Shown in pieces: positions 1 through 64,000 of a stretch of 64,000 nucleotides of DNA. A program made the position numbers and the translations under genes. The stretch is taken from the NCBI GenBank assembly GCA_030145385.1, contig JAQYVU010000001.1, positions 124,001 to 188,000 of the forward strand. The letters are read 5' to 3'. The notes under the pieces are model-generated. The model saw only the letters and a program-made list of their open reading frames with translations. It made no database searches and was not told where the DNA came from. Every line of letters starts with the position of its first letter. Position 1 is the stretch's first letter. The stretch is from Desulfococcaceae bacterium (GTDB taxonomy: Bacteria > Desulfobacterota > Desulfobacteria > Desulfobacterales > Desulfosalsimonadaceae).

Positions 1-50
1 ATGAACGCAGATTGTAATATTAAAGATCTTATTTGATAGGTAATTAACAG

Positions 51-779
51 ATGTCTGTTATTTCGAAGAGGCAAGAGAATGTTAAACACCCGGTTGCCGA
101 GATATTTGACGGCCTTTCCGCTAATTTAAAATTTCTTTCGGAACTCGGCTGTGCTGGTATGGATTGTTCGGATAAAAGTCTTGAAATTATTCAAGACTGG
201 GGGGCTTCCAGTGCAAAAACAAACAGAGATGCATCCGGTCTATACAATAATTTTATAAAATGCCGTAATTGTTCGCTGTCAAAAGATCGACAGCAGATTG
301 TCTGCGGTGACGGGAATCAAAAAGCACGCCTGGCCATTGTCGGTGGGGTTGCGAGTCCGGATGATGTGCAGGCAGGGAAGCCCTATAGCGGAAAGGCCGG
401 GGACCTTTTAAATAAAATAATTGCTGCAATGAATTTCAAACGGGATCAGGTTTATATTACCCGTGCCGTAAAGTGTTGTCTGCCGGATAATCAAAAACCG
501 AAAATCACGGATGTCAATATTTGCAGGTCATATCTTAACAAGGAACTCGCATTGGTAAAGCCGGATGTTATTTGTGCTTTTGGAGAAATCGCAGCCATGT
601 CCCTGCTTGAAACCTCGGTGCCGTTTTCCCGGCTACGCGGGAATTTTCATGATTTCAGGGGAATGCGTGTGATGCCGACTTATTCTCCGGAGTATCTGAT
701 CGAAAACATGGATGCCAAACGAGTTGTGTGGGAAGATCTCAAGCAAATAATGAGGCTGTTTGAGCCTGAATCCGGTTGA
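51..779 (+). CDS. Family-4 uracil-DNA glycosylase-like Fe-S protein with altered active-site motifs
   Basis: A 242-residue protein of the family 4/5 uracil-DNA glycosylase fold, which in active members removes uracil from DNA. Four cysteines fit the structural [4Fe-4S] cluster: C71 and C74 (CRNC), C142 or C143, and C158. The segment GKPYSGKAGDLL and the RLRGNFHDF/MPTYSPEYL stretch are recognisable family landmarks. Oddly, both catalytic motifs differ from consensus: the usual GEAPGxxED loop reads VGGVASPDD, and the usual HPS/HPA motif reads YSPEY (Ser212 where His is expected). It may be inactive, or act on another substrate. A short in-frame reading ends at base 36, just upstream, and could be the tail of a preceding gene. 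The ATG at 51 has only a weak ribosome site (aggtaa). Confidence 0.75.
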   Translation: MSVISKRQENVKHPVAEIFDGLSANLKFLSELGCAGMDCSDKSLEIIQDWGASSAKTNRDASGLYNNFIKCRNCSLSKDRQQIVCGDGNQKARLAIVGGVASPDDVQAGKPYSGKAGDLLNKIIAAMNFKRDQVYITRAVKCCLPDNQKPKITDVNICRSYLNKELALVKPDVICAFGEIAAMSLLETSVPFSRLRGNFHDFRGMRVMPTYSPEYLIENMDAKRVVWEDLKQIMRLFEPESG

Positions 780-1014
780 TTTTTTCATATTTTATTGTTT
801 GAGATTAGTTTTTAAATATTCATTGACAATCCATAAAAAGATTGCTTTAAAAAATTATAATTCAGTTAGTTATGTCATATGGCGGGGGCGCTGACCTCCG
901 CTTTGTATTTTGGAGCAAGAAAAGATTATAAAGGCGTAAAAAAAGTTATCGGCTTAACGGTAAAACAAACCAAAGAAAACCGTTTAAATCAGGCAGGAAA
1001 GAGGTGTCCGTTTG

Positions 1015-1587
1015 ATGATTCACCCGTCGGAACTGGCGTTTGACATAGATGGTGTGATCGCAGACACCATGACGTTGTTTATTGATATTGCCAAACAGGA
1101 TTTCGGGATATGTGATATTAAATATGAGGATATCAAAGAATACAGTCTGCACGGAATTGCCGGTGTGGATGAGCTGATTTTGATAAAAATTATTGATCGC
1201 ATTCTGGAAGGAAATTATTCCGGAACCCTGGCTCCTTTGGACGGTGCACCGGCAGTTTTGCAGAAGCTGAACCAAAAACACTGTCCCACTCTTTTTGTGA
1301 CAGCCCGGCCGGATTCGGAACAGGCCAGGCAGTGGATATTAAATACATTGTGCCTTTCCCCGGATTGTTGTGAGGTTGTTGCCACCGGGTCTTTTGATGA
1401 TAAGCGGGAAGTCCTCTTAAGCAAGGGGATGAAGTATTTTGTTGAGGACCGGCTGGAAACCTGTTTCACATTAAGTGAAGCCGGTATCCATCCCATTGTT
1501 TTCAAGCAGCCCTGGAATCGGAAGCCGCATCCTTTTTGTGAGGTTGAAAACTGGCAGGAACTGGAAGCTTTGATTGTATTTGAATGA
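1015..1587 (+). CDS. HAD-superfamily phosphatase, 5'-nucleotidase-like
   Basis: About 190 residues of the haloacid dehalogenase superfamily. Motif I is FDIDGVIADT with the nucleophile and acid/base aspartates, motif II is the LFVTARP stretch, and motif III/IV is KYFVEDRLETC. The layout resembles small C-type 5'-nucleotidases or other cytosolic phosphatases; the substrate cannot be read from sequence. I prefer ATG 1015 over TTG 1012 because GAGGTG at 1001-1006 is well spaced from it. The stop overlaps the start of the recombinase gene (ATGA), so the two are probably translationally coupled. Confidence 0.75.
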   Translation: MIHPSELAFDIDGVIADTMTLFIDIAKQDFGICDIKYEDIKEYSLHGIAGVDELILIKIIDRILEGNYSGTLAPLDGAPAVLQKLNQKHCPTLFVTARPDSEQARQWILNTLCLSPDCCEVVATGSFDDKREVLLSKGMKYFVEDRLETCFTLSEAGIHPIVFKQPWNRKPHPFCEVENWQELEALIVFE

Positions 1588-2528
1588 ACTATACTTCATT
1601 AAAACAATTATTAGAAACGTTTGTGGATTTCCTTTCCACGGAGAAAGGGTATTCTGAAAATACCTGCCGGGCATATACAAATGACCTGGAGGATTTTATT
1701 GCATACTTTGTGGCGAACCGGGCGCTGGCAATAACAGATGACGATGAAAAGGATATCGATGTTCAGGATGTGGCTGCCGTCAGCGGTTTGATCATACGTG
1801 GCTATCTTGGTTTTTTGCATAAGCAGAACATAAAAAAATCATCAGTGGCCCGGAAGCTGTCATCCATTCGTTCTTTTTTTAAATTTCTGGAAAGACACGG
1901 TGTTATTTCTGAAAATCCTGCAACTTACGTGCTAACACCGAAGCAGGATAAACCGATACCGAAGTATCTGACGGTTGATGATATGTTCCGGCTTCTGGAT
2001 TCCATAAAAACCGATAAACTGAGTGGTAAAAGGAACCGGGCATTGTTGGAAACACTTTATTCCACGGGTATCCGTGTTTCCGAACTGGTGGGATTGAACG
2101 TGGCGGATGTGGATTTTTCAGGCAAGGTTATCCGGGTAACCGGAAAAGGCAATGTCCAGCGAATTGTTCCAATTGGTCAAAATTCATTGGAGTTTATAAC
2201 GGATTACCGGAAATCCATCGATTTGCAAAAGTCGGTTCCGGGCAATCCGAACGGGGCGTTATTTTTAAATAAAAACAAAGGCCGGCTGACGGCACGATCG
2301 GTTGCCAGGATACTGGATAAGTCCTCCCGTGAAGCGGGTTTGACAATACCGGTGGCACCTCATGACCTGCGGCATTCTTTTGCAACCCATATGCTGGATG
2401 CCGGGCTTGATCTGAGGGTGGTCCAGGAGTTACTCGGTCATAAGCAGCTGTCCACAACCCAGAAATATACGCATGTCAGTATTGACCGGTTGATGGAGGC
2501 GTATGACTCGGCGCATCCGAGAAAATAG
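1584..2528 (+). CDS. xerC: Tyrosine recombinase XerC/XerD type
   Basis: A 314-residue site-specific tyrosine recombinase. The N-terminal SAM-like core-binding domain covers about residues 1-95 (FLSTEKGYSENTCRAYTNDL). The catalytic domain carries Arg in STGIRVSELVGL, Lys in VTGKGNVQRIVP, HxxR in PHDLRHSFATHML, the second His in LLGHKQLSTTQKYTH and the nucleophile Tyr in that last segment. Length and motifs are those of Xer enzymes that resolve chromosome dimers. The order xerC-hslV-hslU is a classic arrangement and supports XerC rather than a phage integrase. It overlaps the upstream gene by 4 bases. Confidence 0.9.
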   Translation: MNYTSLKQLLETFVDFLSTEKGYSENTCRAYTNDLEDFIAYFVANRALAITDDDEKDIDVQDVAAVSGLIIRGYLGFLHKQNIKKSSVARKLSSIRSFFKFLERHGVISENPATYVLTPKQDKPIPKYLTVDDMFRLLDSIKTDKLSGKRNRALLETLYSTGIRVSELVGLNVADVDFSGKVIRVTGKGNVQRIVPIGQNSLEFITDYRKSIDLQKSVPGNPNGALFLNKNKGRLTARSVARILDKSSREAGLTIPVAPHDLRHSFATHMLDAGLDLRVVQELLGHKQLSTTQKYTHVSIDRLMEAYDSAHPRK

Positions 2529-2536
2529 AAAGCTTT

Positions 2537-2640
2537 GCGATTGCCGATCTCACCGCATCTACTGTGTCAAATGCTTACCCGCATAGGAGACTATAGCGGG
2601 AAAACATTTTCCTTGTATATGCAGCAACCTCGACAATCGC
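2537..2640. repeat. MITE-like palindromic repeat, family A, copy 1
   Basis: A 104-bp element with near-perfect inverted ends (gcgattgccga at the left, tcgacaatcgc at the right). It shares ctatagcgggaaaa, ccttgtat and gcaacctcgacaatc with the copy at 34357-34484. It fills the gap between xerC and hslV. No coding capacity. Confidence 0.65.
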
Positions 2641-2688
2641 TAAATACAATTAAAATGAAGATGAAAGTAAAAACAAGAAAGTAAAAAT

Positions 2689-3234
2689 ATGATGAAATTT
2701 CACGGTACAACCATTCTGGCTGTCACATATAACGGGAAAATGGCAATTGCCGGTGACGGCCAGGTGACATTAAACAATTCGGTGGTCAAGCATCATGCCA
2801 GAAAAGTCCGGCGGATCTATAATGACCTCATTGTCGTGGGGTTTGCCGGAGCAACAGCCGATGCCCTGACTCTTTCCGAAAAGCTTGAAACAAAGCTGGA
2901 AAGGTATAATGGGAATTTAATCCGGTCCGCGGTTGAACTGGCCCGTGACTGGCGCACGGATAAATATCTTCGCCGCCTGGAAGCCATGATGATTGCCGTG
3001 GATGCCACGCAAATGCTTCTTATCTCGGGAAACGGTGATGTGATTGAGCCGGATGAAGGGGCAATGGCGATCGGTTCCGGCGGTATTGCGGCGCATGCTG
3101 CTGCAACAGCTCTTTTAAAACATGCGGAGGCACTGGGATTGAGTGCCCGTGACATTGTTGAACAATCAATGAAGATTGCGGCCAGTGTATGTGTGTTTAC
3201 TAATGATATCGTGACAATCGAGGAATTCGGATAA
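2689..3234 (+). CDS. hslV: ATP-dependent protease subunit HslV (peptidase)
   Basis: Proteasome-beta-like peptidase of the HslVU (ClpQY) complex, which degrades unfolded or tagged cytoplasmic proteins. The short propeptide MMKFHG precedes TTILAV; the first Thr after cleavage is the catalytic nucleophile, as in Firmicute-type Hsl[10 protein letters not shown] and the [11 protein letters not shown] ending are family landmarks, and 181 residues is normal length. Two adjacent ATGs (2689, 2692) are possible starts. hslU follows after a gap of about 190 bases that contains a palindromic repeat. Confidence 0.95.
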
Positions 3235-3235
3235 T

Positions 3236-3353
3236 CAGGTAGACGGTTAAAGGTAGAAGTAAAAAATATAAGATGAAAGGTGGGTTTGCTTTATTCAAAT
3301 CAAGGTTCAAGTCCTTTGGTCCTCCAGTCTTATACCTTCTGCCTAAATACCTG
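3236..3353. repeat. Palindromic intergenic repeat, family E (aggctgaag type), copy 1
   Basis: Imperfect inverted repeat. The left arm runs caggtagacggttaaaggta and the right arm ends taccttctgcctaaatacctg. Related elements lie at 10944-11060, 29678-29783 and 56706-56805. It fills the hslV-hslU gap. Confidence 0.5.
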
Positions 3354-3428
3354 AAAAAACGTGGCGTTTGAAATATAAAAAACAATTACAATAAACAAGC
3401 AGTGCAATAGAACATGGATAACTAAAAC

Positions 3429-4805
3429 ATGAGTGATTTAAAACCATTAGAAATAGTCAGCGAACTAGATAAATACATTATCGGCCAGGACAGGGCAAAA
3501 CGATCGGTTGCCATTGCATTGAGAAATCGATGGCGGCGGCGGAATGTGGATGCAGAACTGCGTGATGAAATTGCACCGAAAAATATCATTTTAATCGGCC
3601 CCACCGGGGTTGGAAAGACTGAAATTGCCAGACGCCTTGCCCGGCTCACGGAATCCCCGTTTATCAAAGTTGAAGCCTCGAAGTTTACGGAAGTCGGATA
3701 TGTCGGCCGTGATGTGGAATCAATGGTCCGGGATCTTTTGGAACTGAGCATTAATATGATCAAGGCCCGTGAGCAGGAGGTAGTCAAGAAAAAAGCCCGG
3801 GAAATCGCAGAGGAACGGATCCTGGACATACTTCTTCCGGAGCCGAAAGACATTCAGAACAGCAATGTTCATGAATTAAATGAATCTCAAGTTGAGCTTA
3901 AGCCTGTTGGGGAAAAAACAACGCTTTCAACACGGGAAAAACTTCGTAAAATGCTTCATGACGGCAAGCTGGACAGCCGTTATGTTGATTTGGAAGTCCC
4001 GGATCGATCAATGCCCATGGTTGAGATTTTTTCGGGTGCCGGCATGGAGGAGATGGGGATCAATTTTAAGGATATGCTCGGCGGAATGATGCCTAAGGGA
4101 TCATCGAAAAAAAGAAAGGTTACCGTTGCAGAGGCTTTGGAAATACTGGCCCAGGAAGAAGCGCAGCGTCTTGTTGACATGGACAAGGTGGTTAAGGAAG
4201 CCATTGAAAAGGCCGAGCAGTCCGGCATCATTTTTCTTGATGAGATTGACAAAATTACCGGAAAAGAAGGGGGCAGCGGTCCTGATGTCTCAAGGGAAGG
4301 TGTCCAGCGGGATCTGTTGCCGATTGTTGAAGGAAGCACGGTGACGACCAAGCACGGGCCGGTGAAGACAGATCATATTTTGTTCATTGCTTCCGGCGCA
4401 TTTCATACGAGCAAACCGTCGGATTTAATTCCCGAACTCCAGGGCCGGTTTCCCATTCGGGTTGAACTTCACTCTCTGGGAAAGAAGGAGTTTACCCGCA
4501 TCTTGACTGAACCTAAAAATGCTTTGCTGCTGCAGTATATCGCGCTGCTGCGGACTGAAGGGGTGCATATATCGTTTGAGGAAGAAGCGGTTGAAAACAT
4601 TGCCCAGGTGGCTGAAGACGTCAATAATCATACTGAGAATATCGGTGCCCGGAGGCTGCATACACTGATGGAGCACCTGCTGGAAGATATTTTATTTGAT
4701 GCTCCGGATATTAAAGATAAAAATATTGCTATTAACAAGGCTTATGTGGATAACAAGTTTAAGGATATCCGGGAAGATGAGGATCTTAGCCGATACATTT
4801 TATAG
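3429..4805 (+). CDS. hslU: ATP-dependent protease ATPase subunit HslU
   Basis: AAA+ unfoldase partner of HslV, 458 residues. It shows the N-terminal [12 protein letters not shown] motif, Walker A GPTGVGKT, the pore/box region [10 protein letters not shown], the inserted I-domain (about residues 110-240), Walker [12 protein letters not shown] and sensor II GARRLHT. The protein ends in YIL, the hydrophobic tail that docks into HslV to activate it. argB begins 8 bases after the stop. Confidence 0.96.
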
Positions 4806-4813
4806 GGAAAAAT

Positions 4814-5689
4814 ATGACACCAAACGTTGCTGACATATTAATTGAGGCATTACCATATATACGATTTTTTTCCGGAATGACCATCGTGGTTAAATACGGC
4901 GGTCATGCCATGGTTGATGAGCAGCTGAAAACAGACTTTGCCCGGGATATTACACTGATGAAATATATCGGGATGAACCCGGTCGTGGTTCACGGGGGCG
5001 GACCCCAGATTAACCAGGTCCTTGACCAGATGGGAATTACCACGAAATTCATCAACGGCATGCGATTTACCGACGAGCAGACCATGGATGTCGTGGAAAT
5101 GGTGCTCGGCGGCAAGGTGAATAAAGGAATTGTCACCCAGATAAATCGTCAGGGAGGGAAAGCAGTCGGTCTCAGCGGCAAAGACGGTGACTTGATTTTT
5201 GCCGAGAAACTTCAGCTCATGTATCAGCCGGATGAAACAAAACCGCCGGAAATTATCGACCCCGGCCATGTGGGAAAAGTGACCAAAATCAATCCGTCGA
5301 TTATCAAAACGTTGAGTGAACAGGGATTTATTCCCGTGATTGCGCCGGTCGGCGTCGGGGTTAACGGTGAAACCTATAACATCAATGCGGATCTTGTGGC
5401 TTCCGAGGTTGCCTGTGCGTTATCGTCCGGCCGGTTGATCTATTTGACTGATGTTGACGGTGTGAATGATGCATCCGGAAAGTTGATCTCATCTATTGAT
5501 GCAAAAACCATTAAAAACATGGTGGATGAAAAAACAATTTCCGGCGGTATGATACCAAAAATTGAATATGCGTTGAATGCGTTGAAAAATGGCGTGGAAA
5601 AAGTCCAGATTATCAACGGCACCAAGCGCCATGCACTTTTGCTTGAGCTTTTTACGGATAAGGGTATAGGTACGGAAGTAATCGAATGA
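4814..5689 (+). CDS. argB: Acetylglutamate kinase
   Basis: Phosphorylates N-acetyl-L-glutamate, the second step of arginine synthesis. 291 residues of the amino acid kinase fold: [11 protein letters not shown] at the N terminus, HGGGPQIN in the glycine loop, SGKDGDLI, and the C-terminal [16 protein letters not shown] and [21 protein letters not shown] motifs. It starts the argB-argD-argF-argG-argH run and overlaps argD by 4 bases. Confidence 0.96.
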
Positions 5690-6888
5690 AGAATCAAGTC
5701 ATAAACAAGGCTGAAAAAGTTATCGCATCAACATACAAACGGTTTCCGCTTGTATTTGAAAAGGGCCGGGGATGCACGTTATGGGATGTTGACGGGCATG
5801 AATATACCGATTTTGTCGCGGGGATAGCCGTGTGTAATCTGGGGCATGCCAATCCTGAGATCGCAAAAGCGCTTTCACTACAGGCGGATCTGCTGTTTCA
5901 TGTGTCCAACCTTTATTATACAATTCCCCAGACAGAACTGGCCGATTGGCTGGTGAAACATAGTTTTGCGGACCGTGTATTTTTCTGCAACAGTGGGGCG
6001 GAAGCCAATGAAGCGGCAATCAAGCTTGCCCGGAAAAATTCTCATGATCGAGGCAGCCGGGACCGATTTAAAATTATTACCATGGAAAAATCATTTCACG
6101 GCAGAACCTTTGCTACACTTTCCGCCACCGGGCAGGAAAAGATTCGGGAAGGATATGACCCGGTGCTCAGCGGGTTTGACTTTGTCCCGTTTAATGATAT
6201 TGAAGCGTTGAAACAAAAGATGAGTGATACTGTATGTGCGGTGATGCTCGAACCGGTTCAGGGGGAAGGCGGCGTGGTTTGCCCGGCACCTGAATATATC
6301 CGGGAGGTTCGCCGTCTCTGCGACCAGGCCGGGGCGCTGCTCATATTTGATGAAGTGCAGACAGGCATCGGCAGAACCGGAAAATTTTTTGCCTATGAAC
6401 ATTTCAATGTTGAACCGGATATCATGACTCTTGCCAAGGCACTGGGCAACGGGCTGCCCATTGGCGCCATGCTTGCAAAGGAAGAAATCGCCTCCGCTTT
6501 TCAGGCCGGGGCGCATGCGTCAACTTTTGGCGGCACACCGGTGATTACTGCTGCGGCCCTTGAAGTCGTGAAGCTGTTTGAAAGGGAAAATATCCTTGAA
6601 CACTGCCGTCAGTTGGGTGCTTATTTTAAAGAACGGTTAATGTTTTTGAAAGAAAAGCATACAGTTGTTGATGACGTGCGCGGCATCGGACTGCTGCTGG
6701 GGGTGAAACTGAAAACCGCAGGGGCGCCGATTGTTGCTGAATGCATGAATAAAGGGTTTTTGATCAACTGCACCCAGGGAAATATATTGCGGTTTATTCC
6801 GCCGCTGATCATAACAAGAGAAGAGATCGACTCGCTGGTTTCCTGCCTGGATGAGATTTTAAGTTTTACGAAAGGGGAGTTAAATTGA
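5686..6888 (+). CDS. argD: Acetylornithine aminotransferase
   Basis: PLP enzyme, 400 residues, class III aminotransferase, which makes N-acetylornithine from N-acetylglutamate semialdehyde. Landmarks are [50 protein letters not shown] and the PLP lysine in [13 protein letters not shown]. Some members also act on succinyl-diaminopimelate, which sequence cannot separate. It overlaps both neighbours, indicating a tightly coupled operon. Confidence 0.95.
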
Positions 6889-7790
6889 AAAAGGATATTC
6901 TGACACTTGGAGAACTGGAATCGTCAGATTTTACATTATTGTTCGACCGTGCGGCAGAGCTGAAAGCGCGGTACAAAAACGGTATTTCTGATCGTACGCT
7001 GGTCGGGAAATCTGTTGGTCTGATTTTTGACAAACCATCCACCCGTACGCGGATTTCGTTTGAAGCCGCAGCCATTCAGCTCGGGGCGACCCCCATATTC
7101 ATCAGCTCCGGGGATACCCAGATGGCCCGGAATGAACCGATTGAAGACACGGCACGCGTATTATCACGATATCTTGACGGGATTGCTTTCAGAACTTTTT
7201 CACAGGATCTGATCGAACAATTTGCCGCGTCATCGGATATCCCGGTGATTAATGCGCTGACTGATAAATATCATCCCTGCCAGGTCTTAAGCGATTTGTT
7301 GACAGTCATTGAACACAAAGGGCCCTGTCAGGACTTAAGAGTGGCCTGGATCGGCGATGGAAATAACATGGCCCATTCATGGATCAATGCCGCCGCCGCA
7401 TTGGGGTTTACCCTGTCATTGGCCTGTCCAAAGGGATATGCACCGGATAGCGATGTTCTGGCAAAGGCCCTTGAAAAAAACAGCGCAATTTCAGTGACCA
7501 ATGATCCCCTTGAAGCCGCCCGGGACGCGGATGTTATCAATACGGATGTTTGGGCAAGCATGGGACAGGAAGATGAACAGGTTCAACGGCAGAAAGTGTT
7601 TGAGGCATACCAGGTCAATTCCCTGCTTCTGGGCGTTGCCGATAAAGATGCCATTGTCATGCATTGTCTGCCGGCCCATCGGGGTGAAGAAATAACAGCG
7701 GATGTGCTGGACGGACCCCAATCCGTGGTTTGGAAACAGGCCGAGAATAAAATGCATATGCATAAGGCCATACTTGATATTTTATTATAA
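6885..7790 (+). CDS. argF: Ornithine carbamoyltransferase
   Basis: Makes citrulline from ornithine and carbamoyl phosphate. 301 residues with the carbamoyl-phosphate motif [22 protein letters not shown], the ornithine-binding DVWASMGQE and the catalytic [11 protein letters not shown]. The start is TTG at 6885, overlapping the argD stop, with a strong AAAGGGGAG ribosome site just upstream. Confidence 0.95.
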
Positions 7791-7804
7791 TAAGGAGATA
7801 TACC

Positions 7805-9013
7805 GTGACAAAAAAAGTCGACAAGGTGGTGCTGGCATATTCGGGCGGCCTTGATACATCCGTAATTCTGAAATGGCTCATTGAAACATATAATTGTGAG
7901 GTCGTGGCCTTTGCAGCAGACATCGGCCAGGCGGAAGAACTGGACCATATTGATGAAAAAGCCCGATCAACCGGTGCGGTGAATGTCTATGTGGATGATT
8001 TGCGGGAAGATTTTGTAAAAGATTATGTGTTCCCGGCATTTCGCGCCAACGCCATCTATGAAGGACAGTACCTTTTAGGCACTTCGCTTGCCAGGCCGCT
8101 TATTGCCAAACGCCAGATGGAAATCGCCGAACTGGAGAATGCGGATGCGGTCAGCCATGGTGCTACCGGCAAGGGAAATGACCAGGTACGTTTTGAACTG
8201 TCTTACTTTGCGATTAATCCGCATATTAAAATCATTGCCCCCTGGCGGGAATGGGATTTAAATTCCAGAACCATTTTAATGGAATTTGCCAAAAAACACG
8301 GCATTCCGGTGACTGCCACCAAGAAATCACCATACAGTACTGACCGGAATTTGCTTCATATCAGCTACGAAGGCGGCGTTCTTGAAGATCCATGGAATGA
8401 ACCCCCTGAAGATATGTACACATTGACCACTTCACCAAAAGATGCCCCGAATGAAGCGGATATCATTGAAATAACATTCAAGCAGGGTGATCCGGTGGCA
8501 ATTAACGACCATTACCTGTCTCCGGCTAATTTACTGGGTGAACTGAATAAAGTCGGTGGCCGGCATGGTATCGGGCGTGATGACATTGTTGAAAACAGAT
8601 TTGTTGGAATGAAGTCCCGCGGAGTTTATGAAACACCCGGCGGCACCATCTTGCGGTCCGCCCATATCGGTCTTGAATCCCTGACTCTGGACCGTGAAGT
8701 CATGCATTTAAGGGATTCACTGATTCCCCGGTATTCGGAAATGATTTATTATGGTTTCTGGTTTGCTCCGGAACGTGAGCTTTTACAGAAGATGATTGAT
8801 GACACCCAGAAAAATGTCAACGGGGTTGTCCGCCTGGAACTGTATAAGGGGAATTGCCGTGTCATCGGCCTTAAGTCAGATGATTCGCTGTATAATGTTG
8901 ATTTTGCAACTTTTGAGGATGATTCGGTTTACAAACAGTTTGATGCGGAAGGCTTCATTCGTTTAAACGCCCTTCGTTTGCGAATCCGGAAACTGATGAA
9001 GGCGCAGGGGTAG
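7805..9013 (+). CDS. argG: Argininosuccinate synthase
   Basis: ATP-dependent ligation of citrulline and aspartate. 402 residues with the N-type ATP pyrophosphatase loop [29 protein letters not shown] and [17 protein letters not shown]. The start is GTG 7805, preceded by AAGGAGATA. It lies 14 bases after argF and 8 before argH. Confidence 0.96.
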
Positions 9014-9021
9014 GGAAAAAA

Positions 9022-10425
9022 ATGGCAGAAAAACCGTGGGACGGAAGATTTGCGGAAAAAACAGACGCTGCGGTGGAATCGTTTACATCATCCATCGACA
9101 TTGATAAGCGCCTTTATCAATATGATATTGACGGCAGCATTGCCCATTGTAAAATGCTGGCCAAAGCTTCCATTATTACCGATGATGAATCTGAATCATT
9201 AGTTGACGGCCTTGAAAAAATCAGGGAAGAGATTCGTGACGGAAGCTTTGAATTTTCCGACCGGCTGGAAGATATCCATATGCATATTGAAAACCGGCTG
9301 GCAGCGCATGTGGGCAGTGTGTCCCGGAAACTGCACACCGCAAGGAGCAGGAACGATCAGGTGGTGCTGGATATTCGCCTGTACCTGAGGGATATGAGCC
9401 GAAAAATTATATACGGACTTGCTCAATTAAGAAAAATTCTTGTGGAAATGGCCGGAAGCCATATTGATGTGGTTCTGCCCGGTTATACCCATTTGCAGCG
9501 GGCACAGCCGGTACTCTTTTCCCATCATCTGATGGCCTATTATGAAATGTTTACAAGAGATGCCCGCCGGTTTGAAGAAGGACTGGACCGGATTAATGTG
9601 ATGCCGCTCGGGGCGGCTGCTTTAGCGGGAACAACATATCCCATTGACCGGGCGTATACGGCCATGCTGCTTGATTTTCCAAAAGTTTCGGAAAACAGCA
9701 TGGACTCGGTATCGGACCGGGATTTCATCATAGAGTTTCTGGCCGCAGCCAGTCTGTGCATGGTTCATTTCAGCCGGTTTTCAGAAGAACTGGTATTGTG
9801 GTCCTCCTCAGAATTTAAGTTTATTGAACTTTCCGATGCGTTTTCCACGGGCAGCAGCATTATGCCCCAGAAAAAAAACCCGGATGTGCCGGAACTGGTT
9901 CGCGGAAAGACCGGGCGGGTGTTTGGGAGTCTGATATCTCTTTTAACATTAATGAAGTCGCTGCCCCTGGCTTACAACCGGGACATGCAGGAAGACAAAG
10001 CACCGGTATTTGATTCGGTTGATACTTTAACCGCCTGCATTGATATTTATATCCGGATGCTGCCGAATATTTACGTGAATCAGGGGCAAATGGAGAAAGC
10101 GGTTTTAACCGGGTATATAAACGCCACGGATATGGCCGATTATCTGGTTTGCCGGGGAATGCCGTTTCGACAAGCCCATGGCTGTGTCGGCAAGGCGGTC
10201 AGCTACGGTCTGGATCACAAAAAGGAACTTCATGAAATGTCAATAGAAGAACTCCGGTCGTTTTCAGACCTGATCAACGAGGATATTTTTCCGGAACTGA
10301 CAACCCGTCAAATGATTGATCGTCGCCAGTCATATGGCGGTACATCAACGGATAATGTCAGTGCGGCAATCGCGAGAGCCGAAAAACAGGTTGCCGCCGA
10401 GATAAAGTTAATAACGGATCAATAA
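9022..10425 (+). CDS. argH: Argininosuccinate lyase
   Basis: Cleaves argininosuccinate to arginine and fumarate. 467 residues of the fumarase/aspartase superfamily, with the signature [20 protein letters not shown] and [20 protein letters not shown]-terminal [15 protein letters not shown] is typical. It is the last enzyme gene of the arg operon; argC, argJ and argA functions are not in this window. Confidence 0.96.
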
Positions 10426-10438
10426 ACCATAGAATTCA

Positions 10439-10939
10439 ATGATGATGTCAAATCCTAAGAATCAGACAGTGCATCGATTTTACCGGATTGGCGGTGTTAA
10501 AAACTATTATGTTTTTTGCACTGCTATGTTGGCGGCATTGTTGATGGTATCGTTGATTCTGTTTTCGGCCTGCGGGAAAAAAGCGCCCCCGATTCCGCCG
10601 ACATATGTAGCGCCGCCGGTTGTTAACGGGCTTCAAATTATGCTTAAAGACGATATAATGACGCTGCAGTGGCCGGTTCCCGAATGGGAAGAAAAAGATG
10701 AAAATGCGCTGGCCGGTTTTTTTGTGTATCGTTCACAGATCGCCCTTTCAGACACGGGGTGCGAGGATTGCCCGGTGCGGTTTAAAAAGGCTGCGGATAT
10801 CCGGATTGACAATAACAAATCCAATGGATCATATGCAGAGTCTCTTGAAAAAGGGTTTCGATATTCTTTTAAGGTTTCCGTTTATACTGACAACGGATAC
10901 GAGGGAGAGAAATCGGATGCTGCGACAGTTGATTACTGA
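10439..10939 (+). CDS. Small lipoprotein with fibronectin-III-like domain
   Basis: A 166-residue exported lipoprotein. A hydrophobic segment (AMLAALLMVSLILFSACG) ends in a lipobox cysteine near residue 45, followed by GKKAPPIPPTYVAPP, which resembles the conserved start of LptM/YifL-type lipoproteins. The rest looks like one fibronectin type III-like beta domain (GFFVYRS, YSFKVSVYTDNGYEGE). It sits directly after argH with no clear ribosome site; three ATGs in a row make the start uncertain, and an internal start nearer the hydrophobic segment would give a more normal signal peptide. Function unknown. Confidence 0.65.
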   Translation: MMMSNPKNQTVHRFYRIGGVKNYYVFCTAMLAALLMVSLILFSACGKKAPPIPPTYVAPPVVNGLQIMLKDDIMTLQWPVPEWEEKDENALAGFFVYRSQIALSDTGCEDCPVRFKKAADIRIDNNKSNGSYAESLEKGFRYSFKVSVYTDNGYEGEKSDAATVDY

Positions 10940-10943
10940 TAAT

Positions 10944-11060
10944 TCAAGGTATTTAGGTGAAAGGCTGAACGCTGAAGTAAAAGTCTGCCGTTGCGAATAG
11001 ATATTAATGAATCCGGCCTTTTTTTATATTTCAGTCTTCTATCTTTCGGCTAACGACCTG
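10944..11060. repeat. Palindromic intergenic repeat, family E, copy 2
   Basis: The left arm aggtgaaaggctgaacgctg pairs imperfectly with the right arm cagtcttctatctttcggct. It has the same plan as 3236-3353, 29678-29783 and 56706-56805. It fills the gap before folK. Confidence 0.5.
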
Positions 11061-11104
11061 GGTGCTTATGATCCTTGAAAATTAATCAGATTATTATTAT
11101 GAAC

Positions 11105-11623
11105 ATGAAAACAGAACATACAAATATTGCCTATATCTCCACCGGCTCCAATATGGGAGAAAAACTGGAAAACTGTCAAAAAGCGTTGGCGGCTTTAAAT
11201 AAAACCGATTCCGTACATATTGAATCCATATCCCGTTTTTATTTAACGGAACCCATGGAATATTCCGATCAGCCGTGGTTTGTGAATGCGGCCGCTAAAA
11301 TCAGAACCAGCCTGGCTCCTGATGATCTGCTGGCGCTTCTGAAAGCGTTCGAAGTTGAATACGGCAGGGTGGACAGCGGAGTGCGGTTCGGGCCCCGGCC
11401 CCTTGATTTTGATATTATTTTTTATAATGATATGATTATTGAATCTTTGCAGCTCATTGTGCCGCATCCGCGCATGCACAACCGTGAGTTTGTGCTTCGT
11501 CCCGTCAGCGACCTGGCACCGGAATTGATTCACCCGGTTTTTAATAAAAGTATAATCCGGCTGCTGGATGAATTAAGTACGCAAAACCAGCAGTGTATAC
11601 CTATGGAAGAGATGGTCAATTAA
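11105..11623 (+). CDS. folK: 2-amino-4-hydroxy-6-hydroxymethyldihydropteridine pyrophosphokinase
   Basis: Transfers pyrophosphate to the pterin in folate synthesis. AYISTGSNMGEK at the start, FYLTEPMEY, the metal-binding RPLDFDIIFYND and VPHPRMHNREFVLRP are HPPK signatures. I place the start at ATG 11105, close to the first beta strand as in other HPPKs; ATG 11099 and TTG 11075 are in frame, and none has a good ribosome site. A dispersed repeat begins within three bases of the stop. Confidence 0.9.
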   Translation: MKTEHTNIAYISTGSNMGEKLENCQKALAALNKTDSVHIESISRFYLTEPMEYSDQPWFVNAAAKIRTSLAPDDLLALLKAFEVEYGRVDSGVRFGPRPLDFDIIFYNDMIIESLQLIVPHPRMHNREFVLRPVSDLAPELIHPVFNKSIIRLLDELSTQNQQCIPMEEMVN

Positions 11624-11625
11624 TT

Positions 11626-11750
11626 GATGGCTTCGCAAAAAGTCCAAATGCTGCGTTGCGCTGCACTCTTCGTTTCTTCATAGTACGAAAAGTACGAATC
11701 ATCACTCAGGATTTGCGCGCCTTGCATTTGGCGCTTTTTTCTTTGCCATC
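11626..11750. repeat. Dispersed repeat family B, copy 1
   Basis: About 125 bp with imperfect inverted ends: gatggcttcgcaaaaagtcc at the left, and the complement of gatggcaaagaaaaaagcgc at the right. Related copies, in the opposite orientation, are at 46387-46512 and 60080-60217, and a fragment is at 22619-22640. The copies share gcgcaaatcctgag, gattcgtacttttcgtac and gaagaatgcagcgcaac (complement here). It abuts the folK stop. Confidence 0.75.
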
Positions 11751-11865
11751 GAAGTCCAATTTTTTATATGTGTGTCATATGTATTATTTGCAAAATTTAT
11801 TTACTGAATTATTCATATTTAATATTAATAGTAGTGAACTTGGTCAAACCAGAAGGAGTTAGTGC

Positions 11866-12510
11866 ATGAAATTTTTTATCGATACAGCGAATATTGAGGA
11901 AATCAAAGAAGCCAATGACATGGGGATGGTCGACGGGGTAACAACGAATCCCTCGCTGATTGCCAAGGAAGGAAGGGATTTTAAGGAAATTATCACGGAA
12001 ATCTGTGAGATCGTTGATGGGCCCATTAGTGCTGAGGTTATCAGCCTTGAAGAAAAAGGCATGGTTACCGAAGCCAGAGAACTTGCAAAAATTCACGAAA
12101 ATATCGTGGTGAAAATTCCCATGACCATTGACGGACTGAAAGCCGTTCGGACATTGTCGTCGGAAGGGATCAAGACAAATGTGACCCTGGTTTTTTCAAC
12201 ATTGCAGGCACTGATGGCGGCAAAAGCCGGCGCATCCTATGTGAGCCCGTTTGTGGGCCGCCTGGATGATCTGTCCCAGGATGGCCTGGTTCTGGTTGAC
12301 CAGATTGTTACCATCTATGATAATTATGATTATGATACCGAAGTGATTGTTGCCAGCGTCAGAAATCCGCTGCATGTCCTGGATTCCGCTCTCATGGGCG
12401 CGGATATCGCAACTATTCCTTTTAAGGTTCTTGCAAAACTGGCGGCGCACCCCATGACTGACAAGGGGATTCAGGCGTTTATGGCGGATTGGGAAAAAAG
12501 AAATAAATAG
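11866..12510 (+). CDS. Transaldolase-like fructose-6-phosphate aldolase family protein
   Basis: A 214-residue short transaldolase (TalC/MipB/Fsa family) with the N-terminal [28 protein letters not shown], the Schiff-base lysine in NIVVKIPMT, and [28 protein letters not shown]. Members act as transaldolase in the pentose phosphate pathway or as fructose-6-phosphate aldolase; sequence alone does not settle which. AGAAGGAG upstream is a good ribosome site. pgsA follows after 7 bases. Confidence 0.9.
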
Positions 12511-12517
12511 TGCTGGT

Positions 12518-13093
12518 ATGATTTTAATGGATATCAAAAACAAACTGCTCGAAGGAATCGGGCACCCCAACAGCCTGACCATGTTTCGTATCTCAGCCGT
12601 ACCGATACTCATTGTTTTGATGCTCTCCCCGTCAAAATGGTGCGGTTTTTTTGCCGCAATTGTTTTCTGCGTGGCCGCTGTGACGGACTATCTTGACGGG
12701 TATGTGGCAAGGCGATTCGGGCTTGTGTCCAGTCTTGGTAAAATAATGGATCCTTTGGCAGACAAGCTGCTGGTTTCATCCGCGTTTATTATGCTGATTC
12801 CTCATGATCGTGTGCCTGCATGGATTATTTGTGTGATAATTGGCCGTGAACTGGCTGTTACCGGCTTGCGGAATGTCATCAGTGAACAGGGAGAAGATGT
12901 CTCTGCGTCCAATTTGGGCAAGTGGAAAACCGGTTTTCAGATTGCTGCAATTATTCCGCTTTTACTCCATTATGAATATTTTGGCATTGATTTTCACGCT
13001 ATCGGATATGTTTTGTTATGGGCTGCCCTGGTTATAACCGTATGGTCAGGTGTTGATTATTTTGTCCGTTTTCGAAAGCTTTTGACGTATTGA
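12518..13093 (+). CDS. pgsA: CDP-diacylglycerol--glycerol-3-phosphate 3-phosphatidyltransferase
   Basis: Integral membrane enzyme that commits to phosphatidylglycerol synthesis. It carries the CDP-alcohol phosphotransferase signature DYLDGYVARRFGLVSSLGK followed by MDPLADK (pattern DGxxARxxxxxSxxGxxxDxxxD). 191 residues with several hydrophobic helices. ATG 12527 is an alternative start 9 bases in. Confidence 0.93.
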   Translation: MILMDIKNKLLEGIGHPNSLTMFRISAVPILIVLMLSPSKWCGFFAAIVFCVAAVTDYLDGYVARRFGLVSSLGKIMDPLADKLLVSSAFIMLIPHDRVPAWIICVIIGRELAVTGLRNVISEQGEDVSASNLGKWKTGFQIAAIIPLLLHYEYFGIDFHAIGYVLLWAALVITVWSGVDYFVRFRKLLTY

Positions 13094-13147
13094 TAATGCC
13101 GATATCCGGCTGAATAGACATATTTCAAGCTATAGAGTAAATAATCG

Positions 13148-13193
13148 AATCCCGGTGCTGCCTTGATTTTGTATCTGGGGGCATCCGGGATTT
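13148..13193 (+). terminator. Imperfect hairpin after pgsA
   Basis: aatcccggtg pairs with catccgggatt across a loop of about 25 bases, with a short ttt after it. Position fits a terminator for pgsA, but the T-run is weak. Confidence 0.35.
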
Positions 13194-13229
13194 TAGCGGT
13201 TTGACACTGTTAATCATAAAAGGCGGTGA

Positions 13230-14222
13230 ATGATGAGCAAGGATATTTATCAACAGATGACGGATAAGATAATGCTTACCGGATCAAAAATCATCCCGGA
13301 ACTGTTCCGGATGATCGTGGATGAATCGGAAGCCGAGCTGATGATGGCCATGCCCGGAACACCGGAACAGCTTGCCGTGAAAACCGGGAGACCCGTCGAT
13401 GATGTGGAAAAAACCTGTCAGGAACTTTATGTTAAGGGTGTAACGTTTAAATCTTTTAAAAGCGGCACGGTCGGGTATAAAATGTGCCGGGATATGATCC
13501 AGTTCCATGATGCCACGATTCTCTGGCCGGATGCGACAAAAGCCTATCACGATCTTTGGCAGCGCTTCATGGAGGAAGAATGGCCGGATTTTGCCCGGCT
13601 GGCGGAACAGTTTTTCCCCAAACCGTTTACCCGTATTATTCCGGTGGAACAATCCATTGATGCGGGTTCCCAGCAGGTTCTGGATATAGACAGTGCCAAC
13701 CGGATTATCCTTAACGCAGAAACCATCGCCGTGACTAAATGCACGTGCCGTGTGACCGCGCATAAATGTGATATGCCGCTTGAGGTATGCCTGCAGGTGG
13801 GTAATGCCGCAAAATACACTCTTGACCGGGGAACCGGCAGAGCGGTTACGCAAGATGAAGCTTTGCGCATCCTCACCGAGTGCGAGGAAAAGGGACTGGT
13901 TCATGTTACGATGAACAAAGCACATGCCGGGCATTTTATCTGCAATTGTTGCAGTTGCTGCTGCCAGGCCATGCCTCTGGTAATTTCAGAAGGTTTGAAT
14001 ATACTGGATCCCAGCAGATATTTGGCGGAAATTGATTCGGAACTTTGCAGCAGTTGCGAAGTCTGTCTGGATCGTTGCTTTTTCAGTGCCATTGAGGTAA
14101 AAGATGAAAGACTTGTTGTAATTCCAGAGAAATGCATGGGATGCGGCCTCTGCCAGGTTACCTGTCCGGAAGATGCGATTTCATTAAAAGCAGTCAGGAC
14201 GGAAGATTTTATACCTGTTTGA
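13230..14222 (+). CDS. Multi-cluster ferredoxin with N-terminal regulator-like region
   Basis: 330 residues. Residues 1-150 look like a winged-helix-like/alpha region without cysteines (PGTPEQLAVKTGRPVDDVEK). The middle has an unusual Cys array: CTCR, then two more spaced Cys in CDMPLEVC, then CNCCSCCC. The C terminus is a conventional 2[4Fe-4S] ferredoxin (CSSCEVCLDRC and CMGCGLCQVTC). It is a paralogue, with the same architecture, of 29796-30866, which sits in a molybdopterin/old-yellow-enzyme module. Here it stands alone before the tRNAs. AAAGGCGGTG gives a ribosome site. Function unknown; an electron carrier with an extra metal site is likely. Confidence 0.75.
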   Translation: MMSKDIYQQMTDKIMLTGSKIIPELFRMIVDESEAELMMAMPGTPEQLAVKTGRPVDDVEKTCQELYVKGVTFKSFKSGTVGYKMCRDMIQFHDATILWPDATKAYHDLWQRFMEEEWPDFARLAEQFFPKPFTRIIPVEQSIDAGSQQVLDIDSANRIILNAETIAVTKCTCRVTAHKCDMPLEVCLQVGNAAKYTLDRGTGRAVTQDEALRILTECEEKGLVHVTMNKAHAGHFICNCCSCCCQAMPLVISEGLNILDPSRYLAEIDSELCSSCEVCLDRCFFSAIEVKDERLVVIPEKCMGCGLCQVTCPEDAISLKAVRTEDFIPV

Positions 14223-14245
14223 TGCAAAAAAAGGTTATTTTTTTG

Positions 14246-14274
14246 TTGACAAAAAGGCCGCTGGCATTTAACTT
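14246..14274 (+). promoter_or_regulatory. Possible promoter for the tRNA pair
   Basis: TTGACA at 14246-14251, then a 17-base spacer and a poor -10 (TAACTT). Position just upstream of tRNA-Gly supports the call; the -10 match does not. Confidence 0.35.
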
Positions 14275-14288
14275 ACATTTTCTATTGA

Positions 14289-14363
14289 GCGGGAATAACT
14301 CAGTGGTAGAGTGCGACCTTGCCAAGGTCGAAGTCGCGAGTTCAAATCTCGTTTCCCGCTCCA
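14289..14363 (+). tRNA. tRNA-Gly (GCC anticodon)
   Basis: Complete cloverleaf. The acceptor gcgggaa pairs with ttcccgc, the D arm is ctcagtggtagag, the anticodon stem cgacc/ggtcg encloses loop ttgccaa (GCC), and the T arm contains gttcaaatc. CCA is encoded at 14361-14363. Confidence 0.97.
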
Positions 14364-14371
14364 TTTTTTTT

Positions 14372-14446
14372 GGCGGCATAGCCAAGTGGTAAGGCAACGG
14401 CCTGCAAAGCCGCTATTCTCCAGTTCAAATCTGGATGCCGCCTCCA
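14372..14446 (+). tRNA. tRNA-Cys (GCA anticodon)
   Basis: The acceptor ggcggca pairs with tgccgcc, the anticodon loop ctgcaaa contains GCA, the T arm contains gttcaaatc, and CCA is encoded. It lies 8 bases after tRNA-Gly, so the two are probably co-transcribed. The many cysteine-rich Fe-S proteins here make a Cys tRNA fitting but not specially linked. Confidence 0.97.
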
Positions 14447-14455
14447 AAAAACTAT

Positions 14456-14492
14456 AAGGGCTTCAGCCATAATCGGCGAAGCCCTTTTTTTA
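14456..14492 (+). terminator. Rho-independent terminator after tRNAs
   Basis: agggcttc pairs with gaagccct around a 13-base loop, followed by a run of T. Confidence 0.85.
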
Positions 14493-14533
14493 TGTGATTT
14501 TCTTCCCGAATATTTAATCCAATCTTTTTTAAC

Positions 14534-14562
14534 TTGAAAAACAGTGCTTAAATTAATATAAA
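14534..14562 (+). promoter_or_regulatory. Sigma-70-type promoter for TPR gene
   Basis: TTGAAA at 14534-14539 and TATAAA at 14557-14562 with exactly 17 bases between, about 85 bases upstream of the start codon at 14648. Confidence 0.6.
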
Positions 14563-14647
14563 TTTTAGGAATATGTGACCGCTGTTCAGTTAATGAAAAC
14601 ATGTTGCGTGCTATGAATAAATTTAATTTGAAAATGGAGGAGAATGC

Positions 14648-15592
14648 ATGAAAAAGTTTGCAGTCAGTACAATGTCATTTATTTTAGTCTTATTTTTTTG
14701 TTCGTCAAATTTATGGGCTGGCGATTCTGAGATTCGAACAGAACCAACAGATAGATCGAGCCTGCCCCTTACAGAACCTGAAATGACAGAACCCGAAATG
14801 ACAGAACCTGAAATTTCAGAGCCGGCAGAGACAATGGCTGAAGTAGTACCGGCTGTTGTTGAAGATGCCGTTGCCGAAGTTGAAGCTCCTGTGGTCGTGC
14901 CTCCGCCTGCCCCCAAAGACGATTTGACTATCGCTGCTGAGCTTATTGAGATAGAAGGGCTGGAAAATTATAAAAAAGCGCTTGATCTTTGCATGGAAGC
15001 CGTGAAAAAAGATCCCAACAATTTTAAAGCAAACTGGATGGCTGCGCAGGCCTGCCGGAAATACGGAATGGACGCTCAGGAGTTAGGTCTTGCCGACTGG
15101 AAAGATACCTGCAAACTCTATGGTAAAAAAGGAATGGCATATGCGGAGAAAGCCATTGAGCTGGAGCCCAAGAAGGCTGACGGATATTACTGGTATGGGA
15201 TGAATGTCGGTATTTATGCAGATTCAGTCAGTATCCTGACGGCTTTAAAAGAAGGGCTTAAAGACAAGACGCAGAATAGTTTTGAAACTGCGTATAAAAT
15301 CGATAAATATTACGAAGATGCCGGTCCTATGGCTGCTTTAGGTCGGTTTTGGTATGTTCTTCCCTGGCCCTTGAATGATGAAGATAAATCAATGGATTAT
15401 TTTCGGGAATATCAGAAAACGGAATTTTTTGGAACGGAAGACAATGTTCAGGTCAATGTATACTTTGCTGAACTATTGATGGAGAGCAGTAAAACCGAAA
15501 AAGAAGCAAAAGCATTATTAGAAGAAGTGCCTAAAATATCACAAAATAAATATTGGAACAAACAGGCGAAACAGCTTCTTGATGATATGTAA
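14648..15592 (+). CDS. Exported TPR-type protein, paralogue 1
   Basis: 314 residues with a signal peptide (MKKFAVSTMSFILVLFFC, likely cut after NLWA). It has an acidic linker holding three near-identical TEPEM/SEP units, then a helical TPR-like domain: LDLCMEAVKKDPNNFKANW, YAEKAIELEPKKADGYYWYG, FETAYKIDKYYEDAGPMAAL. GGAGGAGAATGC gives a strong ribosome site. The next gene is a tandem paralogue with the same domain. It resembles uncharacterised periplasmic TPR families; role unknown, perhaps protein-protein binding in the envelope. Confidence 0.75.
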   Translation: MKKFAVSTMSFILVLFFCSSNLWAGDSEIRTEPTDRSSLPLTEPEMTEPEMTEPEISEPAETMAEVVPAVVEDAVAEVEAPVVVPPPAPKDDLTIAAELIEIEGLENYKKALDLCMEAVKKDPNNFKANWMAAQACRKYGMDAQELGLADWKDTCKLYGKKGMAYAEKAIELEPKKADGYYWYGMNVGIYADSVSILTALKEGLKDKTQNSFETAYKIDKYYEDAGPMAALGRFWYVLPWPLNDEDKSMDYFREYQKTEFFGTEDNVQVNVYFAELLMESSKTEKEAKALLEEVPKISQNKYWNKQAKQLLDDM

Positions 15593-15621
15593 TTGAAATA
15601 TTATAATTATCTATTGAATAC

Positions 15622-15661
15622 AATTAACCCGGTTTTTCAATATCGAGAATCCGGGTTAATT
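15622..15661. terminator. Hairpin after TPR paralogue 1
   Basis: Perfect 11-bp stem aattaacccgg/ccgggttaatt with an 18-base loop, followed by a short AT stretch rather than a clean T-run. Probable terminator. Confidence 0.5.
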
Positions 15662-15670
15662 ATTTAACAG

Positions 15671-15705
15671 TCCCGTAAAAAGTCAAAATTTGACTTTTTA
15701 CGGGA
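15671..15705. repeat. Perfect 35-bp palindrome
   Basis: 17-bp arms (tcccgtaaaaagtcaaa and its exact complement) around a single base. The arm resembles the end of dispersed repeat family B (cgcaaaaagtccaaat), so it could be a minimal derivative of that element or a strong hairpin. Confidence 0.7.
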
Positions 15706-15794
15706 TCTTTAATATTAAAGAATCAAAAAAAGTGTCATGCTGTATAATTGGAAATAATATGTTGATGTTAAACATGTAAACCGGAGTCAAGTGA

Positions 15795-16646
15795 ATGAGA
15801 AAGTTAATCCTCAGTTTATTGATATTTTTTTTGGGTGTTGCGCTTTGTTCACCAAATTTATGGGCCGAGGATGTTTTGCCCCGGACCGAACCCGAAGGTG
15901 CCGTCACCCACTCATCCCCCGATGCAGTGCCTCAGAAAGCGCCTGATGTTTTGGCTCAGGCTCAAGGAATCATGGAGTTGGTTCAGGTTCAAGAACTCAT
16001 GGAAGAGGACGGATTTGAAAATTTCAAAAATGTGCTTGATCTGTGTACGGAAGTCTTAAAAAAGGATCCCAATAGTTTTAAGGCAAACTGGATGGCTGCA
16101 AAGGCCTGCTGGTTTTATGGAATGTACGCCCAGGAGCTGTACCTTGCAGACTGGAAAGACATGTGCAGGTTATACGGTAACAAGGGGATGGCTTATGCTG
16201 AAAGGGCCATTGCATTAAATCCGAAGCAGGTTGAGGGACATTTCTGGTATGGAATGAATGTCGGTATTTATGCGGACTCGGTAAGTGTTATAACCGCACT
16301 TATTGAGGGTCTAAAGGGTAAAGTCCAGCATAGTTTTGAAACGGCTTATAAGTATGATAAATATTATGACCATGGTGGGCCCATCGCTGCTTTAGGACGG
16401 TTTTGGGCGATTCTCCCGTGGCCCCTGAATGATGATGACAAAGCAATGGAATATTATCGGGAATTTCAGAAAACAAAATTTTTTGGGCTGCCATACACAG
16501 TCCAATTTAATGTATACTATGCCGAACTGCTGATGGATAACCGGAAGACCAGAGAAGAAGCAAAAGCGCTTTTAGAACAAGTCCCTGAAATATCGAAAAA
16601 TAAATACTGGAACGCTCAGGCAAAAGCGCTGTTAGACGATATGTAA
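15795..16646 (+). CDS. Exported TPR-type protein, paralogue 2
   Basis: 283 residues. A signal peptide (MRKLILSLLIFFLGVALCS, cut near NLWAED) is followed by a short Ala/Pro/Gln linker and then the same helical domain as paralogue 1. The most conserved stretches are FKANWMAAKAC, YWYG/FWYGMNVGIYADSVS and GRFWAILPWPLND, and both proteins end KAL-LDDM-like. The repeated TEP motifs of paralogue 1 are absent. The arrangement suggests tandem duplication. Function unknown. Confidence 0.75.
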   Translation: MRKLILSLLIFFLGVALCSPNLWAEDVLPRTEPEGAVTHSSPDAVPQKAPDVLAQAQGIMELVQVQELMEEDGFENFKNVLDLCTEVLKKDPNSFKANWMAAKACWFYGMYAQELYLADWKDMCRLYGNKGMAYAERAIALNPKQVEGHFWYGMNVGIYADSVSVITALIEGLKGKVQHSFETAYKYDKYYDHGGPIAALGRFWAILPWPLNDDDKAMEYYREFQKTKFFGLPYTVQFNVYYAELLMDNRKTREEAKALLEQVPEISKNKYWNAQAKALLDDM

Positions 16647-16745
16647 GATTTTTTATTTAAATGTTGAAAACCTGGTCCTTTGGGCCAGGTCAGAGATATT
16701 GGCTCTGCCCTGAGCGATGATTCGGTTAAATTCTTAATCGTAATC

Positions 16746-16826
16746 TTTCTCTTAATCATAATTTTTTGGGCGAAAGTCTTTCATCAAAAGACGGATTAAG
16801 ATTATGATGATGATTAGGATTATGAA
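16746..16826. repeat. AT-rich inverted repeat of TAATC units
   Basis: Alternating cttaatcataat and gattaagattatgatgatga segments form an imperfect palindrome between the TPR gene and the convergent glycerate kinase gene. No coding sense seen. Confidence 0.4.
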
Positions 16827-16882
16827 AATTGAGTATTGGTATCATCAATTTAGTAGACCATGCCCTTTGGGCTTAACCCAAT

Positions 16883-16916
16883 GCCAGGCCCTCTGGGTCA
16901 GGTTTTTTATTTTACA
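16883..16916 (+). terminator. Terminator between convergent genes
   Basis: ccaggccc pairs, with one mismatch, with gggtcagg around tct, followed by ttttttatttt on the + strand. It would end transcription of the TPR genes. Confidence 0.5.
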
Positions 16917-18271
16917 AGCAAAATCCTTAAATCCATTACATTGGTGCCGGTGGCACCGGTCATCAGCAGGTCTCCGGTTTTTTGAAAAAAATGATAACTG
17001 TCATTGTTTTCCAGAAAAGCGGCCGGATTCAGGCCGGAATCAAGCGATTTTTCCATGGTATCGGAATCAACGACAGCGCCGGCGGCATCTGTTGGACCAT
17101 CGGTCCCGTCTGTGCCCCCGCTTAAAATGACCATCCGGTGATCATCAGCAATATCAATCGCGGCTGTCAGGGCAAATTCCTGATTTCTGCCGCCTTTTCC
17201 TTTTCCCGATAAAATAACCGTGGTTTCACCGCCGGACAGGACGCAGGCCGGCGGCGGAAGCGGATTACCGGTTTTACGGATTTCTTTTGCAATGGCGGTA
17301 TGCATATGTGCTGCTTGTCGGGTATCACCTTCGATCATGGATGAGAGAATTACTGCATTGTACCCGAGTGATTCAGCTGTTTTCCCGGCCGCAGACAATG
17401 CTTCCATATTGCTTGCCACAATCACGTTATGTGTTTTGTCAAATATTGGTGTGCCGGGCTTCGGTGTTTCAGATACTTTTCCGTTAATCCCGTTTCTGAT
17501 ATGTTCGACAACGGGTACCGGAATACGGTCAATAATATGATATTTGCGAATGATATTCATACAGTCATGAAACGTACTGGGGTCAGCCACAGTGGGACCG
17601 GACGCGATGACATCCAGCGGGTTGCCCACAACATCGGATACGATCAGGGTGATTAGTGTTGCCGGCCAGGCTTTTTCCGCCAGGCGCCCGCCTTTAAGTA
17701 AGGACATATGTTTTCGTAATGCATTGATTTCATTGATTGATGCCCCGCAGGAAAGAAGTGTGTGTATGGTTTTCTGTTTGTCTGCAAGCGTCAGCGGAGG
17801 CGCGGGTAAGGGCAGCAGCGCGGAACCGCCGCCGGAAATCAGGCAGATGATTAAATCATTTTTTTTTGCTTTTTCCGCAAGACGAAGGATTTGAAGCGCA
17901 CCGGCACGGCCATTTTCATCGGGTATCGGGTGACCGGCCTCAATGATTTTTATTTTTTTCAGCCGGAGCGTATGATCGTATTTAACATTGATGATACCGT
18001 CCGTGATTTTTTCAGACAGTATTTCTTCCATGGCAGCGCCCATTGGGGCGGAAGCTTTTCCCGCCCCAATGACATAAATATTATTGTACCGGCTTAAATT
18101 GACAGGGAATTGATCAATATAAAAGGTGTCTTCTTTCAGGCGGCAAAATCTTTTTACTGCACTAAAAGCATTAACAGCGCTTAAAGCGCTGTTAAATATA
18201 GTGGCGGCGTCCTGCCGCATTGAATTTAATTTTTCTTGATCTTTCGGCATGATATTTGGTGATTCAGGCAC
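16907..18271 (-). CDS. Glycerate 2-kinase, MOFRL family
   Basis: 454 residues with an N-terminal DUF4147 domain (VIGAGKASAPMG, ICLISGGGSALL, LRKHMSLLKGGRLA, SDVVGNPLDVIASGPTVADPSTF) and a C-terminal MOFRL domain (LSGGETTVILSGKGKGGRNQEFAL, LSGGTDGTDGPTDAAGAVVD). The family phosphorylates D-glycerate to 2-phosphoglycerate, feeding carbon to glycolysis. The start is uncertain: GTG at 18271 or ATG at 18250, neither with a clear ribosome site. The Cys-rich miniprotein gene lies just upstream on the same strand. Confidence 0.9.
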   Translation of the reverse strand: MPESPNIMPKDQEKLNSMRQDAATIFNSALSAVNAFSAVKRFCRLKEDTFYIDQFPVNLSRYNNIYVIGAGKASAPMGAAMEEILSEKITDGIINVKYDHTLRLKKIKIIEAGHPIPDENGRAGALQILRLAEKAKKNDLIICLISGGGSALLPLPAPPLTLADKQKTIHTLLSCGASINEINALRKHMSLLKGGRLAEKAWPATLITLIVSDVVGNPLDVIASGPTVADPSTFHDCMNIIRKYHIIDRIPVPVVEHIRNGINGKVSETPKPGTPIFDKTHNVIVASNMEALSAAGKTAESLGYNAVILSSMIEGDTRQAAHMHTAIAKEIRKTGNPLPPPACVLSGGETTVILSGKGKGGRNQEFALTAAIDIADDHRMVILSGGTDGTDGPTDAAGAVVDSDTMEKSLDSGLNPAAFLENNDSYHFFQKTGDLLMTGATGTNVMDLRILLVK

Positions 18272-18289
18272 GAAGAATCGCTTGATTCA

Positions 18290-18505
18290 TTATTTTTTAT
18301 TATCTTGTTCCGGTGTTTTTGCATCTGGATTTTTGACATCCGCTGTTTTTGCGTCCGGTGTTTTATCCGCGGGTTTTTTGGGTTTGGGCTTTTTCTTTTT
18401 AAGACAGACTTTGTCTTTTCGCACAAACGCGCAGAGCTTCGGATTATAATATTCTTTACAGTTTAACGGATTATATAATGGACATTCAGGATGTTTTTTT
18501 GACAT
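18290..18505 (-). CDS. Cys-rich N-terminal / Lys-Pro tail miniprotein
   Basis: 71 residues. The first 35 contain four cysteines (CPLYNPLNC, LCAFVRKDKVC) that could bind zinc or a cluster. The rest is a low-complexity basic tail (KKKKPKPKKPADKT) with imperfect KTPDAKTADVKNPDAKTP repeats. AAAGGGGAT lies 9 bases upstream of the ATG, supporting translation. It may share a transcript with glycerate kinase. No known function; the basic tail hints at nucleic acid or membrane contact. Confidence 0.6.
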   Translation of the reverse strand: MSKKHPECPLYNPLNCKEYYNPKLCAFVRKDKVCLKKKKPKPKKPADKTPDAKTADVKNPDAKTPEQDNKK

Positions 18506-18630
18506 GAATTTAGATCCCCTTTATTATCAAATTTTAATTTTTTTTTTTATGTATCATAAAATCCTTTATTTAACAAGTAACATCCGTATTTTAAATATCT
18601 TAAAAGTTTGAATGAATTGCTCAAATCTTT

Positions 18631-18658
18631 TTGACAATTTTTATTCAGAATGTAATAA
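18631..18658 (+). promoter_or_regulatory. Promoter candidate for dynamin-like gene
   Basis: TTGACA at 18631-18636 and TAATAA at 18653-18658, spacer 16 bases, about 100 bases before the start codon. Confidence 0.5.
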
Positions 18659-18761
18659 ATGCGAGTTTAAGAGGCACAATCAGATAATAAGGCCCTAAGT
18701 TGAGCAATTTTCAAGTTTACCGCCTGATTTAGGGAGGCAATGGTTCAGGAGCTGACAGGTA

Positions 18762-21017
18762 ATGAACGTTTATGAGGACTTGAAAACCGAACTTTTAACA
18801 ATCAATGAAAATGTCTCAATGCTGCTTGGGCGGATCAATGCCATGCCTGAAACATCTCAGCGTTCATTTCAGGGCTGGGAAAATATATGTCATAGTATCG
18901 AAAATCAGTTGTCAGAAGAATTAATCCGTGTTGCGGTGATCGGAACCATTAAATCCGGAAAATCCACATTGATTAATTCGCTGTTTGCAGGAGATTATCT
19001 TAAAAGAGGCGCGGGTGTTGTAACATCTATGGTAACCAGGGCCCGCCGTGGAGAACATCTCAAGGCAAAGCTGTATTTTAAGTCCTGGGATCAGGTCAAT
19101 GCGGATATTGAACGATCCCTGGTATTATTTCCCTCACTGGAGTGGCGGTCCCGAAAAGAACCGTTTGACATCTGCAGAAAATCGGACCGGGAAGAACTGA
19201 AACAGGCCCTGGGATCTCTTGAGACCAAGCACCTTTTAAGCAATGATACAAGAAATTTGAACAGTTTATACCTGTCATCGTATTTAAGAGGCTATGATCG
19301 TGTTAAGGATTTCCTTTCATCAGATGATTTAACCCGGGAGTTCAAATCAAAAGAGTTTTCAGCCCATCGTGATTTTTCCGGAAATGAGGTGCTGGCTTTT
19401 TATTTAAAAGATATCTCCCTTGAAATTGATTCCGGAGAAATTGAAAACAATATCGAGATCGCCGACTGCCAGGGCAGTGATTCCCCGAATCCGCTTCACA
19501 TGGCAATGATCCAGGACTACCTCCTGCAGGCAAATCTTTTAATCTATGTGATCAGCAGCAGGACCGGTATTCGCCAGGCGGATATTAATTTTTTGTCCAT
19601 GATTAAAAAAATGGGGATTATCGAGCATATTATTTTTGTGGTCAACTGTGACCTGTCCGAGCATGAATCCTATGATGAACTTCAGGTTCTGATCGGAAAA
19701 GTAAAAGAAGACCTCGCAATTATAAAAAACAATCCGGAAGTTTATACTTATTCCGCGTTGTTCAGCCTTTTTAATGCAAATCAGGGTACACTGTCTTCCA
19801 AAGATGTCCAGCGGCTGACGCAATGGGAGGCAGAGGAAAAGATTATATCTTTTTCAAGCGACCAGGAAAAACAGTTTGTCACGAATTTGCGCCGGGTCGT
19901 TACACGGCAGCGGTATGCCTTGCTGTTTAAAAACCATTTTGAACGCCTTAAAATGATCGTATCCGGATTAAACCACTGGATCCGGGTCAACCAGGATGTT
20001 CTGGCCAAGGGGGCGGATGAGGCATCCCGCCTGATGAAGAAAATCAAATCCCAGCAGAAAAAAACCAATCGCGTAAAATCAATGGTGAAAAGTACGCTGG
20101 AAGGAGCGGTGCAGCAGCTTAAGCGGGAAATCAGGTCGGATGTGGATCATTTTTTTGATTCCCGCTACGGAGAAGTGGTGCCCAGTCTGATTGAATTTGT
20201 CAAAAGTTATAACATTCAGCTCTACCAGTATCAGGACAGGGTGGCGGCGGAAGGTTTTTCCAACACGCTGTATCTGGTGTTCCAGGATTTCAAACACGGC
20301 ATTGATACGTATATGGCGGAAAACATTAATCCGCAGATCTTTAATTTTGTGAAAAACGAAGAAGACAAAATTAAAGAGTATTTTGAAACCATCACCGGTC
20401 CTTACGAGGTAATGGTCAATGACGCCTTGTCCGAATACAATGCAGCCATGGAGCGCCTGGGGCTGGGGGTGGCATCCGATTACCGGAAACCGGCAGCCGA
20501 CATTGACTTAAAAACTTTAAAACAGATTAAAAAACTGGAGTTTCCACCGGCTGCGGCTACCATGAATTACAGTACCGCGATTAAGACGGAAGCCATTATG
20601 CGGCTGGGGTTTTATAATTTTATCAAGCAAATCAAGCGGCTCATCCGGCAGCCGGTGAAAGATGAAGCCGCAAATGCCTTGAACGCCTTAAAAGATGCGA
20701 TCAAACGAATGAAAAAAGAAACTGAAGAAGGCCTGGTTTTTCATTTTAAGAATTACAGGGAAAATATTAAATTTCAGTATATTTTTCAGCTGGTGGATGC
20801 GGTGTCGGACAATATTTATGATGTCATGATGGAGCGGTTTCATGATTATACCCAGGATCTTTCCCTGTTAACCGGTTCAATGGTAAAAAACCAGGTTGAT
20901 AAAGACCATTTGTCTTCGTCTTTACAGGAGTGCGCATCAACAGTGGATGAGATATCCGCCGGGATCAGCCAATTCAGTGATCTGCTTAATAAAACAGTGA
21001 ATTCGAATCTGGATTAA
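18762..21017 (+). CDS. Bacterial dynamin-like GTPase
   Basis: 751 residues. The GTPase domain has G1 GTIKSGKST (61-69), a G2 Thr in VTSMVTRARRG, G3 DCQGSD and a G4-like VNCDLS. A long helical region follows with heptad-like stretches (about 420-751), as in dynamin/BDLP stalks; no transmembrane helix is obvious. Bacterial dynamins remodel or repair membranes; whether this one does is inference. An orphan ParA-type ATPase follows 75 bases later on the same strand, suggesting a shared job in positioning. G3 is DCQG rather than the usual DTPG. Confidence 0.8.
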   Translation: MNVYEDLKTELLTINENVSMLLGRINAMPETSQRSFQGWENICHSIENQLSEELIRVAVIGTIKSGKSTLINSLFAGDYLKRGAGVVTSMVTRARRGEHLKAKLYFKSWDQVNADIERSLVLFPSLEWRSRKEPFDICRKSDREELKQALGSLETKHLLSNDTRNLNSLYLSSYLRGYDRVKDFLSSDDLTREFKSKEFSAHRDFSGNEVLAFYLKDISLEIDSGEIENNIEIADCQGSDSPNPLHMAMIQDYLLQANLLIYVISSRTGIRQADINFLSMIKKMGIIEHIIFVVNCDLSEHESYDELQVLIGKVKEDLAIIKNNPEVYTYSALFSLFNANQGTLSSKDVQRLTQWEAEEKIISFSSDQEKQFVTNLRRVVTRQRYALLFKNHFERLKMIVSGLNHWIRVNQDVLAKGADEASRLMKKIKSQQKKTNRVKSMVKSTLEGAVQQLKREIRSDVDHFFDSRYGEVVPSLIEFVKSYNIQLYQYQDRVAAEGFSNTLYLVFQDFKHGIDTYMAENINPQIFNFVKNEEDKIKEYFETITGPYEVMVNDALSEYNAAMERLGLGVASDYRKPAADIDLKTLKQIKKLEFPPAAATMNYSTAIKTEAIMRLGFYNFIKQIKRLIRQPVKDEAANALNALKDAIKRMKKETEEGLVFHFKNYRENIKFQYIFQLVDAVSDNIYDVMMERFHDYTQDLSLLTGSMVKNQVDKDHLSSSLQECASTVDEISAGISQFSDLLNKTVNSNLD

Positions 21018-21092
21018 ATTTGTATCACAATTTATGAATATTCTTTTTTACAATGACCCTCAAAATCATTTCTAAATTAGGATGGAGGAAAA

Positions 21093-21872
21093 ATGGCCAA
21101 AAAAAATACACGTATTGTTGCCATCGCAAATGAAAAGGGCGGCGTTGGAAAGACGGCAACGGTCGTCAATCTGTCAGCTGCCTTGTCTATTGAAGGTCAA
21201 AAGGTTCTTGTTATTGACATGGATCCACAGCATAATACCACAAACGGTCTGGGCATAGATGCAACTGATGACAGCATAAGTATTTATGACCTGATCACCA
21301 ACGGCGGGGAGTACAAGACCCATGACGCGATTTGTCAGACCAAATGGGAAAAACTGGACCTGATTCCATCGCATATTGATCTTTCAGGAGCGGAAATTGA
21401 ACTGGTGGACGAAGAGGGTCGTGAAAACAGGCTCAAGGAAGTCATTGCCCAGGTCGCTGACAAATATGATGTCATTATCATGGACACGCCGCCGAGTCTT
21501 TCTCTGCTGACAATTAACGTATTTGCTGCTGCCAGTGAAGTCGTGGTGCCATGCCAGACTCACCCGTATGCGTATAAAGCCCTTGAAGATCTGTTTGATA
21601 CAATAGAAGACATTAAAGAAGATATTAATCCGGATATTATGATTTCAGGGATTATTCCGACTTTTTTTGATCAGCGAACAAAAATCAGCCGGGAAATTTT
21701 AGAAAGACTGCAAACCGATGACCGGTATAAGGATTTGCTGTTTGATACCCCCATACGTGCAAATACAACCATCACCGCCAGTTCAGATAAGGGTAAACCG
21801 GTTGTTTTTTATCGGAAAAGCAGTTACGGGGCAAATGACTACATGGCCCTGGCCCGCGAGTTTATCGGATAG
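21093..21872 (+). CDS. ParA/Soj-type partition ATPase (orphan)
   Basis: 259 residues with the deviant Walker A ANEKGGVGKTATVVNL, A' IDMDPQHNTTNG and Walker B IIMDTPPSLSLLT. There is no N-terminal HTH and no parB next door, so this is an orphan ParA/MinD-family ATPase rather than a standard chromosome-partition pair. Members position cellular cargo on the nucleoid or membrane. AGGATGGAGGA upstream is a good ribosome site. Its neighbour is a dynamin-like GTPase. Confidence 0.85.
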   Translation: MAKKNTRIVAIANEKGGVGKTATVVNLSAALSIEGQKVLVIDMDPQHNTTNGLGIDATDDSISIYDLITNGGEYKTHDAICQTKWEKLDLIPSHIDLSGAEIELVDEEGRENRLKEVIAQVADKYDVIIMDTPPSLSLLTINVFAAASEVVVPCQTHPYAYKALEDLFDTIEDIKEDINPDIMISGIIPTFFDQRTKISREILERLQTDDRYKDLLFDTPIRANTTITASSDKGKPVVFYRKSSYGANDYMALAREFIG

Positions 21873-21937
21873 CCGGTCACAGGGCCGGTTTTACGTATTG
21901 TAATTTTTAGAGTTTAGGATATATTTGAATATAGTCA

Positions 21938-21957
21938 ATGACTGATATGTCAGTCAT
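21938..21957. promoter_or_regulatory. Palindromic operator for the TetR gene
   Basis: atgactga-tatg-tcagtcat: perfect 8-bp arms, 21 bases before the TetR start codon. Position and symmetry fit autoregulation. Confidence 0.65.
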
Positions 21958-21978
21958 GAATACGCAGGGAGAACTGTT

Positions 21979-22590
21979 ATGGGAGAACCCAGTACAAAAA
22001 ATGCTTTGATTGAATCAGCGATTCGAATGTTCCAGCAGAAAGGGTTTCAGATGACCCGGGTGTCGGATATCGTCTCTGATGCCGGCGTTGCCCAGGGTAC
22101 TTTCTATAATTATTTTCGTTCAAAGGAAGAGATTTTTCGAGATATCTGCAATGATTTTATTGATCAGGTGCAAAAAAAATTCATGGAAAGAACCGAACAT
22201 ATGTTTGACGGGGATACCTCTGATGAAGTGGTGAAAAACGTGCATCAGGTGGTCCGGGATCTTTTTCTGATTTATCATGAAAATTTAGATGTTGCAGAAC
22301 TCCTGTTCAGGGAGGGAATCGGTAATGGCGGTATATTTAAAGAGATATATGAAGGCATGCTGACCTTATTTCTTGAATTGATTGAAGAGCAGGTTGAAAA
22401 AGCAACTAAGCGGGGTTTTATCCATATCGAGGACGCCCAGATCGGTTCTGTTTTTCTGTTTGGTTTGTTTGAACGAAGTCTTTTATATTTTATGCTGATT
22501 CGGAAATCCACGGACCTGGAAAAACTCGAACGCGTGATGGTTGATTTTGTTTTAAAAGGCTTGTCTTTTGATTATAATTTTGGCGCTTGA
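21979..22590 (+). CDS. TetR/AcrR-family transcriptional regulator
   Basis: 203 residues. The N-terminal HTH reads MFQQKGFQMTRVSDIVSDAGVAQGTFYNYFRSKEEIF, a textbook TetR motif; the C-terminal ligand domain is helical and its ligand unknown. No efflux or catabolic gene is adjacent on this strand, so targets are probably the gene itself (operator at 21938-21957) and distant sites. Confidence 0.88.
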   Translation: MGEPSTKNALIESAIRMFQQKGFQMTRVSDIVSDAGVAQGTFYNYFRSKEEIFRDICNDFIDQVQKKFMERTEHMFDGDTSDEVVKNVHQVVRDLFLIYHENLDVAELLFREGIGNGGIFKEIYEGMLTLFLELIEEQVEKATKRGFIHIEDAQIGSVFLFGLFERSLLYFMLIRKSTDLEKLERVMVDFVLKGLSFDYNFGA

Positions 22591-22618
22591 TTTTGATACT
22601 CATGTAAAAAATATGCTT

Positions 22619-22640
22619 TCGATGGCAAAGAAAAAAGCTC
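22619..22640. repeat. Fragment of dispersed repeat family B
   Basis: tcgatggcaaagaaaaaagc matches one end of the family B elements (compare 46387 onward and the complement of 11731-11752). The rest of the element is missing. Confidence 0.5.
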
Positions 22641-22654
22641 TGTCAATTTTAAAT

Positions 22655-22701
22655 AAAAAACCGGCGGCCTGCTTGAAAAAGCATGCCGCCGGTTTTTTTA
22701 C
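22655..22701. terminator. Bidirectional terminator
   Basis: aaaaaccggcggc pairs with gccgccggtttttt, with a/t runs on both sides. It serves the TetR gene (+) and the H1-like gene (-), which converge here. Confidence 0.85.
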
Positions 22702-22719
22702 CTTAATCTATGGCTAAGA

Positions 22720-24621
22720 TTAATGATGTTTTGCAGGAGAATGAGAAGTCTTTTTTGAGGCTGTTTTATCAACCGCGTTTTTATCTGTGGTTGTCGCTGG
22801 TTGCAAAGCTTTGATTTTAGCTTTTAAACCGGTCAGCGTTTTATTGATTTCTATAGTCTTCTTATTCAGCAGTTCTTTCTGGGCCTTATCCGTACCAAGA
22901 GACGTCGCTTTTAAAAGATTCTTTAAAGCTGCTTCGCATCCTTCAACCGTATTTTTTCCGGCAGCAACATCTGCTTTGTAAACCAAAAACTTAAAATTGA
23001 TTTGATTCAGCCGTGTTTTGGCCTCTTGTTTATAATGCATAGTCGGTGCAAATTTAATGGCCTTGTAAAGGTTGGATTTAATGGAATCAAAATCCAGCAC
23101 ACCTCTAGCTTTGGAAAGTGCCTCCGCTTTGCTGATATAATAGTCGAACGCCGGAACCAAGGCTTCTTTTTTGGCATAAACCGACTTGACCGGTTCTTTG
23201 ATAACTGCACCCGGCACACTCATTAGCAGTTTTTCACCGGTCGGTGAAAATTTTCCCTGCCAGATTTCAACCGCATTGTCAGCGGATTTGAGATAGTAAT
23301 TGTTTGTATTCATGGCACTGGCAATAATCAGCAATCCAAAAAAACCGCCGACCAGGGTAATAAACATTTTTACGGCACTGTTCATCGGGGGTTCGGTTGG
23401 TGCAGAAACAGTCGGCATAGCAGGCGGAGCCGGTGGTTTTGACGCTTTTTCCGCTTCCCGTTTAGCGGCAGCTTCTGCCTCGGCTTTTGCCTTTTCCGCA
23501 GCTTCCGTTTTAGCCTTTGCTTTGGCTTGAGCTTCTTTCTCAGCTTTGGCCTTAGCTTCCGCCTCTGCCTTGGCCTTTTCAGCGGCTTCCTTTTCAGCCT
23601 TTGCTTTAGCTTCAGCTTCAGCTTCAGCTTTTGCTTTTTCTTGAGCTTCTTTCTCAGCTTTGGCCTTAGCTTCCGCCTCTGCCTTGGCTTTTTCAGCGGC
23701 TTCCTTTTCAGCCTTTGCTTTGGCTTCAGCTTCAGCTTTTGCTTTTTCTTCAGCTTCTTTCTCAGCTTTGGCCTTAGCTTCCGCCTCTGCCTTGGCTTTT
23801 TCAGCGGCTTCCTTTTCAGCCTTTGCTTTGGCTTCAGCTTCAGCTTTTGCTTTTTCTTCAGCTTCTTTCTCAGCCTTTGCCTTAGCTTCCGCCTCTGCCT
23901 TGGCCTTTTCCGCAGCTTCCTTTTCAGCTTTGGCCTTAGCTTCCGATTCTGCCTTGGCTTTTTCTACTGCTTCTGCTGCTGTCGGCTCAGGCGTTTCGGC
24001 AACGGTCAGATCAAATGCTTTTGCCAGCAGGGCTTTGATCCTGTCCGCTTCTGCTTTATCAGTCGTTTCGACCGCCGGAGGAGCGGAAAAGCCCTTTTGA
24101 AATTCTTCGTCTGTGTCAGCAGCATACATTTTTTCCGGCTGCCAGGATTCAAACTTGAGCTTTAAGAGTTCCGGAATCGAGACCGTCTTTTTTTTCACCG
24201 GTGCCGCTTTTTTCTTGGCAGTCTTTTTTGGGGCTGTTGCTTGGGCTTTAGCCGGTTTTTCTATAGCGTTTAAGTCAAATTGTTTGCCCAAAAGCGCTTT
24301 AAGTTCCTTTGCTTTTGCTTTATCCGTTTCGTCGATCACCGGGGGGGCTGTAAAATTATTTAAATAATCTTCATCCGGGGTAACAGCAAGAAAGACTTCC
24401 GGGACCCAGGAACCAAAATCTTTTTTAAGTAAAGATTTTAACGTCGGTTTTTTGGGGGCAGCGGTTTTTTTCTTTGCAGCCGCCTTTTTGGGCGCTGCTT
24501 TAGCCTTTGGTGCGGCTTTTTTCTTTGGCGCAGCTTTTTTCTTTGGTGCGGCACTCTCTGTTTTTTTCTTCGGTGCGGTTTTCTTTTTTGTGGTCGATTT
24601 GGTTAAGCTTTTTTTTCCCAT
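22720..24621 (-). CDS. Histone-H1-like / TolA-like repetitive membrane protein
   Basis: 633 residues of unusual design. Residues 1-60 are a Lys/Ala/Pro tail like eukaryotic H1 or bacterial Hc proteins (KKKAAPKKKAAPKAKAAPKK). Residues about 61-118 and 149-206 are two copies of a roughly 55-residue unit (SLLKKDFGSWVPEVF / ELLKLKFESWQPEKM, then FTAPP / FSAPP and KAxxLKALLxKxFDL), separated by another basic linker. Residues 221-366 are eight copies of an 18-20 residue Ala/Lys/Glu unit predicted to form one long charged helix. A Pro-rich link precedes a single transmembrane helix (about 419-437), and about 195 residues follow, probably outside. There is no signal peptide, and the basic N side should be cytoplasmic. 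Function unknown; tethering DNA to the membrane is one possibility. Confidence 0.7.
   Translation of the reverse strand: MGKKSLTKSTTKKKTAPKKKTESAAPKKKAAPKKKAAPKAKAAPKKAAAKKKTAAPKKPTLKSLLKKDFGSWVPEVFLAVTPDEDYLNNFTAPPVIDETDKAKAKELKALLGKQFDLNAIEKPAKAQATAPKKTAKKKAAPVKKKTVSIPELLKLKFESWQPEKMYAADTDEEFQKGFSAPPAVETTDKAEADRIKALLAKAFDLTVAETPEPTAAEAVEKAKAESEAKAKAEKEAAEKAKAEAEAKAKAEKEAEEKAKAEAEAKAKAEKEAAEKAKAEAEAKAKAEKEAEEKAKAEAEAKAKAEKEAAEKAKAEAEAKAKAEKEAQEKAKAEAEAEAKAKAEKEAAEKAKAEAEAKAKAEKEAQAKAKAKTEAAEKAKAEAEAAAKREAEKASKPPAPPAMPTVSAPTEPPMNSAVKMFITLVGGFFGLLIIASAMNTNNYYLKSADNAVEIWQGKFSPTGEKLLMSVPGAVIKEPVKSVYAKKEALVPAFDYYISKAEALSKARGVLDFDSIKSNLYKAIKFAPTMHYKQEAKTRLNQINFKFLVYKADVAAGKNTVEGCEAALKNLLKATSLGTDKAQKELLNKKTIEINKTLTGLKAKIKALQPATTTDKNAVDKTASKKTSHSPAKHH
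23524..23961 (-). repeat. Tandem 54-bp coding repeat (eight units)
   Basis: Encodes eight units of KAKAEAEAKAKAEKEAxE, one of them 20 residues. The variable residue alternates A/E/A/E/A/Q, so the higher-order unit is a dimer of 108 bp. DNA identity between units is very high, which favours copy-number variation. It also creates long false antisense ORFs. Confidence 0.85.
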
Positions 24622-24801
24622 ATAAACCTCTTTTGCTATTTTCTGAGATTTGATATAATTTTCTATAAATTGTCAGTTTAGTAAAGAAATTTTTATATAA
24701 GAACCGTGTTTTTTTGTAAACAGTTTTTTAATTGATCCGGTATCTGATGATGCCGAATTCTATATAAAAAAGAACCGATTGAATCTGAATTTTGATGCAA
24801 A

Positions 24802-25638
24802 ATGAATAACTTAATTTTAAAGAAAAAAAACCTTGAATCCGGACTTCGTAAGCTTGATTCACTCGCGGTAGCGTTCTCGGGCGGTGTGGACAGTACCTTT
24901 CTGCTGGCGGTGGCTTCAAAAATATTTCAGGACAAAGGCCAATTTGTTGCTATAACCGCACAATCGCCTGTTCATCCTCAAAAAGACGTATCAATTGCCG
25001 AATTGTTTGCAAAAGAATATAATATTAATCATTTGATCATCCATTCCGGGGAAATGGATTCTTTTGCATTTACGGCAAATTCGCCGGATCGTTGTTATGT
25101 CTGTAAAAAAATAATTTTTGGACAGATAACAAAGTCTGCCGCGGAGCTGGGTATTTATCATATTGCCCATGGTGTCAATGTTGATGATCAAAGTGATTAC
25201 CGGCCCGGGATGAAAGCTGCCAGGGAAATGAACATCCTGTCGCCATTATTGGATGCGGGCCTGACGAAGAATGATATTCGGCAGTTGTCTAAAGAAATGG
25301 GACTTACCACCTGGGACAAACCCGCTTCAGGGTGTCTTGCGACCCGAATTCCCTATGGGGAAACCATAGATCTGAAAAAATTGAATATGGTTGAAACATC
25401 GGAAACCGTGTTGTCTGACCTTGGATTTAAAAATTGCCGTGTCAGGCATTACGGCGAGTTGGCAAAAATTGAAGTTTTGTCTGATCATATTGACCGTCTG
25501 CTTATTTCATCGGTCCGGAATCAAATTATTAATCAATTTAAAAAAATCGGATTTTTATATATTACCCTGGATCTGGAAGGCCATCAATCCGGCCGCCTGA
25601 ACCGCTCAGTGCCTGCCGATGTCGACACGTCAAAATAA
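24802..25638 (+). CDS. larE: LarE-type ATP-dependent sulfur transferase
   Basis: 278 residues, PP-loop synthetase. The ATP loop is AFSGGVDSTFLL, and RCYVCKK and WDKPASGCLATRIPYG are LarE landmarks. LarE inserts sulfur into the nickel-pincer cofactor of lactate racemase and related enzymes. Three cysteines (C98, C101, C178) match the arrangement reported for LarE proteins that bind a [4Fe-4S] cluster rather than sacrificing a single Cys; that assignment is inference. No larA, larB or larC lies in the window, so the partners are elsewhere or the substrate differs. Confidence 0.82.
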   Translation: MNNLILKKKNLESGLRKLDSLAVAFSGGVDSTFLLAVASKIFQDKGQFVAITAQSPVHPQKDVSIAELFAKEYNINHLIIHSGEMDSFAFTANSPDRCYVCKKIIFGQITKSAAELGIYHIAHGVNVDDQSDYRPGMKAAREMNILSPLLDAGLTKNDIRQLSKEMGLTTWDKPASGCLATRIPYGETIDLKKLNMVETSETVLSDLGFKNCRVRHYGELAKIEVLSDHIDRLLISSVRNQIINQFKKIGFLYITLDLEGHQSGRLNRSVPADVDTSK

Positions 25639-25831
25639 CTCCAGGCCTCCGCGCTAAAATATACAATACTGATGGTAATGACGAATTAATGACATTCGAC
25701 TGGTCAGCTATTGATTGTTGATAAAACTGTCTTATATTCATTGTTAATATGGTTATATATGAATTAAACCGTATCCTGGGCCAGGCTTCGTATGAATGTT
25801 TTAGTTAATTTTAAATAATGCGAGGTGCCTG

Positions 25832-27025
25832 ATGAATTTTATAACAGATGAAAGTCTGGCAGACATTGAATTCCAAATGAGTTGGAAGAGCGACGAAGCC
25901 GACCATGAAGACAGATTATACACAAAAATTAATTTCGGACGGGATATCCTTCCTCCGGAGCTTTTCGCGCAGCTAATCGGAAAAGCGCCCGGCGACTGTA
26001 TTGAAGTCAGTTACGGCAAAGATGAAAAACTGCTTCCGTCCGTCCCTTCAAACGAAATTATATTAAAGAGAAATCAGTTTAGTTCTAAAACGGTCACGCC
26101 GCAATACGGACGATTTTATCCACGGGGCCTGCTCAAAGATGTTGCCAATGTATTTCCCGGAAACTTGGCGCCGTTTCGGATCATAGGTATTGATGACAGG
26201 ACTATCATAGCGGATTTGAATAACCCGCTGGCGAATCATGATTTGAACCTGAAGGCTGTTGTGCATGGCTCGGTCATTAAGCCTTCTGACCGTGGCGGCG
26301 AGTGTTCCATGCTGATGGATTGTCTTGCAGACGGCCCCGGCATGCAGATTCGCGGCAATGGCCGGGCAACGGATTTTTTCTCCGAAGATGTATTCCACCG
26401 CGAAGATGAAACCAATGACGGCCTTTTTTACCAGAATCCGAGATTTGTCAATCATATTGACAGCAAGGCAAGAGAAACCGTTTCCGAACTTTATGCTTCG
26501 TTTATCACGCCGGGAATGGATGTACTGGATCTCATGAGCGCCTGGCGTTCCCATGTGCCTGAAAATTCAGGAATAAAATCATTGGTCGGCCTGGGTATGA
26601 ACGCCGAGGAAATGAAGCAAAATCCGCAGTTAACTGATTTTCGGGTGCACGATTTAAATATCAATCCGAAACTGCCGTTTGATGACAATTCATTTGATCT
26701 GGTTATCTGCACGGTATCCGTGGAATACCTGATTCGACCGGATGATGTGTTTGCCGATGTCACACGGGTTTTGCGGCCCGGCGGCACGTTTGTTCTGACC
26801 TTTTCCAACCGATGGTTCCCCCCGAAAGTGATCAATGTATGGCCCGGTCTTCACGAGTTTGAGCGCATGGGACTGGTGCTTGAATATTTCATTCGATCCG
26901 GAAAATTCAGTGATTTGCATACGGTTTCCTCCAAAGGATGGCCCCGACCGGAATCGGATAAGTATTATCCGGAATTTTTAAAATCCGATCCAATCTATGC
27001 GGTATGGGGAAAAAATATCGCTTAA
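25832..27025 (+). CDS. SlyD-like FKBP domain fused to SAM methyltransferase
   Basis: 397 residues. Residues about 1-155 resemble a SlyD-type FKBP prolyl isomerase/chaperone with its inserted flap (INFGRDILPPELFAQLIGKAPGDCIEVSYGK, then ADLNNPLANHDLNLKAVVHG, compare DxNHPLAGxxLxFxVEV). Residues about 200-397 form a class I methyltransferase: motif I region DVLDLMSAWRSHVPE (glycine-poor), a DFRVHDLN acidic motif, then DDNSFDLVICTVSVEYL and VLRPGGTFVLTFSNRWFP. GCGAGGTG is the ribosome site. Not in an operon; a terminator follows. Substrate unknown. Confidence 0.75.
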   Translation: MNFITDESLADIEFQMSWKSDEADHEDRLYTKINFGRDILPPELFAQLIGKAPGDCIEVSYGKDEKLLPSVPSNEIILKRNQFSSKTVTPQYGRFYPRGLLKDVANVFPGNLAPFRIIGIDDRTIIADLNNPLANHDLNLKAVVHGSVIKPSDRGGECSMLMDCLADGPGMQIRGNGRATDFFSEDVFHREDETNDGLFYQNPRFVNHIDSKARETVSELYASFITPGMDVLDLMSAWRSHVPENSGIKSLVGLGMNAEEMKQNPQLTDFRVHDLNINPKLPFDDNSFDLVICTVSVEYLIRPDDVFADVTRVLRPGGTFVLTFSNRWFPPKVINVWPGLHEFERMGLVLEYFIRSGKFSDLHTVSSKGWPRPESDKYYPEFLKSDPIYAVWGKNIA

Positions 27026-27067
27026 CACCAAAGAATTTATAGTTCTAAAATAATAAGCCATTAATCA

Positions 27068-27104
27068 AAATGACCCGCCAGCTATGCTGACGGGTCATTT
27101 TTTT
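27068..27104 (+). terminator. Rho-independent terminator
   Basis: aaatgacccg pairs with cgggtcattt around gccagctatgctga, followed by seven T. Ends the FKBP-methyltransferase transcript. Confidence 0.9.
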
Positions 27105-27377
27105 AATTTCCTGATGCAAAATTCAGGGGATAATCGAAAATTGTATGATGCACATATACGTTATCGGTTTAGGGAGACGCAGCAGATGCTCAGACAGTCA
27201 CCGGATATCACCCGTTCACAATTAAATCCCCGGGCGGAGAAACAGAAAGTTATTCGTTCATCCATTATTCAGACTGTCAAGATTGAAGACCTGACCCCCT
27301 CCTTCTTTTGGATAAACTTAACTAAAGTGGATAACCAATTATATTTATAAATGAAAGAATAGCCCCAATAAAAGATT
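27105..27377. other. Gap with no supported gene
   Basis: Between the terminator and the convergent molybdopterin gene I see no gene I can support. An open frame at 27084-27350 begins inside the terminator stem, lacks a ribosome site and resembles nothing known. Confidence 0.6.
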
Positions 27378-29615
27378 TTACGCCGCTTCTATCCGGCAGG
27401 GCACAAACCGGTGTAATGGGGTGCCCAAAGGATCCCGGTGTGTGTTCTTGGTCAGTCGGTTGACGTTGATGCCGTAAACCGTGTCCCCATAAATAAGCCC
27501 AAACCCGTGGGGAATCAGAACCGTTCCCATGCGGATTTGCTCTGAAACCTGCAGTTCGCCGACTTCATTACCGGCCTCGGTGGTAACTTTTACCTGTTGC
27601 CCGTCCGTTAAACCCATTGATTCAGCATCTAACGGGTTCACTGATACGGTGCAGGCCCGTTTGCCTTTATTCCATTCCGGGTTGCGCATAAGGGTATTGA
27701 TATTATATTTCGTATGACGCCCGGCATTTAATATCAGAGGATACTCGGCCGGCAGCTTTAAATCTTGGGCTTCACTGGCGGCATCCAGGCTTTTTGCGTC
27801 TGATTCAAGTTCGGGAACATAGACTTCAATTTTTCCGGAAGGGGTTTTGATGGCTTTAAAATTTTCATCCGGATCCACTTCACCCACCCAGAGTCCTTCC
27901 GGGGTGTCCAGCAGTGCCTGGAATATTCTGTCCCCCTGGTCCATGCCGGGTTCAAATCCGATTCGCGCGGCATTTTTCCGAAAGGACTTGGGGGCCGTCA
28001 TCAAAACACCCCAGAGCCCGGCTAACGCGGCACTGTCCCATTCTTTTCCAATGGTTTTTGCCAGTACAAACGGCATAGCAGCAAGAGATTCGGGTACACT
28101 GGCCGCCCATTCCATGAGCTTTGCACCAAAAGTGAACCGGTCTTGTTTTGCTGCTTCATAAACCTGTTCCGGAATATCCGGGATCAGTCCAAGTTTGTCC
28201 GCCATGAGGGTGAAAATCTGGGAGGCTTCCAGGCATTTTCCCGGCGGGGAAACAATCGGACGCCGCATCTGGAAAAAGATTTTAGGGAATGTCCACGGAA
28301 AAAAGGTCCCGTCCCAGGATTCGTAATAGGTGCGGCAGGGCAGCACATAATGGGCCAGGCGGGCGGTTTCACTCATGACGATATCATTGACCACCAGCAA
28401 ATCCAGTTTGGAAAACGCTTCTTCATACGCTGAAGTGTCCGGATACGCCCTTAGCGGGTTGCAGGCGCTGACATATACGGCGCGCAAACGATCCGGATGA
28501 TCATTTAAGATTTCTTCCGGCATGACAGCAGGAGGGAAGGACCCGGCAGATGCCGGCGGCATATTCGTGATAACGGTTTTCCATGTTTTAGGGTCCCGTT
28601 CATCCGCATGATATCCCAAAGGAACCACCATTCCCGGAATGATATTGCCTCCGGGCACGCAGAAAACACCGCAAATGGCCCCCAGAATATTCATCATATA
28701 GGAATTCATAACGCTGTTTCGCCCCATATAAATTCCCAGATCCGGATGAATACTCCATCTTTTGACAGACATCAAACGGCATAATTCAAGCACCTGGTCA
28801 TAGTCGAGTTCGCATACTTCAATAGCGGCTTTTGCGTCAAAGTTTTCAAACCAGGGCCGGATAATATCCCAGCCTTCAACATGGTCGGCAATGTATGGTT
28901 TGTTTTCCCAGTCATTGTCAATAATGATGGATATCATGGCTTTGATTAAAAGCGCATCCGTGCCGGGCCGGATGGGAAAATGTATATTAGCGATGCTTGC
29001 GGTTTCACTTTTTCGCGGATCAACGATAACAAGCAGTTTATCAGGGTTTTTTGAAAATTCTTTCAGTACTTTCGGCGCTCGCGGCATCTGGTGACTTTCC
29101 ATGCCGTTCCATCCCCAGCCCACAAGCATTTCACTGGCATGCTCATCCGGGCCAGCAACATTGTATTGTTTGCCCAGCATACGTCCGAACAGCCACCAAC
29201 TGCTGGAAAATTCCTGCCCACCGGAGTTATAAAAATTCTGGGACCCAAGTGCTCGAAGAATAGAAAGACCAAAAGCCCCTTCAAAGTGACCGCCCTGGGC
29301 GCTGGCACCCATATAGGCCAAAGAACGCGGGCCGTGGGTTTCTACAAGACCTTTCATTTTCGTGGTGATTTCATCAATAGCCTGTTCCCATGAAATAAGT
29401 TCGAATTTATCTCCCACCCGTTTTAAAGGTTCTGTGATCCGGTCTTTGGGATACTGGTGATAAATCACATTCAGACCCTTGCGGCAGGCATATCCCTGGC
29501 TTCGCAGATTTGATCTGTCCGGTTTGACTTTTACCATCCGGCCGTCTTTAACCAGAATTTCAAGGCCGCAATTCTGCGCACACAAGACGCATCCGGTTTT
29601 ATGCCATTGAGACAT
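27378..29615 (-). CDS. Molybdopterin (bis-MGD) oxidoreductase, unassigned family
   Basis: 745 residues of the DMSO reductase superfamily. The N-terminal [4Fe-4S] motif is CVLCAQNC and later GYACRKG; bis-MGD binding regions include ISWEQAIDEI, DPRKSETASIANIHFPIRPGTDALL, and the C-terminal domain with LILNAGRHTKYNINTLMR. No twin-arginine signal, so it is cytoplasmic. At the position of the Sec/Cys/Ser metal ligand I see NSGGQEFSSSWW and cannot name the ligand. The family (opening WHKTGCVLCAQNCGLE) is known in other bacteria but has no assigned substrate, to my knowledge. The next gene upstream on this strand is a ferredoxin, likely its partner. Confidence 0.85.
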   Translation of the reverse strand: MSQWHKTGCVLCAQNCGLEILVKDGRMVKVKPDRSNLRSQGYACRKGLNVIYHQYPKDRITEPLKRVGDKFELISWEQAIDEITTKMKGLVETHGPRSLAYMGASAQGGHFEGAFGLSILRALGSQNFYNSGGQEFSSSWWLFGRMLGKQYNVAGPDEHASEMLVGWGWNGMESHQMPRAPKVLKEFSKNPDKLLVIVDPRKSETASIANIHFPIRPGTDALLIKAMISIIIDNDWENKPYIADHVEGWDIIRPWFENFDAKAAIEVCELDYDQVLELCRLMSVKRWSIHPDLGIYMGRNSVMNSYMMNILGAICGVFCVPGGNIIPGMVVPLGYHADERDPKTWKTVITNMPPASAGSFPPAVMPEEILNDHPDRLRAVYVSACNPLRAYPDTSAYEEAFSKLDLLVVNDIVMSETARLAHYVLPCRTYYESWDGTFFPWTFPKIFFQMRRPIVSPPGKCLEASQIFTLMADKLGLIPDIPEQVYEAAKQDRFTFGAKLMEWAASVPESLAAMPFVLAKTIGKEWDSAALAGLWGVLMTAPKSFRKNAARIGFEPGMDQGDRIFQALLDTPEGLWVGEVDPDENFKAIKTPSGKIEVYVPELESDAKSLDAASEAQDLKLPAEYPLILNAGRHTKYNINTLMRNPEWNKGKRACTVSVNPLDAESMGLTDGQQVKVTTEAGNEVGELQVSEQIRMGTVLIPHGFGLIYGDTVYGINVNRLTKNTHRDPLGTPLHRFVPCRIEAA

Positions 29616-29677
29616 GATTTACCTCCCTGAAAAGGTTTTTTCTGTTTTGAAAATTAATTGAAAGATTGATATTTGTA

Positions 29678-29783
29678 CTCAGGTGAATAGACTGAAGGTA
29701 GAAGGCCGAAGAAAAAAAATTAAAATCTTTTGATCTTCGGTTTTTTGCCTTCCTGCTTCAGCCTTCTAACTGTATACCTGAGC
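29678..29783. repeat. Palindromic intergenic repeat, family E, copy 3
   Basis: The left arm ctcaggtgaatagactgaag plus gtagaaggc pairs imperfectly with the right arm, which contains gccttctaactgtatacctgag. It lies between the ferredoxin and molybdopterin genes. Confidence 0.55.
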
Positions 29784-29795
29784 CGTTCAGGCGCC

Positions 29796-30866
29796 TTAAA
29801 ACGTAACCCCTCGTTTAATCGCCATATTCATCATCTGCTCTCCACTTGTGACCGGTGGTGTTTTCAGGCTCTCTTCGGGTTTTAAAACAAGCGCGATCGC
29901 TTCTGAAGGACAGGTGGTGACGCACAAACCACACCCGATGCACCGGTCTTTATTGACAACTGCTTTTTCATCATCATTCATTGTCAATGCGCCCATTTGA
30001 CAACGGTCGATGCAGGCCTCACATCCGACGCACTCTTCTTCATCAATAACGGCAAAGTAATTGGTGAAAACCATTTCCGCAGGCTTTGGATACTGGTTGA
30101 GTGCTTTGAGGACACCGCAGCAGTCGCCGCAGCAGTTGCACATGCCGCCCGGGTTTTGGGCAGTGGCCGGCTGTGTTACAAGACCGGCTTCCTGGGCTTC
30201 TTTAAGAATCCGGGCTCCTTCTTCAACATCAATTTGTCTGCCCATATCATGATCAAGGTAATACTGGCCCATGGATCCGAACATGAAACAGGCTTCCATT
30301 GTTTTGCCACATCCTGTTTCAACCGTTTCACGCATCTTTCGGCAAATACAATCGGTAATCACAATCAGTTTTTGTTTTTTTAATATTTCAACCGCATCAT
30401 CATACGCTGCAATTCTCTGGGTGACATCAATGGATTCCTGAATCGGGATGGTGCGCAGAAAGCCTTCAGCGCTTTTAGCCATTGCAACAGAAAATTCAGC
30501 ATCAAAATACTGCTCCACCAGTTTGGCAAAATCCTTATTCAGTCGTTTGACCTGGAATTCAAACAATCCGTGAACAAACGGAATGGCGCCGTATTTTGCG
30601 GAATCGCCTTTTTTAAGCCGGAAAAGTAACCCGCGTTTGGTCATGTCTTCTAAGTGGGCAGTGGTTTCTTCGACAGATTTATTAATGCGTTCGGCAATTG
30701 ATTCCGGGACCTCCAGAATCGGGGATACAGCCAGAAACATGGCCGCGTCTTGTTCGGTAAACATTGCTTTTAAAATGGTGATTTCAATTCCGGACTCTGT
30801 TGCCGGAAATCCGACAGAATATTTGTCCAGGCGTTCCTGAAGGTCGCGATAGATGTCGTTGGTCAT
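29796..30866 (-). CDS. Multi-cluster ferredoxin, paralogue of 13230-14222
   Basis: 356 residues with the same plan as its paralogue. Residues about 1-180 contain a winged-helix-like stretch (EVPESIAERINKSVEETTAHLEDMTKRGLLFRL) and no cysteines. Then come CICRKMRETVETGCGKTMEAC and CNCCGDCCG, then a 2[4Fe-4S] ferredoxin (CVGCEACIDRCQMGAL, CIGCGLCVTTCPSEAI). The neighbouring molybdopterin enzyme and two old-yellow-enzyme proteins suggest it carries electrons between them. Regulatory or scaffold roles for the N-terminal region are open. Confidence 0.78.
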   Translation of the reverse strand: MTNDIYRDLQERLDKYSVGFPATESGIEITILKAMFTEQDAAMFLAVSPILEVPESIAERINKSVEETTAHLEDMTKRGLLFRLKKGDSAKYGAIPFVHGLFEFQVKRLNKDFAKLVEQYFDAEFSVAMAKSAEGFLRTIPIQESIDVTQRIAAYDDAVEILKKQKLIVITDCICRKMRETVETGCGKTMEACFMFGSMGQYYLDHDMGRQIDVEEGARILKEAQEAGLVTQPATAQNPGGMCNCCGDCCGVLKALNQYPKPAEMVFTNYFAVIDEEECVGCEACIDRCQMGALTMNDDEKAVVNKDRCIGCGLCVTTCPSEAIALVLKPEESLKTPPVTSGEQMMNMAIKRGVTF

Positions 30867-30909
30867 TGATATTTCCTTTTAGGTTTATTTTTTGTTAAAA
30901 GTTTTTTTT

Positions 30910-30998
30910 ACCACAGAGAGAACAAAGGACACTGAAGCCACAAAGATAAAAATGATTTTAAATTGCTTTTCTCTATTATCTCTGTGTTCTCTGTGGTG
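30910..30998. repeat. Palindromic intergenic repeat (accacagag type)
   Basis: taccacagagagaacaaagg at the left and tctctgtgttctctgtggtg at the right form a long imperfect hairpin between the ferredoxin and flavoprotein genes. Confidence 0.6.
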
Positions 30999-31009
30999 AA
31001 TTTATCCTT

Positions 31010-32122
31010 TTATGATTGTTTGGCTTTTTCAAGTTCATCAACTACACAATAAATCCCTTTCCCTTCCATGGCCGGGCCAAAGCAGAGGTTGTCGGATTTG
31101 CATTTGGCAGGGCTGGTGTCGCCGGACTGCCAGCGATTGATCAGGCCGGGTTCCCGGATAAACGGCCGGCACATGGAAATATAATCCGCAATTCCGTTAT
31201 TTATTGTTTGTTCTGCTACATTCAGGGAGCGCATGCCGCCCACCAGGATCAGGGGCACATCAATAGCTTTTTTATATGCAGTCGCAGCTTCTTTAAAATA
31301 TGCTTCTTTTTCTTCCTTATTGATCCCGGCCCGGCTGGGAGACAATTTTTTGGAGACAATTGTTCCGCCTGAAAGCTCAATGGCGTCTATTCCCGCATCA
31401 GTCAGCATTTTTGCAGCAGCAATGGAATCTTCTAAAGTTAATCCGTTTTCAATACAGTCTTCGCTGTTGATTTTAATTAAAACCGGATAATCTTTGCCCA
31501 CGGCATCCCGGATGGCGTTGTATGTTTCCAAATGAATACGGGCACGGTTTTCAATGGGTCCGCCATACTCGTCGTCGCGCCGGTTGTAAGCAGGAGATAA
31601 AAACTGGCTGAACAGATATCCATGGGCCGAATGAATCTGAACCCCGTCAAAACCAGCGTCTTTGGCACGTTTTGCAGCATTCGCAAAGGCGGCAACCAGA
31701 TTTTTGATGTCTTCTCTGGTCAGTTCATGGCGGGGTGATTTTGACAGGCCGTCAAAATCTGATACCACATGCGGCGGTTGTTTGGTCAATGCCTTGATCG
31801 CAAAATTTCCGGCATGGGCCAGTTGCGCGATAATTTTGCCGCCGGCTACATGGACTGCGTCGGTCATGGTTTTCAAGCCGTCAATCAGTTCATCTTTATA
31901 TATCCCCATTTGCCAGGGACCGGCCTGGCCTTCCGGGCTGATATAGGCGTGTCCGGATATGATCAGGCCCACACCGCCTTCGGCCAGGTCAATCATGGTT
32001 TGTGTCAATTTCGGTGTCACTTCACCGTCGTCGGCAGCCATGCCTTCCCAGGTGGCAGACCTTACAAACCGGTTGGCCAGCTTCATTCCGTTTATTTCAG
32101 TTGATTCAAATGATTTACTCAT
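31010..32122 (-). CDS. Old-yellow-enzyme family NADH:flavin oxidoreductase
   Basis: About 370 residues, a single FMN-binding TIM barrel. NRFVRSATWEGMA at the start, IISGHAYI, QLAHAG, the HSAHGYLFSQFLSPAYNRR segment with the substrate-binding residues, YGGPIENRAR, and IKINSED. The family reduces C=C bonds of enones and related substrates. ATG 32122 has GGAGAC just upstream, so I prefer it to TTG 32134. No Fe-S cluster or extra domain. It sits between a ferredoxin and a larger relative. Confidence 0.88.
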   Translation of the reverse strand: MSKSFESTEINGMKLANRFVRSATWEGMAADDGEVTPKLTQTMIDLAEGGVGLIISGHAYISPEGQAGPWQMGIYKDELIDGLKTMTDAVHVAGGKIIAQLAHAGNFAIKALTKQPPHVVSDFDGLSKSPRHELTREDIKNLVAAFANAAKRAKDAGFDGVQIHSAHGYLFSQFLSPAYNRRDDEYGGPIENRARIHLETYNAIRDAVGKDYPVLIKINSEDCIENGLTLEDSIAAAKMLTDAGIDAIELSGGTIVSKKLSPSRAGINKEEKEAYFKEAATAYKKAIDVPLILVGGMRSLNVAEQTINNGIADYISMCRPFIREPGLINRWQSGDTSPAKCKSDNLCFGPAMEGKGIYCVVDELEKAKQS

Positions 32123-32190
32123 TGTTGTCTCCAATATGAATTATTAAATTCTTTGCTGGTTATTTGTAATTATTGTTCTGAATATTCATT

Positions 32191-32270
32191 ACGTCAGGTT
32201 TCAGGTTTCAGGTTTTGGGTGTCAGGTGCAGGATAAGGAACTGACACCTGCACACTGACACCTGACGCCA
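32191..32270. repeat. Palindromic intergenic repeat (caggtttcagg type)
   Basis: acgtcaggtttcaggtttca and gtgtcaggtgcagg face gacacctgcacactgacacc and tgacgcc. Hairpin-forming, between the two flavoprotein genes. Confidence 0.55.
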
Positions 32271-32328
32271 GATAATGACAATGCTTGATAAGCATTATAG
32301 AAATCACTTAAGTTTATGAGGATTCAAG

Positions 32329-34332
32329 TTAGATTCGAATACCTGCTTTGTACCCCTGATGAATCGCATCAAACGCCATGCCGATCTTTCCTGCATCACC
32401 GATCACATCAAAGGGGATCTTTGTGGCTTCGATGACAGTTGTCAGGTCGTTGACGGATCTTGATCCGGCGGCTATAACGATTGTGTCAGCCGGGATATCT
32501 TCAATGCCCTGGCCGGTTTCCACCTTGATGCCGGTCGAAGTGATCTCAAGCGCTTTTGAAGTAAGTTTTGACTCCACACCATAGCGGGTGACATCCTGAA
32601 GCATGCCCCAGCGGGTGGATTTCCCGAAGTCTTTGCCGATGGCATCGATCATTTCTATAATAGTGACCTGTTTGGTTCCCCGCGTGGCCATTTCGTAGAG
32701 CACTTCCGGGGTTTCGGCTTTATTGACAAACAGGAATTTTAATACATCTGCCGGCAGTGTCCCTTTTTCCGCCAGCAGCAGGGCGGTTTCCACACCAACG
32801 GCACCGCCGCCGACAATCACCACCCGTTTGCCTGTGTAGACATTGCCTTCCAGAACATCCCAGGCCTGGACCACATGAGGAAGCTCAATTCCTGGGATAG
32901 GGGGGGCCAAGGGTGACGCGCCGGTAGCCAGAATGATATGATCCGGTTTTTCCCGATTGATTAATTCTTCATCCACCGTTTGATTCAGTATAATATTGAT
33001 GTTTTTTGTGTATGCCTGTGTTTCCAGATCATAGGCCAGTTCCGCAAATTCTTCCCGGCCCGGAGGGGCGGATGCAAGATATAACTGTCCGCCCAGTTCA
33101 TCGCTTTTTTCATAAATAGTGACATCGTGACCGCGCTCTTTAGCCGCAATCGCAGCACTCATCCCGGCAGAACCGCCGCCGATGACCATGACTTTTTTTG
33201 GGGTTTCAGCGATTTCACATACGCCGTCACATTCGTATCCTGCTTTGGGGTTGCATAAACACTCCACATGTTTGAGCTTGAACAGATTGTCAAAACATCC
33301 CTGGGCACAGGCAATGCAATGCAGAATGTCTTCCTCCCGGCCGTCTTTTGCTTTTTCCGGCAGGTACGGGTCTGCGATCAAGCTGCGGCCCATGGCCACC
33401 ATATCGCACATGCTGTCTGCGATCAGTTCCCGGGCGGTATCCGGATCATTGATGCGGTGGCTGGCAATTACCGGCACACTCACGACTTCCTTGATCCCCC
33501 GGGACAGATAGGCAAATGCCCCTCGCGGAACGGCTGCCGTAATCTGCGGAATCCTGGCTTCGTGCCATCCGACATTGATACAAAGCGCATCCACACCTGC
33601 TTCTTCTGCAAGCGCTTGTGCATATAGACGCAACTCATCCCGGCCCTGGCCGTCAGGCATGAAATCATTGCCGTTCATGCGAACGATTAAGGGAAAATCT
33701 TTGCCCACTTGTTTTCGGATGGCTTTCATAACTTCCAGGCCAAACCGCATCCGGTTTTCAAGACCGCCGCCATATTCGTCTTCTCTCTGATTGGTCAGTG
33801 GAGAGAGAAATTCGCTGATCAGGTAACCGGTTCCGCTTAAGACTTCCACAGCATCATAACCGGCTTTTTTGACCCGTAAGGCTGCCTGGGCAAAATTGTC
33901 GATAATCTGATGGATCTCTTCTGTTTCAAGGGCTTTAGGGGTTTCCCGAGTCATGCGGGAGGCAATGGCAGATGGGGCAACCGGCTGCTTGCCGTCTAAA
34001 AAGAACGAAAAGTTGTACCGTCCGGCATGATTGATCTGGACGCAGGACCGGGAGCCGTTATCTTTAATAGCGTTTGCCAGGCGTTGCAGACCCGGAATGA
34101 ATTCGTCTTTATGCGCGCCGATGTTGGTGGTGTTCCCGGATAAATCATCCACCGTGGCATATCCGACAGTGATCATGCCGGCACCGCCCCGGGCTCGTTC
34201 GGCATAAAATTCAACGATCTGGTCAGTGACTTCAAAATTATTGGCCATGCCCAGATGCATTGCCGGCAAATAGATTCTGTTTTTTACTTCAAGCGAATTG
34301 ATTTTTATTGATTCGAATAAAGGGTCGCGCAT
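32329..34332 (-). CDS. 2,4-dienoyl-CoA reductase-like FMN/Fe-S/FAD flavoprotein
   Basis: 667 residues. The N-terminal FMN barrel (residues 1-330: KNRIYLPAMHLGMANN, QINHAGR, EVLSGTGYLISEFLSPLTN, YGGGLENRMRFG) is followed by a [4Fe-4S] motif CIACAQGCFDNLFKLKHVEC, and then an FAD/NAD(P) domain (VMVIGGGSAGMSAAIAAKERGHDVTIYE... and VVIVGGGAVGVETALLLAEKG). This is the layout of FadH/BaiCD/trimethylamine dehydrogenase-type enzymes, which reduce unsaturated substrates. Substrate unknown. The neighbouring TetR gene suggests inducible expression. Confidence 0.88.
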   Translation of the reverse strand: MRDPLFESIKINSLEVKNRIYLPAMHLGMANNFEVTDQIVEFYAERARGGAGMITVGYATVDDLSGNTTNIGAHKDEFIPGLQRLANAIKDNGSRSCVQINHAGRYNFSFFLDGKQPVAPSAIASRMTRETPKALETEEIHQIIDNFAQAALRVKKAGYDAVEVLSGTGYLISEFLSPLTNQREDEYGGGLENRMRFGLEVMKAIRKQVGKDFPLIVRMNGNDFMPDGQGRDELRLYAQALAEEAGVDALCINVGWHEARIPQITAAVPRGAFAYLSRGIKEVVSVPVIASHRINDPDTARELIADSMCDMVAMGRSLIADPYLPEKAKDGREEDILHCIACAQGCFDNLFKLKHVECLCNPKAGYECDGVCEIAETPKKVMVIGGGSAGMSAAIAAKERGHDVTIYEKSDELGGQLYLASAPPGREEFAELAYDLETQAYTKNINIILNQTVDEELINREKPDHIILATGASPLAPPIPGIELPHVVQAWDVLEGNVYTGKRVVIVGGGAVGVETALLLAEKGTLPADVLKFLFVNKAETPEVLYEMATRGTKQVTIIEMIDAIGKDFGKSTRWGMLQDVTRYGVESKLTSKALEITSTGIKVETGQGIEDIPADTIVIAAGSRSVNDLTTVIEATKIPFDVIGDAGKIGMAFDAIHQGYKAGIRI

Positions 34333-34356
34333 TTTGCCTCCTGTATTTAATTATTA

Positions 34357-34484
34357 GGGACTGCCGATCCTGCCACACCGACGGCGTCAGTTGCTTTAAC
34401 GCATAGCTCACTATAGCGGGAAAAAGATCATCCTTGTATCCGTCATGTATCTTTCTTATATCTGGGGCAACCTCGACAATCTTT
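34357..34484. repeat. MITE-like palindromic repeat, family A, copy 2
   Basis: Ends gggactgccgatc and cgacaatctttc, core ctatagcgggaaaa and tccttgtat. It matches 2537-2640 with an internal insertion. It fills the gap between the flavoprotein gene and the TetR gene. Confidence 0.65.
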
Positions 34485-34508
34485 CAATTTATGTTTGATG
34501 TGACTATA

Positions 34509-35120
34509 TTAATTTTTTAAAGATACTGATTTAATCAATGCCTCAATCTGGTCCAAAGAGTTCATCATATAGGTTTTTTTGCCGGTGGTTTTGGATAACA
34601 GGCTGCCGCCCTCGATCAGGCAGATGATCACTTCAGCAATTTTATTCGTGTCTGTCGTGTGATGCAATTCTTTAGACTGCTTGCCGGTTTCGACCAGTTT
34701 GTAAATTGTTTTTTTCATGGTTTCGATGGCATCGACGGTCATGCGGCAAAGAACCTGATGGGTGTCGTCTGCTTCCGCTGCGGTGTTTAAAATGGGGCAG
34801 CCGCCGTAAGCAATCATGGTATTGTAAAGCTTTCTGTATGCCCTGGGAATGGCAAGCAGTTTGCCAATGCTTGTATTTTCTTTATCAATTGCCCGGGCAA
34901 GGTATGAGATCAGGTTGTCGACATTGTATTGAAAAACACATACGGCAACTTCATCCTTATCCTTAAAATTTCCGTATATGCTGCCTTTGGTCAGGCCGGT
35001 TGCTTCTGTCAGGTCAGATAAAGACGTGCCGGCAATTCCTTTTTTATTAAAAATCGGGGCGGCTTTTTCGATAATAAATTGTTTGGTGCGTTCCGCTTTA
35101 TTTTTGTCTGATTTTTTCAT
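34509..35120 (-). CDS. TetR-family regulator, autoregulated
   Basis: 203 residues from ATG 35120. The N-terminal HTH is APIFNKKGIAGTSLSDLTEATGLTKGSIYGNFKDKDE, a strong TetR motif; the ligand domain is of the type common to regulators of flavoenzymes and xenobiotic stress (GGCPILNTAAEADD). It lies just upstream, on the same strand, of two old-yellow-enzyme genes. This parallels NemR-nemA, so ligand-induced control of the flavoprotein genes is a reasonable inference. A 34-bp palindrome ends exactly at the start codon. A TTG at 35156 in the same frame is really the -35 box. Confidence 0.85.
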   Translation of the reverse strand: MKKSDKNKAERTKQFIIEKAAPIFNKKGIAGTSLSDLTEATGLTKGSIYGNFKDKDEVAVCVFQYNVDNLISYLARAIDKENTSIGKLLAIPRAYRKLYNTMIAYGGCPILNTAAEADDTHQVLCRMTVDAIETMKKTIYKLVETGKQSKELHHTTDTNKIAEVIICLIEGGSLLSKTTGKKTYMMNSLDQIEALIKSVSLKN

Positions 35121-35156
35121 GACTAAAAATATACCGCCCGGTATATTTTTAGTCAA
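35121..35156 (-). promoter_or_regulatory. Promoter overlapped by palindromic TetR operator; leaderless transcript predicted
   Basis: On the - strand TTGACT (35156-35151), a 17-base spacer, then TATATT (35133-35128). The predicted start of transcription is about the A of the ATG at 35120, so the mRNA would be leaderless; no ribosome site exists. The spacer and -10 lie within a perfect inverted repeat of two 16-bp arms (35121-35154), which would block RNA polymerase when bound. Confidence 0.7.
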
Positions 35157-35335
35157 CTATAAATTTTATCGCCTGTTAAAACCGAGCAGGAAGAGTATGC
35201 GGCTGCCGTGGAGCAAAGAACCATTTGAAATGACTGCCATACAATCTTTTAATTTGGTTTTGATTGTGTTATCTTGCTGTTATTGTCTTAAAATCATCAT
35301 TACTCAATGCAACGAAAATTCCTGTGAGGAGACTT

Positions 35336-37159
35336 ATGGACAGAGAAAATGTTATGCTAAATGGCATTCTTGATACACTTGAAGATGGTGTTTACATCAT
35401 TTCCCAGGATTTTACCGTGGAGTATATGAATCGGAAGATGGTGGATATGTTTGGAGAGGGTGTGGGGAAAAAATGCTATCAAGTGATCAATAACAGCCGG
35501 GCTATTTGTCCGTGGTGCCGGAGTCGTCAGGTATTAAGTGGTGAAAGTATCAATTGGGAGCTTTATGTGCCCAAGGTGGATAAAACGTTTGAATTAAAAG
35601 AATCACCATTTACAAATTCTGATCAGACCATTTCAAAGCTGAGTATTTATCGGGACATTACCCACCTCAAACAAAAGGAAGCCAAGCTAAAAACCACTGT
35701 AGAAGAATATCGGACTATTTTCGAACATGTGGCGGTAGGGGTTTATATCAGCACAAAAGAAGGGAAGTTTGTTGATGCAAACCAGGCGCTGTTGGACATG
35801 CTGGGGTATTCCAGTTTGGAGGAATTTTTAGAGATTGATATTATCAAAGATCTGTACCTGTTTCCTGAAGATCGTAAAATGTTTCAGCAAATGATAGAAA
35901 GGGACGGCCGCGTGATCGACTATGAGGTTCAGTTCAAGCGGAAAGACGGCACTCCTATTCCGGTGCTGATGACCAGCCATGTGCGGTATGACCATCAGGG
36001 GAATGTTATCGGCTATGAAGGTATTAATGTTGACCAGACCCAGCGTTATCAGATGGAGCGAAAATTAAGAGAAGCCCATGATTTTATGAACAAGATTGTT
36101 CAAAGTGCCCCAATTTCAATAATGGCGGCAGACCTGGAAGGAAATATTATTATATGGAACAAGGCAGCCGAAAAAACACTGGGCTATTCATCGGAAGAAG
36201 TAATCGGAAAAATGCATATTACAAAGGTTTATCCGGATGGCAGGGCTCATGAGATCATGAAGGTCCTCCGCCGTTCGGAAGAAGGAGGCATCGGTGTTTT
36301 CCCGCCTCAGCCGGTTCTTTATGTCCGGCAGGACGGCAGGATAATAGAAGGTCATCTGTCGGCGGCTATGATTTATGATGATGACGGCAATGAAGTTGCA
36401 ACTGTCGGGTCTTTTGTGGATCTTACCGAGCGTATCGAGATGGAACGGGCGTTGAGCAAGACCCAGGAACAGCTGCTTCATTCGGAAAAGCTCGCAGCTA
36501 TGGGTCGCCTGACGTCCCAGGTGGCGCATGAGCTGAATAACCCCTTGTACGGCATTATGAATACACTCGAATTACTGAAGTCGGAAGTGCCGCCGGGAAA
36601 TAAACGGCGTAAACTGCTGGATATGTCTCTTTCTGAGATTGTTCGGTTGGCGGATATGCTGAAAAAAATGCTGTCCTTTTCAAAACCGGAACAGGAAATT
36701 AAAAAGTCTGTTAACGTCACTACGGTTGTGGATGAAATCCTGCTGCTTCATGAAAAGCAGCTTCAGGAATACAGCATTAAAATTAAAACGGATTTTGAAG
36801 CGGACCTGGCTGATGTTTATGCGTCAACCAACCAGTTGCGCCAGGTCTTTTTGAATATGGTTTCAAATGCCCGTGATGCCATGCCGGACGGCGGCACCTT
36901 TACGGTGAAAACATTTAAGGAAAATGACTTTGTAAACATTCAATTTACCGACACCGGTATCGGAATCGCAGAGGACAATCTCAGTAAGATTTTTGACAGT
37001 TTTTTTACCACCAAATCCAGTGTAAAAGGTGTGGGACTTGGACTGTCCGTTTGTTACGGGTTTATCAAGGACCATGGCGGAGATATCAAGGTGCAAAGCA
37101 AGCCGGGCGACGGCACAACTTTTACCATTTCTTTGCCGGTTCACCAGCAGGAAGAATAG
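35336..37159 (+). CDS. PAS-domain sensor histidine kinase
   Basis: 607 residues from ATG 35336, which has GAGGAGAC upstream; in-frame TTG 35264 is less likely. Three PAS domains: the first, about 8-110, includes a CPWC motif (ICPWCRSRQVL); the second is about 115-235; the third about 240-370. Then HisKA with the phosphoacceptor His398 in VAHELNNPLYG, and HATPase (NARDAMPDGG, DTGIGIAEDN, GVGLGLSVCYGF). No transmembrane helix: a soluble sensor. The signal is unknown; the CxxC in the first PAS may bind metal or sense redox. The response regulator lies 511 bases downstream. Confidence 0.88.
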   Translation: MDRENVMLNGILDTLEDGVYIISQDFTVEYMNRKMVDMFGEGVGKKCYQVINNSRAICPWCRSRQVLSGESINWELYVPKVDKTFELKESPFTNSDQTISKLSIYRDITHLKQKEAKLKTTVEEYRTIFEHVAVGVYISTKEGKFVDANQALLDMLGYSSLEEFLEIDIIKDLYLFPEDRKMFQQMIERDGRVIDYEVQFKRKDGTPIPVLMTSHVRYDHQGNVIGYEGINVDQTQRYQMERKLREAHDFMNKIVQSAPISIMAADLEGNIIIWNKAAEKTLGYSSEEVIGKMHITKVYPDGRAHEIMKVLRRSEEGGIGVFPPQPVLYVRQDGRIIEGHLSAAMIYDDDGNEVATVGSFVDLTERIEMERALSKTQEQLLHSEKLAAMGRLTSQVAHELNNPLYGIMNTLELLKSEVPPGNKRRKLLDMSLSEIVRLADMLKKMLSFSKPEQEIKKSVNVTTVVDEILLLHEKQLQEYSIKIKTDFEADLADVYASTNQLRQVFLNMVSNARDAMPDGGTFTVKTFKENDFVNIQFTDTGIGIAEDNLSKIFDSFFTTKSSVKGVGLGLSVCYGFIKDHGGDIKVQSKPGDGTTFTISLPVHQQEE

Positions 37160-37247
37160 CATTATGCCTGATGCCCGGAATCGGGACAGGGGAAAGGCGA
37201 GGCTTTTCTTATCAAGTCAGATGTGCCTTTAATCGCATACCGCATAC

Positions 37248-37290
37248 GCCACGAAAGCAGGGGCTCTCTCTGCTTTCGTGGCAATTTTTA
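37248..37290 (+). terminator. Rho-independent terminator after the kinase gene
   Basis: Perfect 13-bp stem gccacgaaagcag/ctgctttcgtggc with a 9-base loop, followed by attttta. Confidence 0.85.
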
Positions 37291-37373
37291 TCGAATCCCC
37301 ATTTGCAGCAGGATTTTTTCAGCATTTCAATTCCCTGGAATTTCTTTGTTTCGAAATAACTGTATACCAGTCA

Positions 37374-37452
37374 TTTAACACCTGGGCCTTGCATCAAGCT
37401 CATATTTGTCAAGCCCGGGGCTGCAAGGCCAATGTCTATGCCGGTGTTTAAA
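37374..37452 (+). other. Nested inverted repeat, candidate structured RNA or element remnant
   Basis: ggccttgca (37385-37393) pairs perfectly with tgcaaggcc (37422-37430), with an outer partial pair aacacc/ggtgtt. It lies in the 500-base gap between the kinase terminator and the response-regulator promoter. It matches no riboswitch class I know; the rest of the gap shows no gene. Confidence 0.35.
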
Positions 37453-37600
37453 GGCCTGGTGCTGAAAGCAGTAAATTTAAATAAAAAATCTAAAATAAGT
37501 AAAATTCCTCAAATATGATTTTCCCTATGCGTTCAAATTTTAAGTCAAGTATATGTAATTATATGAATTAATCAAAAAATTTTATTATTCTATTTTTTTC

Positions 37601-37629
37601 TTGACAACTTTCGAATCTATAATTACTAT
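37601..37629 (+). promoter_or_regulatory. Promoter candidate for the response regulator/C1 operon
   Basis: TTGACA at 37601-37606 and TACTAT at 37624-37629 (17-base spacer) in a very AT-rich stretch, 40 bases before the start. TATAAT also occurs at 37618 and 37627 but at spacings of 11 and 20. Confidence 0.45.
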
Positions 37630-37670
37630 AATAACTAAAATAACCGAAATTCAAAAAAGGAGTATTGATC

Positions 37671-38240
37671 ATGGATGATGTTTTTACAGTGTATAAAGCC
37701 AGTCAATACTGTAAAGTATCCCCGCAAACCATCATCAACTGGATCGATTCCGGATATATCATTGCCTATAAAACCCCGGGGGGGCATCGACGGATAAATA
37801 TTAAGGATCTTGAAGCCTTTATGCAGAAACAGGGAATTCCGATTCCTGAAGAAGTGACAGATGATGCACGCAAAAGGATACTGGTTGTTGATGATGATCC
37901 TATTATTGTGGAGTCCATTGTCCAGTCTCTGGAAGAAGATGAGCATGATTATGAGGTCATCTCCGCATCCGACGGGTTTGAGGCCGGGCTGCAGGTCAAT
38001 CATTTTAAACCGAACCTTTTAATCCTTGATATCATGATGCCGGACATCAAAGGTTATGATGTATGCAAGAAAATTAAATCCAGTGAAGATACGAAAGACA
38101 CCAGGATAATTGTATTGTCTGCGTATCTGGATGAAGAGAAGTTCAAAAAGATGAAAGAATATGGTGCCGATGCCTGTTTTTCCAAACCGCTTCCGCTTTC
38201 TCAGTTAAAAACCGAGGTTTCCCGACTTCTTGAATCCTAA
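37671..38240 (+). CDS. Response regulator with N-terminal MerR/excisionase-type HTH
   Basis: 190 residues. Residues 1-55 are a helix-turn-helix of the MerR/BldC/excisionase type (FTVYKASQYCKVSPQTIINWIDSGYI, TPGGHRRI). Residues about 67-190 are a receiver domain (ILVVDDDP, phosphoacceptor D120 in LLILDIMMPD, Lys in CFSKPLP). The DNA-binding domain precedes the receiver, the reverse of the usual order. The start is ATG 37671 with AAGGAG 7 bases upstream. It is the likely partner of the PAS kinase and may control the C1 operon that starts 40 bases later. Confidence 0.85.
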   Translation: MDDVFTVYKASQYCKVSPQTIINWIDSGYIIAYKTPGGHRRINIKDLEAFMQKQGIPIPEEVTDDARKRILVVDDDPIIVESIVQSLEEDEHDYEVISASDGFEAGLQVNHFKPNLLILDIMMPDIKGYDVCKKIKSSEDTKDTRIIVLSAYLDEEKFKKMKEYGADACFSKPLPLSQLKTEVSRLLES

Positions 38241-38279
38241 GAATAAAGGATTGGCATCCCACCTGGCAAGGAGGCATGA

Positions 38280-39155
38280 ATGAAACTTAAAGAAGCCCTT
38301 AAACGTAAAAATTTTGTCGTAACATCCGAAGTTCAGGCGCCCATGGGACAGGAACCCGAAGAGCTCGTCGAAAATCTCAAGATGGTTCGGGGGAGGGTGG
38401 ACGGTGTATCGCTGTCGGAGAGCGAATTCGAAGGGGTTGTCGGTGATACCATCAAAACCTGTGAGGTGTTAAAAGAGAATCGGTTTGAATCCATTTACCA
38501 GACAACCACCCGGGACAAAAACCGTCTTCAGCTTCAGAAGGATCTGATAGATGCCCATGATGCAGGAATTGATAATCTGCTGGTGTTTACGGAAGATTAC
38601 CGGATTACCGGGGATAGTCTTCAGGAAATGATGTTTTTTCATGTAGATGCGGGTAAGCTCAATTCGGTCCTGGAGCATATCCGGGAAGGCCGGACGGTTG
38701 AAGGCCAGGAACTCCAGACCAAAGCGGATTTTCTTCTGGGTTCGGGCGTGGAATCTTCCTGGGGGAAAAACGTACCGGATCTGGAAATGAAGGAGATGGA
38801 GGAAATGACTAAAATCGGCACCGGTTATTTTCTGACCACACCGATTTTTGATCTGGACAGTTTTGAAAAATTTTTAAGCCGGACCAATACATTCGGCGTG
38901 CCGGTGATTGCGGAAGTCATGATTCTTCGCACAGCCGGTATGGCCAGGTTTTTAAATCGTCATTTAAAATCCGGTATGGTTCCTGAGTGGATGATACAAA
39001 AATTACTCAAAGCACCGGATAAGGAAAAAGCCAGTATGGAATTGTTTGCCGATACCGTCAAAGGCTTAAAGGACCTTTGCCAGGGTGTCCATATCATTAC
39101 AATAGGGGGTGAAGAAAAGCTGAGACACTATCTCGATGCTGCTGAACTGAAATAG
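38280..39155 (+). CDS. Methylenetetrahydrofolate reductase family protein, copy 1
   Basis: 291 residues, MetF-like TIM barrel. VTSEVQAPMGQEPEELVENL, YQTTTRDKNRLQLQKDLIDAHDAGIDNLL and PVIAEVMILRTAGMARFLNRH match the family. It likely binds FAD and reduces methylene-THF or a related C1 carrier. A second MetF at 46537-47424 has a more conserved C terminus and lies next to metV, so this copy may be specialised. AAGGAGGC is a strong ribosome site. Confidence 0.75.
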   Translation: MKLKEALKRKNFVVTSEVQAPMGQEPEELVENLKMVRGRVDGVSLSESEFEGVVGDTIKTCEVLKENRFESIYQTTTRDKNRLQLQKDLIDAHDAGIDNLLVFTEDYRITGDSLQEMMFFHVDAGKLNSVLEHIREGRTVEGQELQTKADFLLGSGVESSWGKNVPDLEMKEMEEMTKIGTGYFLTTPIFDLDSFEKFLSRTNTFGVPVIAEVMILRTAGMARFLNRHLKSGMVPEWMIQKLLKAPDKEKASMELFADTVKGLKDLCQGVHIITIGGEEKLRHYLDAAELK

Positions 39156-39156
39156 T

Positions 39157-39292
39157 CCCGGCCGAAAACCGCAAATTTTTCCAATTTTTGCGTTGGGCTC
39201 GAATTTTAATCCTCAAAATACTCCATGTATTCCTCCGGTTAAAATTCTTACCCGCCTTAAACTTGAAAAAATTATCTGGTTTTCGTTCAGGT
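39157..39292. repeat. Dispersed repeat with inverted ends, family C
   Basis: Imperfect ~27-bp terminal inverted repeats: cccggccgaaaaccgcaaat at the left, and the complement of cctgaacgaaaaccagataa at the right. The middle contains a partial internal palindrome. It fills the gap between metF copy 1 and the FdhA-like gene. Confidence 0.6.
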
Positions 39293-39382
39293 ACTAAATA
39301 ATCTCATCTCATTTGAATCTGCGACCTGAATTGACAAAATTTATCACCCGTGCCCCTTGCAACTCATTAGAGGGAGCCGCTT

Positions 39383-42022
39383 GTGGAAATTATTGCTCTT
39401 ACGTTTAATGGTCAAAAGGTTACCTGTCCTTCCGGTACCAGTCTCTTGCAGGCTGCCGAACAAAACGGAATTAAAATACCGACACTCTGCTATCACCCGG
39501 ATTTAAAGCCGCACGGCGCGTGTCGCGTTTGTCTGGTGGAAGATGAAAAAACCGGCCGCCTGATGGCATCCTGCGTGACCCCGGCTGCCCAGGATATGTC
39601 GATACTCACCGATACCCCCAGGGTTTTAAACCATCGCAAAAACATTGTCCGGCTGATGATGGCGGAACATCCGGAGTCCTGTATTGTCTGCAGCAAAGGC
39701 AATCGATGTGAGTTACGGAAAATCGCGGCAAATCTTGGAGTCGGTGAATCCGGCCTTTACCCTATGCCGAACTATACCCCCTTCGAACAGCTGAATCCTT
39801 TTATTACAAGAGATCTCAGCAAATGTATTCTGTGCGGGAAATGTATTCGCGCGGATCATGAGCTCGTAGTCACCGGGGCTATTGAATATAATCATCGCGG
39901 TTTCCACTCTCGGCCGGCCACCCTTTATGAGAAACCATTAGAAGACTCCATTTGCACATTCTGCGGTACATGTGTCTCCATATGCCCCACCGGCGCACTT
40001 TCAGTCAAAAATACCCGTTATGTCGGCACCCCTGAAAAAGAGACAAATTCCATATGCGGGTTCTGCGGTGCCGGATGCAGCCTGACAATGGGGGTTGGCG
40101 GTGAAAAAATTGTAGAAGTCAACCCGTCAAAACGGAAGATCTCGGTTAACGGCGCCACCCTTTGCATGCGCGGTCATTTTGCCAATGACTTTATCAATTC
40201 TTCCGACCGGCTGATTCGGCCCATGATTCGCCCGCTGACTGAAACGAAAGATGAGGACAGTAATGATTCCCATATAGAAATTTTATGGGAGGATGCATTT
40301 GATAGCATTGCATCCCGGATGTCTGCCATTAAACGGGAACATGGCCCGCAAAGTATTGCGTTTATCGGATCGTCAAAATGCTCCAACGAAGAAAATTACC
40401 TTTTTCAGAAAATTGCCCGGGGTATTTTTGAAACACCCAACGTTATCAATGGCGGATATGCGTTCGGCCAGAAACTCCTGTCTTACATTGATGAAAAAAC
40501 CCACGGCACCTGCCGGGTTGCCCCCCTGGCTGACCTGGAAGACGCCGACGTGATTATAACCCTTTGTTCGGAGCCTGAGCAGACGGTTCCGGTGGCCGGT
40601 TATCATATTAAAAGAGCTGCCAAAAAAGGTTCCACACTGATCGTCGTTGATCCGGTAAAGACGGATCTGGTGATGTTGTCATCACTCTGGATTAGACCGA
40701 TTCCGTCACCGCCGGCGGACATATCAATCGCCGAACTGATCAGCGCGCTGGCCAAAGAACTGATTAAAGGAAATTTCCAGGATCAGCAATTTATTGATCA
40801 GCATACCCTGGGATTTAATCCATTCAACGATTCGCTGACTGATCTGGACCCAGCAAAAGCCGCTGCTCACAGCAATGTTTCAGCAGAATCCCTGAGCCGG
40901 GCTGTTGAGTTAATCAAAGATAAAAAAATTGCCTTTGTGATGGGCGCCGATATCCTGCATTACCCGGAGGGAGATCAACTGGTCGATGCGGTGTTGAATC
41001 TTTGTTTTCTGACAGGCAGCCTCGGTACCAAAGGCGCGGGTATTTTTATTCCTTTACCGGAAAATAATATCATGGGCGCCATGGACATGGGAATGGTCCC
41101 GGATTTGCTGCCAGGGCGAATAAAAATTGAATCTGAAACAGATCAGGGGATTGATTTGGGTGCTTTTATCGAGTCGGTTGAAGCCGGTCAAATTAAAGCC
41201 GCTTATATCATGGGTGAAAATTTATCAAGAGCACTTCCTCAATCACTGCGAGTTGCGTCCGCATTAAAGAATCTTGAATTCATGGTGGTTCAGGACATTG
41301 TTAATAACAAAACAGCGCAGATGGCAGATGTGATTCTTCCCGGTGCGGCGGTGTATGAAAAATCCGGTTCTTTTACCAACATGGAAGGACGTATCCAGAC
41401 GTTTGAACCGGTCGTGCCGCCACCCGGTGACGCGAAGGCGGACTGGGAAATTCTCGCTCATATAGCCAAGGCCATGGGGCATCCGGAGCAATACCAGACA
41501 ATCGGAAAAATCAGGCAGGAAATCCGACGGGTTGTGCCGATGTATCAGGGCCTGGGAAATCATCATCAGGACTGGATAAAAAACAGTAATTCAAACAATC
41601 CGTTATCCGGTGGTAAAACAAAATTTTTATTTTCCCCTCATCGCGCATCGGGGGACCGGCAAGCTGAAGGGGCTTATCCGTTTGTGGCCCGAATCAGCAG
41701 TGTTAGATATCATCTAGGCAGCGGCACTCGCACCAGCCGGTCCGAGAGGATCCGGGTTTATGCCAGGAAAGGCGAGATCGAAATATCTCCGGCTGATTGC
41801 CGGGATCTCGGCTTAAACGGTTCCGGCCTGGTCCGGGTGAAATCAGAATTCGGCACCCTGGAACGGGAATTTAAGCAAAATAACCGTTTGCCGGGAGGAC
41901 ATATTCTTATTCCCATGGCGGTAAATAACAATGATGCAATGAATCTTGTGGGCCTGACCGGCAATGAACAATCCGATTCATACGGCTGGACGCTCAGCCG
42001 GGTCAGTCTTGAGAAAATTTAA
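39383..42022 (+). CDS. FdhA/NuoG-like Fe-S/molybdopterin-fold subunit, no Sec/Cys
   Basis: 879 residues. [2Fe-2S]: C36, C47, C50, C64. The NuoG-type His/Cys cluster: H96, C100, C103, C109. Ferredoxin domain: C148, C151, C154 with Asp158 where the fourth Cys belongs, then C191, C194, C197, C201. A [4Fe-4S] motif opening the formate-dehydrogenase-like domain: C225, C228, C232, C261. In true FDHs the active-site Sec/Cys-His follows SKCSNEENYLxQK; here it reads NVINGGYAFG, so formate oxidation is unlikely. GTG start with AGAGGGAG upstream. It heads the NuoE/NuoF-GltD/MetV/MetF genes and is probably the electron-wiring subunit. Confidence 0.8.
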   Translation: MEIIALTFNGQKVTCPSGTSLLQAAEQNGIKIPTLCYHPDLKPHGACRVCLVEDEKTGRLMASCVTPAAQDMSILTDTPRVLNHRKNIVRLMMAEHPESCIVCSKGNRCELRKIAANLGVGESGLYPMPNYTPFEQLNPFITRDLSKCILCGKCIRADHELVVTGAIEYNHRGFHSRPATLYEKPLEDSICTFCGTCVSICPTGALSVKNTRYVGTPEKETNSICGFCGAGCSLTMGVGGEKIVEVNPSKRKISVNGATLCMRGHFANDFINSSDRLIRPMIRPLTETKDEDSNDSHIEILWEDAFDSIASRMSAIKREHGPQSIAFIGSSKCSNEENYLFQKIARGIFETPNVINGGYAFGQKLLSYIDEKTHGTCRVAPLADLEDADVIITLCSEPEQTVPVAGYHIKRAAKKGSTLIVVDPVKTDLVMLSSLWIRPIPSPPADISIAELISALAKELIKGNFQDQQFIDQHTLGFNPFNDSLTDLDPAKAAAHSNVSAESLSRAVELIKDKKIAFVMGADILHYPEGDQLVDAVLNLCFLTGSLGTKGAGIFIPLPENNIMGAMDMGMVPDLLPGRIKIESETDQGIDLGAFIESVEAGQIKAAYIMGENLSRALPQSLRVASALKNLEFMVVQDIVNNKTAQMADVILPGAAVYEKSGSFTNMEGRIQTFEPVVPPPGDAKADWEILAHIAKAMGHPEQYQTIGKIRQEIRRVVPMYQGLGNHHQDWIKNSNSNNPLSGGKTKFLFSPHRASGDRQAEGAYPFVARISSVRYHLGSGTRTSRSERIRVYARKGEIEISPADCRDLGLNGSGLVRVKSEFGTLEREFKQNNRLPGGHILIPMAVNNNDAMNLVGLTGNEQSDSYGWTLSRVSLEKI

Positions 42023-42057
42023 TCCTAAAAGAATTAACTCAGGGAGCGAAACGAAAC

Positions 42058-42546
42058 ATGGATCCGAAAGAAATTGACTGGAACAAGTTAGAAAGCATTA
42101 TTGAAGCGCATCGGACCCAGGATTGGAGCCTTATTCCGTTACTCCAGGAAGTGCAGGAGGCATTCGGGTATATTCCGCCGGAATCAATTGAACCCATCGC
42201 TGAATCGCTGAATATGCAGCCTGCCCAGGTCCAGGGAGTCATCACCTTTTACGCCGGGTTTTCGCTTAAGCCGAAAGGCAAATGTGTGCTCAAGGTATGC
42301 CGGGGTACGGCCTGCCATGTTAAAGGCAGCCGAAGCATTCTGCGGCATGTTAAAAATGAGCTTGAGCTGGAAGAGGGTGAAACCAGTGAAGACTATCAAT
42401 TCACACTGGAAACAGTCGCATGCCTTGGCGCTTGTTTTCTGGCTCCCACGATGATGGTCAACCGGGAATATTTCGGAAAATTGAATCCCACAAAGGTTTC
42501 CAGCGTATTGGGACAATACAGCAAAAACAAGGAGGATGAAGGATAA
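42058..42546 (+). CDS. NuoE/HoxE-like [2Fe-2S] subunit
   Basis: 162 residues, thioredoxin-like [2Fe-2S] protein. LIPLLQEVQEAFGYIPPESIE and GVITFYAGFSLKPKGK lead to cluster ligands in CRGTAC and CLGAC. This is the small partner of NuoF-type diaphorases in complex I, NAD-hydrogenases and bifurcating enzymes. It lies 2 bases before the NuoF-GltD gene. Confidence 0.92.
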   Translation: MDPKEIDWNKLESIIEAHRTQDWSLIPLLQEVQEAFGYIPPESIEPIAESLNMQPAQVQGVITFYAGFSLKPKGKCVLKVCRGTACHVKGSRSILRHVKNELELEEGETSEDYQFTLETVACLGACFLAPTMMVNREYFGKLNPTKVSSVLGQYSKNKEDEG

Positions 42547-42548
42547 GC

Positions 42549-45500
42549 ATGAAAAAACTTACCTCCATCGGACAGTTGGAATGGCTTCGCAATAAAATTC
42601 TTGCTGATACGAACAAAGGGAAAACGGAAGTCCATGTATGCATGACCGGCTGCCGGGCATACGGCGCGAAAAAGGTCCGTGATGCTATTGTCGAAGAAGT
42701 TGAAAAACAGGGACTTTCAGATGAGGTAGAGGTTCGATCAACCGGCTGTCATGGTTTTTGTGCCAAAGCACCGGTGGTTGCGATTGAACCCATCGGGGTC
42801 CAGTACCAGGAGGTGGATCCGGGCGATGCGGCTGAAATTGTTGCTCAGACGTTAAAGCGGAAACAGTTGATCGACCGGCTGGCGTATAAAGACCCGAAAA
42901 CTTTAAAACCGATTTATTACCGCAACCAGATTCCGTTTTACATGAAACAGGAACGACGGGTGCTGGCGAATTGCGGCCGGATTGATCCCACCAAAATTGA
43001 GCACTATATTGCGGCCGGCGGCTATGAAGGTCTGGTAAAGGCCTTGTCTCATATGACGCCTGAGGCAGTCATTGAAGAGGTAAAAACATCCAGGCTCAGA
43101 GGGAGAGGGGGCGCTGGTTTTCCCACGGGCTTAAAATGGGGGTTTGCCCGTCAAACACCCAATAATCCGAAATACATCATCTGTAATGCCGATGAAGGCG
43201 ATCCCGGTGCGTTCATGGACCGGGCGATTTTAGAAGGCGATCCTCATTCCGTGGTGGAAGGGATGCTGCTGGGCGCTTATGCCATGGGTGCTGAATACGG
43301 CATTCTGTATGTCAGGGAAGAATATCCCATTGCCGTGGATCATCTGAACCTGGCGATTAGCGAAACCGAAAAACTGGGACTGACCGGTGAAAATATATTA
43401 GGTACCGGTTTTAATTTTAAATTATCGCTTAAAATGGGTGCCGGCGCCTTTGTTTGCGGTGAAGAAACTGCGCTGATGGCATCCATTGAAGGCAAGCGCG
43501 GCATGCCAAGGCCTCGCCCGCCGTTTCCCGCCCATGCGGGCCTGGGTGGAAAACCGACCAATATCAACAATGTGGAAACGTTGGCCAATATTCCGCTGAT
43601 CATCAAAAACGGTGCCCGGTGGTATGGGGAAGTCGGGACCGAGAACAGCAAAGGGACCAAGATCTTTTCCCTGGCGGGAAAGGTCAATAATACCGGTCTG
43701 GTGGAAGTCCCCATCGGTGTGACCATCAAGGACGTTGTTTTTGATATCGGCGGCGGTATTCCAAAAGGCCGCAAGTTTAAAGCCGTCCAGATGGGCGGGC
43801 CGGCCGGCGGATGTGTGCCGTCACAGTTTTTAAACCTTCCCATTGACTATGATACCATTCAGCGGATTGGGGCTATCATGGGTTCCGGTGGAATGGTGGT
43901 GTTGGATGAAAATAACTGCATGGTGGAGATTGCCCGGTTTTTCTTAAGTTTCACCCAGTCCGAATCCTGCGGCAAATGCGCGCCGTGTCGTCTGGGAACC
44001 ACGCAAATGCTGGAAATCCTGACCCGGATCACCCAGGGCAATGGCAAACTCGGCGACATTGATACGATAAAATCTCTGGGCGAGACCATGATGGACTCAT
44101 CCCTGTGCGGGCTGGGTCAGGCCAGTCCCAAGCCGGCTTTGTCGACATTAAAATACTTTGAAAAGGAATATCTGGATCATATCCATGAAAACCGATGTGC
44201 GGGTGCGGTTTGCGATTCAATGGTTATATCTGCCTGCCAGCATGCCTGTCCGGCCGGGATTGATGTCCCGAATTATGTGGCAGCAGTGGCCAGTGAAAAT
44301 TACCGGCAGGCGGTCGATATTATTCGTGAAAGAAATCCGTTTCCCGCAGTGTGCGGCCGAATCTGCATCCATCCCTGTGAATATAAGTGCCGCCGGGGAG
44401 AGCTGGATGAACCGGTTGCTATCCGTGCGATTAAGCGGTTTGCTTCGGACTGGTATTTTGACAACTTCGGCCCGGATCGCGATCCGTTCCCGGTAATCCG
44501 GGAAGAGAAGGTGGCGATCGTCGGGGCAGGTCCCGCCGGTTTGACATGCGCCTATTTTCTGGCTCAGCTGGGCTATGAGACCACTGTTTTTGAGGCCCAG
44601 CCCGTTGCCGGCGGTATGCTGGGCATCTCTGTTCCCGAATTCAGGCTGCCCAGGGATGTAATAGAATCGGAAATCAAGTACATTGAAAACGCCGGTGTGA
44701 AAATCTGTTATGACTCTCCCATTGATGCCAATCATACCTTAAATGATTTGATGAAAGAAGGCTTTAATGCCGTCTTTATCGCCTCAGGCGCACAGTCCAG
44801 CAAACGGATCGGGATTCCCGGAGAAGATGAAGAAGGAAATGAAGGCCTGTTTTACGGGCTGAATTTTTTAAGCGACATCCGGACCGGCGCGGATATTTCC
44901 CTTGCCGGGAAAAGTATTATTATCGGCGGCGGCAATGTTGCCATGGATGTTGCGCGAACAGCGCTTCGGGCAGGGTCTGATGATGTCCAGATATACTGCC
45001 TGGAAAGCCGTGATGAAATGCCTGCCTGGGAAAAAGATGTTGAAGAAGCGCTGGAAGAAGGCATTGTTTTGAATCCGTCATGGTCACCCAGCCAGATTTT
45101 TCACAAAGACGGCAAAGTCAGCGGAATGAGCTTTTCCAGGTGCCTTAATGTTTTTGACCAGGATGGCAAGTTTAACCCGGCGTGTGATCTTAACGATACG
45201 CATCATATTGACGCGGACAATATAATTATCTCCATCGGTCAGGCGCCGGATATGTCGTTTCTGCCGGAAGACAGCCAGCTTGAAAGAGCGCTGTGGGGGA
45301 GCCTGGCAGTGGATGAAAATACACTGGCAACCAATGTTCCGGGTGTTTTTGCCGGCGGAGATTTCACCACCGGCCCGACATTTGTTATTCGTGCTATTGC
45401 ATCCGGTCGACGTGCGGCGCTGGCTATTGATAAATACCTGGCCGGTGACAAGACACGGATTTATATCCCGGATGAAAAATCAGACCTGGAGCAGGATACC

Positions 45501-45683
45501 GGATTGGCACTGGACGAAGATTCTACAGATGCAAAACCAAGAGTGAAAATCGAAATGGAAGAACCTGAAGATCGCATCAAAGATTTTCGGGAGGTTGAAA
45601 AAGGATTTACAGCCGAAGAGGCCCAATTTGAAGCCCGGCGATGCCTTCGATGTGATTTAGAAAAAGAGGAGAATAAAATATGA
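42549..45683 (+). CDS. NuoF-like FMN/NADH subunit fused to a GltD/NfnB-like NADPH flavoprotein
   Basis: 1044 residues. Residues 1-90 are a thioredoxin-like [2Fe-2S] domain (C31, C35, C67, C71). About 160-440 is the NuoF core, with RGRGGAGFPTGLKWGF and NADEGDPGAFMDR. Near 474-520 is its [4Fe-4S] motif (SCGKCAPCRLG, later SLCGLG). From about 560 comes a GltD-type module: CQHACPAGI and CGRICIHPCEYKC ligands, FAD binding in VAIVGAGPAGLTCAYFL (near 655) and NADP binding in IIIGGGNVAMDVA (near 789). The fusion of NADH and NADPH halves recalls the bifurcating transhydrogenase called Stn in Sporomusa. Such enzymes couple NAD(P)H and ferredoxin. Confidence 0.9.
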   Translation: MKKLTSIGQLEWLRNKILADTNKGKTEVHVCMTGCRAYGAKKVRDAIVEEVEKQGLSDEVEVRSTGCHGFCAKAPVVAIEPIGVQYQEVDPGDAAEIVAQTLKRKQLIDRLAYKDPKTLKPIYYRNQIPFYMKQERRVLANCGRIDPTKIEHYIAAGGYEGLVKALSHMTPEAVIEEVKTSRLRGRGGAGFPTGLKWGFARQTPNNPKYIICNADEGDPGAFMDRAILEGDPHSVVEGMLLGAYAMGAEYGILYVREEYPIAVDHLNLAISETEKLGLTGENILGTGFNFKLSLKMGAGAFVCGEETALMASIEGKRGMPRPRPPFPAHAGLGGKPTNINNVETLANIPLIIKNGARWYGEVGTENSKGTKIFSLAGKVNNTGLVEVPIGVTIKDVVFDIGGGIPKGRKFKAVQMGGPAGGCVPSQFLNLPIDYDTIQRIGAIMGSGGMVVLDENNCMVEIARFFLSFTQSESCGKCAPCRLGTTQMLEILTRITQGNGKLGDIDTIKSLGETMMDSSLCGLGQASPKPALSTLKYFEKEYLDHIHENRCAGAVCDSMVISACQHACPAGIDVPNYVAAVASENYRQAVDIIRERNPFPAVCGRICIHPCEYKCRRGELDEPVAIRAIKRFASDWYFDNFGPDRDPFPVIREEKVAIVGAGPAGLTCAYFLAQLGYETTVFEAQPVAGGMLGISVPEFRLPRDVIESEIKYIENAGVKICYDSPIDANHTLNDLMKEGFNAVFIASGAQSSKRIGIPGEDEEGNEGLFYGLNFLSDIRTGADISLAGKSIIIGGGNVAMDVARTALRAGSDDVQIYCLESRDEMPAWEKDVEEALEEGIVLNPSWSPSQIFHKDGKVSGMSFSRCLNVFDQDGKFNPACDLNDTHHIDADNIIISIGQAPDMSFLPEDSQLERALWGSLAVDENTLATNVPGVFAGGDFTTGPTFVIRAIASGRRAALAIDKYLAGDKTRIYIPDEKSDLEQDTGLALDEDSTDAKPRVKIEMEEPEDRIKDFREVEKGFTAEEAQFEARRCLRCDLEKEENKI

Positions 45684-46333
45684 TCCGGTCGATCACCCAA
45701 TTAAAGCCAGCAGAAGAGATTGAACGGCTTCTTGATGGAATGGGCAGAGTTTTTATCATCGGTTGCGGAACCTGTGTAACGCTGACACAAACCGGCGGTA
45801 TGCCTGAAGTCGAAGCCATGAAAAATGAGCTTTCTGAAAAGGGGAAAGTGGTCACCGGTACAACAGTGGTCCCGGTTGCCTGTGACAATCTAACGATTGA
45901 TATCTTGAACGATATTCAAAGCCCGGTCAAACAGGCCGATGCATTGTTGATTATGACATGTGCATATGGCGTGCAAACCATCGGTCACCAGATCAATAAA
46001 ACCGTCATTCCGGCCTTAAATACACTCTTTATCGGCAAGGAATCCGGAGCAGGACAATTCAACGAAGTCTGTAAACAGTGCGGTACCTGTGTTATCGGTG
46101 AAACCGGGGGTATTTGTCCGGTAACCGCCTGCCATAAAGGGCTGGTAAACGGCCCTTGCGGCGGAACCAATAACGGCAAGTGCGAAATCGATGCCAATAA
46201 GGACTGTGCCTGGACCTCAATTTACAATCGTCTGAGCGAACTGGGCCGTCTGGACTCCATGCGGACCTATCAGAAGCCGCGCAATCACCTGGGTGAACCC
46301 AGTCCGGGAAAGTTTGAGATACCGATGGAATGA
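45680..46333 (+). CDS. metV: MetV, zinc/cluster-binding partner of MetF
   Basis: 217 residues. Cysteines in GCGTC, VACDN, CKQCGTC, CPVTACHKG, GPCGG, KCE and DC give the metal-binding C-terminal MetV signature (GPCGGTNNGKCEI). In acetogens MetV joins MetF and passes electrons to methylene-THF. Its start overlaps the NuoF-GltD stop by 4 bases, so it is made together with the flavoprotein. Confidence 0.9.
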   Translation: MIRSITQLKPAEEIERLLDGMGRVFIIGCGTCVTLTQTGGMPEVEAMKNELSEKGKVVTGTTVVPVACDNLTIDILNDIQSPVKQADALLIMTCAYGVQTIGHQINKTVIPALNTLFIGKESGAGQFNEVCKQCGTCVIGETGGICPVTACHKGLVNGPCGGTNNGKCEIDANKDCAWTSIYNRLSELGRLDSMRTYQKPRNHLGEPSPGKFEIPME

Positions 46334-46386
46334 GCTGCTAATTTGGTTCAATAAAATTATGAAGAATCTTTAAACGGTAAGGTTTA

Positions 46387-46512
46387 GATGGCAAAGAAAA
46401 AAGTGCCAAATTGCAGGCGCACAAATTCTGAGGAATGAGGCGTAGCTCGTCTACTCCGCAGTGACGAAGAATGCAGTGCAACACAGAATTTGGCCTTTTT
46501 GCAAAGCCGTCA
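46387..46512. repeat. Dispersed repeat family B, copy 2
   Basis: Begins gatggcaaagaaaaaagtgc, ends ggcctttttgcaaagccgtc. Shares cgaagaatgcagtgcaacac with copy 3. It lies in the metV-metF gap. Confidence 0.75.
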
Positions 46513-46536
46513 TAATTGTCAGGAAAGGAAATACCT

Positions 46537-47424
46537 ATGCCCTCAGCATTTAAAAAGGCTCTGGATTCAGGGAAATTTATCGTTACCTGTGAGGCAGCAC
46601 CAGGCAAAGGCACCAATCTGGAGAACATGAAACACCATATCGAGCTGTTGAAAGATAAGGTGGATGCAATGAACGTGACAGACCACCAGAGCTCGGTTAT
46701 GCGGTTTCCTTCTCTGGGCGGGGCGATTCTCGTTAAAGAGATGGGCGGGGAACCTATTTTGCAGATGACCTGCCGGGACCGGAACCGGATGGCGCTTCAG
46801 GCAGACCTGTTGTTTGCTTCCAGCCGGGGAGTTAATAATGTTTTGTGCCTGACCGGCGATTCGGTTATGCTGGGTGATCATAAAGAAGCCAAACCGGTTT
46901 TTGATCTGGATTCGAGCCAGCTGGTGGCGGCGGTCAGAACCATGGAAAAAGGCAAAGACATGGCAGGCAATGAGCTTGACGGCGGGGTCCGGTTTTGTGC
47001 CGGCGCCATTGTGACTCCGGAAGCAAATCCCATAGAGCCCCAGTTGATCAAGTTTGAGAAAAAACTCGAAGCCGGTTCAGAATTTATTCAGACCCAGGCG
47101 GTGTATGATATGGATAATTTCAAAACATTCATGGAATACGCCCGTCAGTTTCCGGTTAAAATTTTAGCCGGTATTATTCTGCTCACATCCGCTCCCATGG
47201 CCCGGTTTATGAACAAAAACGTCGCCGGCGTGACAGTTCCCCATGGCTTAATTGATGAAATGGCATCCGCGCCCAAGGGCGGTGCCTTAAAGAAAGGGAT
47301 TGAAATTGCCGGGCGAATGGTCAGGCAGATCAAGGAAGAAAATATCTGTGACGGGGTTCATATCATGGCCATCGGCAAGGAAGAAAAGGTCGTTGATATC
47401 ATGGAGGCCGCCGGATTGCTGTAG
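46537..47424 (+). CDS. metF: Methylenetetrahydrofolate reductase, copy 2 (MetV-linked)
   Basis: 295 residues from ATG 46537, which has AGGAAAGG upstream; in-frame TTG 46516 is unlikely. FIVTCEAAPGKGTNLENMKHHIELL, QMTCRDRNRMALQADLL, LTGDSVMLGDH, IQTQAVYDM and PVKILAGIILLTSAPMARFMN are canonical. It reduces methylene-THF to methyl-THF in the Wood-Ljungdahl pathway. Together with MetV it should take electrons from the NuoEF/FdhA-like complex; direction (fixation or oxidation) cannot be read from sequence. Confidence 0.92.
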   Translation: MPSAFKKALDSGKFIVTCEAAPGKGTNLENMKHHIELLKDKVDAMNVTDHQSSVMRFPSLGGAILVKEMGGEPILQMTCRDRNRMALQADLLFASSRGVNNVLCLTGDSVMLGDHKEAKPVFDLDSSQLVAAVRTMEKGKDMAGNELDGGVRFCAGAIVTPEANPIEPQLIKFEKKLEAGSEFIQTQAVYDMDNFKTFMEYARQFPVKILAGIILLTSAPMARFMNKNVAGVTVPHGLIDEMASAPKGGALKKGIEIAGRMVRQIKEENICDGVHIMAIGKEEKVVDIMEAAGLL

Positions 47425-47497
47425 TAATAATTCCGCATGACGGAACCCGGTCATTTGATCAACCGTTGCCTTCCTGTTACGATTCATGTTAAAGCAT

Positions 47498-47535
47498 AAA
47501 AGGTTTGGACGGTTTCACAGTCCAAACCTTTTCCT
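47498..47535. terminator. Terminator between C1 operon and nif operon
   Basis: aaaaggtttggac pairs with gtccaaacctttt, loop ggtttcaca, followed by ccttttc. It lies between the convergent metF and nifV and could act both ways. Confidence 0.8.
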
Positions 47536-47612
47536 TTTCAGTCCTTGGCGAGCACAAGTCAAGGATACCCCAAAAATGGGACATCCAATAGTAATAAATT
47601 ATTGATCATAAA

Positions 47613-48773
47613 TTAAGCCGCAGAAAATGCTTTTTCTTGATCCAGCAGGGATTTCAAAAATGCTTCTAAACTTTCCGGTGTAAATACCATTTTATTCTTA
47701 ACAGCAAAGTCCCGGATATAATCCTTTAAAACAGCGGCCTGCTCCTTTGACACGTTATATCCTTTTTCTGACAGCAAGTGCTGAATCATTTTTGAACCAC
47801 TGTGACGACCGACAACATAAGATCCTCCTGAACGCCCAACGCTTTCCGGCAAAAACGGCTGAAATGCCATGGGATTTTCGATTAAACCGGCGCAATGGAT
47901 GCCGGATTCATGACTGAATACGCTGGCTCCGGTAATCGGTTTATCCACAGGAATCGAACGCTTTGACGCTTCAGAGACATATGAACAAATTGACAGCAAT
48001 TGTTTGGTTTGAATATCACACGTCGCAGGAGCCATTTGTTTTAAAGCAACAGCAACCTCTTCAAGGGCTGCGTTCCCGGCCCTTTCTCCTAAACCGTTTA
48101 CGGTGACGCTCAAAGCATCTGCACCGGATTCAAACGCGGTAATTGCATTGGCAGTTGCCATTCCCAAATCATTGTGCCCATGAAAATCTATTGCAAGGTC
48201 CGGAGCTGTTGTTTTTAATATTTTTATCAAATGCCGGATCTTTGATGGGCGGGTTATACCATTGGTATCCGCTATTCTCAAACGATGCGCGCCAAAATCG
48301 GCTGCATGCCGGGAAAATCGTTTTAAAAATTTCATGTCCGCCCGTGTGGCATCTAACGCACCCACGGATACATAATCAAAATATCGTTTTCCAAAAGGCA
48401 CCAGTGTCTCAACTTGATGCATCACCCAGCTTTCTGTTTTGCCCATTACGGCCATCAATATATCGGAGACAGGGAAACTGATATGTACGCCTTCCGTACC
48501 GCTTCTCGCAGCCAGGGCAATATCACTTCGAACTGCACGGCACCAGGCAGTCAGGCGGCAATCCAGCTGTTGGGAAACCATCTGGACAATCTCGAAACGT
48601 TCCTGTTCACCCATGGCAGGGATACCTGCTTCAATTTCATTGACCCCCAGCTCCGACAGCATGCAGGCGATATTTATTTTTTCTTCCAGGGTAAACACAA
48701 CTCCCGGTGCCTGTTCGCCGTCCCGCAAAGTGGAATCGATGATCCAGGCATGATGCTCATGTAAATTTTGCAT
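47613..48773 (-). CDS. nifV: Homocitrate synthase NifV
   Basis: 386 residues from ATG 48773. IIDSTLRDGEQAPGVVF is the isopropylmalate/homocitrate synthase signature; DFHGHNDLGMATANAITAFESGADALSVTVNGLGERAGN and HESGIHCAGL follow. It makes homocitrate, the organic ligand of FeMo-co. Position at the end of the nif operon supports NifV over a housekeeping synthase. A longer in-frame start overlaps the upstream gene and is unlikely. Confidence 0.9.
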   Translation of the reverse strand: MQNLHEHHAWIIDSTLRDGEQAPGVVFTLEEKINIACMLSELGVNEIEAGIPAMGEQERFEIVQMVSQQLDCRLTAWCRAVRSDIALAARSGTEGVHISFPVSDILMAVMGKTESWVMHQVETLVPFGKRYFDYVSVGALDATRADMKFLKRFSRHAADFGAHRLRIADTNGITRPSKIRHLIKILKTTAPDLAIDFHGHNDLGMATANAITAFESGADALSVTVNGLGERAGNAALEEVAVALKQMAPATCDIQTKQLLSICSYVSEASKRSIPVDKPITGASVFSHESGIHCAGLIENPMAFQPFLPESVGRSGGSYVVGRHSGSKMIQHLLSEKGYNVSKEQAAVLKDYIRDFAVKNKMVFTPESLEAFLKSLLDQEKAFSAA

Positions 48774-48780
48774 TGTTACG

Positions 48781-49245
48781 TCACCTGAATTTTTTTCGAA
48801 GGCAAATAAGTTGTGTCGGGTTCCAGTCGTTTTTTTTATAAAATGACAGAGCCGTCTCATTGGCGGAATCCGCCAGCAACTGCAGTCTTTTCAAACCACA
48901 CACGTTGCTCCAGGATTCGATACTTTCCAGAAGCATCCTGCCAATCCCCTTTCCCCGCCATTGGTTATGGACAACCAGATCTTCAACCATCGCTGCCACT
49001 CCGCCTTCTACTGTTGAAATATGGGTTTGGGCGGAACACATGCCGATGACTTTATTGTCATATTCCGCGACTTTAATGCATTTATGCTTGCGGCATCCAT
49101 CAATCATCAACCGCAGCCCCAGGCGGTGTTTGTCCGCATCAAATTCAAAATCCACCTCAATGGCAAACAATTCACACAGCAGAATCACCAGCGCATCAAT
49201 ATCCGAGTGTTCGGCATTTCTGATAATTAGATCTTTCTGGTTCAT
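48781..49245 (-). CDS. GNAT-family acetyltransferase in the nif operon
   Basis: About 154 residues from ATG 49245 (MNQKDLIIRNAEHSDIDALV). GNAT motif A: VEDLVVHNQWRGKGIGRMLLESI, then LADSANETALSFYKKNDW. Substrate unknown. It overlaps the modC end by about 50 bases and lies 7 bases before nifV, so it is co-transcribed with nitrogen fixation genes. A link to nitrogenase control is speculation. Confidence 0.75.
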   Translation of the reverse strand: MNQKDLIIRNAEHSDIDALVILLCELFAIEVDFEFDADKHRLGLRLMIDGCRKHKCIKVAEYDNKVIGMCSAQTHISTVEGGVAAMVEDLVVHNQWRGKGIGRMLLESIESWSNVCGLKRLQLLADSANETALSFYKKNDWNPTQLICLRKKFR

Positions 49246-50017
49246 TTTTATATGTCTGTTTCTGGTTTTGAGTCTGTTTGTTAGTTTCTGGTTGCGTATA
49301 AATTTCTGCAATCAAGTTTTCGACAACTGTTTTATTGGTTTTAAAATCAGTGATCTGCTTTTTGATCCGCCCATCTTCAAAGACCGCAACAACATCGGCA
49401 AATACGCTAAGGTCATCATAGTCATGGGTGATCAGAATCACCGGGATATCAAATCGGTCAATCAACGACTGAAACTCTTTTCGCATTTTATTTCTTAAGT
49501 ACGGGTCCAGCGCTGAAAACGGCTCATCTAGCAAAAGCAGCTTTGGTTCGCATATCAGGGCTCTTGCCAGTGCCACCCGCTGGGCCTGGCCGCCGGAAAT
49601 ATCTTTTGGAAAACACCTGGCAAAATCCTGTAATCCAAAGATGTCCAGGTATCTGTTTATTTTTTCTGAATCATTAAAATGCCTTTTCCAGAATCCCTTT
49701 TTCAGTCCGAAGACCATATTTTCGCGTACCGTCAAATGAGGAAACAACGCATAATGCTGAAATACATAACCGATTTGCCGGTCTCTTGCCGCAAGATTGA
49801 TTCCATTGCCAGCATCAAATAAAACATGATTGTTAAAAGCAATCACCCCGGCATCCGGAGTTAGCAACCCGGAGATTGAATTCAGCGTTAAGGTTTTACC
49901 GGCTCCTGAAGGACCGAAAAGGACCAGCCGGTTCGTATCCGCTTCAAGATGAATATCCAGATCAAAGATCCTTTTCTGCGCGGCCATTTTTTTTTGTATA
50001 TTGATTTTAATATTCAT
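49196..50017 (-). CDS. modC: Molybdate ABC transporter ATPase ModC, short form
   Basis: 273 residues. Walker A FGPSGAGKTLTL, signature ISGGQAQRVALARAL, Walker B LLLLDEPFSALD, H-loop ILITHDYDDLSV. No C-terminal molybdate-binding TOBE domain. The last ~30 residues (QPETNKQTQNQKQTYKNEP...) are low-complexity and run into the GNAT gene, suggesting a lost original stop. It imports molybdate for FeMo-co. Confidence 0.88.
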   Translation of the reverse strand: MNIKINIQKKMAAQKRIFDLDIHLEADTNRLVLFGPSGAGKTLTLNSISGLLTPDAGVIAFNNHVLFDAGNGINLAARDRQIGYVFQHYALFPHLTVRENMVFGLKKGFWKRHFNDSEKINRYLDIFGLQDFARCFPKDISGGQAQRVALARALICEPKLLLLDEPFSALDPYLRNKMRKEFQSLIDRFDIPVILITHDYDDLSVFADVVAVFEDGRIKKQITDFKTNKTVVENLIAEIYTQPETNKQTQNQKQTYKNEPERSNYQKCRTLGY

Positions 50018-50031
50018 TTTTTATTCCGGGT

Positions 50032-50871
50032 TTATTCCGAATAACCAAAACCATGGTCTGAAAGAATCCGCTGACCCGCAGGCCCGTTGACAAACTCACA
50101 GAACCTGGCGGCAGACTTTTGGTGCTTTGTCATACGGGTAACAGCAATCGGGTAAAGAATATTTAATGACTTTGCGGCATCCAGTTTCGTTTTGACCCCG
50201 ACCCCGGCTGTTGTCTTATTTGTTGCATTTAAACGATGAACATCTGTTTTATAGACAAACCCGGCATCGACTTCTCCCCGCCTGACATAATCCAGTACCT
50301 GGCGTACAGAATTCGCATAAACCAGACGATCATAGAGTGGTTCCCATAATCGGTGTTTTTCTAAAAAGATTTTTGCGTATCTCCCGGCAGGGACTGACTC
50401 CGGATGTCCCACGGCAATTTTTTGAATTTCCGGTGCGATTAGTTCAGAAACCTGATTAATGGCAACATTCGATTGAGACGGAACAATCAGGACCAGTTCA
50501 TTGGCCGCAAATATTTTTTTTGTGCTGCTGATAATGAGACCTTTTCCCTCTGCCCGATCCATATGATTGATGCTGGCTGACGCAAACACATCCACCGGTG
50601 CGCCATTATCCATCTGCTGCACCAGGGAGCCGGATGACGCAAAATTGCACGTAACGATTATGCCCGGATTTTGAGTTTCAAATGCCTGACGAACCTCTTC
50701 CATCACATTGGTTAAACTGGCTGCTGCTGAAACAATTATTTCTTCTGCTGCATAAACGGGCTGAGTGATACCCAAAAGACAAAACAGATAAACGATATAT
50801 TTCAAATTCCATTTTTGAAAAATTTTTTTATCATTCCTTTTATATTGGTTCTGCTTATCGTATGTTTTCAT
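50032..50871 (-). CDS. modA: Molybdate-binding protein ModA
   Basis: 279 residues with a basic N terminus and a signal segment (YIVYLFCLLGITQPVYAAEE). Mature family motifs: VSAAASLTNVMEEV, CNFASSGSLVQQMDNGAPVDVFASAS, GHPESVPAGRYAK, GEVDAGFVYKTDV and GPAGQRILSDHGF. It binds molybdate (or tungstate) in the periplasm. Confidence 0.9.
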   Translation of the reverse strand: MKTYDKQNQYKRNDKKIFQKWNLKYIVYLFCLLGITQPVYAAEEIIVSAAASLTNVMEEVRQAFETQNPGIIVTCNFASSGSLVQQMDNGAPVDVFASASINHMDRAEGKGLIISSTKKIFAANELVLIVPSQSNVAINQVSELIAPEIQKIAVGHPESVPAGRYAKIFLEKHRLWEPLYDRLVYANSVRQVLDYVRRGEVDAGFVYKTDVHRLNATNKTTAGVGVKTKLDAAKSLNILYPIAVTRMTKHQKSAARFCEFVNGPAGQRILSDHGFGYSE

Positions 50872-50916
50872 CAGATCACCATCTTCTCAAAATTCACACC
50901 CATTAAAAAGAATAGA

Positions 50917-50983
50917 TTGAGGCCGTGATTCTTTCCCGACAGACATAATCGGACATTCGCCGGAAAAGAATCCCGGCCTACAG
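50917..50983. repeat. REP/BIME-type palindromic repeat, copy A
   Basis: tgaggccgtgattctttcccgac faces gccggaaaagaatcccggcctac. The right end carries the GTAG tetranucleotide (as its complement CTAC), typical of bacterial REP. It lies in the modB-modA gap of the nif operon. Confidence 0.75.
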
Positions 50984-51046
50984 TAAATGTAACTTTTATT
51001 CAAAAATTAATTAAAACGTCCCTTAATATTTTTTGCAAAGCAGTCA

Positions 51047-51748
51047 TTATTTTTGAAACCATGGCTGCCTCCTATTCAACAACTTCCCGGATGTATATAA
51101 TATCAGCAGGCTGACACAAGACGTAATCATCACAAGGGTATTTGCCAGTGAATCATCACCTGCCTGAACTGCCTGGTACACAGCCACAGACAGTGTCTGG
51201 GTTTTTCCGGGCAAATTGCCGGCAATCATCAGAGTCGCTCCGAACTCGCCCATGGCCCGGGCAAACGCCAGCATGGTGCCGGCCATGATTCCCCGCCAGG
51301 CCAGGGGAAATGAAACTTTCAAAAACACGGAAACTTCCGAATGCCCCAGGGTCCGGGCGGCATTTTCAAGTGTCATGTCAACACTTTCAAATGCTGCCTT
51401 GGCGGATTTGAAGATCAGCGGCAAAGAGACAATGGCTGAAGCCACCACCGCCCCTTGCCAGGTAAAAATTAAAGAAACACCGAACACATCATCCAGCCAT
51501 TGGCCCAGCCATCCGTTTCGCCCGAAAATAACCAGCAGGTAATATCCCAGCACTGTCGGCGGCAGAACCAGCGGCAAGGTAACAACGGCATCAATCAGAT
51601 CACGGCCCCGGATCTTTTTGTGAACCAGAAGGTAGGCAAACCCTATACCTGCCAGAAACGCAAAGGCAGTTGCAAATAATGCCACCTTTAATGTGAGAAG
51701 TAATGGAAATAAAGCCGGGACCGATGAAATCATTAGCATGTGCTCCAC
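51047..51748 (-). CDS. modB: Molybdate ABC permease ModB
   Basis: 233 residues, five or six transmembrane helices, the ABC permease loop LENAARTLGHSEVSVFLKVSFPLAWRGI and AFARAMGEFGATLMIAGN. The start is GTG 51748 or ATG 51739/51733. Gene order modB-modA-modC is unusual (modABC is common). Confidence 0.9.
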   Translation of the reverse strand: MEHMLMISSVPALFPLLLTLKVALFATAFAFLAGIGFAYLLVHKKIRGRDLIDAVVTLPLVLPPTVLGYYLLVIFGRNGWLGQWLDDVFGVSLIFTWQGAVVASAIVSLPLIFKSAKAAFESVDMTLENAARTLGHSEVSVFLKVSFPLAWRGIMAGTMLAFARAMGEFGATLMIAGNLPGKTQTLSVAVYQAVQAGDDSLANTLVMITSCVSLLILYTSGKLLNRRQPWFQK

Positions 51749-51806
51749 ATGAATAATTTTTTTAAAAAAATATTAATGAATTATGATCATATACCAAATA
51801 CAGGAT

Positions 51807-52112
51807 TTATGAAATTAAATATTCCGATGCTTTATCACCATCTTCTAAGGCGTCTAAAATCTCATCCACGGCTTCCTCGCTGTCGACATTGCCGTACCAG
51901 GCATTATCCGGCTGGATAACCATCACCGGTCCGGAATCACACATTTTCATGCACCCGCTGCTGGTAATCAGGGCATCCATTCCCCGGTCTAAAATCTCAT
52001 TTTCAATATACGGCAGCAGACTGGTGGACCCTTTTTTGTGGCAAATCCCTTTTGGTTCTCCCCCAACCCTGAAACTGGCACAAACAACAATATGATATTT
52101 CGGTTTATCCAT
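51807..52112 (-). CDS. Thioredoxin-like [2Fe-2S] ferredoxin of nif clusters
   Basis: 101 residues. Cysteines in VVCASFRV, GICHKKG, SSGCMKMC match the Clostridium/Azotobacter Shethna-type [2Fe-2S] ferredoxins found next to nifB and nifEN. GPVMVIQPDNAWYGNV is a family landmark. It is a likely electron donor or conformational-protection protein for nitrogenase or FeMo-co assembly. Confidence 0.85.
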   Translation of the reverse strand: MDKPKYHIVVCASFRVGGEPKGICHKKGSTSLLPYIENEILDRGMDALITSSGCMKMCDSGPVMVIQPDNAWYGNVDSEEAVDEILDALEDGDKASEYLIS

Positions 52113-52171
52113 TTTTCTCTCCTTATTTTTTTCAATTGTATTTTAATCTTGCGATTTATTGACACTCCGTT

Positions 52172-52236
52172 TGTAGGTCGGGATTCCATTCCCGACAAAA
52201 GGGTTTGAAATTGCCGGGTAAGAAACCCGGCCTACA
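52172..52236. repeat. REP/BIME-type palindromic repeat, copy B
   Basis: gtaggtcgggattcc(a)ttcccgac faces gccgggtaagaaacccggcctac. Both ends begin with GTAG. It lies in the nifB-fdx gap. Confidence 0.8.
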
Positions 52237-52274
52237 GTCCCCCGTTCATTATGGTGAAGGGACGACCGAAGCCA

Positions 52275-53546
52275 TCACCCGCAGCCGATTGCATTTCCGC
52301 CACACTTACACGGTCCAATATCATGTTTTTTCATATGCGACAGGTCATGACCCGAAAAGATCGCACTCAGGGCTTCATCAATTAAGCCTTCCACTTCAAA
52401 AATCCGGAACCCGTATTCAGATAAAATCGTTTTGGGTGTTTCCCCGATACCGCTGACAAGTATCGTGCTGCAATCAGATAAAAGATGCGCTAGAGCCTGC
52501 CAACGGTTTGCACCGGTGCCTTCAACCGGTGTTTCCCGCGTTTCCAGCAAATGAATATTCCCATTTTTCTTACCGTAAATTGCCAGCCGCTGCGCCTGGC
52601 CGAGATGTTGGTTGACGAGAACCCCCTCAAGTGTAGCGATGGCAACATTGGGTCTATTAACATCAAGTGACGGTATCACATCATCTCTAATCTGCTCACA
52701 GGCCTGAAGCGTTTTCATCAGCCCTTTATCCGGTTTTTCTCCGAGCAGGCCCACAGCATCTGCCCGGCACCGGGTGCAGTGATGCATGAGCGGCAGGTAT
52801 TTTCCTGCAACGTCACGAACCGCTTTCATCATGTCGGCAGATGGTTCTTCAATATTTTCAAACGCAGAACCTTCATTGGGATAATAAGCCACGCAGTTAT
52901 GAATGTCTGCGCCCAGATCAGATATGGTTTTTGCCACCGCTTCCACATGCTGATCATTGATGCCGGGTATGATAATGGTATTGATCTTTGTGGTAATGCC
53001 GCGCTCTTTCAGACCTTTTACCGCTTCTATCTGTTTTTCAAGCAGCATTTTAAAACCGCTTTTCACATGGTAAACATGTTTGTTGGCACGCACCCATGCA
53101 TAAATCTGTTCTCCCACGGCCGGATCAACCGCATTCACTGTAATGGTCACATGGCTGACATCCAGTTCTTTTAGTTCATCCAGATAAGGACCGATATTCA
53201 GGCCATTGGAGGCAAGACACAGCATCATTTCCGGATATTTTTCCCGAACCAGCTGTAAAGTCTCCATGGTTTCATCCGGATTGGCAAACGGATCACCCGG
53301 ACCGGCAATGCCCACAACAGATATGTTTCCCTTTTGCTTCATCACTTCACCCAAATAGACCATAGCCTGTTTGGGTGTCAGAATACCGCTGCTGACGCCG
53401 GGCCGGCTTTCATTGACACAATCGAATTTCCGGTTGCAGAAATTGCATTTGATGTTGCAACGGGGTGCTACCGGCAGGTGAACCCGGCCGAATTTGTGTT
53501 TGGCCTTCACATTAAAGCATGGGTGTTGTTCCAGATTTAGAGCCAT
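52275..53546 (-). CDS. nifB: FeMo-co biosynthesis protein NifB (with NifX-like domain)
   Basis: 423 residues. The radical-SAM cluster motif CNIKCNFCNRKFDC (CxxxCxxC) is followed by RPGV; GIAGPGDPFAN and HCTRCRADAVG follow. The C-terminal ~115 residues (VAIATLEGVLVNQHLGQAQRLAIYG onward) form a NifX/NafY-like cofactor-binding domain, as in many anaerobes. NifB builds NifB-co, the 8Fe precursor of FeMo-co. Confidence 0.95.
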   Translation of the reverse strand: MALNLEQHPCFNVKAKHKFGRVHLPVAPRCNIKCNFCNRKFDCVNESRPGVSSGILTPKQAMVYLGEVMKQKGNISVVGIAGPGDPFANPDETMETLQLVREKYPEMMLCLASNGLNIGPYLDELKELDVSHVTITVNAVDPAVGEQIYAWVRANKHVYHVKSGFKMLLEKQIEAVKGLKERGITTKINTIIIPGINDQHVEAVAKTISDLGADIHNCVAYYPNEGSAFENIEEPSADMMKAVRDVAGKYLPLMHHCTRCRADAVGLLGEKPDKGLMKTLQACEQIRDDVIPSLDVNRPNVAIATLEGVLVNQHLGQAQRLAIYGKKNGNIHLLETRETPVEGTGANRWQALAHLLSDCSTILVSGIGETPKTILSEYGFRIFEVEGLIDEALSAIFSGHDLSHMKKHDIGPCKCGGNAIGCG

Positions 53547-53607
53547 CGTTTCACCTCAATTCTTTCTTATTTTATTTCCGTTTATTTTAATTTTTGTTTT
53601 GTCGAGG

Positions 53608-53684
53608 AGTAGGCCGGGATTCATTTCCCGGCACAATTATTTGGGCCTTGAAAACCAGATGTCGGGTAAGACACTCGACCTACA
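53608..53684. repeat. REP/BIME-type palindromic repeat, copy C
   Basis: gtaggccgggattcatttcc/cggc faces gtcgggtaagacactcgacctac. GTAG at both ends. It overlaps the last codons of nifN and lies in the nifN-nifB gap. Confidence 0.8.
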
Positions 53685-55059
53685 TATACGAATATCCAAT
53701 GTCTGACGTCTTCTGACGCTGATCCAAAATCGTATTGGCTATCTGATCAAAGAGGTTCTGCGCCCCGCGATATCCGACATGCAGAATCCGTTGCCCACCG
53801 ATCCGGTCATGGATGGGAAATCCTGCCCGAACCAGGGGAATCTCCTTGCGGCGGGTGACGGAATAGCCCTTGCTGTTTCCAATAAACAGTTCCAAAGACA
53901 TTGACTCGACTTCTGCTTCAATATTTTTAAAATCCATTCCTTCAAGAATTTTCATTTTTTCACTTATATTCTTATCCATGATCTCATTGAGAGTGGATTC
54001 CAGGCGTCCACTTTCACCGCCGGATGCACAAAGAACCGGCACAATCCCGATTTCCGAAAGAAATGACGCCAGTCCCGCCACCAGGTCTTCTTCCCCATAC
54101 AGTGCGGCTTTTAGCCCATTGACATATTTGTGCCCGTCCACATAGGCATCCACCAGCCGCCCACGCTCCTCAACGTATTTCTGGGGAGTCGGTTTTCCGG
54201 ATATTTCTTCCAACGCTTCAAACAGGCGATCCGTTTCTTTGATGCCGATGGGCAGCCCCAACTCATAAGATGGCACATCAAATGTCTCGTTCAGGTACTT
54301 TGCCGCAGATTCGGATTCGGAATTTAATATTCTTCCCATCTGAAGGCTGGCCGAAGCATTGCCGGCATCTTTGATCTGATCTATGGTGGTCCCGCCGGCC
54401 GGAATTTTCTGATATTGCTGCCACAGTGTTCCGTCCATGGTTTGTGAATAATCCGGAAGCAACATATGTTTCAGATCGAAATCAGTAAAAATTTCTTTTA
54501 AATATCTTAAATCCGCAGTCGACAGCATCCCGGCAAATACATTGATATGATCTTTCCGGGTAGTGGTTTTCTCTGCTGCCAGTGTTTTGACGATTTCAAG
54601 GTTTGCGCGATGAAATCCGGTTATATGTGTTCCGCTGTAACTGGGCGTTGATATGTGAACAATCGGGGGTGTCGGTATCTCTTTACGCTGTTTCAGAAAT
54701 TCATAAATAAACATATTCACATCATCTCCAATGGTTTCAGACAGACAGGTGGTTGCCACCCCGATCATTTCCGGCTGATACTGGGCAATAATGTTTTCCA
54801 AAGCGATTTTGATATTTGCTCCGCCCCCGAAAATGGCGGTATCTTCCCCGAAATTCGAACTGGCAATGTCAATGGGTTCTTTAAAATGACTGATCAGATA
54901 CCGTCGAATATAGGTTGAACACCCCTGGGAACCGTGCAGCAGCGGAACTGCCCCGGAAATGCCCCGGATCACCAGTGACGCGCCCAAAGGCGAACACAGC
55001 TTGCACGGATTCTGTGTGGATGTGTGATTTTTGCTTATTTTTTTTCGGGCAGTATTCAT
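53680..55059 (-). CDS. nifN: FeMo-co assembly scaffold NifN
   Basis: 459 residues, NifK/NifN type. NPCKLCSPLGASLVIRGI, HGSQGCSTYIRRYLISHFKEP, ATTCLSETIGDDV and GNSKGYSVTRRKEIPLVR mark the family. It forms the NifEN scaffold with NifE. Its C-terminal codons overlap a REP-like element. Confidence 0.93.
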   Translation of the reverse strand: MNTARKKISKNHTSTQNPCKLCSPLGASLVIRGISGAVPLLHGSQGCSTYIRRYLISHFKEPIDIASSNFGEDTAIFGGGANIKIALENIIAQYQPEMIGVATTCLSETIGDDVNMFIYEFLKQRKEIPTPPIVHISTPSYSGTHITGFHRANLEIVKTLAAEKTTTRKDHINVFAGMLSTADLRYLKEIFTDFDLKHMLLPDYSQTMDGTLWQQYQKIPAGGTTIDQIKDAGNASASLQMGRILNSESESAAKYLNETFDVPSYELGLPIGIKETDRLFEALEEISGKPTPQKYVEERGRLVDAYVDGHKYVNGLKAALYGEEDLVAGLASFLSEIGIVPVLCASGGESGRLESTLNEIMDKNISEKMKILEGMDFKNIEAEVESMSLELFIGNSKGYSVTRRKEIPLVRAGFPIHDRIGGQRILHVGYRGAQNLFDQIANTILDQRQKTSDIGYSYM

Positions 55060-55095
55060 GGTATTAATTCCTTCTTATTTCCCATCATTTTTCAT

Positions 55096-55227
55096 GTTCA
55101 AGAGCTGTTCTGGAATCGACATTTCAGCTGCGAAGAAGTTTACTTTCCATCAATTTATTTCTTCCCGTTTCCAGTATCATTCTTAAAATGAGTTGGAGCG
55201 GTTCAGGAACAAGGCATTTCAGCCTGA
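55096..55227. repeat. Imperfect direct repeat in the nifE-nifN gap
   Basis: gagctgttctggaatcgaca-ttcagct (from 55102) recurs as gagcggttcaggaacaaggc-tttcagcc (from 55196). It is the only long nif gap without an obvious palindrome. Confidence 0.4.
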
Positions 55228-55239
55228 AGACATAGTCTT

Positions 55240-56634
55240 TTATTTCGATGGCTGAATAACAACGTTCCTGAGCTGCTCCGGCTCATTTCCTGAGCGGTGT
55301 GGGGCGAACTGCCACACCGGACTCGTCACTGTATTAAAAATTTCTTTTGCAAAATTCAGCATGCCTTCAAATCCGGCCAACGGTGTTTTCCTCTCATGGT
55401 TATGGTCACAAAACCCGATGCCCATTTTATAGGCAATGGGCCGTTCCTTGACCCCGCCGATAAACAAATCGGCATTTTTCTCAATAATATATTTGGACAG
55501 TTCCAGGGGATTGGCATCATCTAAGATAACGGTGCCGTCATTGCACATGTCCCTGAGTATTTCATAGTCTTTTTCATTACCGGTCTGGGAACCCGCAAGC
55601 ACCACTTCCATTCCCAGATTGCGCAGCGCCTTGATCAGAGAAAATGCCTTGAACGCCCCGCCCACATAGATGGCCGCCCGTTTTCCGGAAACCTGCTCCC
55701 TGATTTTCACCAGCTCAGGATAGATCCGGTTGACTTCAGAACGGACCAGCTCCTGCGCTTTTTCCATAATTTCCGGCTGATCCGGGAAATGTTCGGCCAC
55801 GTCATACAATGCTTTGGCCATGTCTTCGATGCCGAAGTAGGACACCCGGATAAACGGAATCCCGTATTTTTCTTTCATCATTTCGGCAAGCGGGGTCATG
55901 GAACCGGAGCACTGAACCACATTAAGTTTTGCGCCATGCGCCCTTTTGATATCTGCCACCCGGCCGTCACCGGTCATAATGGACACAACATCCACGCCTA
56001 TTTTGCGATAGTAATCCTTGATCATCCAGGCTTCACCGCCGATATTAAACTCACCCATGATGTTTATGGAAATCGGACTGATATCTGCCGTTTCACCGGT
56101 TCCGATCAATTGCGCCAGGGCATCGCATGCCGCCTTATACCCGTCTTTTTTAGTCCCTTTAAAGCCTTCAGAATGTACCGGCAGCACTGGAATGCCTGCT
56201 TCTTTACCGACTTTGCGGCAAACAGCTTCCACATCATCGCCGATAATCCCGACAATACAGGTAGAATAAACAAAAGCGGCTTTTGGCTGATATTGTTCAA
56301 TCAGCTCTGTTAAAGCAGCATAAAGTTTTTTTTCAGCGCCGAAAATGACGTCTCTTTCCTGCAGATCTGTTGAAAAGCTTAACCGATGCAGTTCCGGACC
56401 GGATGACAATGCCCCGCGAATATCCCATGTGTATGCCGCGCAGCCAATGGGACCGTGAATCAGATGCAATGCATCCGCCACCGGATATAAAACCACCCGT
56501 GACCCGCAGAACACACAGGCCCGCTGACTGACGGAACCGGCCAGGCTGTGTTTTTCGCACTGCATGTTAAACGGTTCAGACCCTTTCCGATAAATCTGCT
56601 CTTCGCGTTCTTTGAGTATGGGTATTGTGGTCAT
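55240..56634 (-). CDS. nifE: FeMo-co assembly scaffold NifE
   Basis: 464 residues, NifD/NifE type. RACVFCGSRVVLYPVADALH, HGPIGCAAYTWDIRG, STCIVGIIGDDV, SEGFKGTKKDGY and CSGSMTPLAEMMKEKYGIPF are NifE features. It holds the cofactor precursor during assembly with NifN. Confidence 0.94.
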   Translation of the reverse strand: MTTIPILKEREEQIYRKGSEPFNMQCEKHSLAGSVSQRACVFCGSRVVLYPVADALHLIHGPIGCAAYTWDIRGALSSGPELHRLSFSTDLQERDVIFGAEKKLYAALTELIEQYQPKAAFVYSTCIVGIIGDDVEAVCRKVGKEAGIPVLPVHSEGFKGTKKDGYKAACDALAQLIGTGETADISPISINIMGEFNIGGEAWMIKDYYRKIGVDVVSIMTGDGRVADIKRAHGAKLNVVQCSGSMTPLAEMMKEKYGIPFIRVSYFGIEDMAKALYDVAEHFPDQPEIMEKAQELVRSEVNRIYPELVKIREQVSGKRAAIYVGGAFKAFSLIKALRNLGMEVVLAGSQTGNEKDYEILRDMCNDGTVILDDANPLELSKYIIEKNADLFIGGVKERPIAYKMGIGFCDHNHERKTPLAGFEGMLNFAKEIFNTVTSPVWQFAPHRSGNEPEQLRNVVIQPSK

Positions 56635-56705
56635 GGCTGTGCCTTTCTATAATAAGGAATCATTAATCCTGATTTTTTTGGTTTTAATTTTATATTTTCA
56701 TTAAG

Positions 56706-56805
56706 GGAATTAGGCAGAAGGTCGAAGGCTGAAGGAACTGCTGACTTAAAATCGAAATTGTTGTGTTGCTTTTTACTTCAGCCTTCTACCTTATACCTTC
56801 AACCT
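56706..56805. repeat. Palindromic intergenic repeat, family E, copy 4
   Basis: aggcagaaggtcgaaggctg faces cttcagccttctaccttata and accttcaacc. It lies in the nifK-nifE gap and touches the nifK stop. Confidence 0.6.
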
Positions 56806-58183
56806 ACATAACCAATTCCATGTTGACGTCCGTCGCATCCCGATCCTGCCGATCCATCAATGCGTTTAATATCTTTTCAAGCATCATAATGCCGCCCCGG
56901 TAACCGACGGTAGGCAGATAACTGTGCCCGATCCGGTCATAAATCGGAAACCCGTATCGGATGTAGGGAATGTCTTCATCCTTGGCGATATATTTCACAT
57001 ACGTGTTACCGATTACCAGATCGACGGGATCATTTTTCACCCACTGGTGGAACAGATACATGTCACCGCCTAACTTGATATTCACATCACACGGCACATC
57101 TTTTACGGCTTCGCGCAATTCAGCTTCAAACTTTTTCCCAGCCGGTGAGCCAGTCACAATATGGGTCGGGACCATGTCCAGCGACACCAAAAACTTGGTC
57201 AAAGCCAGCAGCTGATCCGGATCACCCACCAGGCCCACTTTTTTACCGTAGAAATACTGGTGCATGTCAGATATGATATCCATCATCTGGCCCCGTTCAA
57301 ACATCAGGGAATCCGGTACATTCTCACCGGTCATGGTGCGCAGCGCATCAATAAACATGTCGGTCCCGGTCAATCCAATGGGAAGATCCAGAACCTTACA
57401 CGGCACCTTGCACTTGGAGTCCAGGGCAAATCCGGCAGCGCTCGATGCCAGGTTTCCCAATGCAAGGGTTCCCATGCTCTGCCCGGTCTTTTTAAGCGCA
57501 TCAATTTTTACGCCGCCGTCGGGATACATTTTAAAATGGCCGGTCAACGGTCCGTTCAACACGCCGGAGGTATCCGGGAACATGATGATGGGAATTCCCA
57601 TGGCCGCACAGATCCGCTTGATTTCCTCCATATCGGACGGTTCCACATAACCGGGAACAATATTCACTGTTTTTGTTTTTTCCCCGCCGGGTTCTGCAAA
57701 ATAATCCACCATGGCTTTGGTCATATTTGAAAAGCCGGTCACATGAGATCCCACATAACTGGGCGTATTGGCGTGAATGACATATTTGCCTTCCGGTACT
57801 TTCCCACCTGCAGCAGCTTTGCTGGCGATCTGCGGAATATCATCACCGATGGTTTCCGATAAACAGGTGGTGTGTACGGCAATCACATCCGGTTTATATA
57901 CCGTAAACATGTTGTCGATAGCCTGAACCAGATTGGCCTGGCCGCCGAAAACCGATGAACCTTCGGTAAATGCACTGGTGGCAGCCATCACCGGTTCCTT
58001 GTAATGCCGTGTCAATGCGCTTCGATGATATGCGTAGCAGCCCTGAGATCCATGACTGTGGGGAAGACATCCGTGAATTCCCAGGGCAGCATACATGGCA
58101 CCGATCGGCTGGCAGGTTTTTGCCGGATTGACCGTCAAAGCGCTTCGTTCTTTTATTTTTGTAGTTGTGTGTTTTAATAGCAT
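56804..58183 (-). CDS. nifK: Nitrogenase MoFe protein beta subunit NifK
   Basis: 459 residues, the short form typical of anaerobe nitrogenases, lacking the N-terminal ~50-residue extension of Azotobacter NifK. P-cluster cysteines appear in NPAKTCQPIGAMYAALGI, HGSQGCYAYH and HTTCLSETIGDD. Together with NifD it forms the catalytic MoFe protein. Confidence 0.96.
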   Translation of the reverse strand: MLLKHTTTKIKERSALTVNPAKTCQPIGAMYAALGIHGCLPHSHGSQGCYAYHRSALTRHYKEPVMAATSAFTEGSSVFGGQANLVQAIDNMFTVYKPDVIAVHTTCLSETIGDDIPQIASKAAAGGKVPEGKYVIHANTPSYVGSHVTGFSNMTKAMVDYFAEPGGEKTKTVNIVPGYVEPSDMEEIKRICAAMGIPIIMFPDTSGVLNGPLTGHFKMYPDGGVKIDALKKTGQSMGTLALGNLASSAAGFALDSKCKVPCKVLDLPIGLTGTDMFIDALRTMTGENVPDSLMFERGQMMDIISDMHQYFYGKKVGLVGDPDQLLALTKFLVSLDMVPTHIVTGSPAGKKFEAELREAVKDVPCDVNIKLGGDMYLFHQWVKNDPVDLVIGNTYVKYIAKDEDIPYIRYGFPIYDRIGHSYLPTVGYRGGIMMLEKILNALMDRQDRDATDVNMELVM

Positions 58184-58255
58184 CTTATTTGTTCTCCTTG
58201 GACGTTTGATGGCCCCAAAAAATATCTGAATGGCTAAGTTAATAGTTCCATATGC

Positions 58256-58330
58256 AAGGTGTAGTGGTTTTTCAGGCTCGAAATTATACAGGTCGTATCT
58301 TGAGTGTCTGAAAAACCGCTACAACGCCGC
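58256..58330. repeat. Palindromic repeat in the nifD-nifK gap
   Basis: gtagtggtttttcag (58261-58275) pairs with ctgaaaaaccgctac (58308-58322), 14 of 15 bases. Would form a stem in the nif mRNA between nifD and nifK. Confidence 0.7.
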
Positions 58331-58354
58331 AGGTGGAATTATTAGCGACGCCAT

Positions 58355-60022
58355 TTATTCGTCAAAGACATAGTTGGCAGCCAATTCCGGATTCTTCTCC
58401 CATGGTGCTTTTAAAAATCCCCAGATCCTGGAGTTCACCATTCGTTCAATATCCTTGTAGAAATTTATCGCGCCCACAAAACCAGCATAAGGGCCGCCAT
58501 AATCATAGGAGTGGAGCTGTTTCATGGGAATACCGTGTTTCTGGACCGCGTATTTTTCCTTGATGCCGGCACAGAAGATGTCCGGTTTGAATGATTCAAT
58601 CAGTTTGTCTGCTTCATGCTGGGTTAAATCATCGATAATCATAGAGCCGGTTTTCATTTCCGTCATCATGCCGTCGTATTCGGAAAACGCGAGTCCATCT
58701 TCCATCAGCTTTTTTAACTCTTCTGAACTCTTCCGGGGTTTGAAACGATCCTGATCCGGGCTGATTTCCAGCTCCTCAATATTTCTACTGTCTGCGTCCA
58801 CCTTGATATCCGGTAACACTTTGCGGCCTTCATAATCATCCCGATGTCCGAATTCATATCCGGCGCTAAGAGTTTCCATGCCCATCTCTGTAAACAATTC
58901 CTGGTAATGGTGAGCTCGGGAACCGCCCACAAACATCATAGCCCGTTTCCCTTTGGTTCGGGGCCGGATCATCTGCAGCGCATTTTCGATTTCCGGCATT
59001 TCCCCGGCAATGACGGCTTCGACTTTTTCCGTCAGCTTCGGATCTTCAAAATACTGGGCAATTTTCCGCAACGACTTGGCGGTTGCCTGGGCGCCGATAA
59101 AATTCACTTTAATCCAGGGAAGACCGAATTTTGTTTCCATCATTTCCGCGACATAATTGATCGATCGATGGCACATGATCAGGTTCAGATCCGCGGTATG
59201 GGCGTTGGCAAAATCATCGATGCTTGAATTGCCGGAAAATGTGGAAACCAGGGTAATGCCGCATTTTTCAAAAATCCGTTCGATTTCAAATGCGTCCCCG
59301 CCGATGTTATATTCACCGAGCAGGTTGAGTTTAAATTCCCCCTCACGGACGGTATCGTCGTTGCCGATCACGTTTTTGAAAATCCCGTTGTTGGCAATAT
59401 GATGGCCGGCTGACTGGCTGACGCCTTTGTATCCTTCACAGGAAAAACCGAATACATTGATTCCCAGCCTGGCCTTCATTTTCCGGCTGACAGCATGGAT
59501 ATCATCACCGATCAGGCCCACCGGGCAGGTGGCAAATACGGCAATGGCTTTGGGATGAAAATTGTCATACGCTTCCTGGATTGCCTGTTCCAGCTTTTTT
59601 TCCCCGCCGAAAATGATTTCCTTGTCCTGCATGTCCGTTGAAAAGCAGTACGGCATAAAATTGTGACCATCTTCGCTGGTACTCGCGTCTGTCTGGTTCC
59701 GTCGTGTCAGCCAGCTGTAAAAGCCGCAGCCGATGGGACCATGCGTAATATTTATAATGTCACGGGTCGGCCCCAGGACAACGCCCTTGCACCCGGCGTA
59801 ACAGCATCCCCGCTGTCCGATCAGGCCGGGTATGGTCCGGACGTTGGATGAAATTTCCGGGACGTTCTGGTCCTTGTCGACCTTATTAATAACAATCTGT
59901 TTGGCGCGCTTGCGCGCGATTTTTGGCGGATAATCACGCAGCATTTCCTGCTTGATTTTTTCAGGATCCTTACCGTCGAGCAGATGTTTATCTGCAATAT
60001 CGGCATTTGCTGTAGATGCCAT
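58355..60022 (-). CDS. nifD: Nitrogenase MoFe protein alpha subunit NifD
   Basis: 555 residues. P-cluster Cys in RGCCYAGCKGVV, HGPIGCGFYSW and FATCPVGLIGDD; FeMo-co ligands Cys in LIMCHRSINYV and His in MKQLHSYDYGGPY; the substrate-site His/Gln in GVSQSAGHHIANN. A ~50-residue insertion in the C-terminal third (SRNIEELEISPDQDRFKPRK...) is typical of Clostridium/methanogen/sulfate-reducer NifD (cluster III). AGGAGATACAT supports the start. Molybdenum-type, not V or Fe-only. Confidence 0.97.
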   Translation of the reverse strand: MASTANADIADKHLLDGKDPEKIKQEMLRDYPPKIARKRAKQIVINKVDKDQNVPEISSNVRTIPGLIGQRGCCYAGCKGVVLGPTRDIINITHGPIGCGFYSWLTRRNQTDASTSEDGHNFMPYCFSTDMQDKEIIFGGEKKLEQAIQEAYDNFHPKAIAVFATCPVGLIGDDIHAVSRKMKARLGINVFGFSCEGYKGVSQSAGHHIANNGIFKNVIGNDDTVREGEFKLNLLGEYNIGGDAFEIERIFEKCGITLVSTFSGNSSIDDFANAHTADLNLIMCHRSINYVAEMMETKFGLPWIKVNFIGAQATAKSLRKIAQYFEDPKLTEKVEAVIAGEMPEIENALQMIRPRTKGKRAMMFVGGSRAHHYQELFTEMGMETLSAGYEFGHRDDYEGRKVLPDIKVDADSRNIEELEISPDQDRFKPRKSSEELKKLMEDGLAFSEYDGMMTEMKTGSMIIDDLTQHEADKLIESFKPDIFCAGIKEKYAVQKHGIPMKQLHSYDYGGPYAGFVGAINFYKDIERMVNSRIWGFLKAPWEKNPELAANYVFDE

Positions 60023-60079
60023 TATATGTATCTCCTAATTATTTTGTTTTGCTTGATGAGCTCTCAAAACGCCGGGTAT

Positions 60080-60217
60080 CAAAGGCAAAATACAAAAGTT
60101 CACCAAATTTTAAAATTGGCAAGGCGCGCAAATCCTGAGCAATGATTCGTACTTTTCGTACGTTGAAGCGCGAAGAATGCAGCGCAACACAGAATTTGGA
60201 CTTTTTATGAAGCCGTC
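60080..60217. repeat. Dispersed repeat family B, copy 3
   Basis: Contains aaggcgcgcaaatcctgagc, gattcgtacttttcgtacgt, gcgcgaagaatgcagcgcaa and ends ggactttttatgaagccgtc, touching the nifI2 stop. It lies in the nifI2-nifD gap. Confidence 0.75.
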
Positions 60218-60593
60218 AGCCATCGAGAACCACATCGCCGCTCTCCCAAGTCCTCACCCGGATCGCATCCAGGCAGGGCAGTACAAAGATCATGCCGTCA
60301 CCGGATTTACCGGTCTGGTTTTCACGGATAATTGTGGTAACGGTTTTTTCCACCAGATTGTCCGGCACAACGATGATCATGGCGCGTTTGGGAATCATGC
60401 GGCCGCTCTGGCCCAGCTGAGAGATGGCTTCTTCATAGCCTTTTTCAGCACCTTTTAAGAGTTCCACATCCACCAGACCTTTTCCCCGGCCCAGGGCGTT
60501 TCGCGCTGATATGGAAGAAATCCCCGCATCAGACAGCGCCCGTTTGGTCTGGTTCATTTTGTTGATCCGGATAATTGCCATGACTTCTTTCAT
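60216..60593 (-). CDS. nifI2: Nitrogenase-specific PII protein NifI2
   Basis: 125 residues, PII family. KEVMAIIRINKMNQTKRAL, VDVELLKGAEKGYEEAISQLG, PKRAMIIVVPDN and GDGMIFVLPCLDAIRVRT. With NifI1 it switches nitrogenase off when ammonium or 2-oxoglutarate levels change, by binding NifDK; this is established in methanogens. It overlaps nifI1 by 4 bases. Confidence 0.93.
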   Translation of the reverse strand: MKEVMAIIRINKMNQTKRALSDAGISSISARNALGRGKGLVDVELLKGAEKGYEEAISQLGQSGRMIPKRAMIIVVPDNLVEKTVTTIIRENQTGKSGDGMIFVLPCLDAIRVRTWESGDVVLDG

Positions 60594-60946
60594 ATCGTTA
60601 CCTCTTCTATCTCTCCGTCAGGCGTTTGTTTAACCCCTGAACTGATAGTGTAGACTTCTATCACCGGTATGATAAATATCTTACCGTCTCCGTAAGCGCC
60701 TTTATCTCCTGTGCGGGCGGCCTTAATGACGGTTTTGACCACAAAATCCTTGTCCTTGTCATTCACCATGGTCAGCAGCATTTCCTTGGGAATTTCATCA
60801 TAGGTGACTTCCCCGATCTTGATTCCCCGTTGCTTTCCGCGGCCCACGACGGACATCTTGGTGACTCCCGGGAATCCGGCTTCCATTAATGCCGAAAGGA
60901 CGTTATCCACTTTTTCCGGTCTGACGATTGAGCGTACCATTATCAT
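60590..60946 (-). CDS. nifI1: Nitrogenase-specific PII protein NifI1
   Basis: 118 residues from ATG 60946, which has GGAGGAAG upstream; an in-frame start at 60985 overlaps nifH and is unlikely. MIMVRSIVRPEKVDNVLSAL, VVGRGKQRGIKIGEV, and GAYGDGKIFIIPVIEVYTI are PII features. It lies 16 bases after nifH. nifI genes between nifH and nifD mark cluster III (anaerobe) nif. Confidence 0.93.
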   Translation of the reverse strand: MIMVRSIVRPEKVDNVLSALMEAGFPGVTKMSVVGRGKQRGIKIGEVTYDEIPKEMLLTMVNDKDKDFVVKTVIKAARTGDKGAYGDGKIFIIPVIEVYTISSGVKQTPDGEIEEVTI

Positions 60947-60962
60947 TGTTGTCTTCCTCCCT

Positions 60963-61886
<924 letters not shown>

Positions 61887-61987
61887 TTAAATTACTGAAA
61901 TTATATAATTTATTTTTTTATCAGAGCAATAAATGCACTTATAAAGACGTACAATTGTGGGCTTTTTTGATGCGACAAAAGTGTAGA

Positions 61988-62017
61988 CAACAACAATAAG
62001 GACGGACATTGTTGTTG
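61988..62017. promoter_or_regulatory. Dyad upstream of nifH
   Basis: caacaacaat (61988-61997) and attgttgttg (62008-62017): perfect 10-bp inverted arms, centre-to-centre 20 bases, about 140 bases upstream of the sigma-54 site. No TGT-N10-ACA NifA site was found nearby. Possible activator site or hairpin. Confidence 0.4.
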
Positions 62018-62100
62018 GTTGAAAAATAGTCTTGGTGACAGTCTTTAAAAAGCCTTAACGGGAAAACAAAAGAATTGGGGGGTGTCAAGCAGAGATATGA

Positions 62101-62382
62101 CGTCACCTCTATTGCTTCAAAACCGTCACAGCGCTCTTAAGCTATGGTAATGAAGTGTCTGAGCAACCAGTTTGTGGTACCGCTCTCACCGATAAACAGT
62201 ACCGTTGTGTCTGTGGTTGCCACCGTAACAGAGCTTTTCAATACCCGAATCATCTTCTAAGGGTGCGTCTTCCGCGGGAAAATATGACAAGGGATAGATG
62301 GAGAAGTGCAAGGATTGAGTTGAATGGTGAACGACTTTTTGCAATAAGAACAGATTGGGATTATACCACCCACGGCCTCTAA
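62101..62382 (+). pseudogene. Possible remnant of a TnpB-like zinc-ribbon transposase
   Basis: An open frame from 62101 (GTG at 62155) encodes CGTALTDKQYRCVCGC, which resembles the zinc ribbon of IS200/IS605 TnpB, but the first Cys pair is incomplete and no RuvC motifs surround it. If correct it is a decayed fragment; the match is weak. Confidence 0.25.
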
Positions 62383-63214
62383 TTTTTGAAAATCCAGATT
62401 CGATTTTACAGTGTCATAAATAATCTCTATTTCTTGATACTATTCTCTTATCACAGGTTGGATTCGGCATGGCATTTCTTGGTGATATCTGCGGTTTTTT
62501 GAGTTACTCCGACCACAAGATATCGATTTTGAAATTTTGGGTTAATCGGCAAGAATCCTATTGGTAAGGTGCACAGGTGGCCAGGGTTTTTACGGCGAGC
62601 ATAAGCTATTGAATTCTTCACTGGCATGTTGATTTTGACAGCGAGCACTTGTGGCTTTGATTTTTTCTCACTTCATTTTGAGGAATTTTTTAAACTTAAA
62701 TGGATGTAATGGCTTTTTTTATTGCGAATATCTATTTAAGGCCTCCCCAATCTGACTTCAGTAAGTGTATCCAAGCAACAATACCTTTTTTAAATTGCCG
62801 ATCAATGATATCATTTTCTCTCTCTGGTATAGAACTTTAATACTTGACAAATACATCCGGTACGCCATTTCTCCGGCCCTGATTTTGAAGTGATCAAAAT
62901 CATAAACCCATTTCGTGTAAAGATTATTTACAAATTGCAAATAAACCCTCATATAGACAATTTTAAAAGTTCAGCATCAGGAAAACGTATCCGTGTTTGC
63001 TTGGTGCGTGCCGATAAAGAAAAAATGTCCTTGGGAACCGTTCAGTCTACAGTTACAGACAATTATACCCTGTTAAACAGTATAAAACCGTGCAAAAATC
63101 CACTTTGTTTAAAAAAAGGTTTAATTTTTGCATATTTTAGGAATTCGGACTCAGGCCCTAATAAAAAAAATAAAAATAAAAATTCAGTTATGCACTATGC
63201 AAGGAGGATAAGGC
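62383..63214. other. Degenerate gene-poor stretch
   Basis: No gene I can support. Short frames on both strands (62451-62648, 62758-62952 and 62890-63261) lack ribosome sites and recognisable motifs. It looks like decayed accessory DNA beyond the nif promoter region. Confidence 0.5.
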
Positions 63215-64000
63215 ATGAAAAGGTTTATCGTTATAGTAATGGTACTTTTAATACCGTTTAGTTTTGTTAATTGTGGCGGCGGCGGAGGCAGCTCTTCATC
63301 ACCAGCCGACTCGCTGACCGTATCGCCGGAAAATCTTACTGTGGAAGCAGCCGGTATAAAAGTTGCATTTTCGCCTTATGATATAGATGGCGACTATACA
63401 TTGGATGTCTCAAGCTCAGATCCCGAGCCGTTAGAGGGCGAGAGTGAAGCCGGTAAAGACTATCAAATCAAAATGTTCGATTTGACGTTGAATGGAAAAA
63501 GTGACTTTAGTGACGGCATTGAAATCGTTATTCCCTATGACGACACGTTTATCGATAGCGATTCGGTTGAAGCAGACAGTGTTGCTGGAATGTATTTCAA
63601 CCAGGAAACAAATAAATATGAATCCGAAATATATACGGTAGATACGGAAAAGAATGAGGTCACTATTTACACAAACCACCTTTCGCAGCATGGGAGCGTC
63701 GTTTATAATAGCAGCTATGCCCATGGTCCATTTATCGTTGATAAAGAGAGGGAATATACAAGATTCGCCCGAATCTGGGATATTGATAGTAATCGTAAAG
63801 TTGTGAGTGGAGGGAAAGACGGGACTGCTGTCAAGGTCGTAAATGGGCTATTGGATAATAATTTTACGCCCGGTAAAGATGCTTTTCAAGTAGGATTTAG
63901 CGTAGCCAACACATGGCTTGGTATGGGAGCCACGGGGAATACGCTTACAAGCACAGCATTTTCCGGAAAATTTTTAACAAATCTTACGAATGCATTCAAT
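63215..64000 (+). CDS. Lipoprotein-like exported protein (cut by window end)
   Basis: At least 262 residues, running past the right edge. MKRFIVIVMVLLIPFSFVNC is a signal peptide ending at a Cys followed by GGGGGSSSSP, a lipoprotein-type linker, though the residue before Cys (Asn) is unusual. Downstream it is rich in beta-prone, Asp/Ser/Thr-rich sequence (DIDGDYTLDVSSSDPE, DDTFIDSDSVEADSV). AAGGAGGATAAGGC is a strong ribosome site. Function unknown. Confidence 0.65.
   Translation, partial: MKRFIVIVMVLLIPFSFVNCGGGGGSSSSPADSLTVSPENLTVEAAGIKVAFSPYDIDGDYTLDVSSSDPEPLEGESEAGKDYQIKMFDLTLNGKSDFSDGIEIVIPYDDTFIDSDSVEADSVAGMYFNQETNKYESEIYTVDTEKNEVTIYTNHLSQHGSVVYNSSYAHGPFIVDKEREYTRFARIWDIDSNRKVVSGGKDGTAVKVVNGLLDNNFTPGKDAFQVGFSVANTWLGMGATGNTLTSTAFSGKFLTNLTNAFN

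Follow-up and report, generated by a model that had tools for sequence, protein, structure and literature searches.

The attachment of the nucleoid to the membrane is understood in few bacterial models. Lys-rich protein arms bind promiscuously, and a cytoplasmic DNA-binding domain at the N-terminus, followed by one transmembrane (TM) helix and an outer domain, is the layout of CadC/ToxR-type receptors. TolA has a long Ala/Lys/Glu helix in a protein with a single TM helix. In Mycobacterium tuberculosis, Rv3852 is described as a membrane-anchored nucleoid-associated protein with KAAK/PAAK repeats and a C-terminal hydrophobic membrane tether (PMC8233713). H1-like tails of bacterial proteins, including that of AlgP, have been tied to DNA and to polyphosphate granules (PMC9239181), and the positively charged N-terminal tail of the Myxococcus protein FrzCD is described as binding the nucleoid independently of DNA sequence (PMC5716589). 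The term orphan is applied to the many ParA-family ATPases for which no partner has been identified (PMC10241942). The activating partners of ParA/MinD proteins, such as PomX, ParB and McdB, are described as having a short, positively charged and probably disordered N-terminus on otherwise unrelated scaffolds (PMC7993993, PMC10241942).

Here we analysed a gene for a 633-residue protein, together with its neighbours and relatives, in a stretch of DNA of 64,000 nucleotides (the window; Table 1). We consider that its product may be a protein of the inner membrane that docks nucleoid DNA, DNA-bound ParA or both through its basic N-terminus, and give this reading a probability of about 0.5. It draws on the basic start of the protein, the helix-turn-helix (HTH) domains of its relatives, the nearby orphan ParA and the H1-like precedents.

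Table 1. Features of the locus, in coordinates of the window.
Feature	Position	Strand	Basis
Dynamin-like GTPase, paired with ParA, proposed partner	18762..21017	+	domain match
Orphan ParA ATPase, KGGVGKT Walker A, proposed partner	21093..21872	+	domain match
TetR-family regulator between ParA and the 633-residue gene	21979..22590	+	domain match
Whole gene, 633 residues plus stop	22720..24621	-	single intact ORF, ATG start
Variable C-terminal tail, residues 606-633, plus stop	22720..22806	-	dN/dS
Outer (probably periplasmic) domain, residues 438-605: three-stranded sheet, then TPR-like helices	22807..23310	-	model
Transmembrane helix, residues about 416-437	23311..23376	-	hydrophobicity and structure model
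Pro-rich linker, residues 394-413	23383..23442	-	composition
E/K/A rod, residues 207-393, eight 18-residue units	23443..24003	-	TRF and unit matching
Repeat domain copy 2, residues 146-206	24004..24186	-	profile matches; low-confidence model
Lys/Ala-rich linker, residues 119-145	24187..24267	-	composition
Repeat domain copy 1, residues 58-118	24268..24450	-	profile matches
Basic Lys/Ala/Pro/Thr arm, residues 1-57	24451..24621	-	composition
Start motif MGKKSLTKSTTKKK at the beginning of the arm	24580-24621	-	motif comparison

A sequence-only reading had described the protein as a basic Lys/Ala/Pro tail, a duplicated domain, eight charged repeats of 18 residues, a single TM helix and an outer domain. 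Since the parts were found in this order, the description is correct. The ORF is immediately preceded by the purine-rich stretch AAAAGAGG. Residues 1-60 consist of 40% K, 25% A, 12% P and 12% T, with a net charge of +23, and show the Lys/Ala/Pro-rich low-complexity tail by which proteins of the Hc1/AlgP type are recognized. The charge of the arm, +23, compares with a maximum of +18 for any 57-residue stretch in 528 neighbouring ORFs from the window and related loci. When searched against its own genome, the arm matched only itself, one further match (E 0.157) being another frame at the same place.

The rod was recovered both by unit matching, with units starting at residues 224, 242, 260, 278, 296, 314, 334 and 352 and agreeing with the unit at 16-18 of 18 residues, and by TRF, which gave a 54-bp period and 8.1 copies in the DNA. 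At i+4 the rod has 29 E-to-K pairs (mean 13.2, maximum 23 in 1000 shuffled sequences) and 43 K-to-E pairs (mean 13.1, maximum 22). Such an excess is the expectation for a single charged helix, and as a continuous helix the 187 residues would span about 28 nm. The eight most hydrophobic 19-residue segments all start at residues 414-421, and the TM region forms one long helix in the structure model. Over 68 sequences, a positive-inside count of the charges flanking the TM helix gave +171/-140 on the N-terminal side and +127/-98 on the C-terminal side, a balance that favours neither orientation.

The outer domain was confidently folded in the prediction (pLDDT 90.0, pTM 0.75), with a three-stranded sheet next to the TM helix and helices beyond the sheet. 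Foldseek returned nothing for this model at E 0.001, and VIA, with Z values of 8-9.4 that lie inside the stated background for helical models, gave TPR-like, MIT, Bro1, BamD and other chains. Comparison of 46 outer-domain members with Pfam gave scattered weak matches, the commonest being MIT (6/46, best E 0.00043), with TPR_8 in 2/46 (best E 0.031); among PDB sequences, designed TPR chains matched the outer domain at E 0.00015 and weaker. Modelled alone, the repeat domain gave a low-confidence structure (pLDDT 71.2, pTM 0.29), as would fit a peptide-like element that folds on a partner. Its only match in Pfam was S_100, at E 0.16 in one of 17 sequences, and no PDB sequence matched it up to E 1.

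The helix had also been called TolA-like. The rod does resemble TolA; membership of the TolA family fails on both the score and the presence of a separate tol cluster. The TolA model TIGR02794 scored 27.8 bits, where 59.45 are needed, in a match confined to residues 180-336. Moreover, the genome carries tolQ-, tolR-, tolA-, tolB- and pal-like genes in that order on contig C47, where TolB_N alone was matched to a model and the remaining names come from visual inspection of sequence and gene order. The long Ala/Lys/Glu helix and the single TM helix are thus shared with TolA, whereas the order of the parts is reversed, no TolA domain was found and the genome holds a tolA-like gene elsewhere.

We searched for the core of the protein, defined as the TM helix plus the outer domain, in 98 genomes of the same order, 64 of which are of better quality. 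It was present in 70/98, the window's own genome included, and in 51 of the 64 better genomes. Each of these genomes gave a single match, apart from G019, where the core is split into two pieces. The duplicated domain was present in 49/98. A sample of the phylum, 395 genomes in all, contained 18 with the core: 16 among its 18 order members, counting the window's own genome, and 2 among the other 377. Metagenome-assembled genomes account for 16 named relatives; 12 of them are titled Desulfobacteraceae or Desulfobacterales, and others include Candidatus Desulfaltia bathyphila and an Olavius algarvensis Delta 4 endosymbiont. The window protein matched no Pfam family at E 0.1, and hence neither a curated H1-like model nor an HTH or TolA domain; four matches in NCBIfam were all far under their cut-offs. 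Judged by title and abstract opening, searches of a CC-licensed library listed no paper on the family. Judged by its absence from the libraries searched (Pfam and NCBIfam), the protein family is new, and it would work like a variant of known tethers or ParA partners. The statement that no protein is known with this arrangement may hold for the arrangement as a whole; it does not extend to an H1-like part followed by a C-terminal membrane stretch, which is known from Rv3852. The likeness to Rv3852 in H1-like basic repeats followed by a C-terminal TM segment is one of working, by description. Rv3852 belongs to another phylum, however, and its description as available to us includes no outer domain, E/K rod or repeat domain.

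The two core-bearing genomes found outside the order in the phylum sample have the same core with a different N-terminus, which matches a homeodomain-like HTH family (PF13384, 35.0 and 47.6 bits, cut-off 24.6). Searches centred on these two gave 18/117 and 6/118 genomes, in overlapping sets that include some order members. We read the core genes of 18 genomes outside the order, G487 and G494 among them. In 15 of the 18 an HTH domain takes the place of the arm, and three (G495-G497) have short forms; an additional short copy of the core is present in both G490 and G491. When the N-termini were scanned, HTH families matched in 15 of 15 at E 0.01. In G522 and G524, which belong to one family (f166), the start motif MGRESLFKPTDKKKKK is placed before the HTH, and a trace of it, MGKKILFEST, is seen in G100 (f68). 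By analogy, the presence of an HTH at the same end of relatives is the best evidence that the N-terminus would be cytoplasmic and DNA-related, in a window protein that itself lacks an HTH. Together with the ParA and dynamin neighbours described below, it gives indirect support to a putative cytoplasmic DNA-binding end on a membrane-anchored rod. The HTH forms outside the order have the layout of CadC/ToxR-type receptors, from which the window protein differs in having no HTH by Pfam. A separate observation from HTH-bearing lineages is a small membrane protein of about 100 residues (GG..WW.PFL..G.LP..AAYLGF) encoded next to the core gene at loci L195-L197 and L200-L204; a search of the window with it gave no match at E 1e-4.

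In the window, the gene is convergent with that of the TetR-family regulator, behind which lie ParA and then the dynamin-like GTPase; in G018, a TetR gene with a similar start also follows the dynamin gene. The locus of the core gene, as fetched, also contains dynamin in the window and in four relatives of its genus, and ParA in the window and three of them (G003, G005 and G007). Outside the order, the core gene of G522 and of G524 is immediately preceded by a ParA gene with 48-50% identity, an incomplete copy in the case of G522, and that of G100 is followed directly by a dynamin homologue with 31% identity. The core therefore adjoins ParA or dynamin in three families, namely in the window's genus, in f68 (dynamin) and in f166 (ParA). 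We classed ParA copies scoring at least 287 bits as orphan, the next paralogues reaching at most 214; this split was set after the scores had been viewed and is supported by a tree for the sequences in it (31 orphan, 18 Soj-like and 2 from outside the order). In that tree, a split with an SH-aLRT value of 99, and with long branches flagged, separates the 18 Soj-like paralogues from the window's orphan ParA and the G522 and G524 proteins.

Dynamin was present in 80/98 order genomes and orphan ParA in 46/98. We observed that 44 of 47 orphan ParA copies lie 11-389 bp downstream of a dynamin gene on the same strand, and the same pair is found in G131, outside that set. Dynamin and orphan ParA are thus a recurrent two-gene unit in the order; nothing on such a pair was evident in the titles and abstract openings listed by searches of a CC-licensed library. 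Dynamin was also found in 15/19 core-bearing genomes queried, and in 14/18 of those outside the order, where it was sought in core-bearing genomes only, so that these counts speak for co-occurrence, which is weaker than specificity. G522 and G524 gave no dynamin match (the genomes are 79% and 62% complete). Within the order, fetched core loci from outside the window's genus had no nearby dynamin or close ParA, and neither gene lay near the HTH-form core in the f122 loci looked at. The five nearest genes on each side of the core include a peptide-ABC-type gene in 32/70 loci and a LarE-like gene in 36/70. In the window this is a LarE-like sulfur transferase gene at 24802-25638 (+), divergent from the 633-residue gene; the similar genes of the 36 loci likewise lie upstream on the other strand.

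The ParA link offers a second function for the basic start, which may dock or activate ParA. A positively charged N-terminal extension, a trait of many (not all) partners that activate the ParA ATPase, is present in the window protein, which resembles the ParA/MinD activating partners in this respect and in having a ParA gene nearby in some lineages. It differs from them in being membrane-bound by prediction, and in that orphan ParA is absent from many core genomes. FrzCD, in turn, is described as a chemoreceptor in cytoplasmic clusters rather than as a membrane rod (PMC5716589).

Co-occurrence was assessed by Fisher tests, which ignore descent. Over the 98 genomes, dynamin was present in 66 and missing from 7 core-bearing genomes, as against 14 and 11 of the remainder (p=0.0004); the corresponding counts for ParA were 40 and 33, as against 6 and 19 (p=0.01). 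Among core genomes, those with an arm had ParA in 39 cases and lacked it in 25, as against 0 and 6 for those without an arm (p=0.006), and for dynamin the counts were 60 and 4, as against 3 and 3 (p=0.011), descent again being ignored. In the 64 better genomes, p values were 0.040 (core and dynamin), 0.0087 (core and ParA), 0.016 (arm and ParA) and 0.0048 (arm and dynamin), also with descent ignored. Phylogenetic pairing of the arm with ParA or dynamin yielded one pair on well supported branches. In these tables G011, G015 and G059, which have repeat-domain matches only, were counted as core-bearing. For the arm, G023, G048 and G052 were left out, G062 and G070 were entered as arm-bearing, and nine 5'-truncated genes (G029, G032, G039, G067, G068, G078, G086, G088 and G090) were counted as arm-bearing, as was G006; 10 of the 64 genomes on the arm side of the tables stand there without a reading of the arm in their core contig.

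Orphan ParA is missing from 25 of the 64 core genomes counted as arm-bearing, including the near-complete G004 and the single-contig G045, and so it cannot be the sole partner of the arm. These absences favour a plainer explanation, in which the protein is a membrane-anchored nucleoid-associated protein whose arm binds DNA non-specifically, ParA and dynamin being unrelated neighbours. The composition of the arm, the HTH-bearing relatives and the precedent of Rv3852 point the same way, whereas the adjoining of core and orphan ParA or dynamin in three families argues against it. Overall, we regard the plain tether as rather unlikely.

The start motif MGKx[STN]Lx[KQR]ST occurs in its strict form in 39/55 arm-bearing sequences with a complete 5' end. 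The arm carries a net positive charge (+7 to +57) in every sequence that has both a complete 5' end and a called repeat domain, and its length ranges from 31 to 192 residues. The duplicated domain, present in the window protein as two copies of about 60 residues, is found in zero to four copies among relatives; its profile detected 88 copies in 54 of 74 family sequences (11 of them cut at the 5' end), with a consensus centred on W-x-P-E, F-x-A-P-P and L-L-x-K-x-F-D-L. One protein (locus L088, genome G045) contains four near-identical copies, the sequences of which suggest a recent tandem duplication. Among the sequences listed, the position of the rod is constant and its sequence is not, being of E/K/A, AAAEK or Pro/Glu type. 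We compared the window protein with five relatives by dN/dS and obtained values of 0.12-0.23 for the outer domain, 0.06-0.25 for those repeat copies that could be aligned, and 0.75-1.03 in four of five comparisons for the C-terminal tail (0.20 in the fifth). The arm gave 0.10-0.17 in four of five comparisons and 0.59 in one, the values for arm and rod being rough because the alignments are of low complexity. In most comparisons the arm and repeats look to be under purifying selection.

Short forms without an arm were found in 6/98 order genomes and at loci L148-L150. These forms require at least five changes on an outer-domain tree with few well supported branches, which was built without G006, G011, G015, G023, G048, G052, G070 and the 'b' contigs and with G062 coded as arm-bearing. 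Two genomes were kept out of the armless count: in G062 an arm and repeat precede a stretch of Ns, and G070 has a basic stretch upstream together with Ns. The armless forms at L148, L149, L150 and L119 (G058), consisting of the TM helix and outer domain only, come from Eth-SRB1, Candidatus Desulfaltia bathyphila and relatives.

It is conceivable that the function lies in the outer TPR-like domain, as part of an envelope or cell-wall complex, and that the N-terminal part serves as a spacer or sorting tail that the protein can do without. The TM helix and outer domain are indeed the constant part, repeat number and rod vary freely, and the armless forms, including those of G495-G497 outside the order, would be expected. 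The low dN/dS of the arm in four of five comparisons and the recurrence of the start motif are at odds with a dispensable N-terminus, and we judge this explanation unlikely. It overlaps in part with both the docking reading and the plain tether. Less probable still is that the arm binds another polyanion, such as polyphosphate, ribosomal RNA or acidic lipid, and that the protein organizes this rather than the nucleoid. The association of H1-like AlgP with polyphosphate granules and the promiscuity of Lys-rich arms would allow it, but the HTH at the same end of relatives and the ParA neighbours speak for the nucleoid. Finally, a TolA-like periplasmic rod, with its N-terminal part outside and linking the inner to the outer membrane, can hardly be reconciled with a sub-threshold match on the rod, a TM helix that follows the rod, tol-pal-like genes elsewhere and the HTH of relatives.

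Returning to the docking reading, we infer topology, DNA binding, ParA binding or activation, rod length and purpose as follows. The protein would sit in the inner membrane with its N-terminus inside, and its basic arm would dock the nucleoid through direct contact with DNA, through DNA-bound ParA, or through both. The conserved basic start of the arm may act as a peptide that docks ParA or activates its ATPase, the repeat domains may bind a partner, and the E/K/A rod would be a spacer of up to about 28 nm. Anchorage in the envelope would come from the outer sheet/TPR-like domain. Together, the protein, the orphan ParA and the dynamin-like GTPase may position the nucleoid, or keep it, at a site on the membrane. 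A broader version, which we put forward tentatively, is that the protein is the membrane-fixed partner of a dedicated ParA and dynamin-like GTPase, tying the nucleoid to the inner membrane across much of the order, with an H1-like arm that evolved from, or was exchanged with, an HTH. If true, this would be a bacterial counterpart of the chromatin tethers of the nuclear envelope, coupled to a membrane-remodelling GTPase. Confirmation of the docking reading would reveal a new bacterial way of tying the chromosome to the membrane, in relatives of known sulfate reducers. The family is a candidate both for nucleoid-membrane attachment and for the partner of an orphan ParA, and the variable repeat number, the natural losses of the arm and the HTH found in its place make the idea testable.

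Elsewhere in the window, the only RNA families found were two tRNAs, encoded by adjacent tRNA-Gly and tRNA-Cys genes at 14289-14446 (+). Four consecutive genes of the nitrogenase component 1 type (PF00148) lie at 53680-60022 (-), and alongside them are a radical-SAM/FeMo-Co gene at 52275-53546 and an HMGL/homocitrate-synthase-like gene at 47613-48860.
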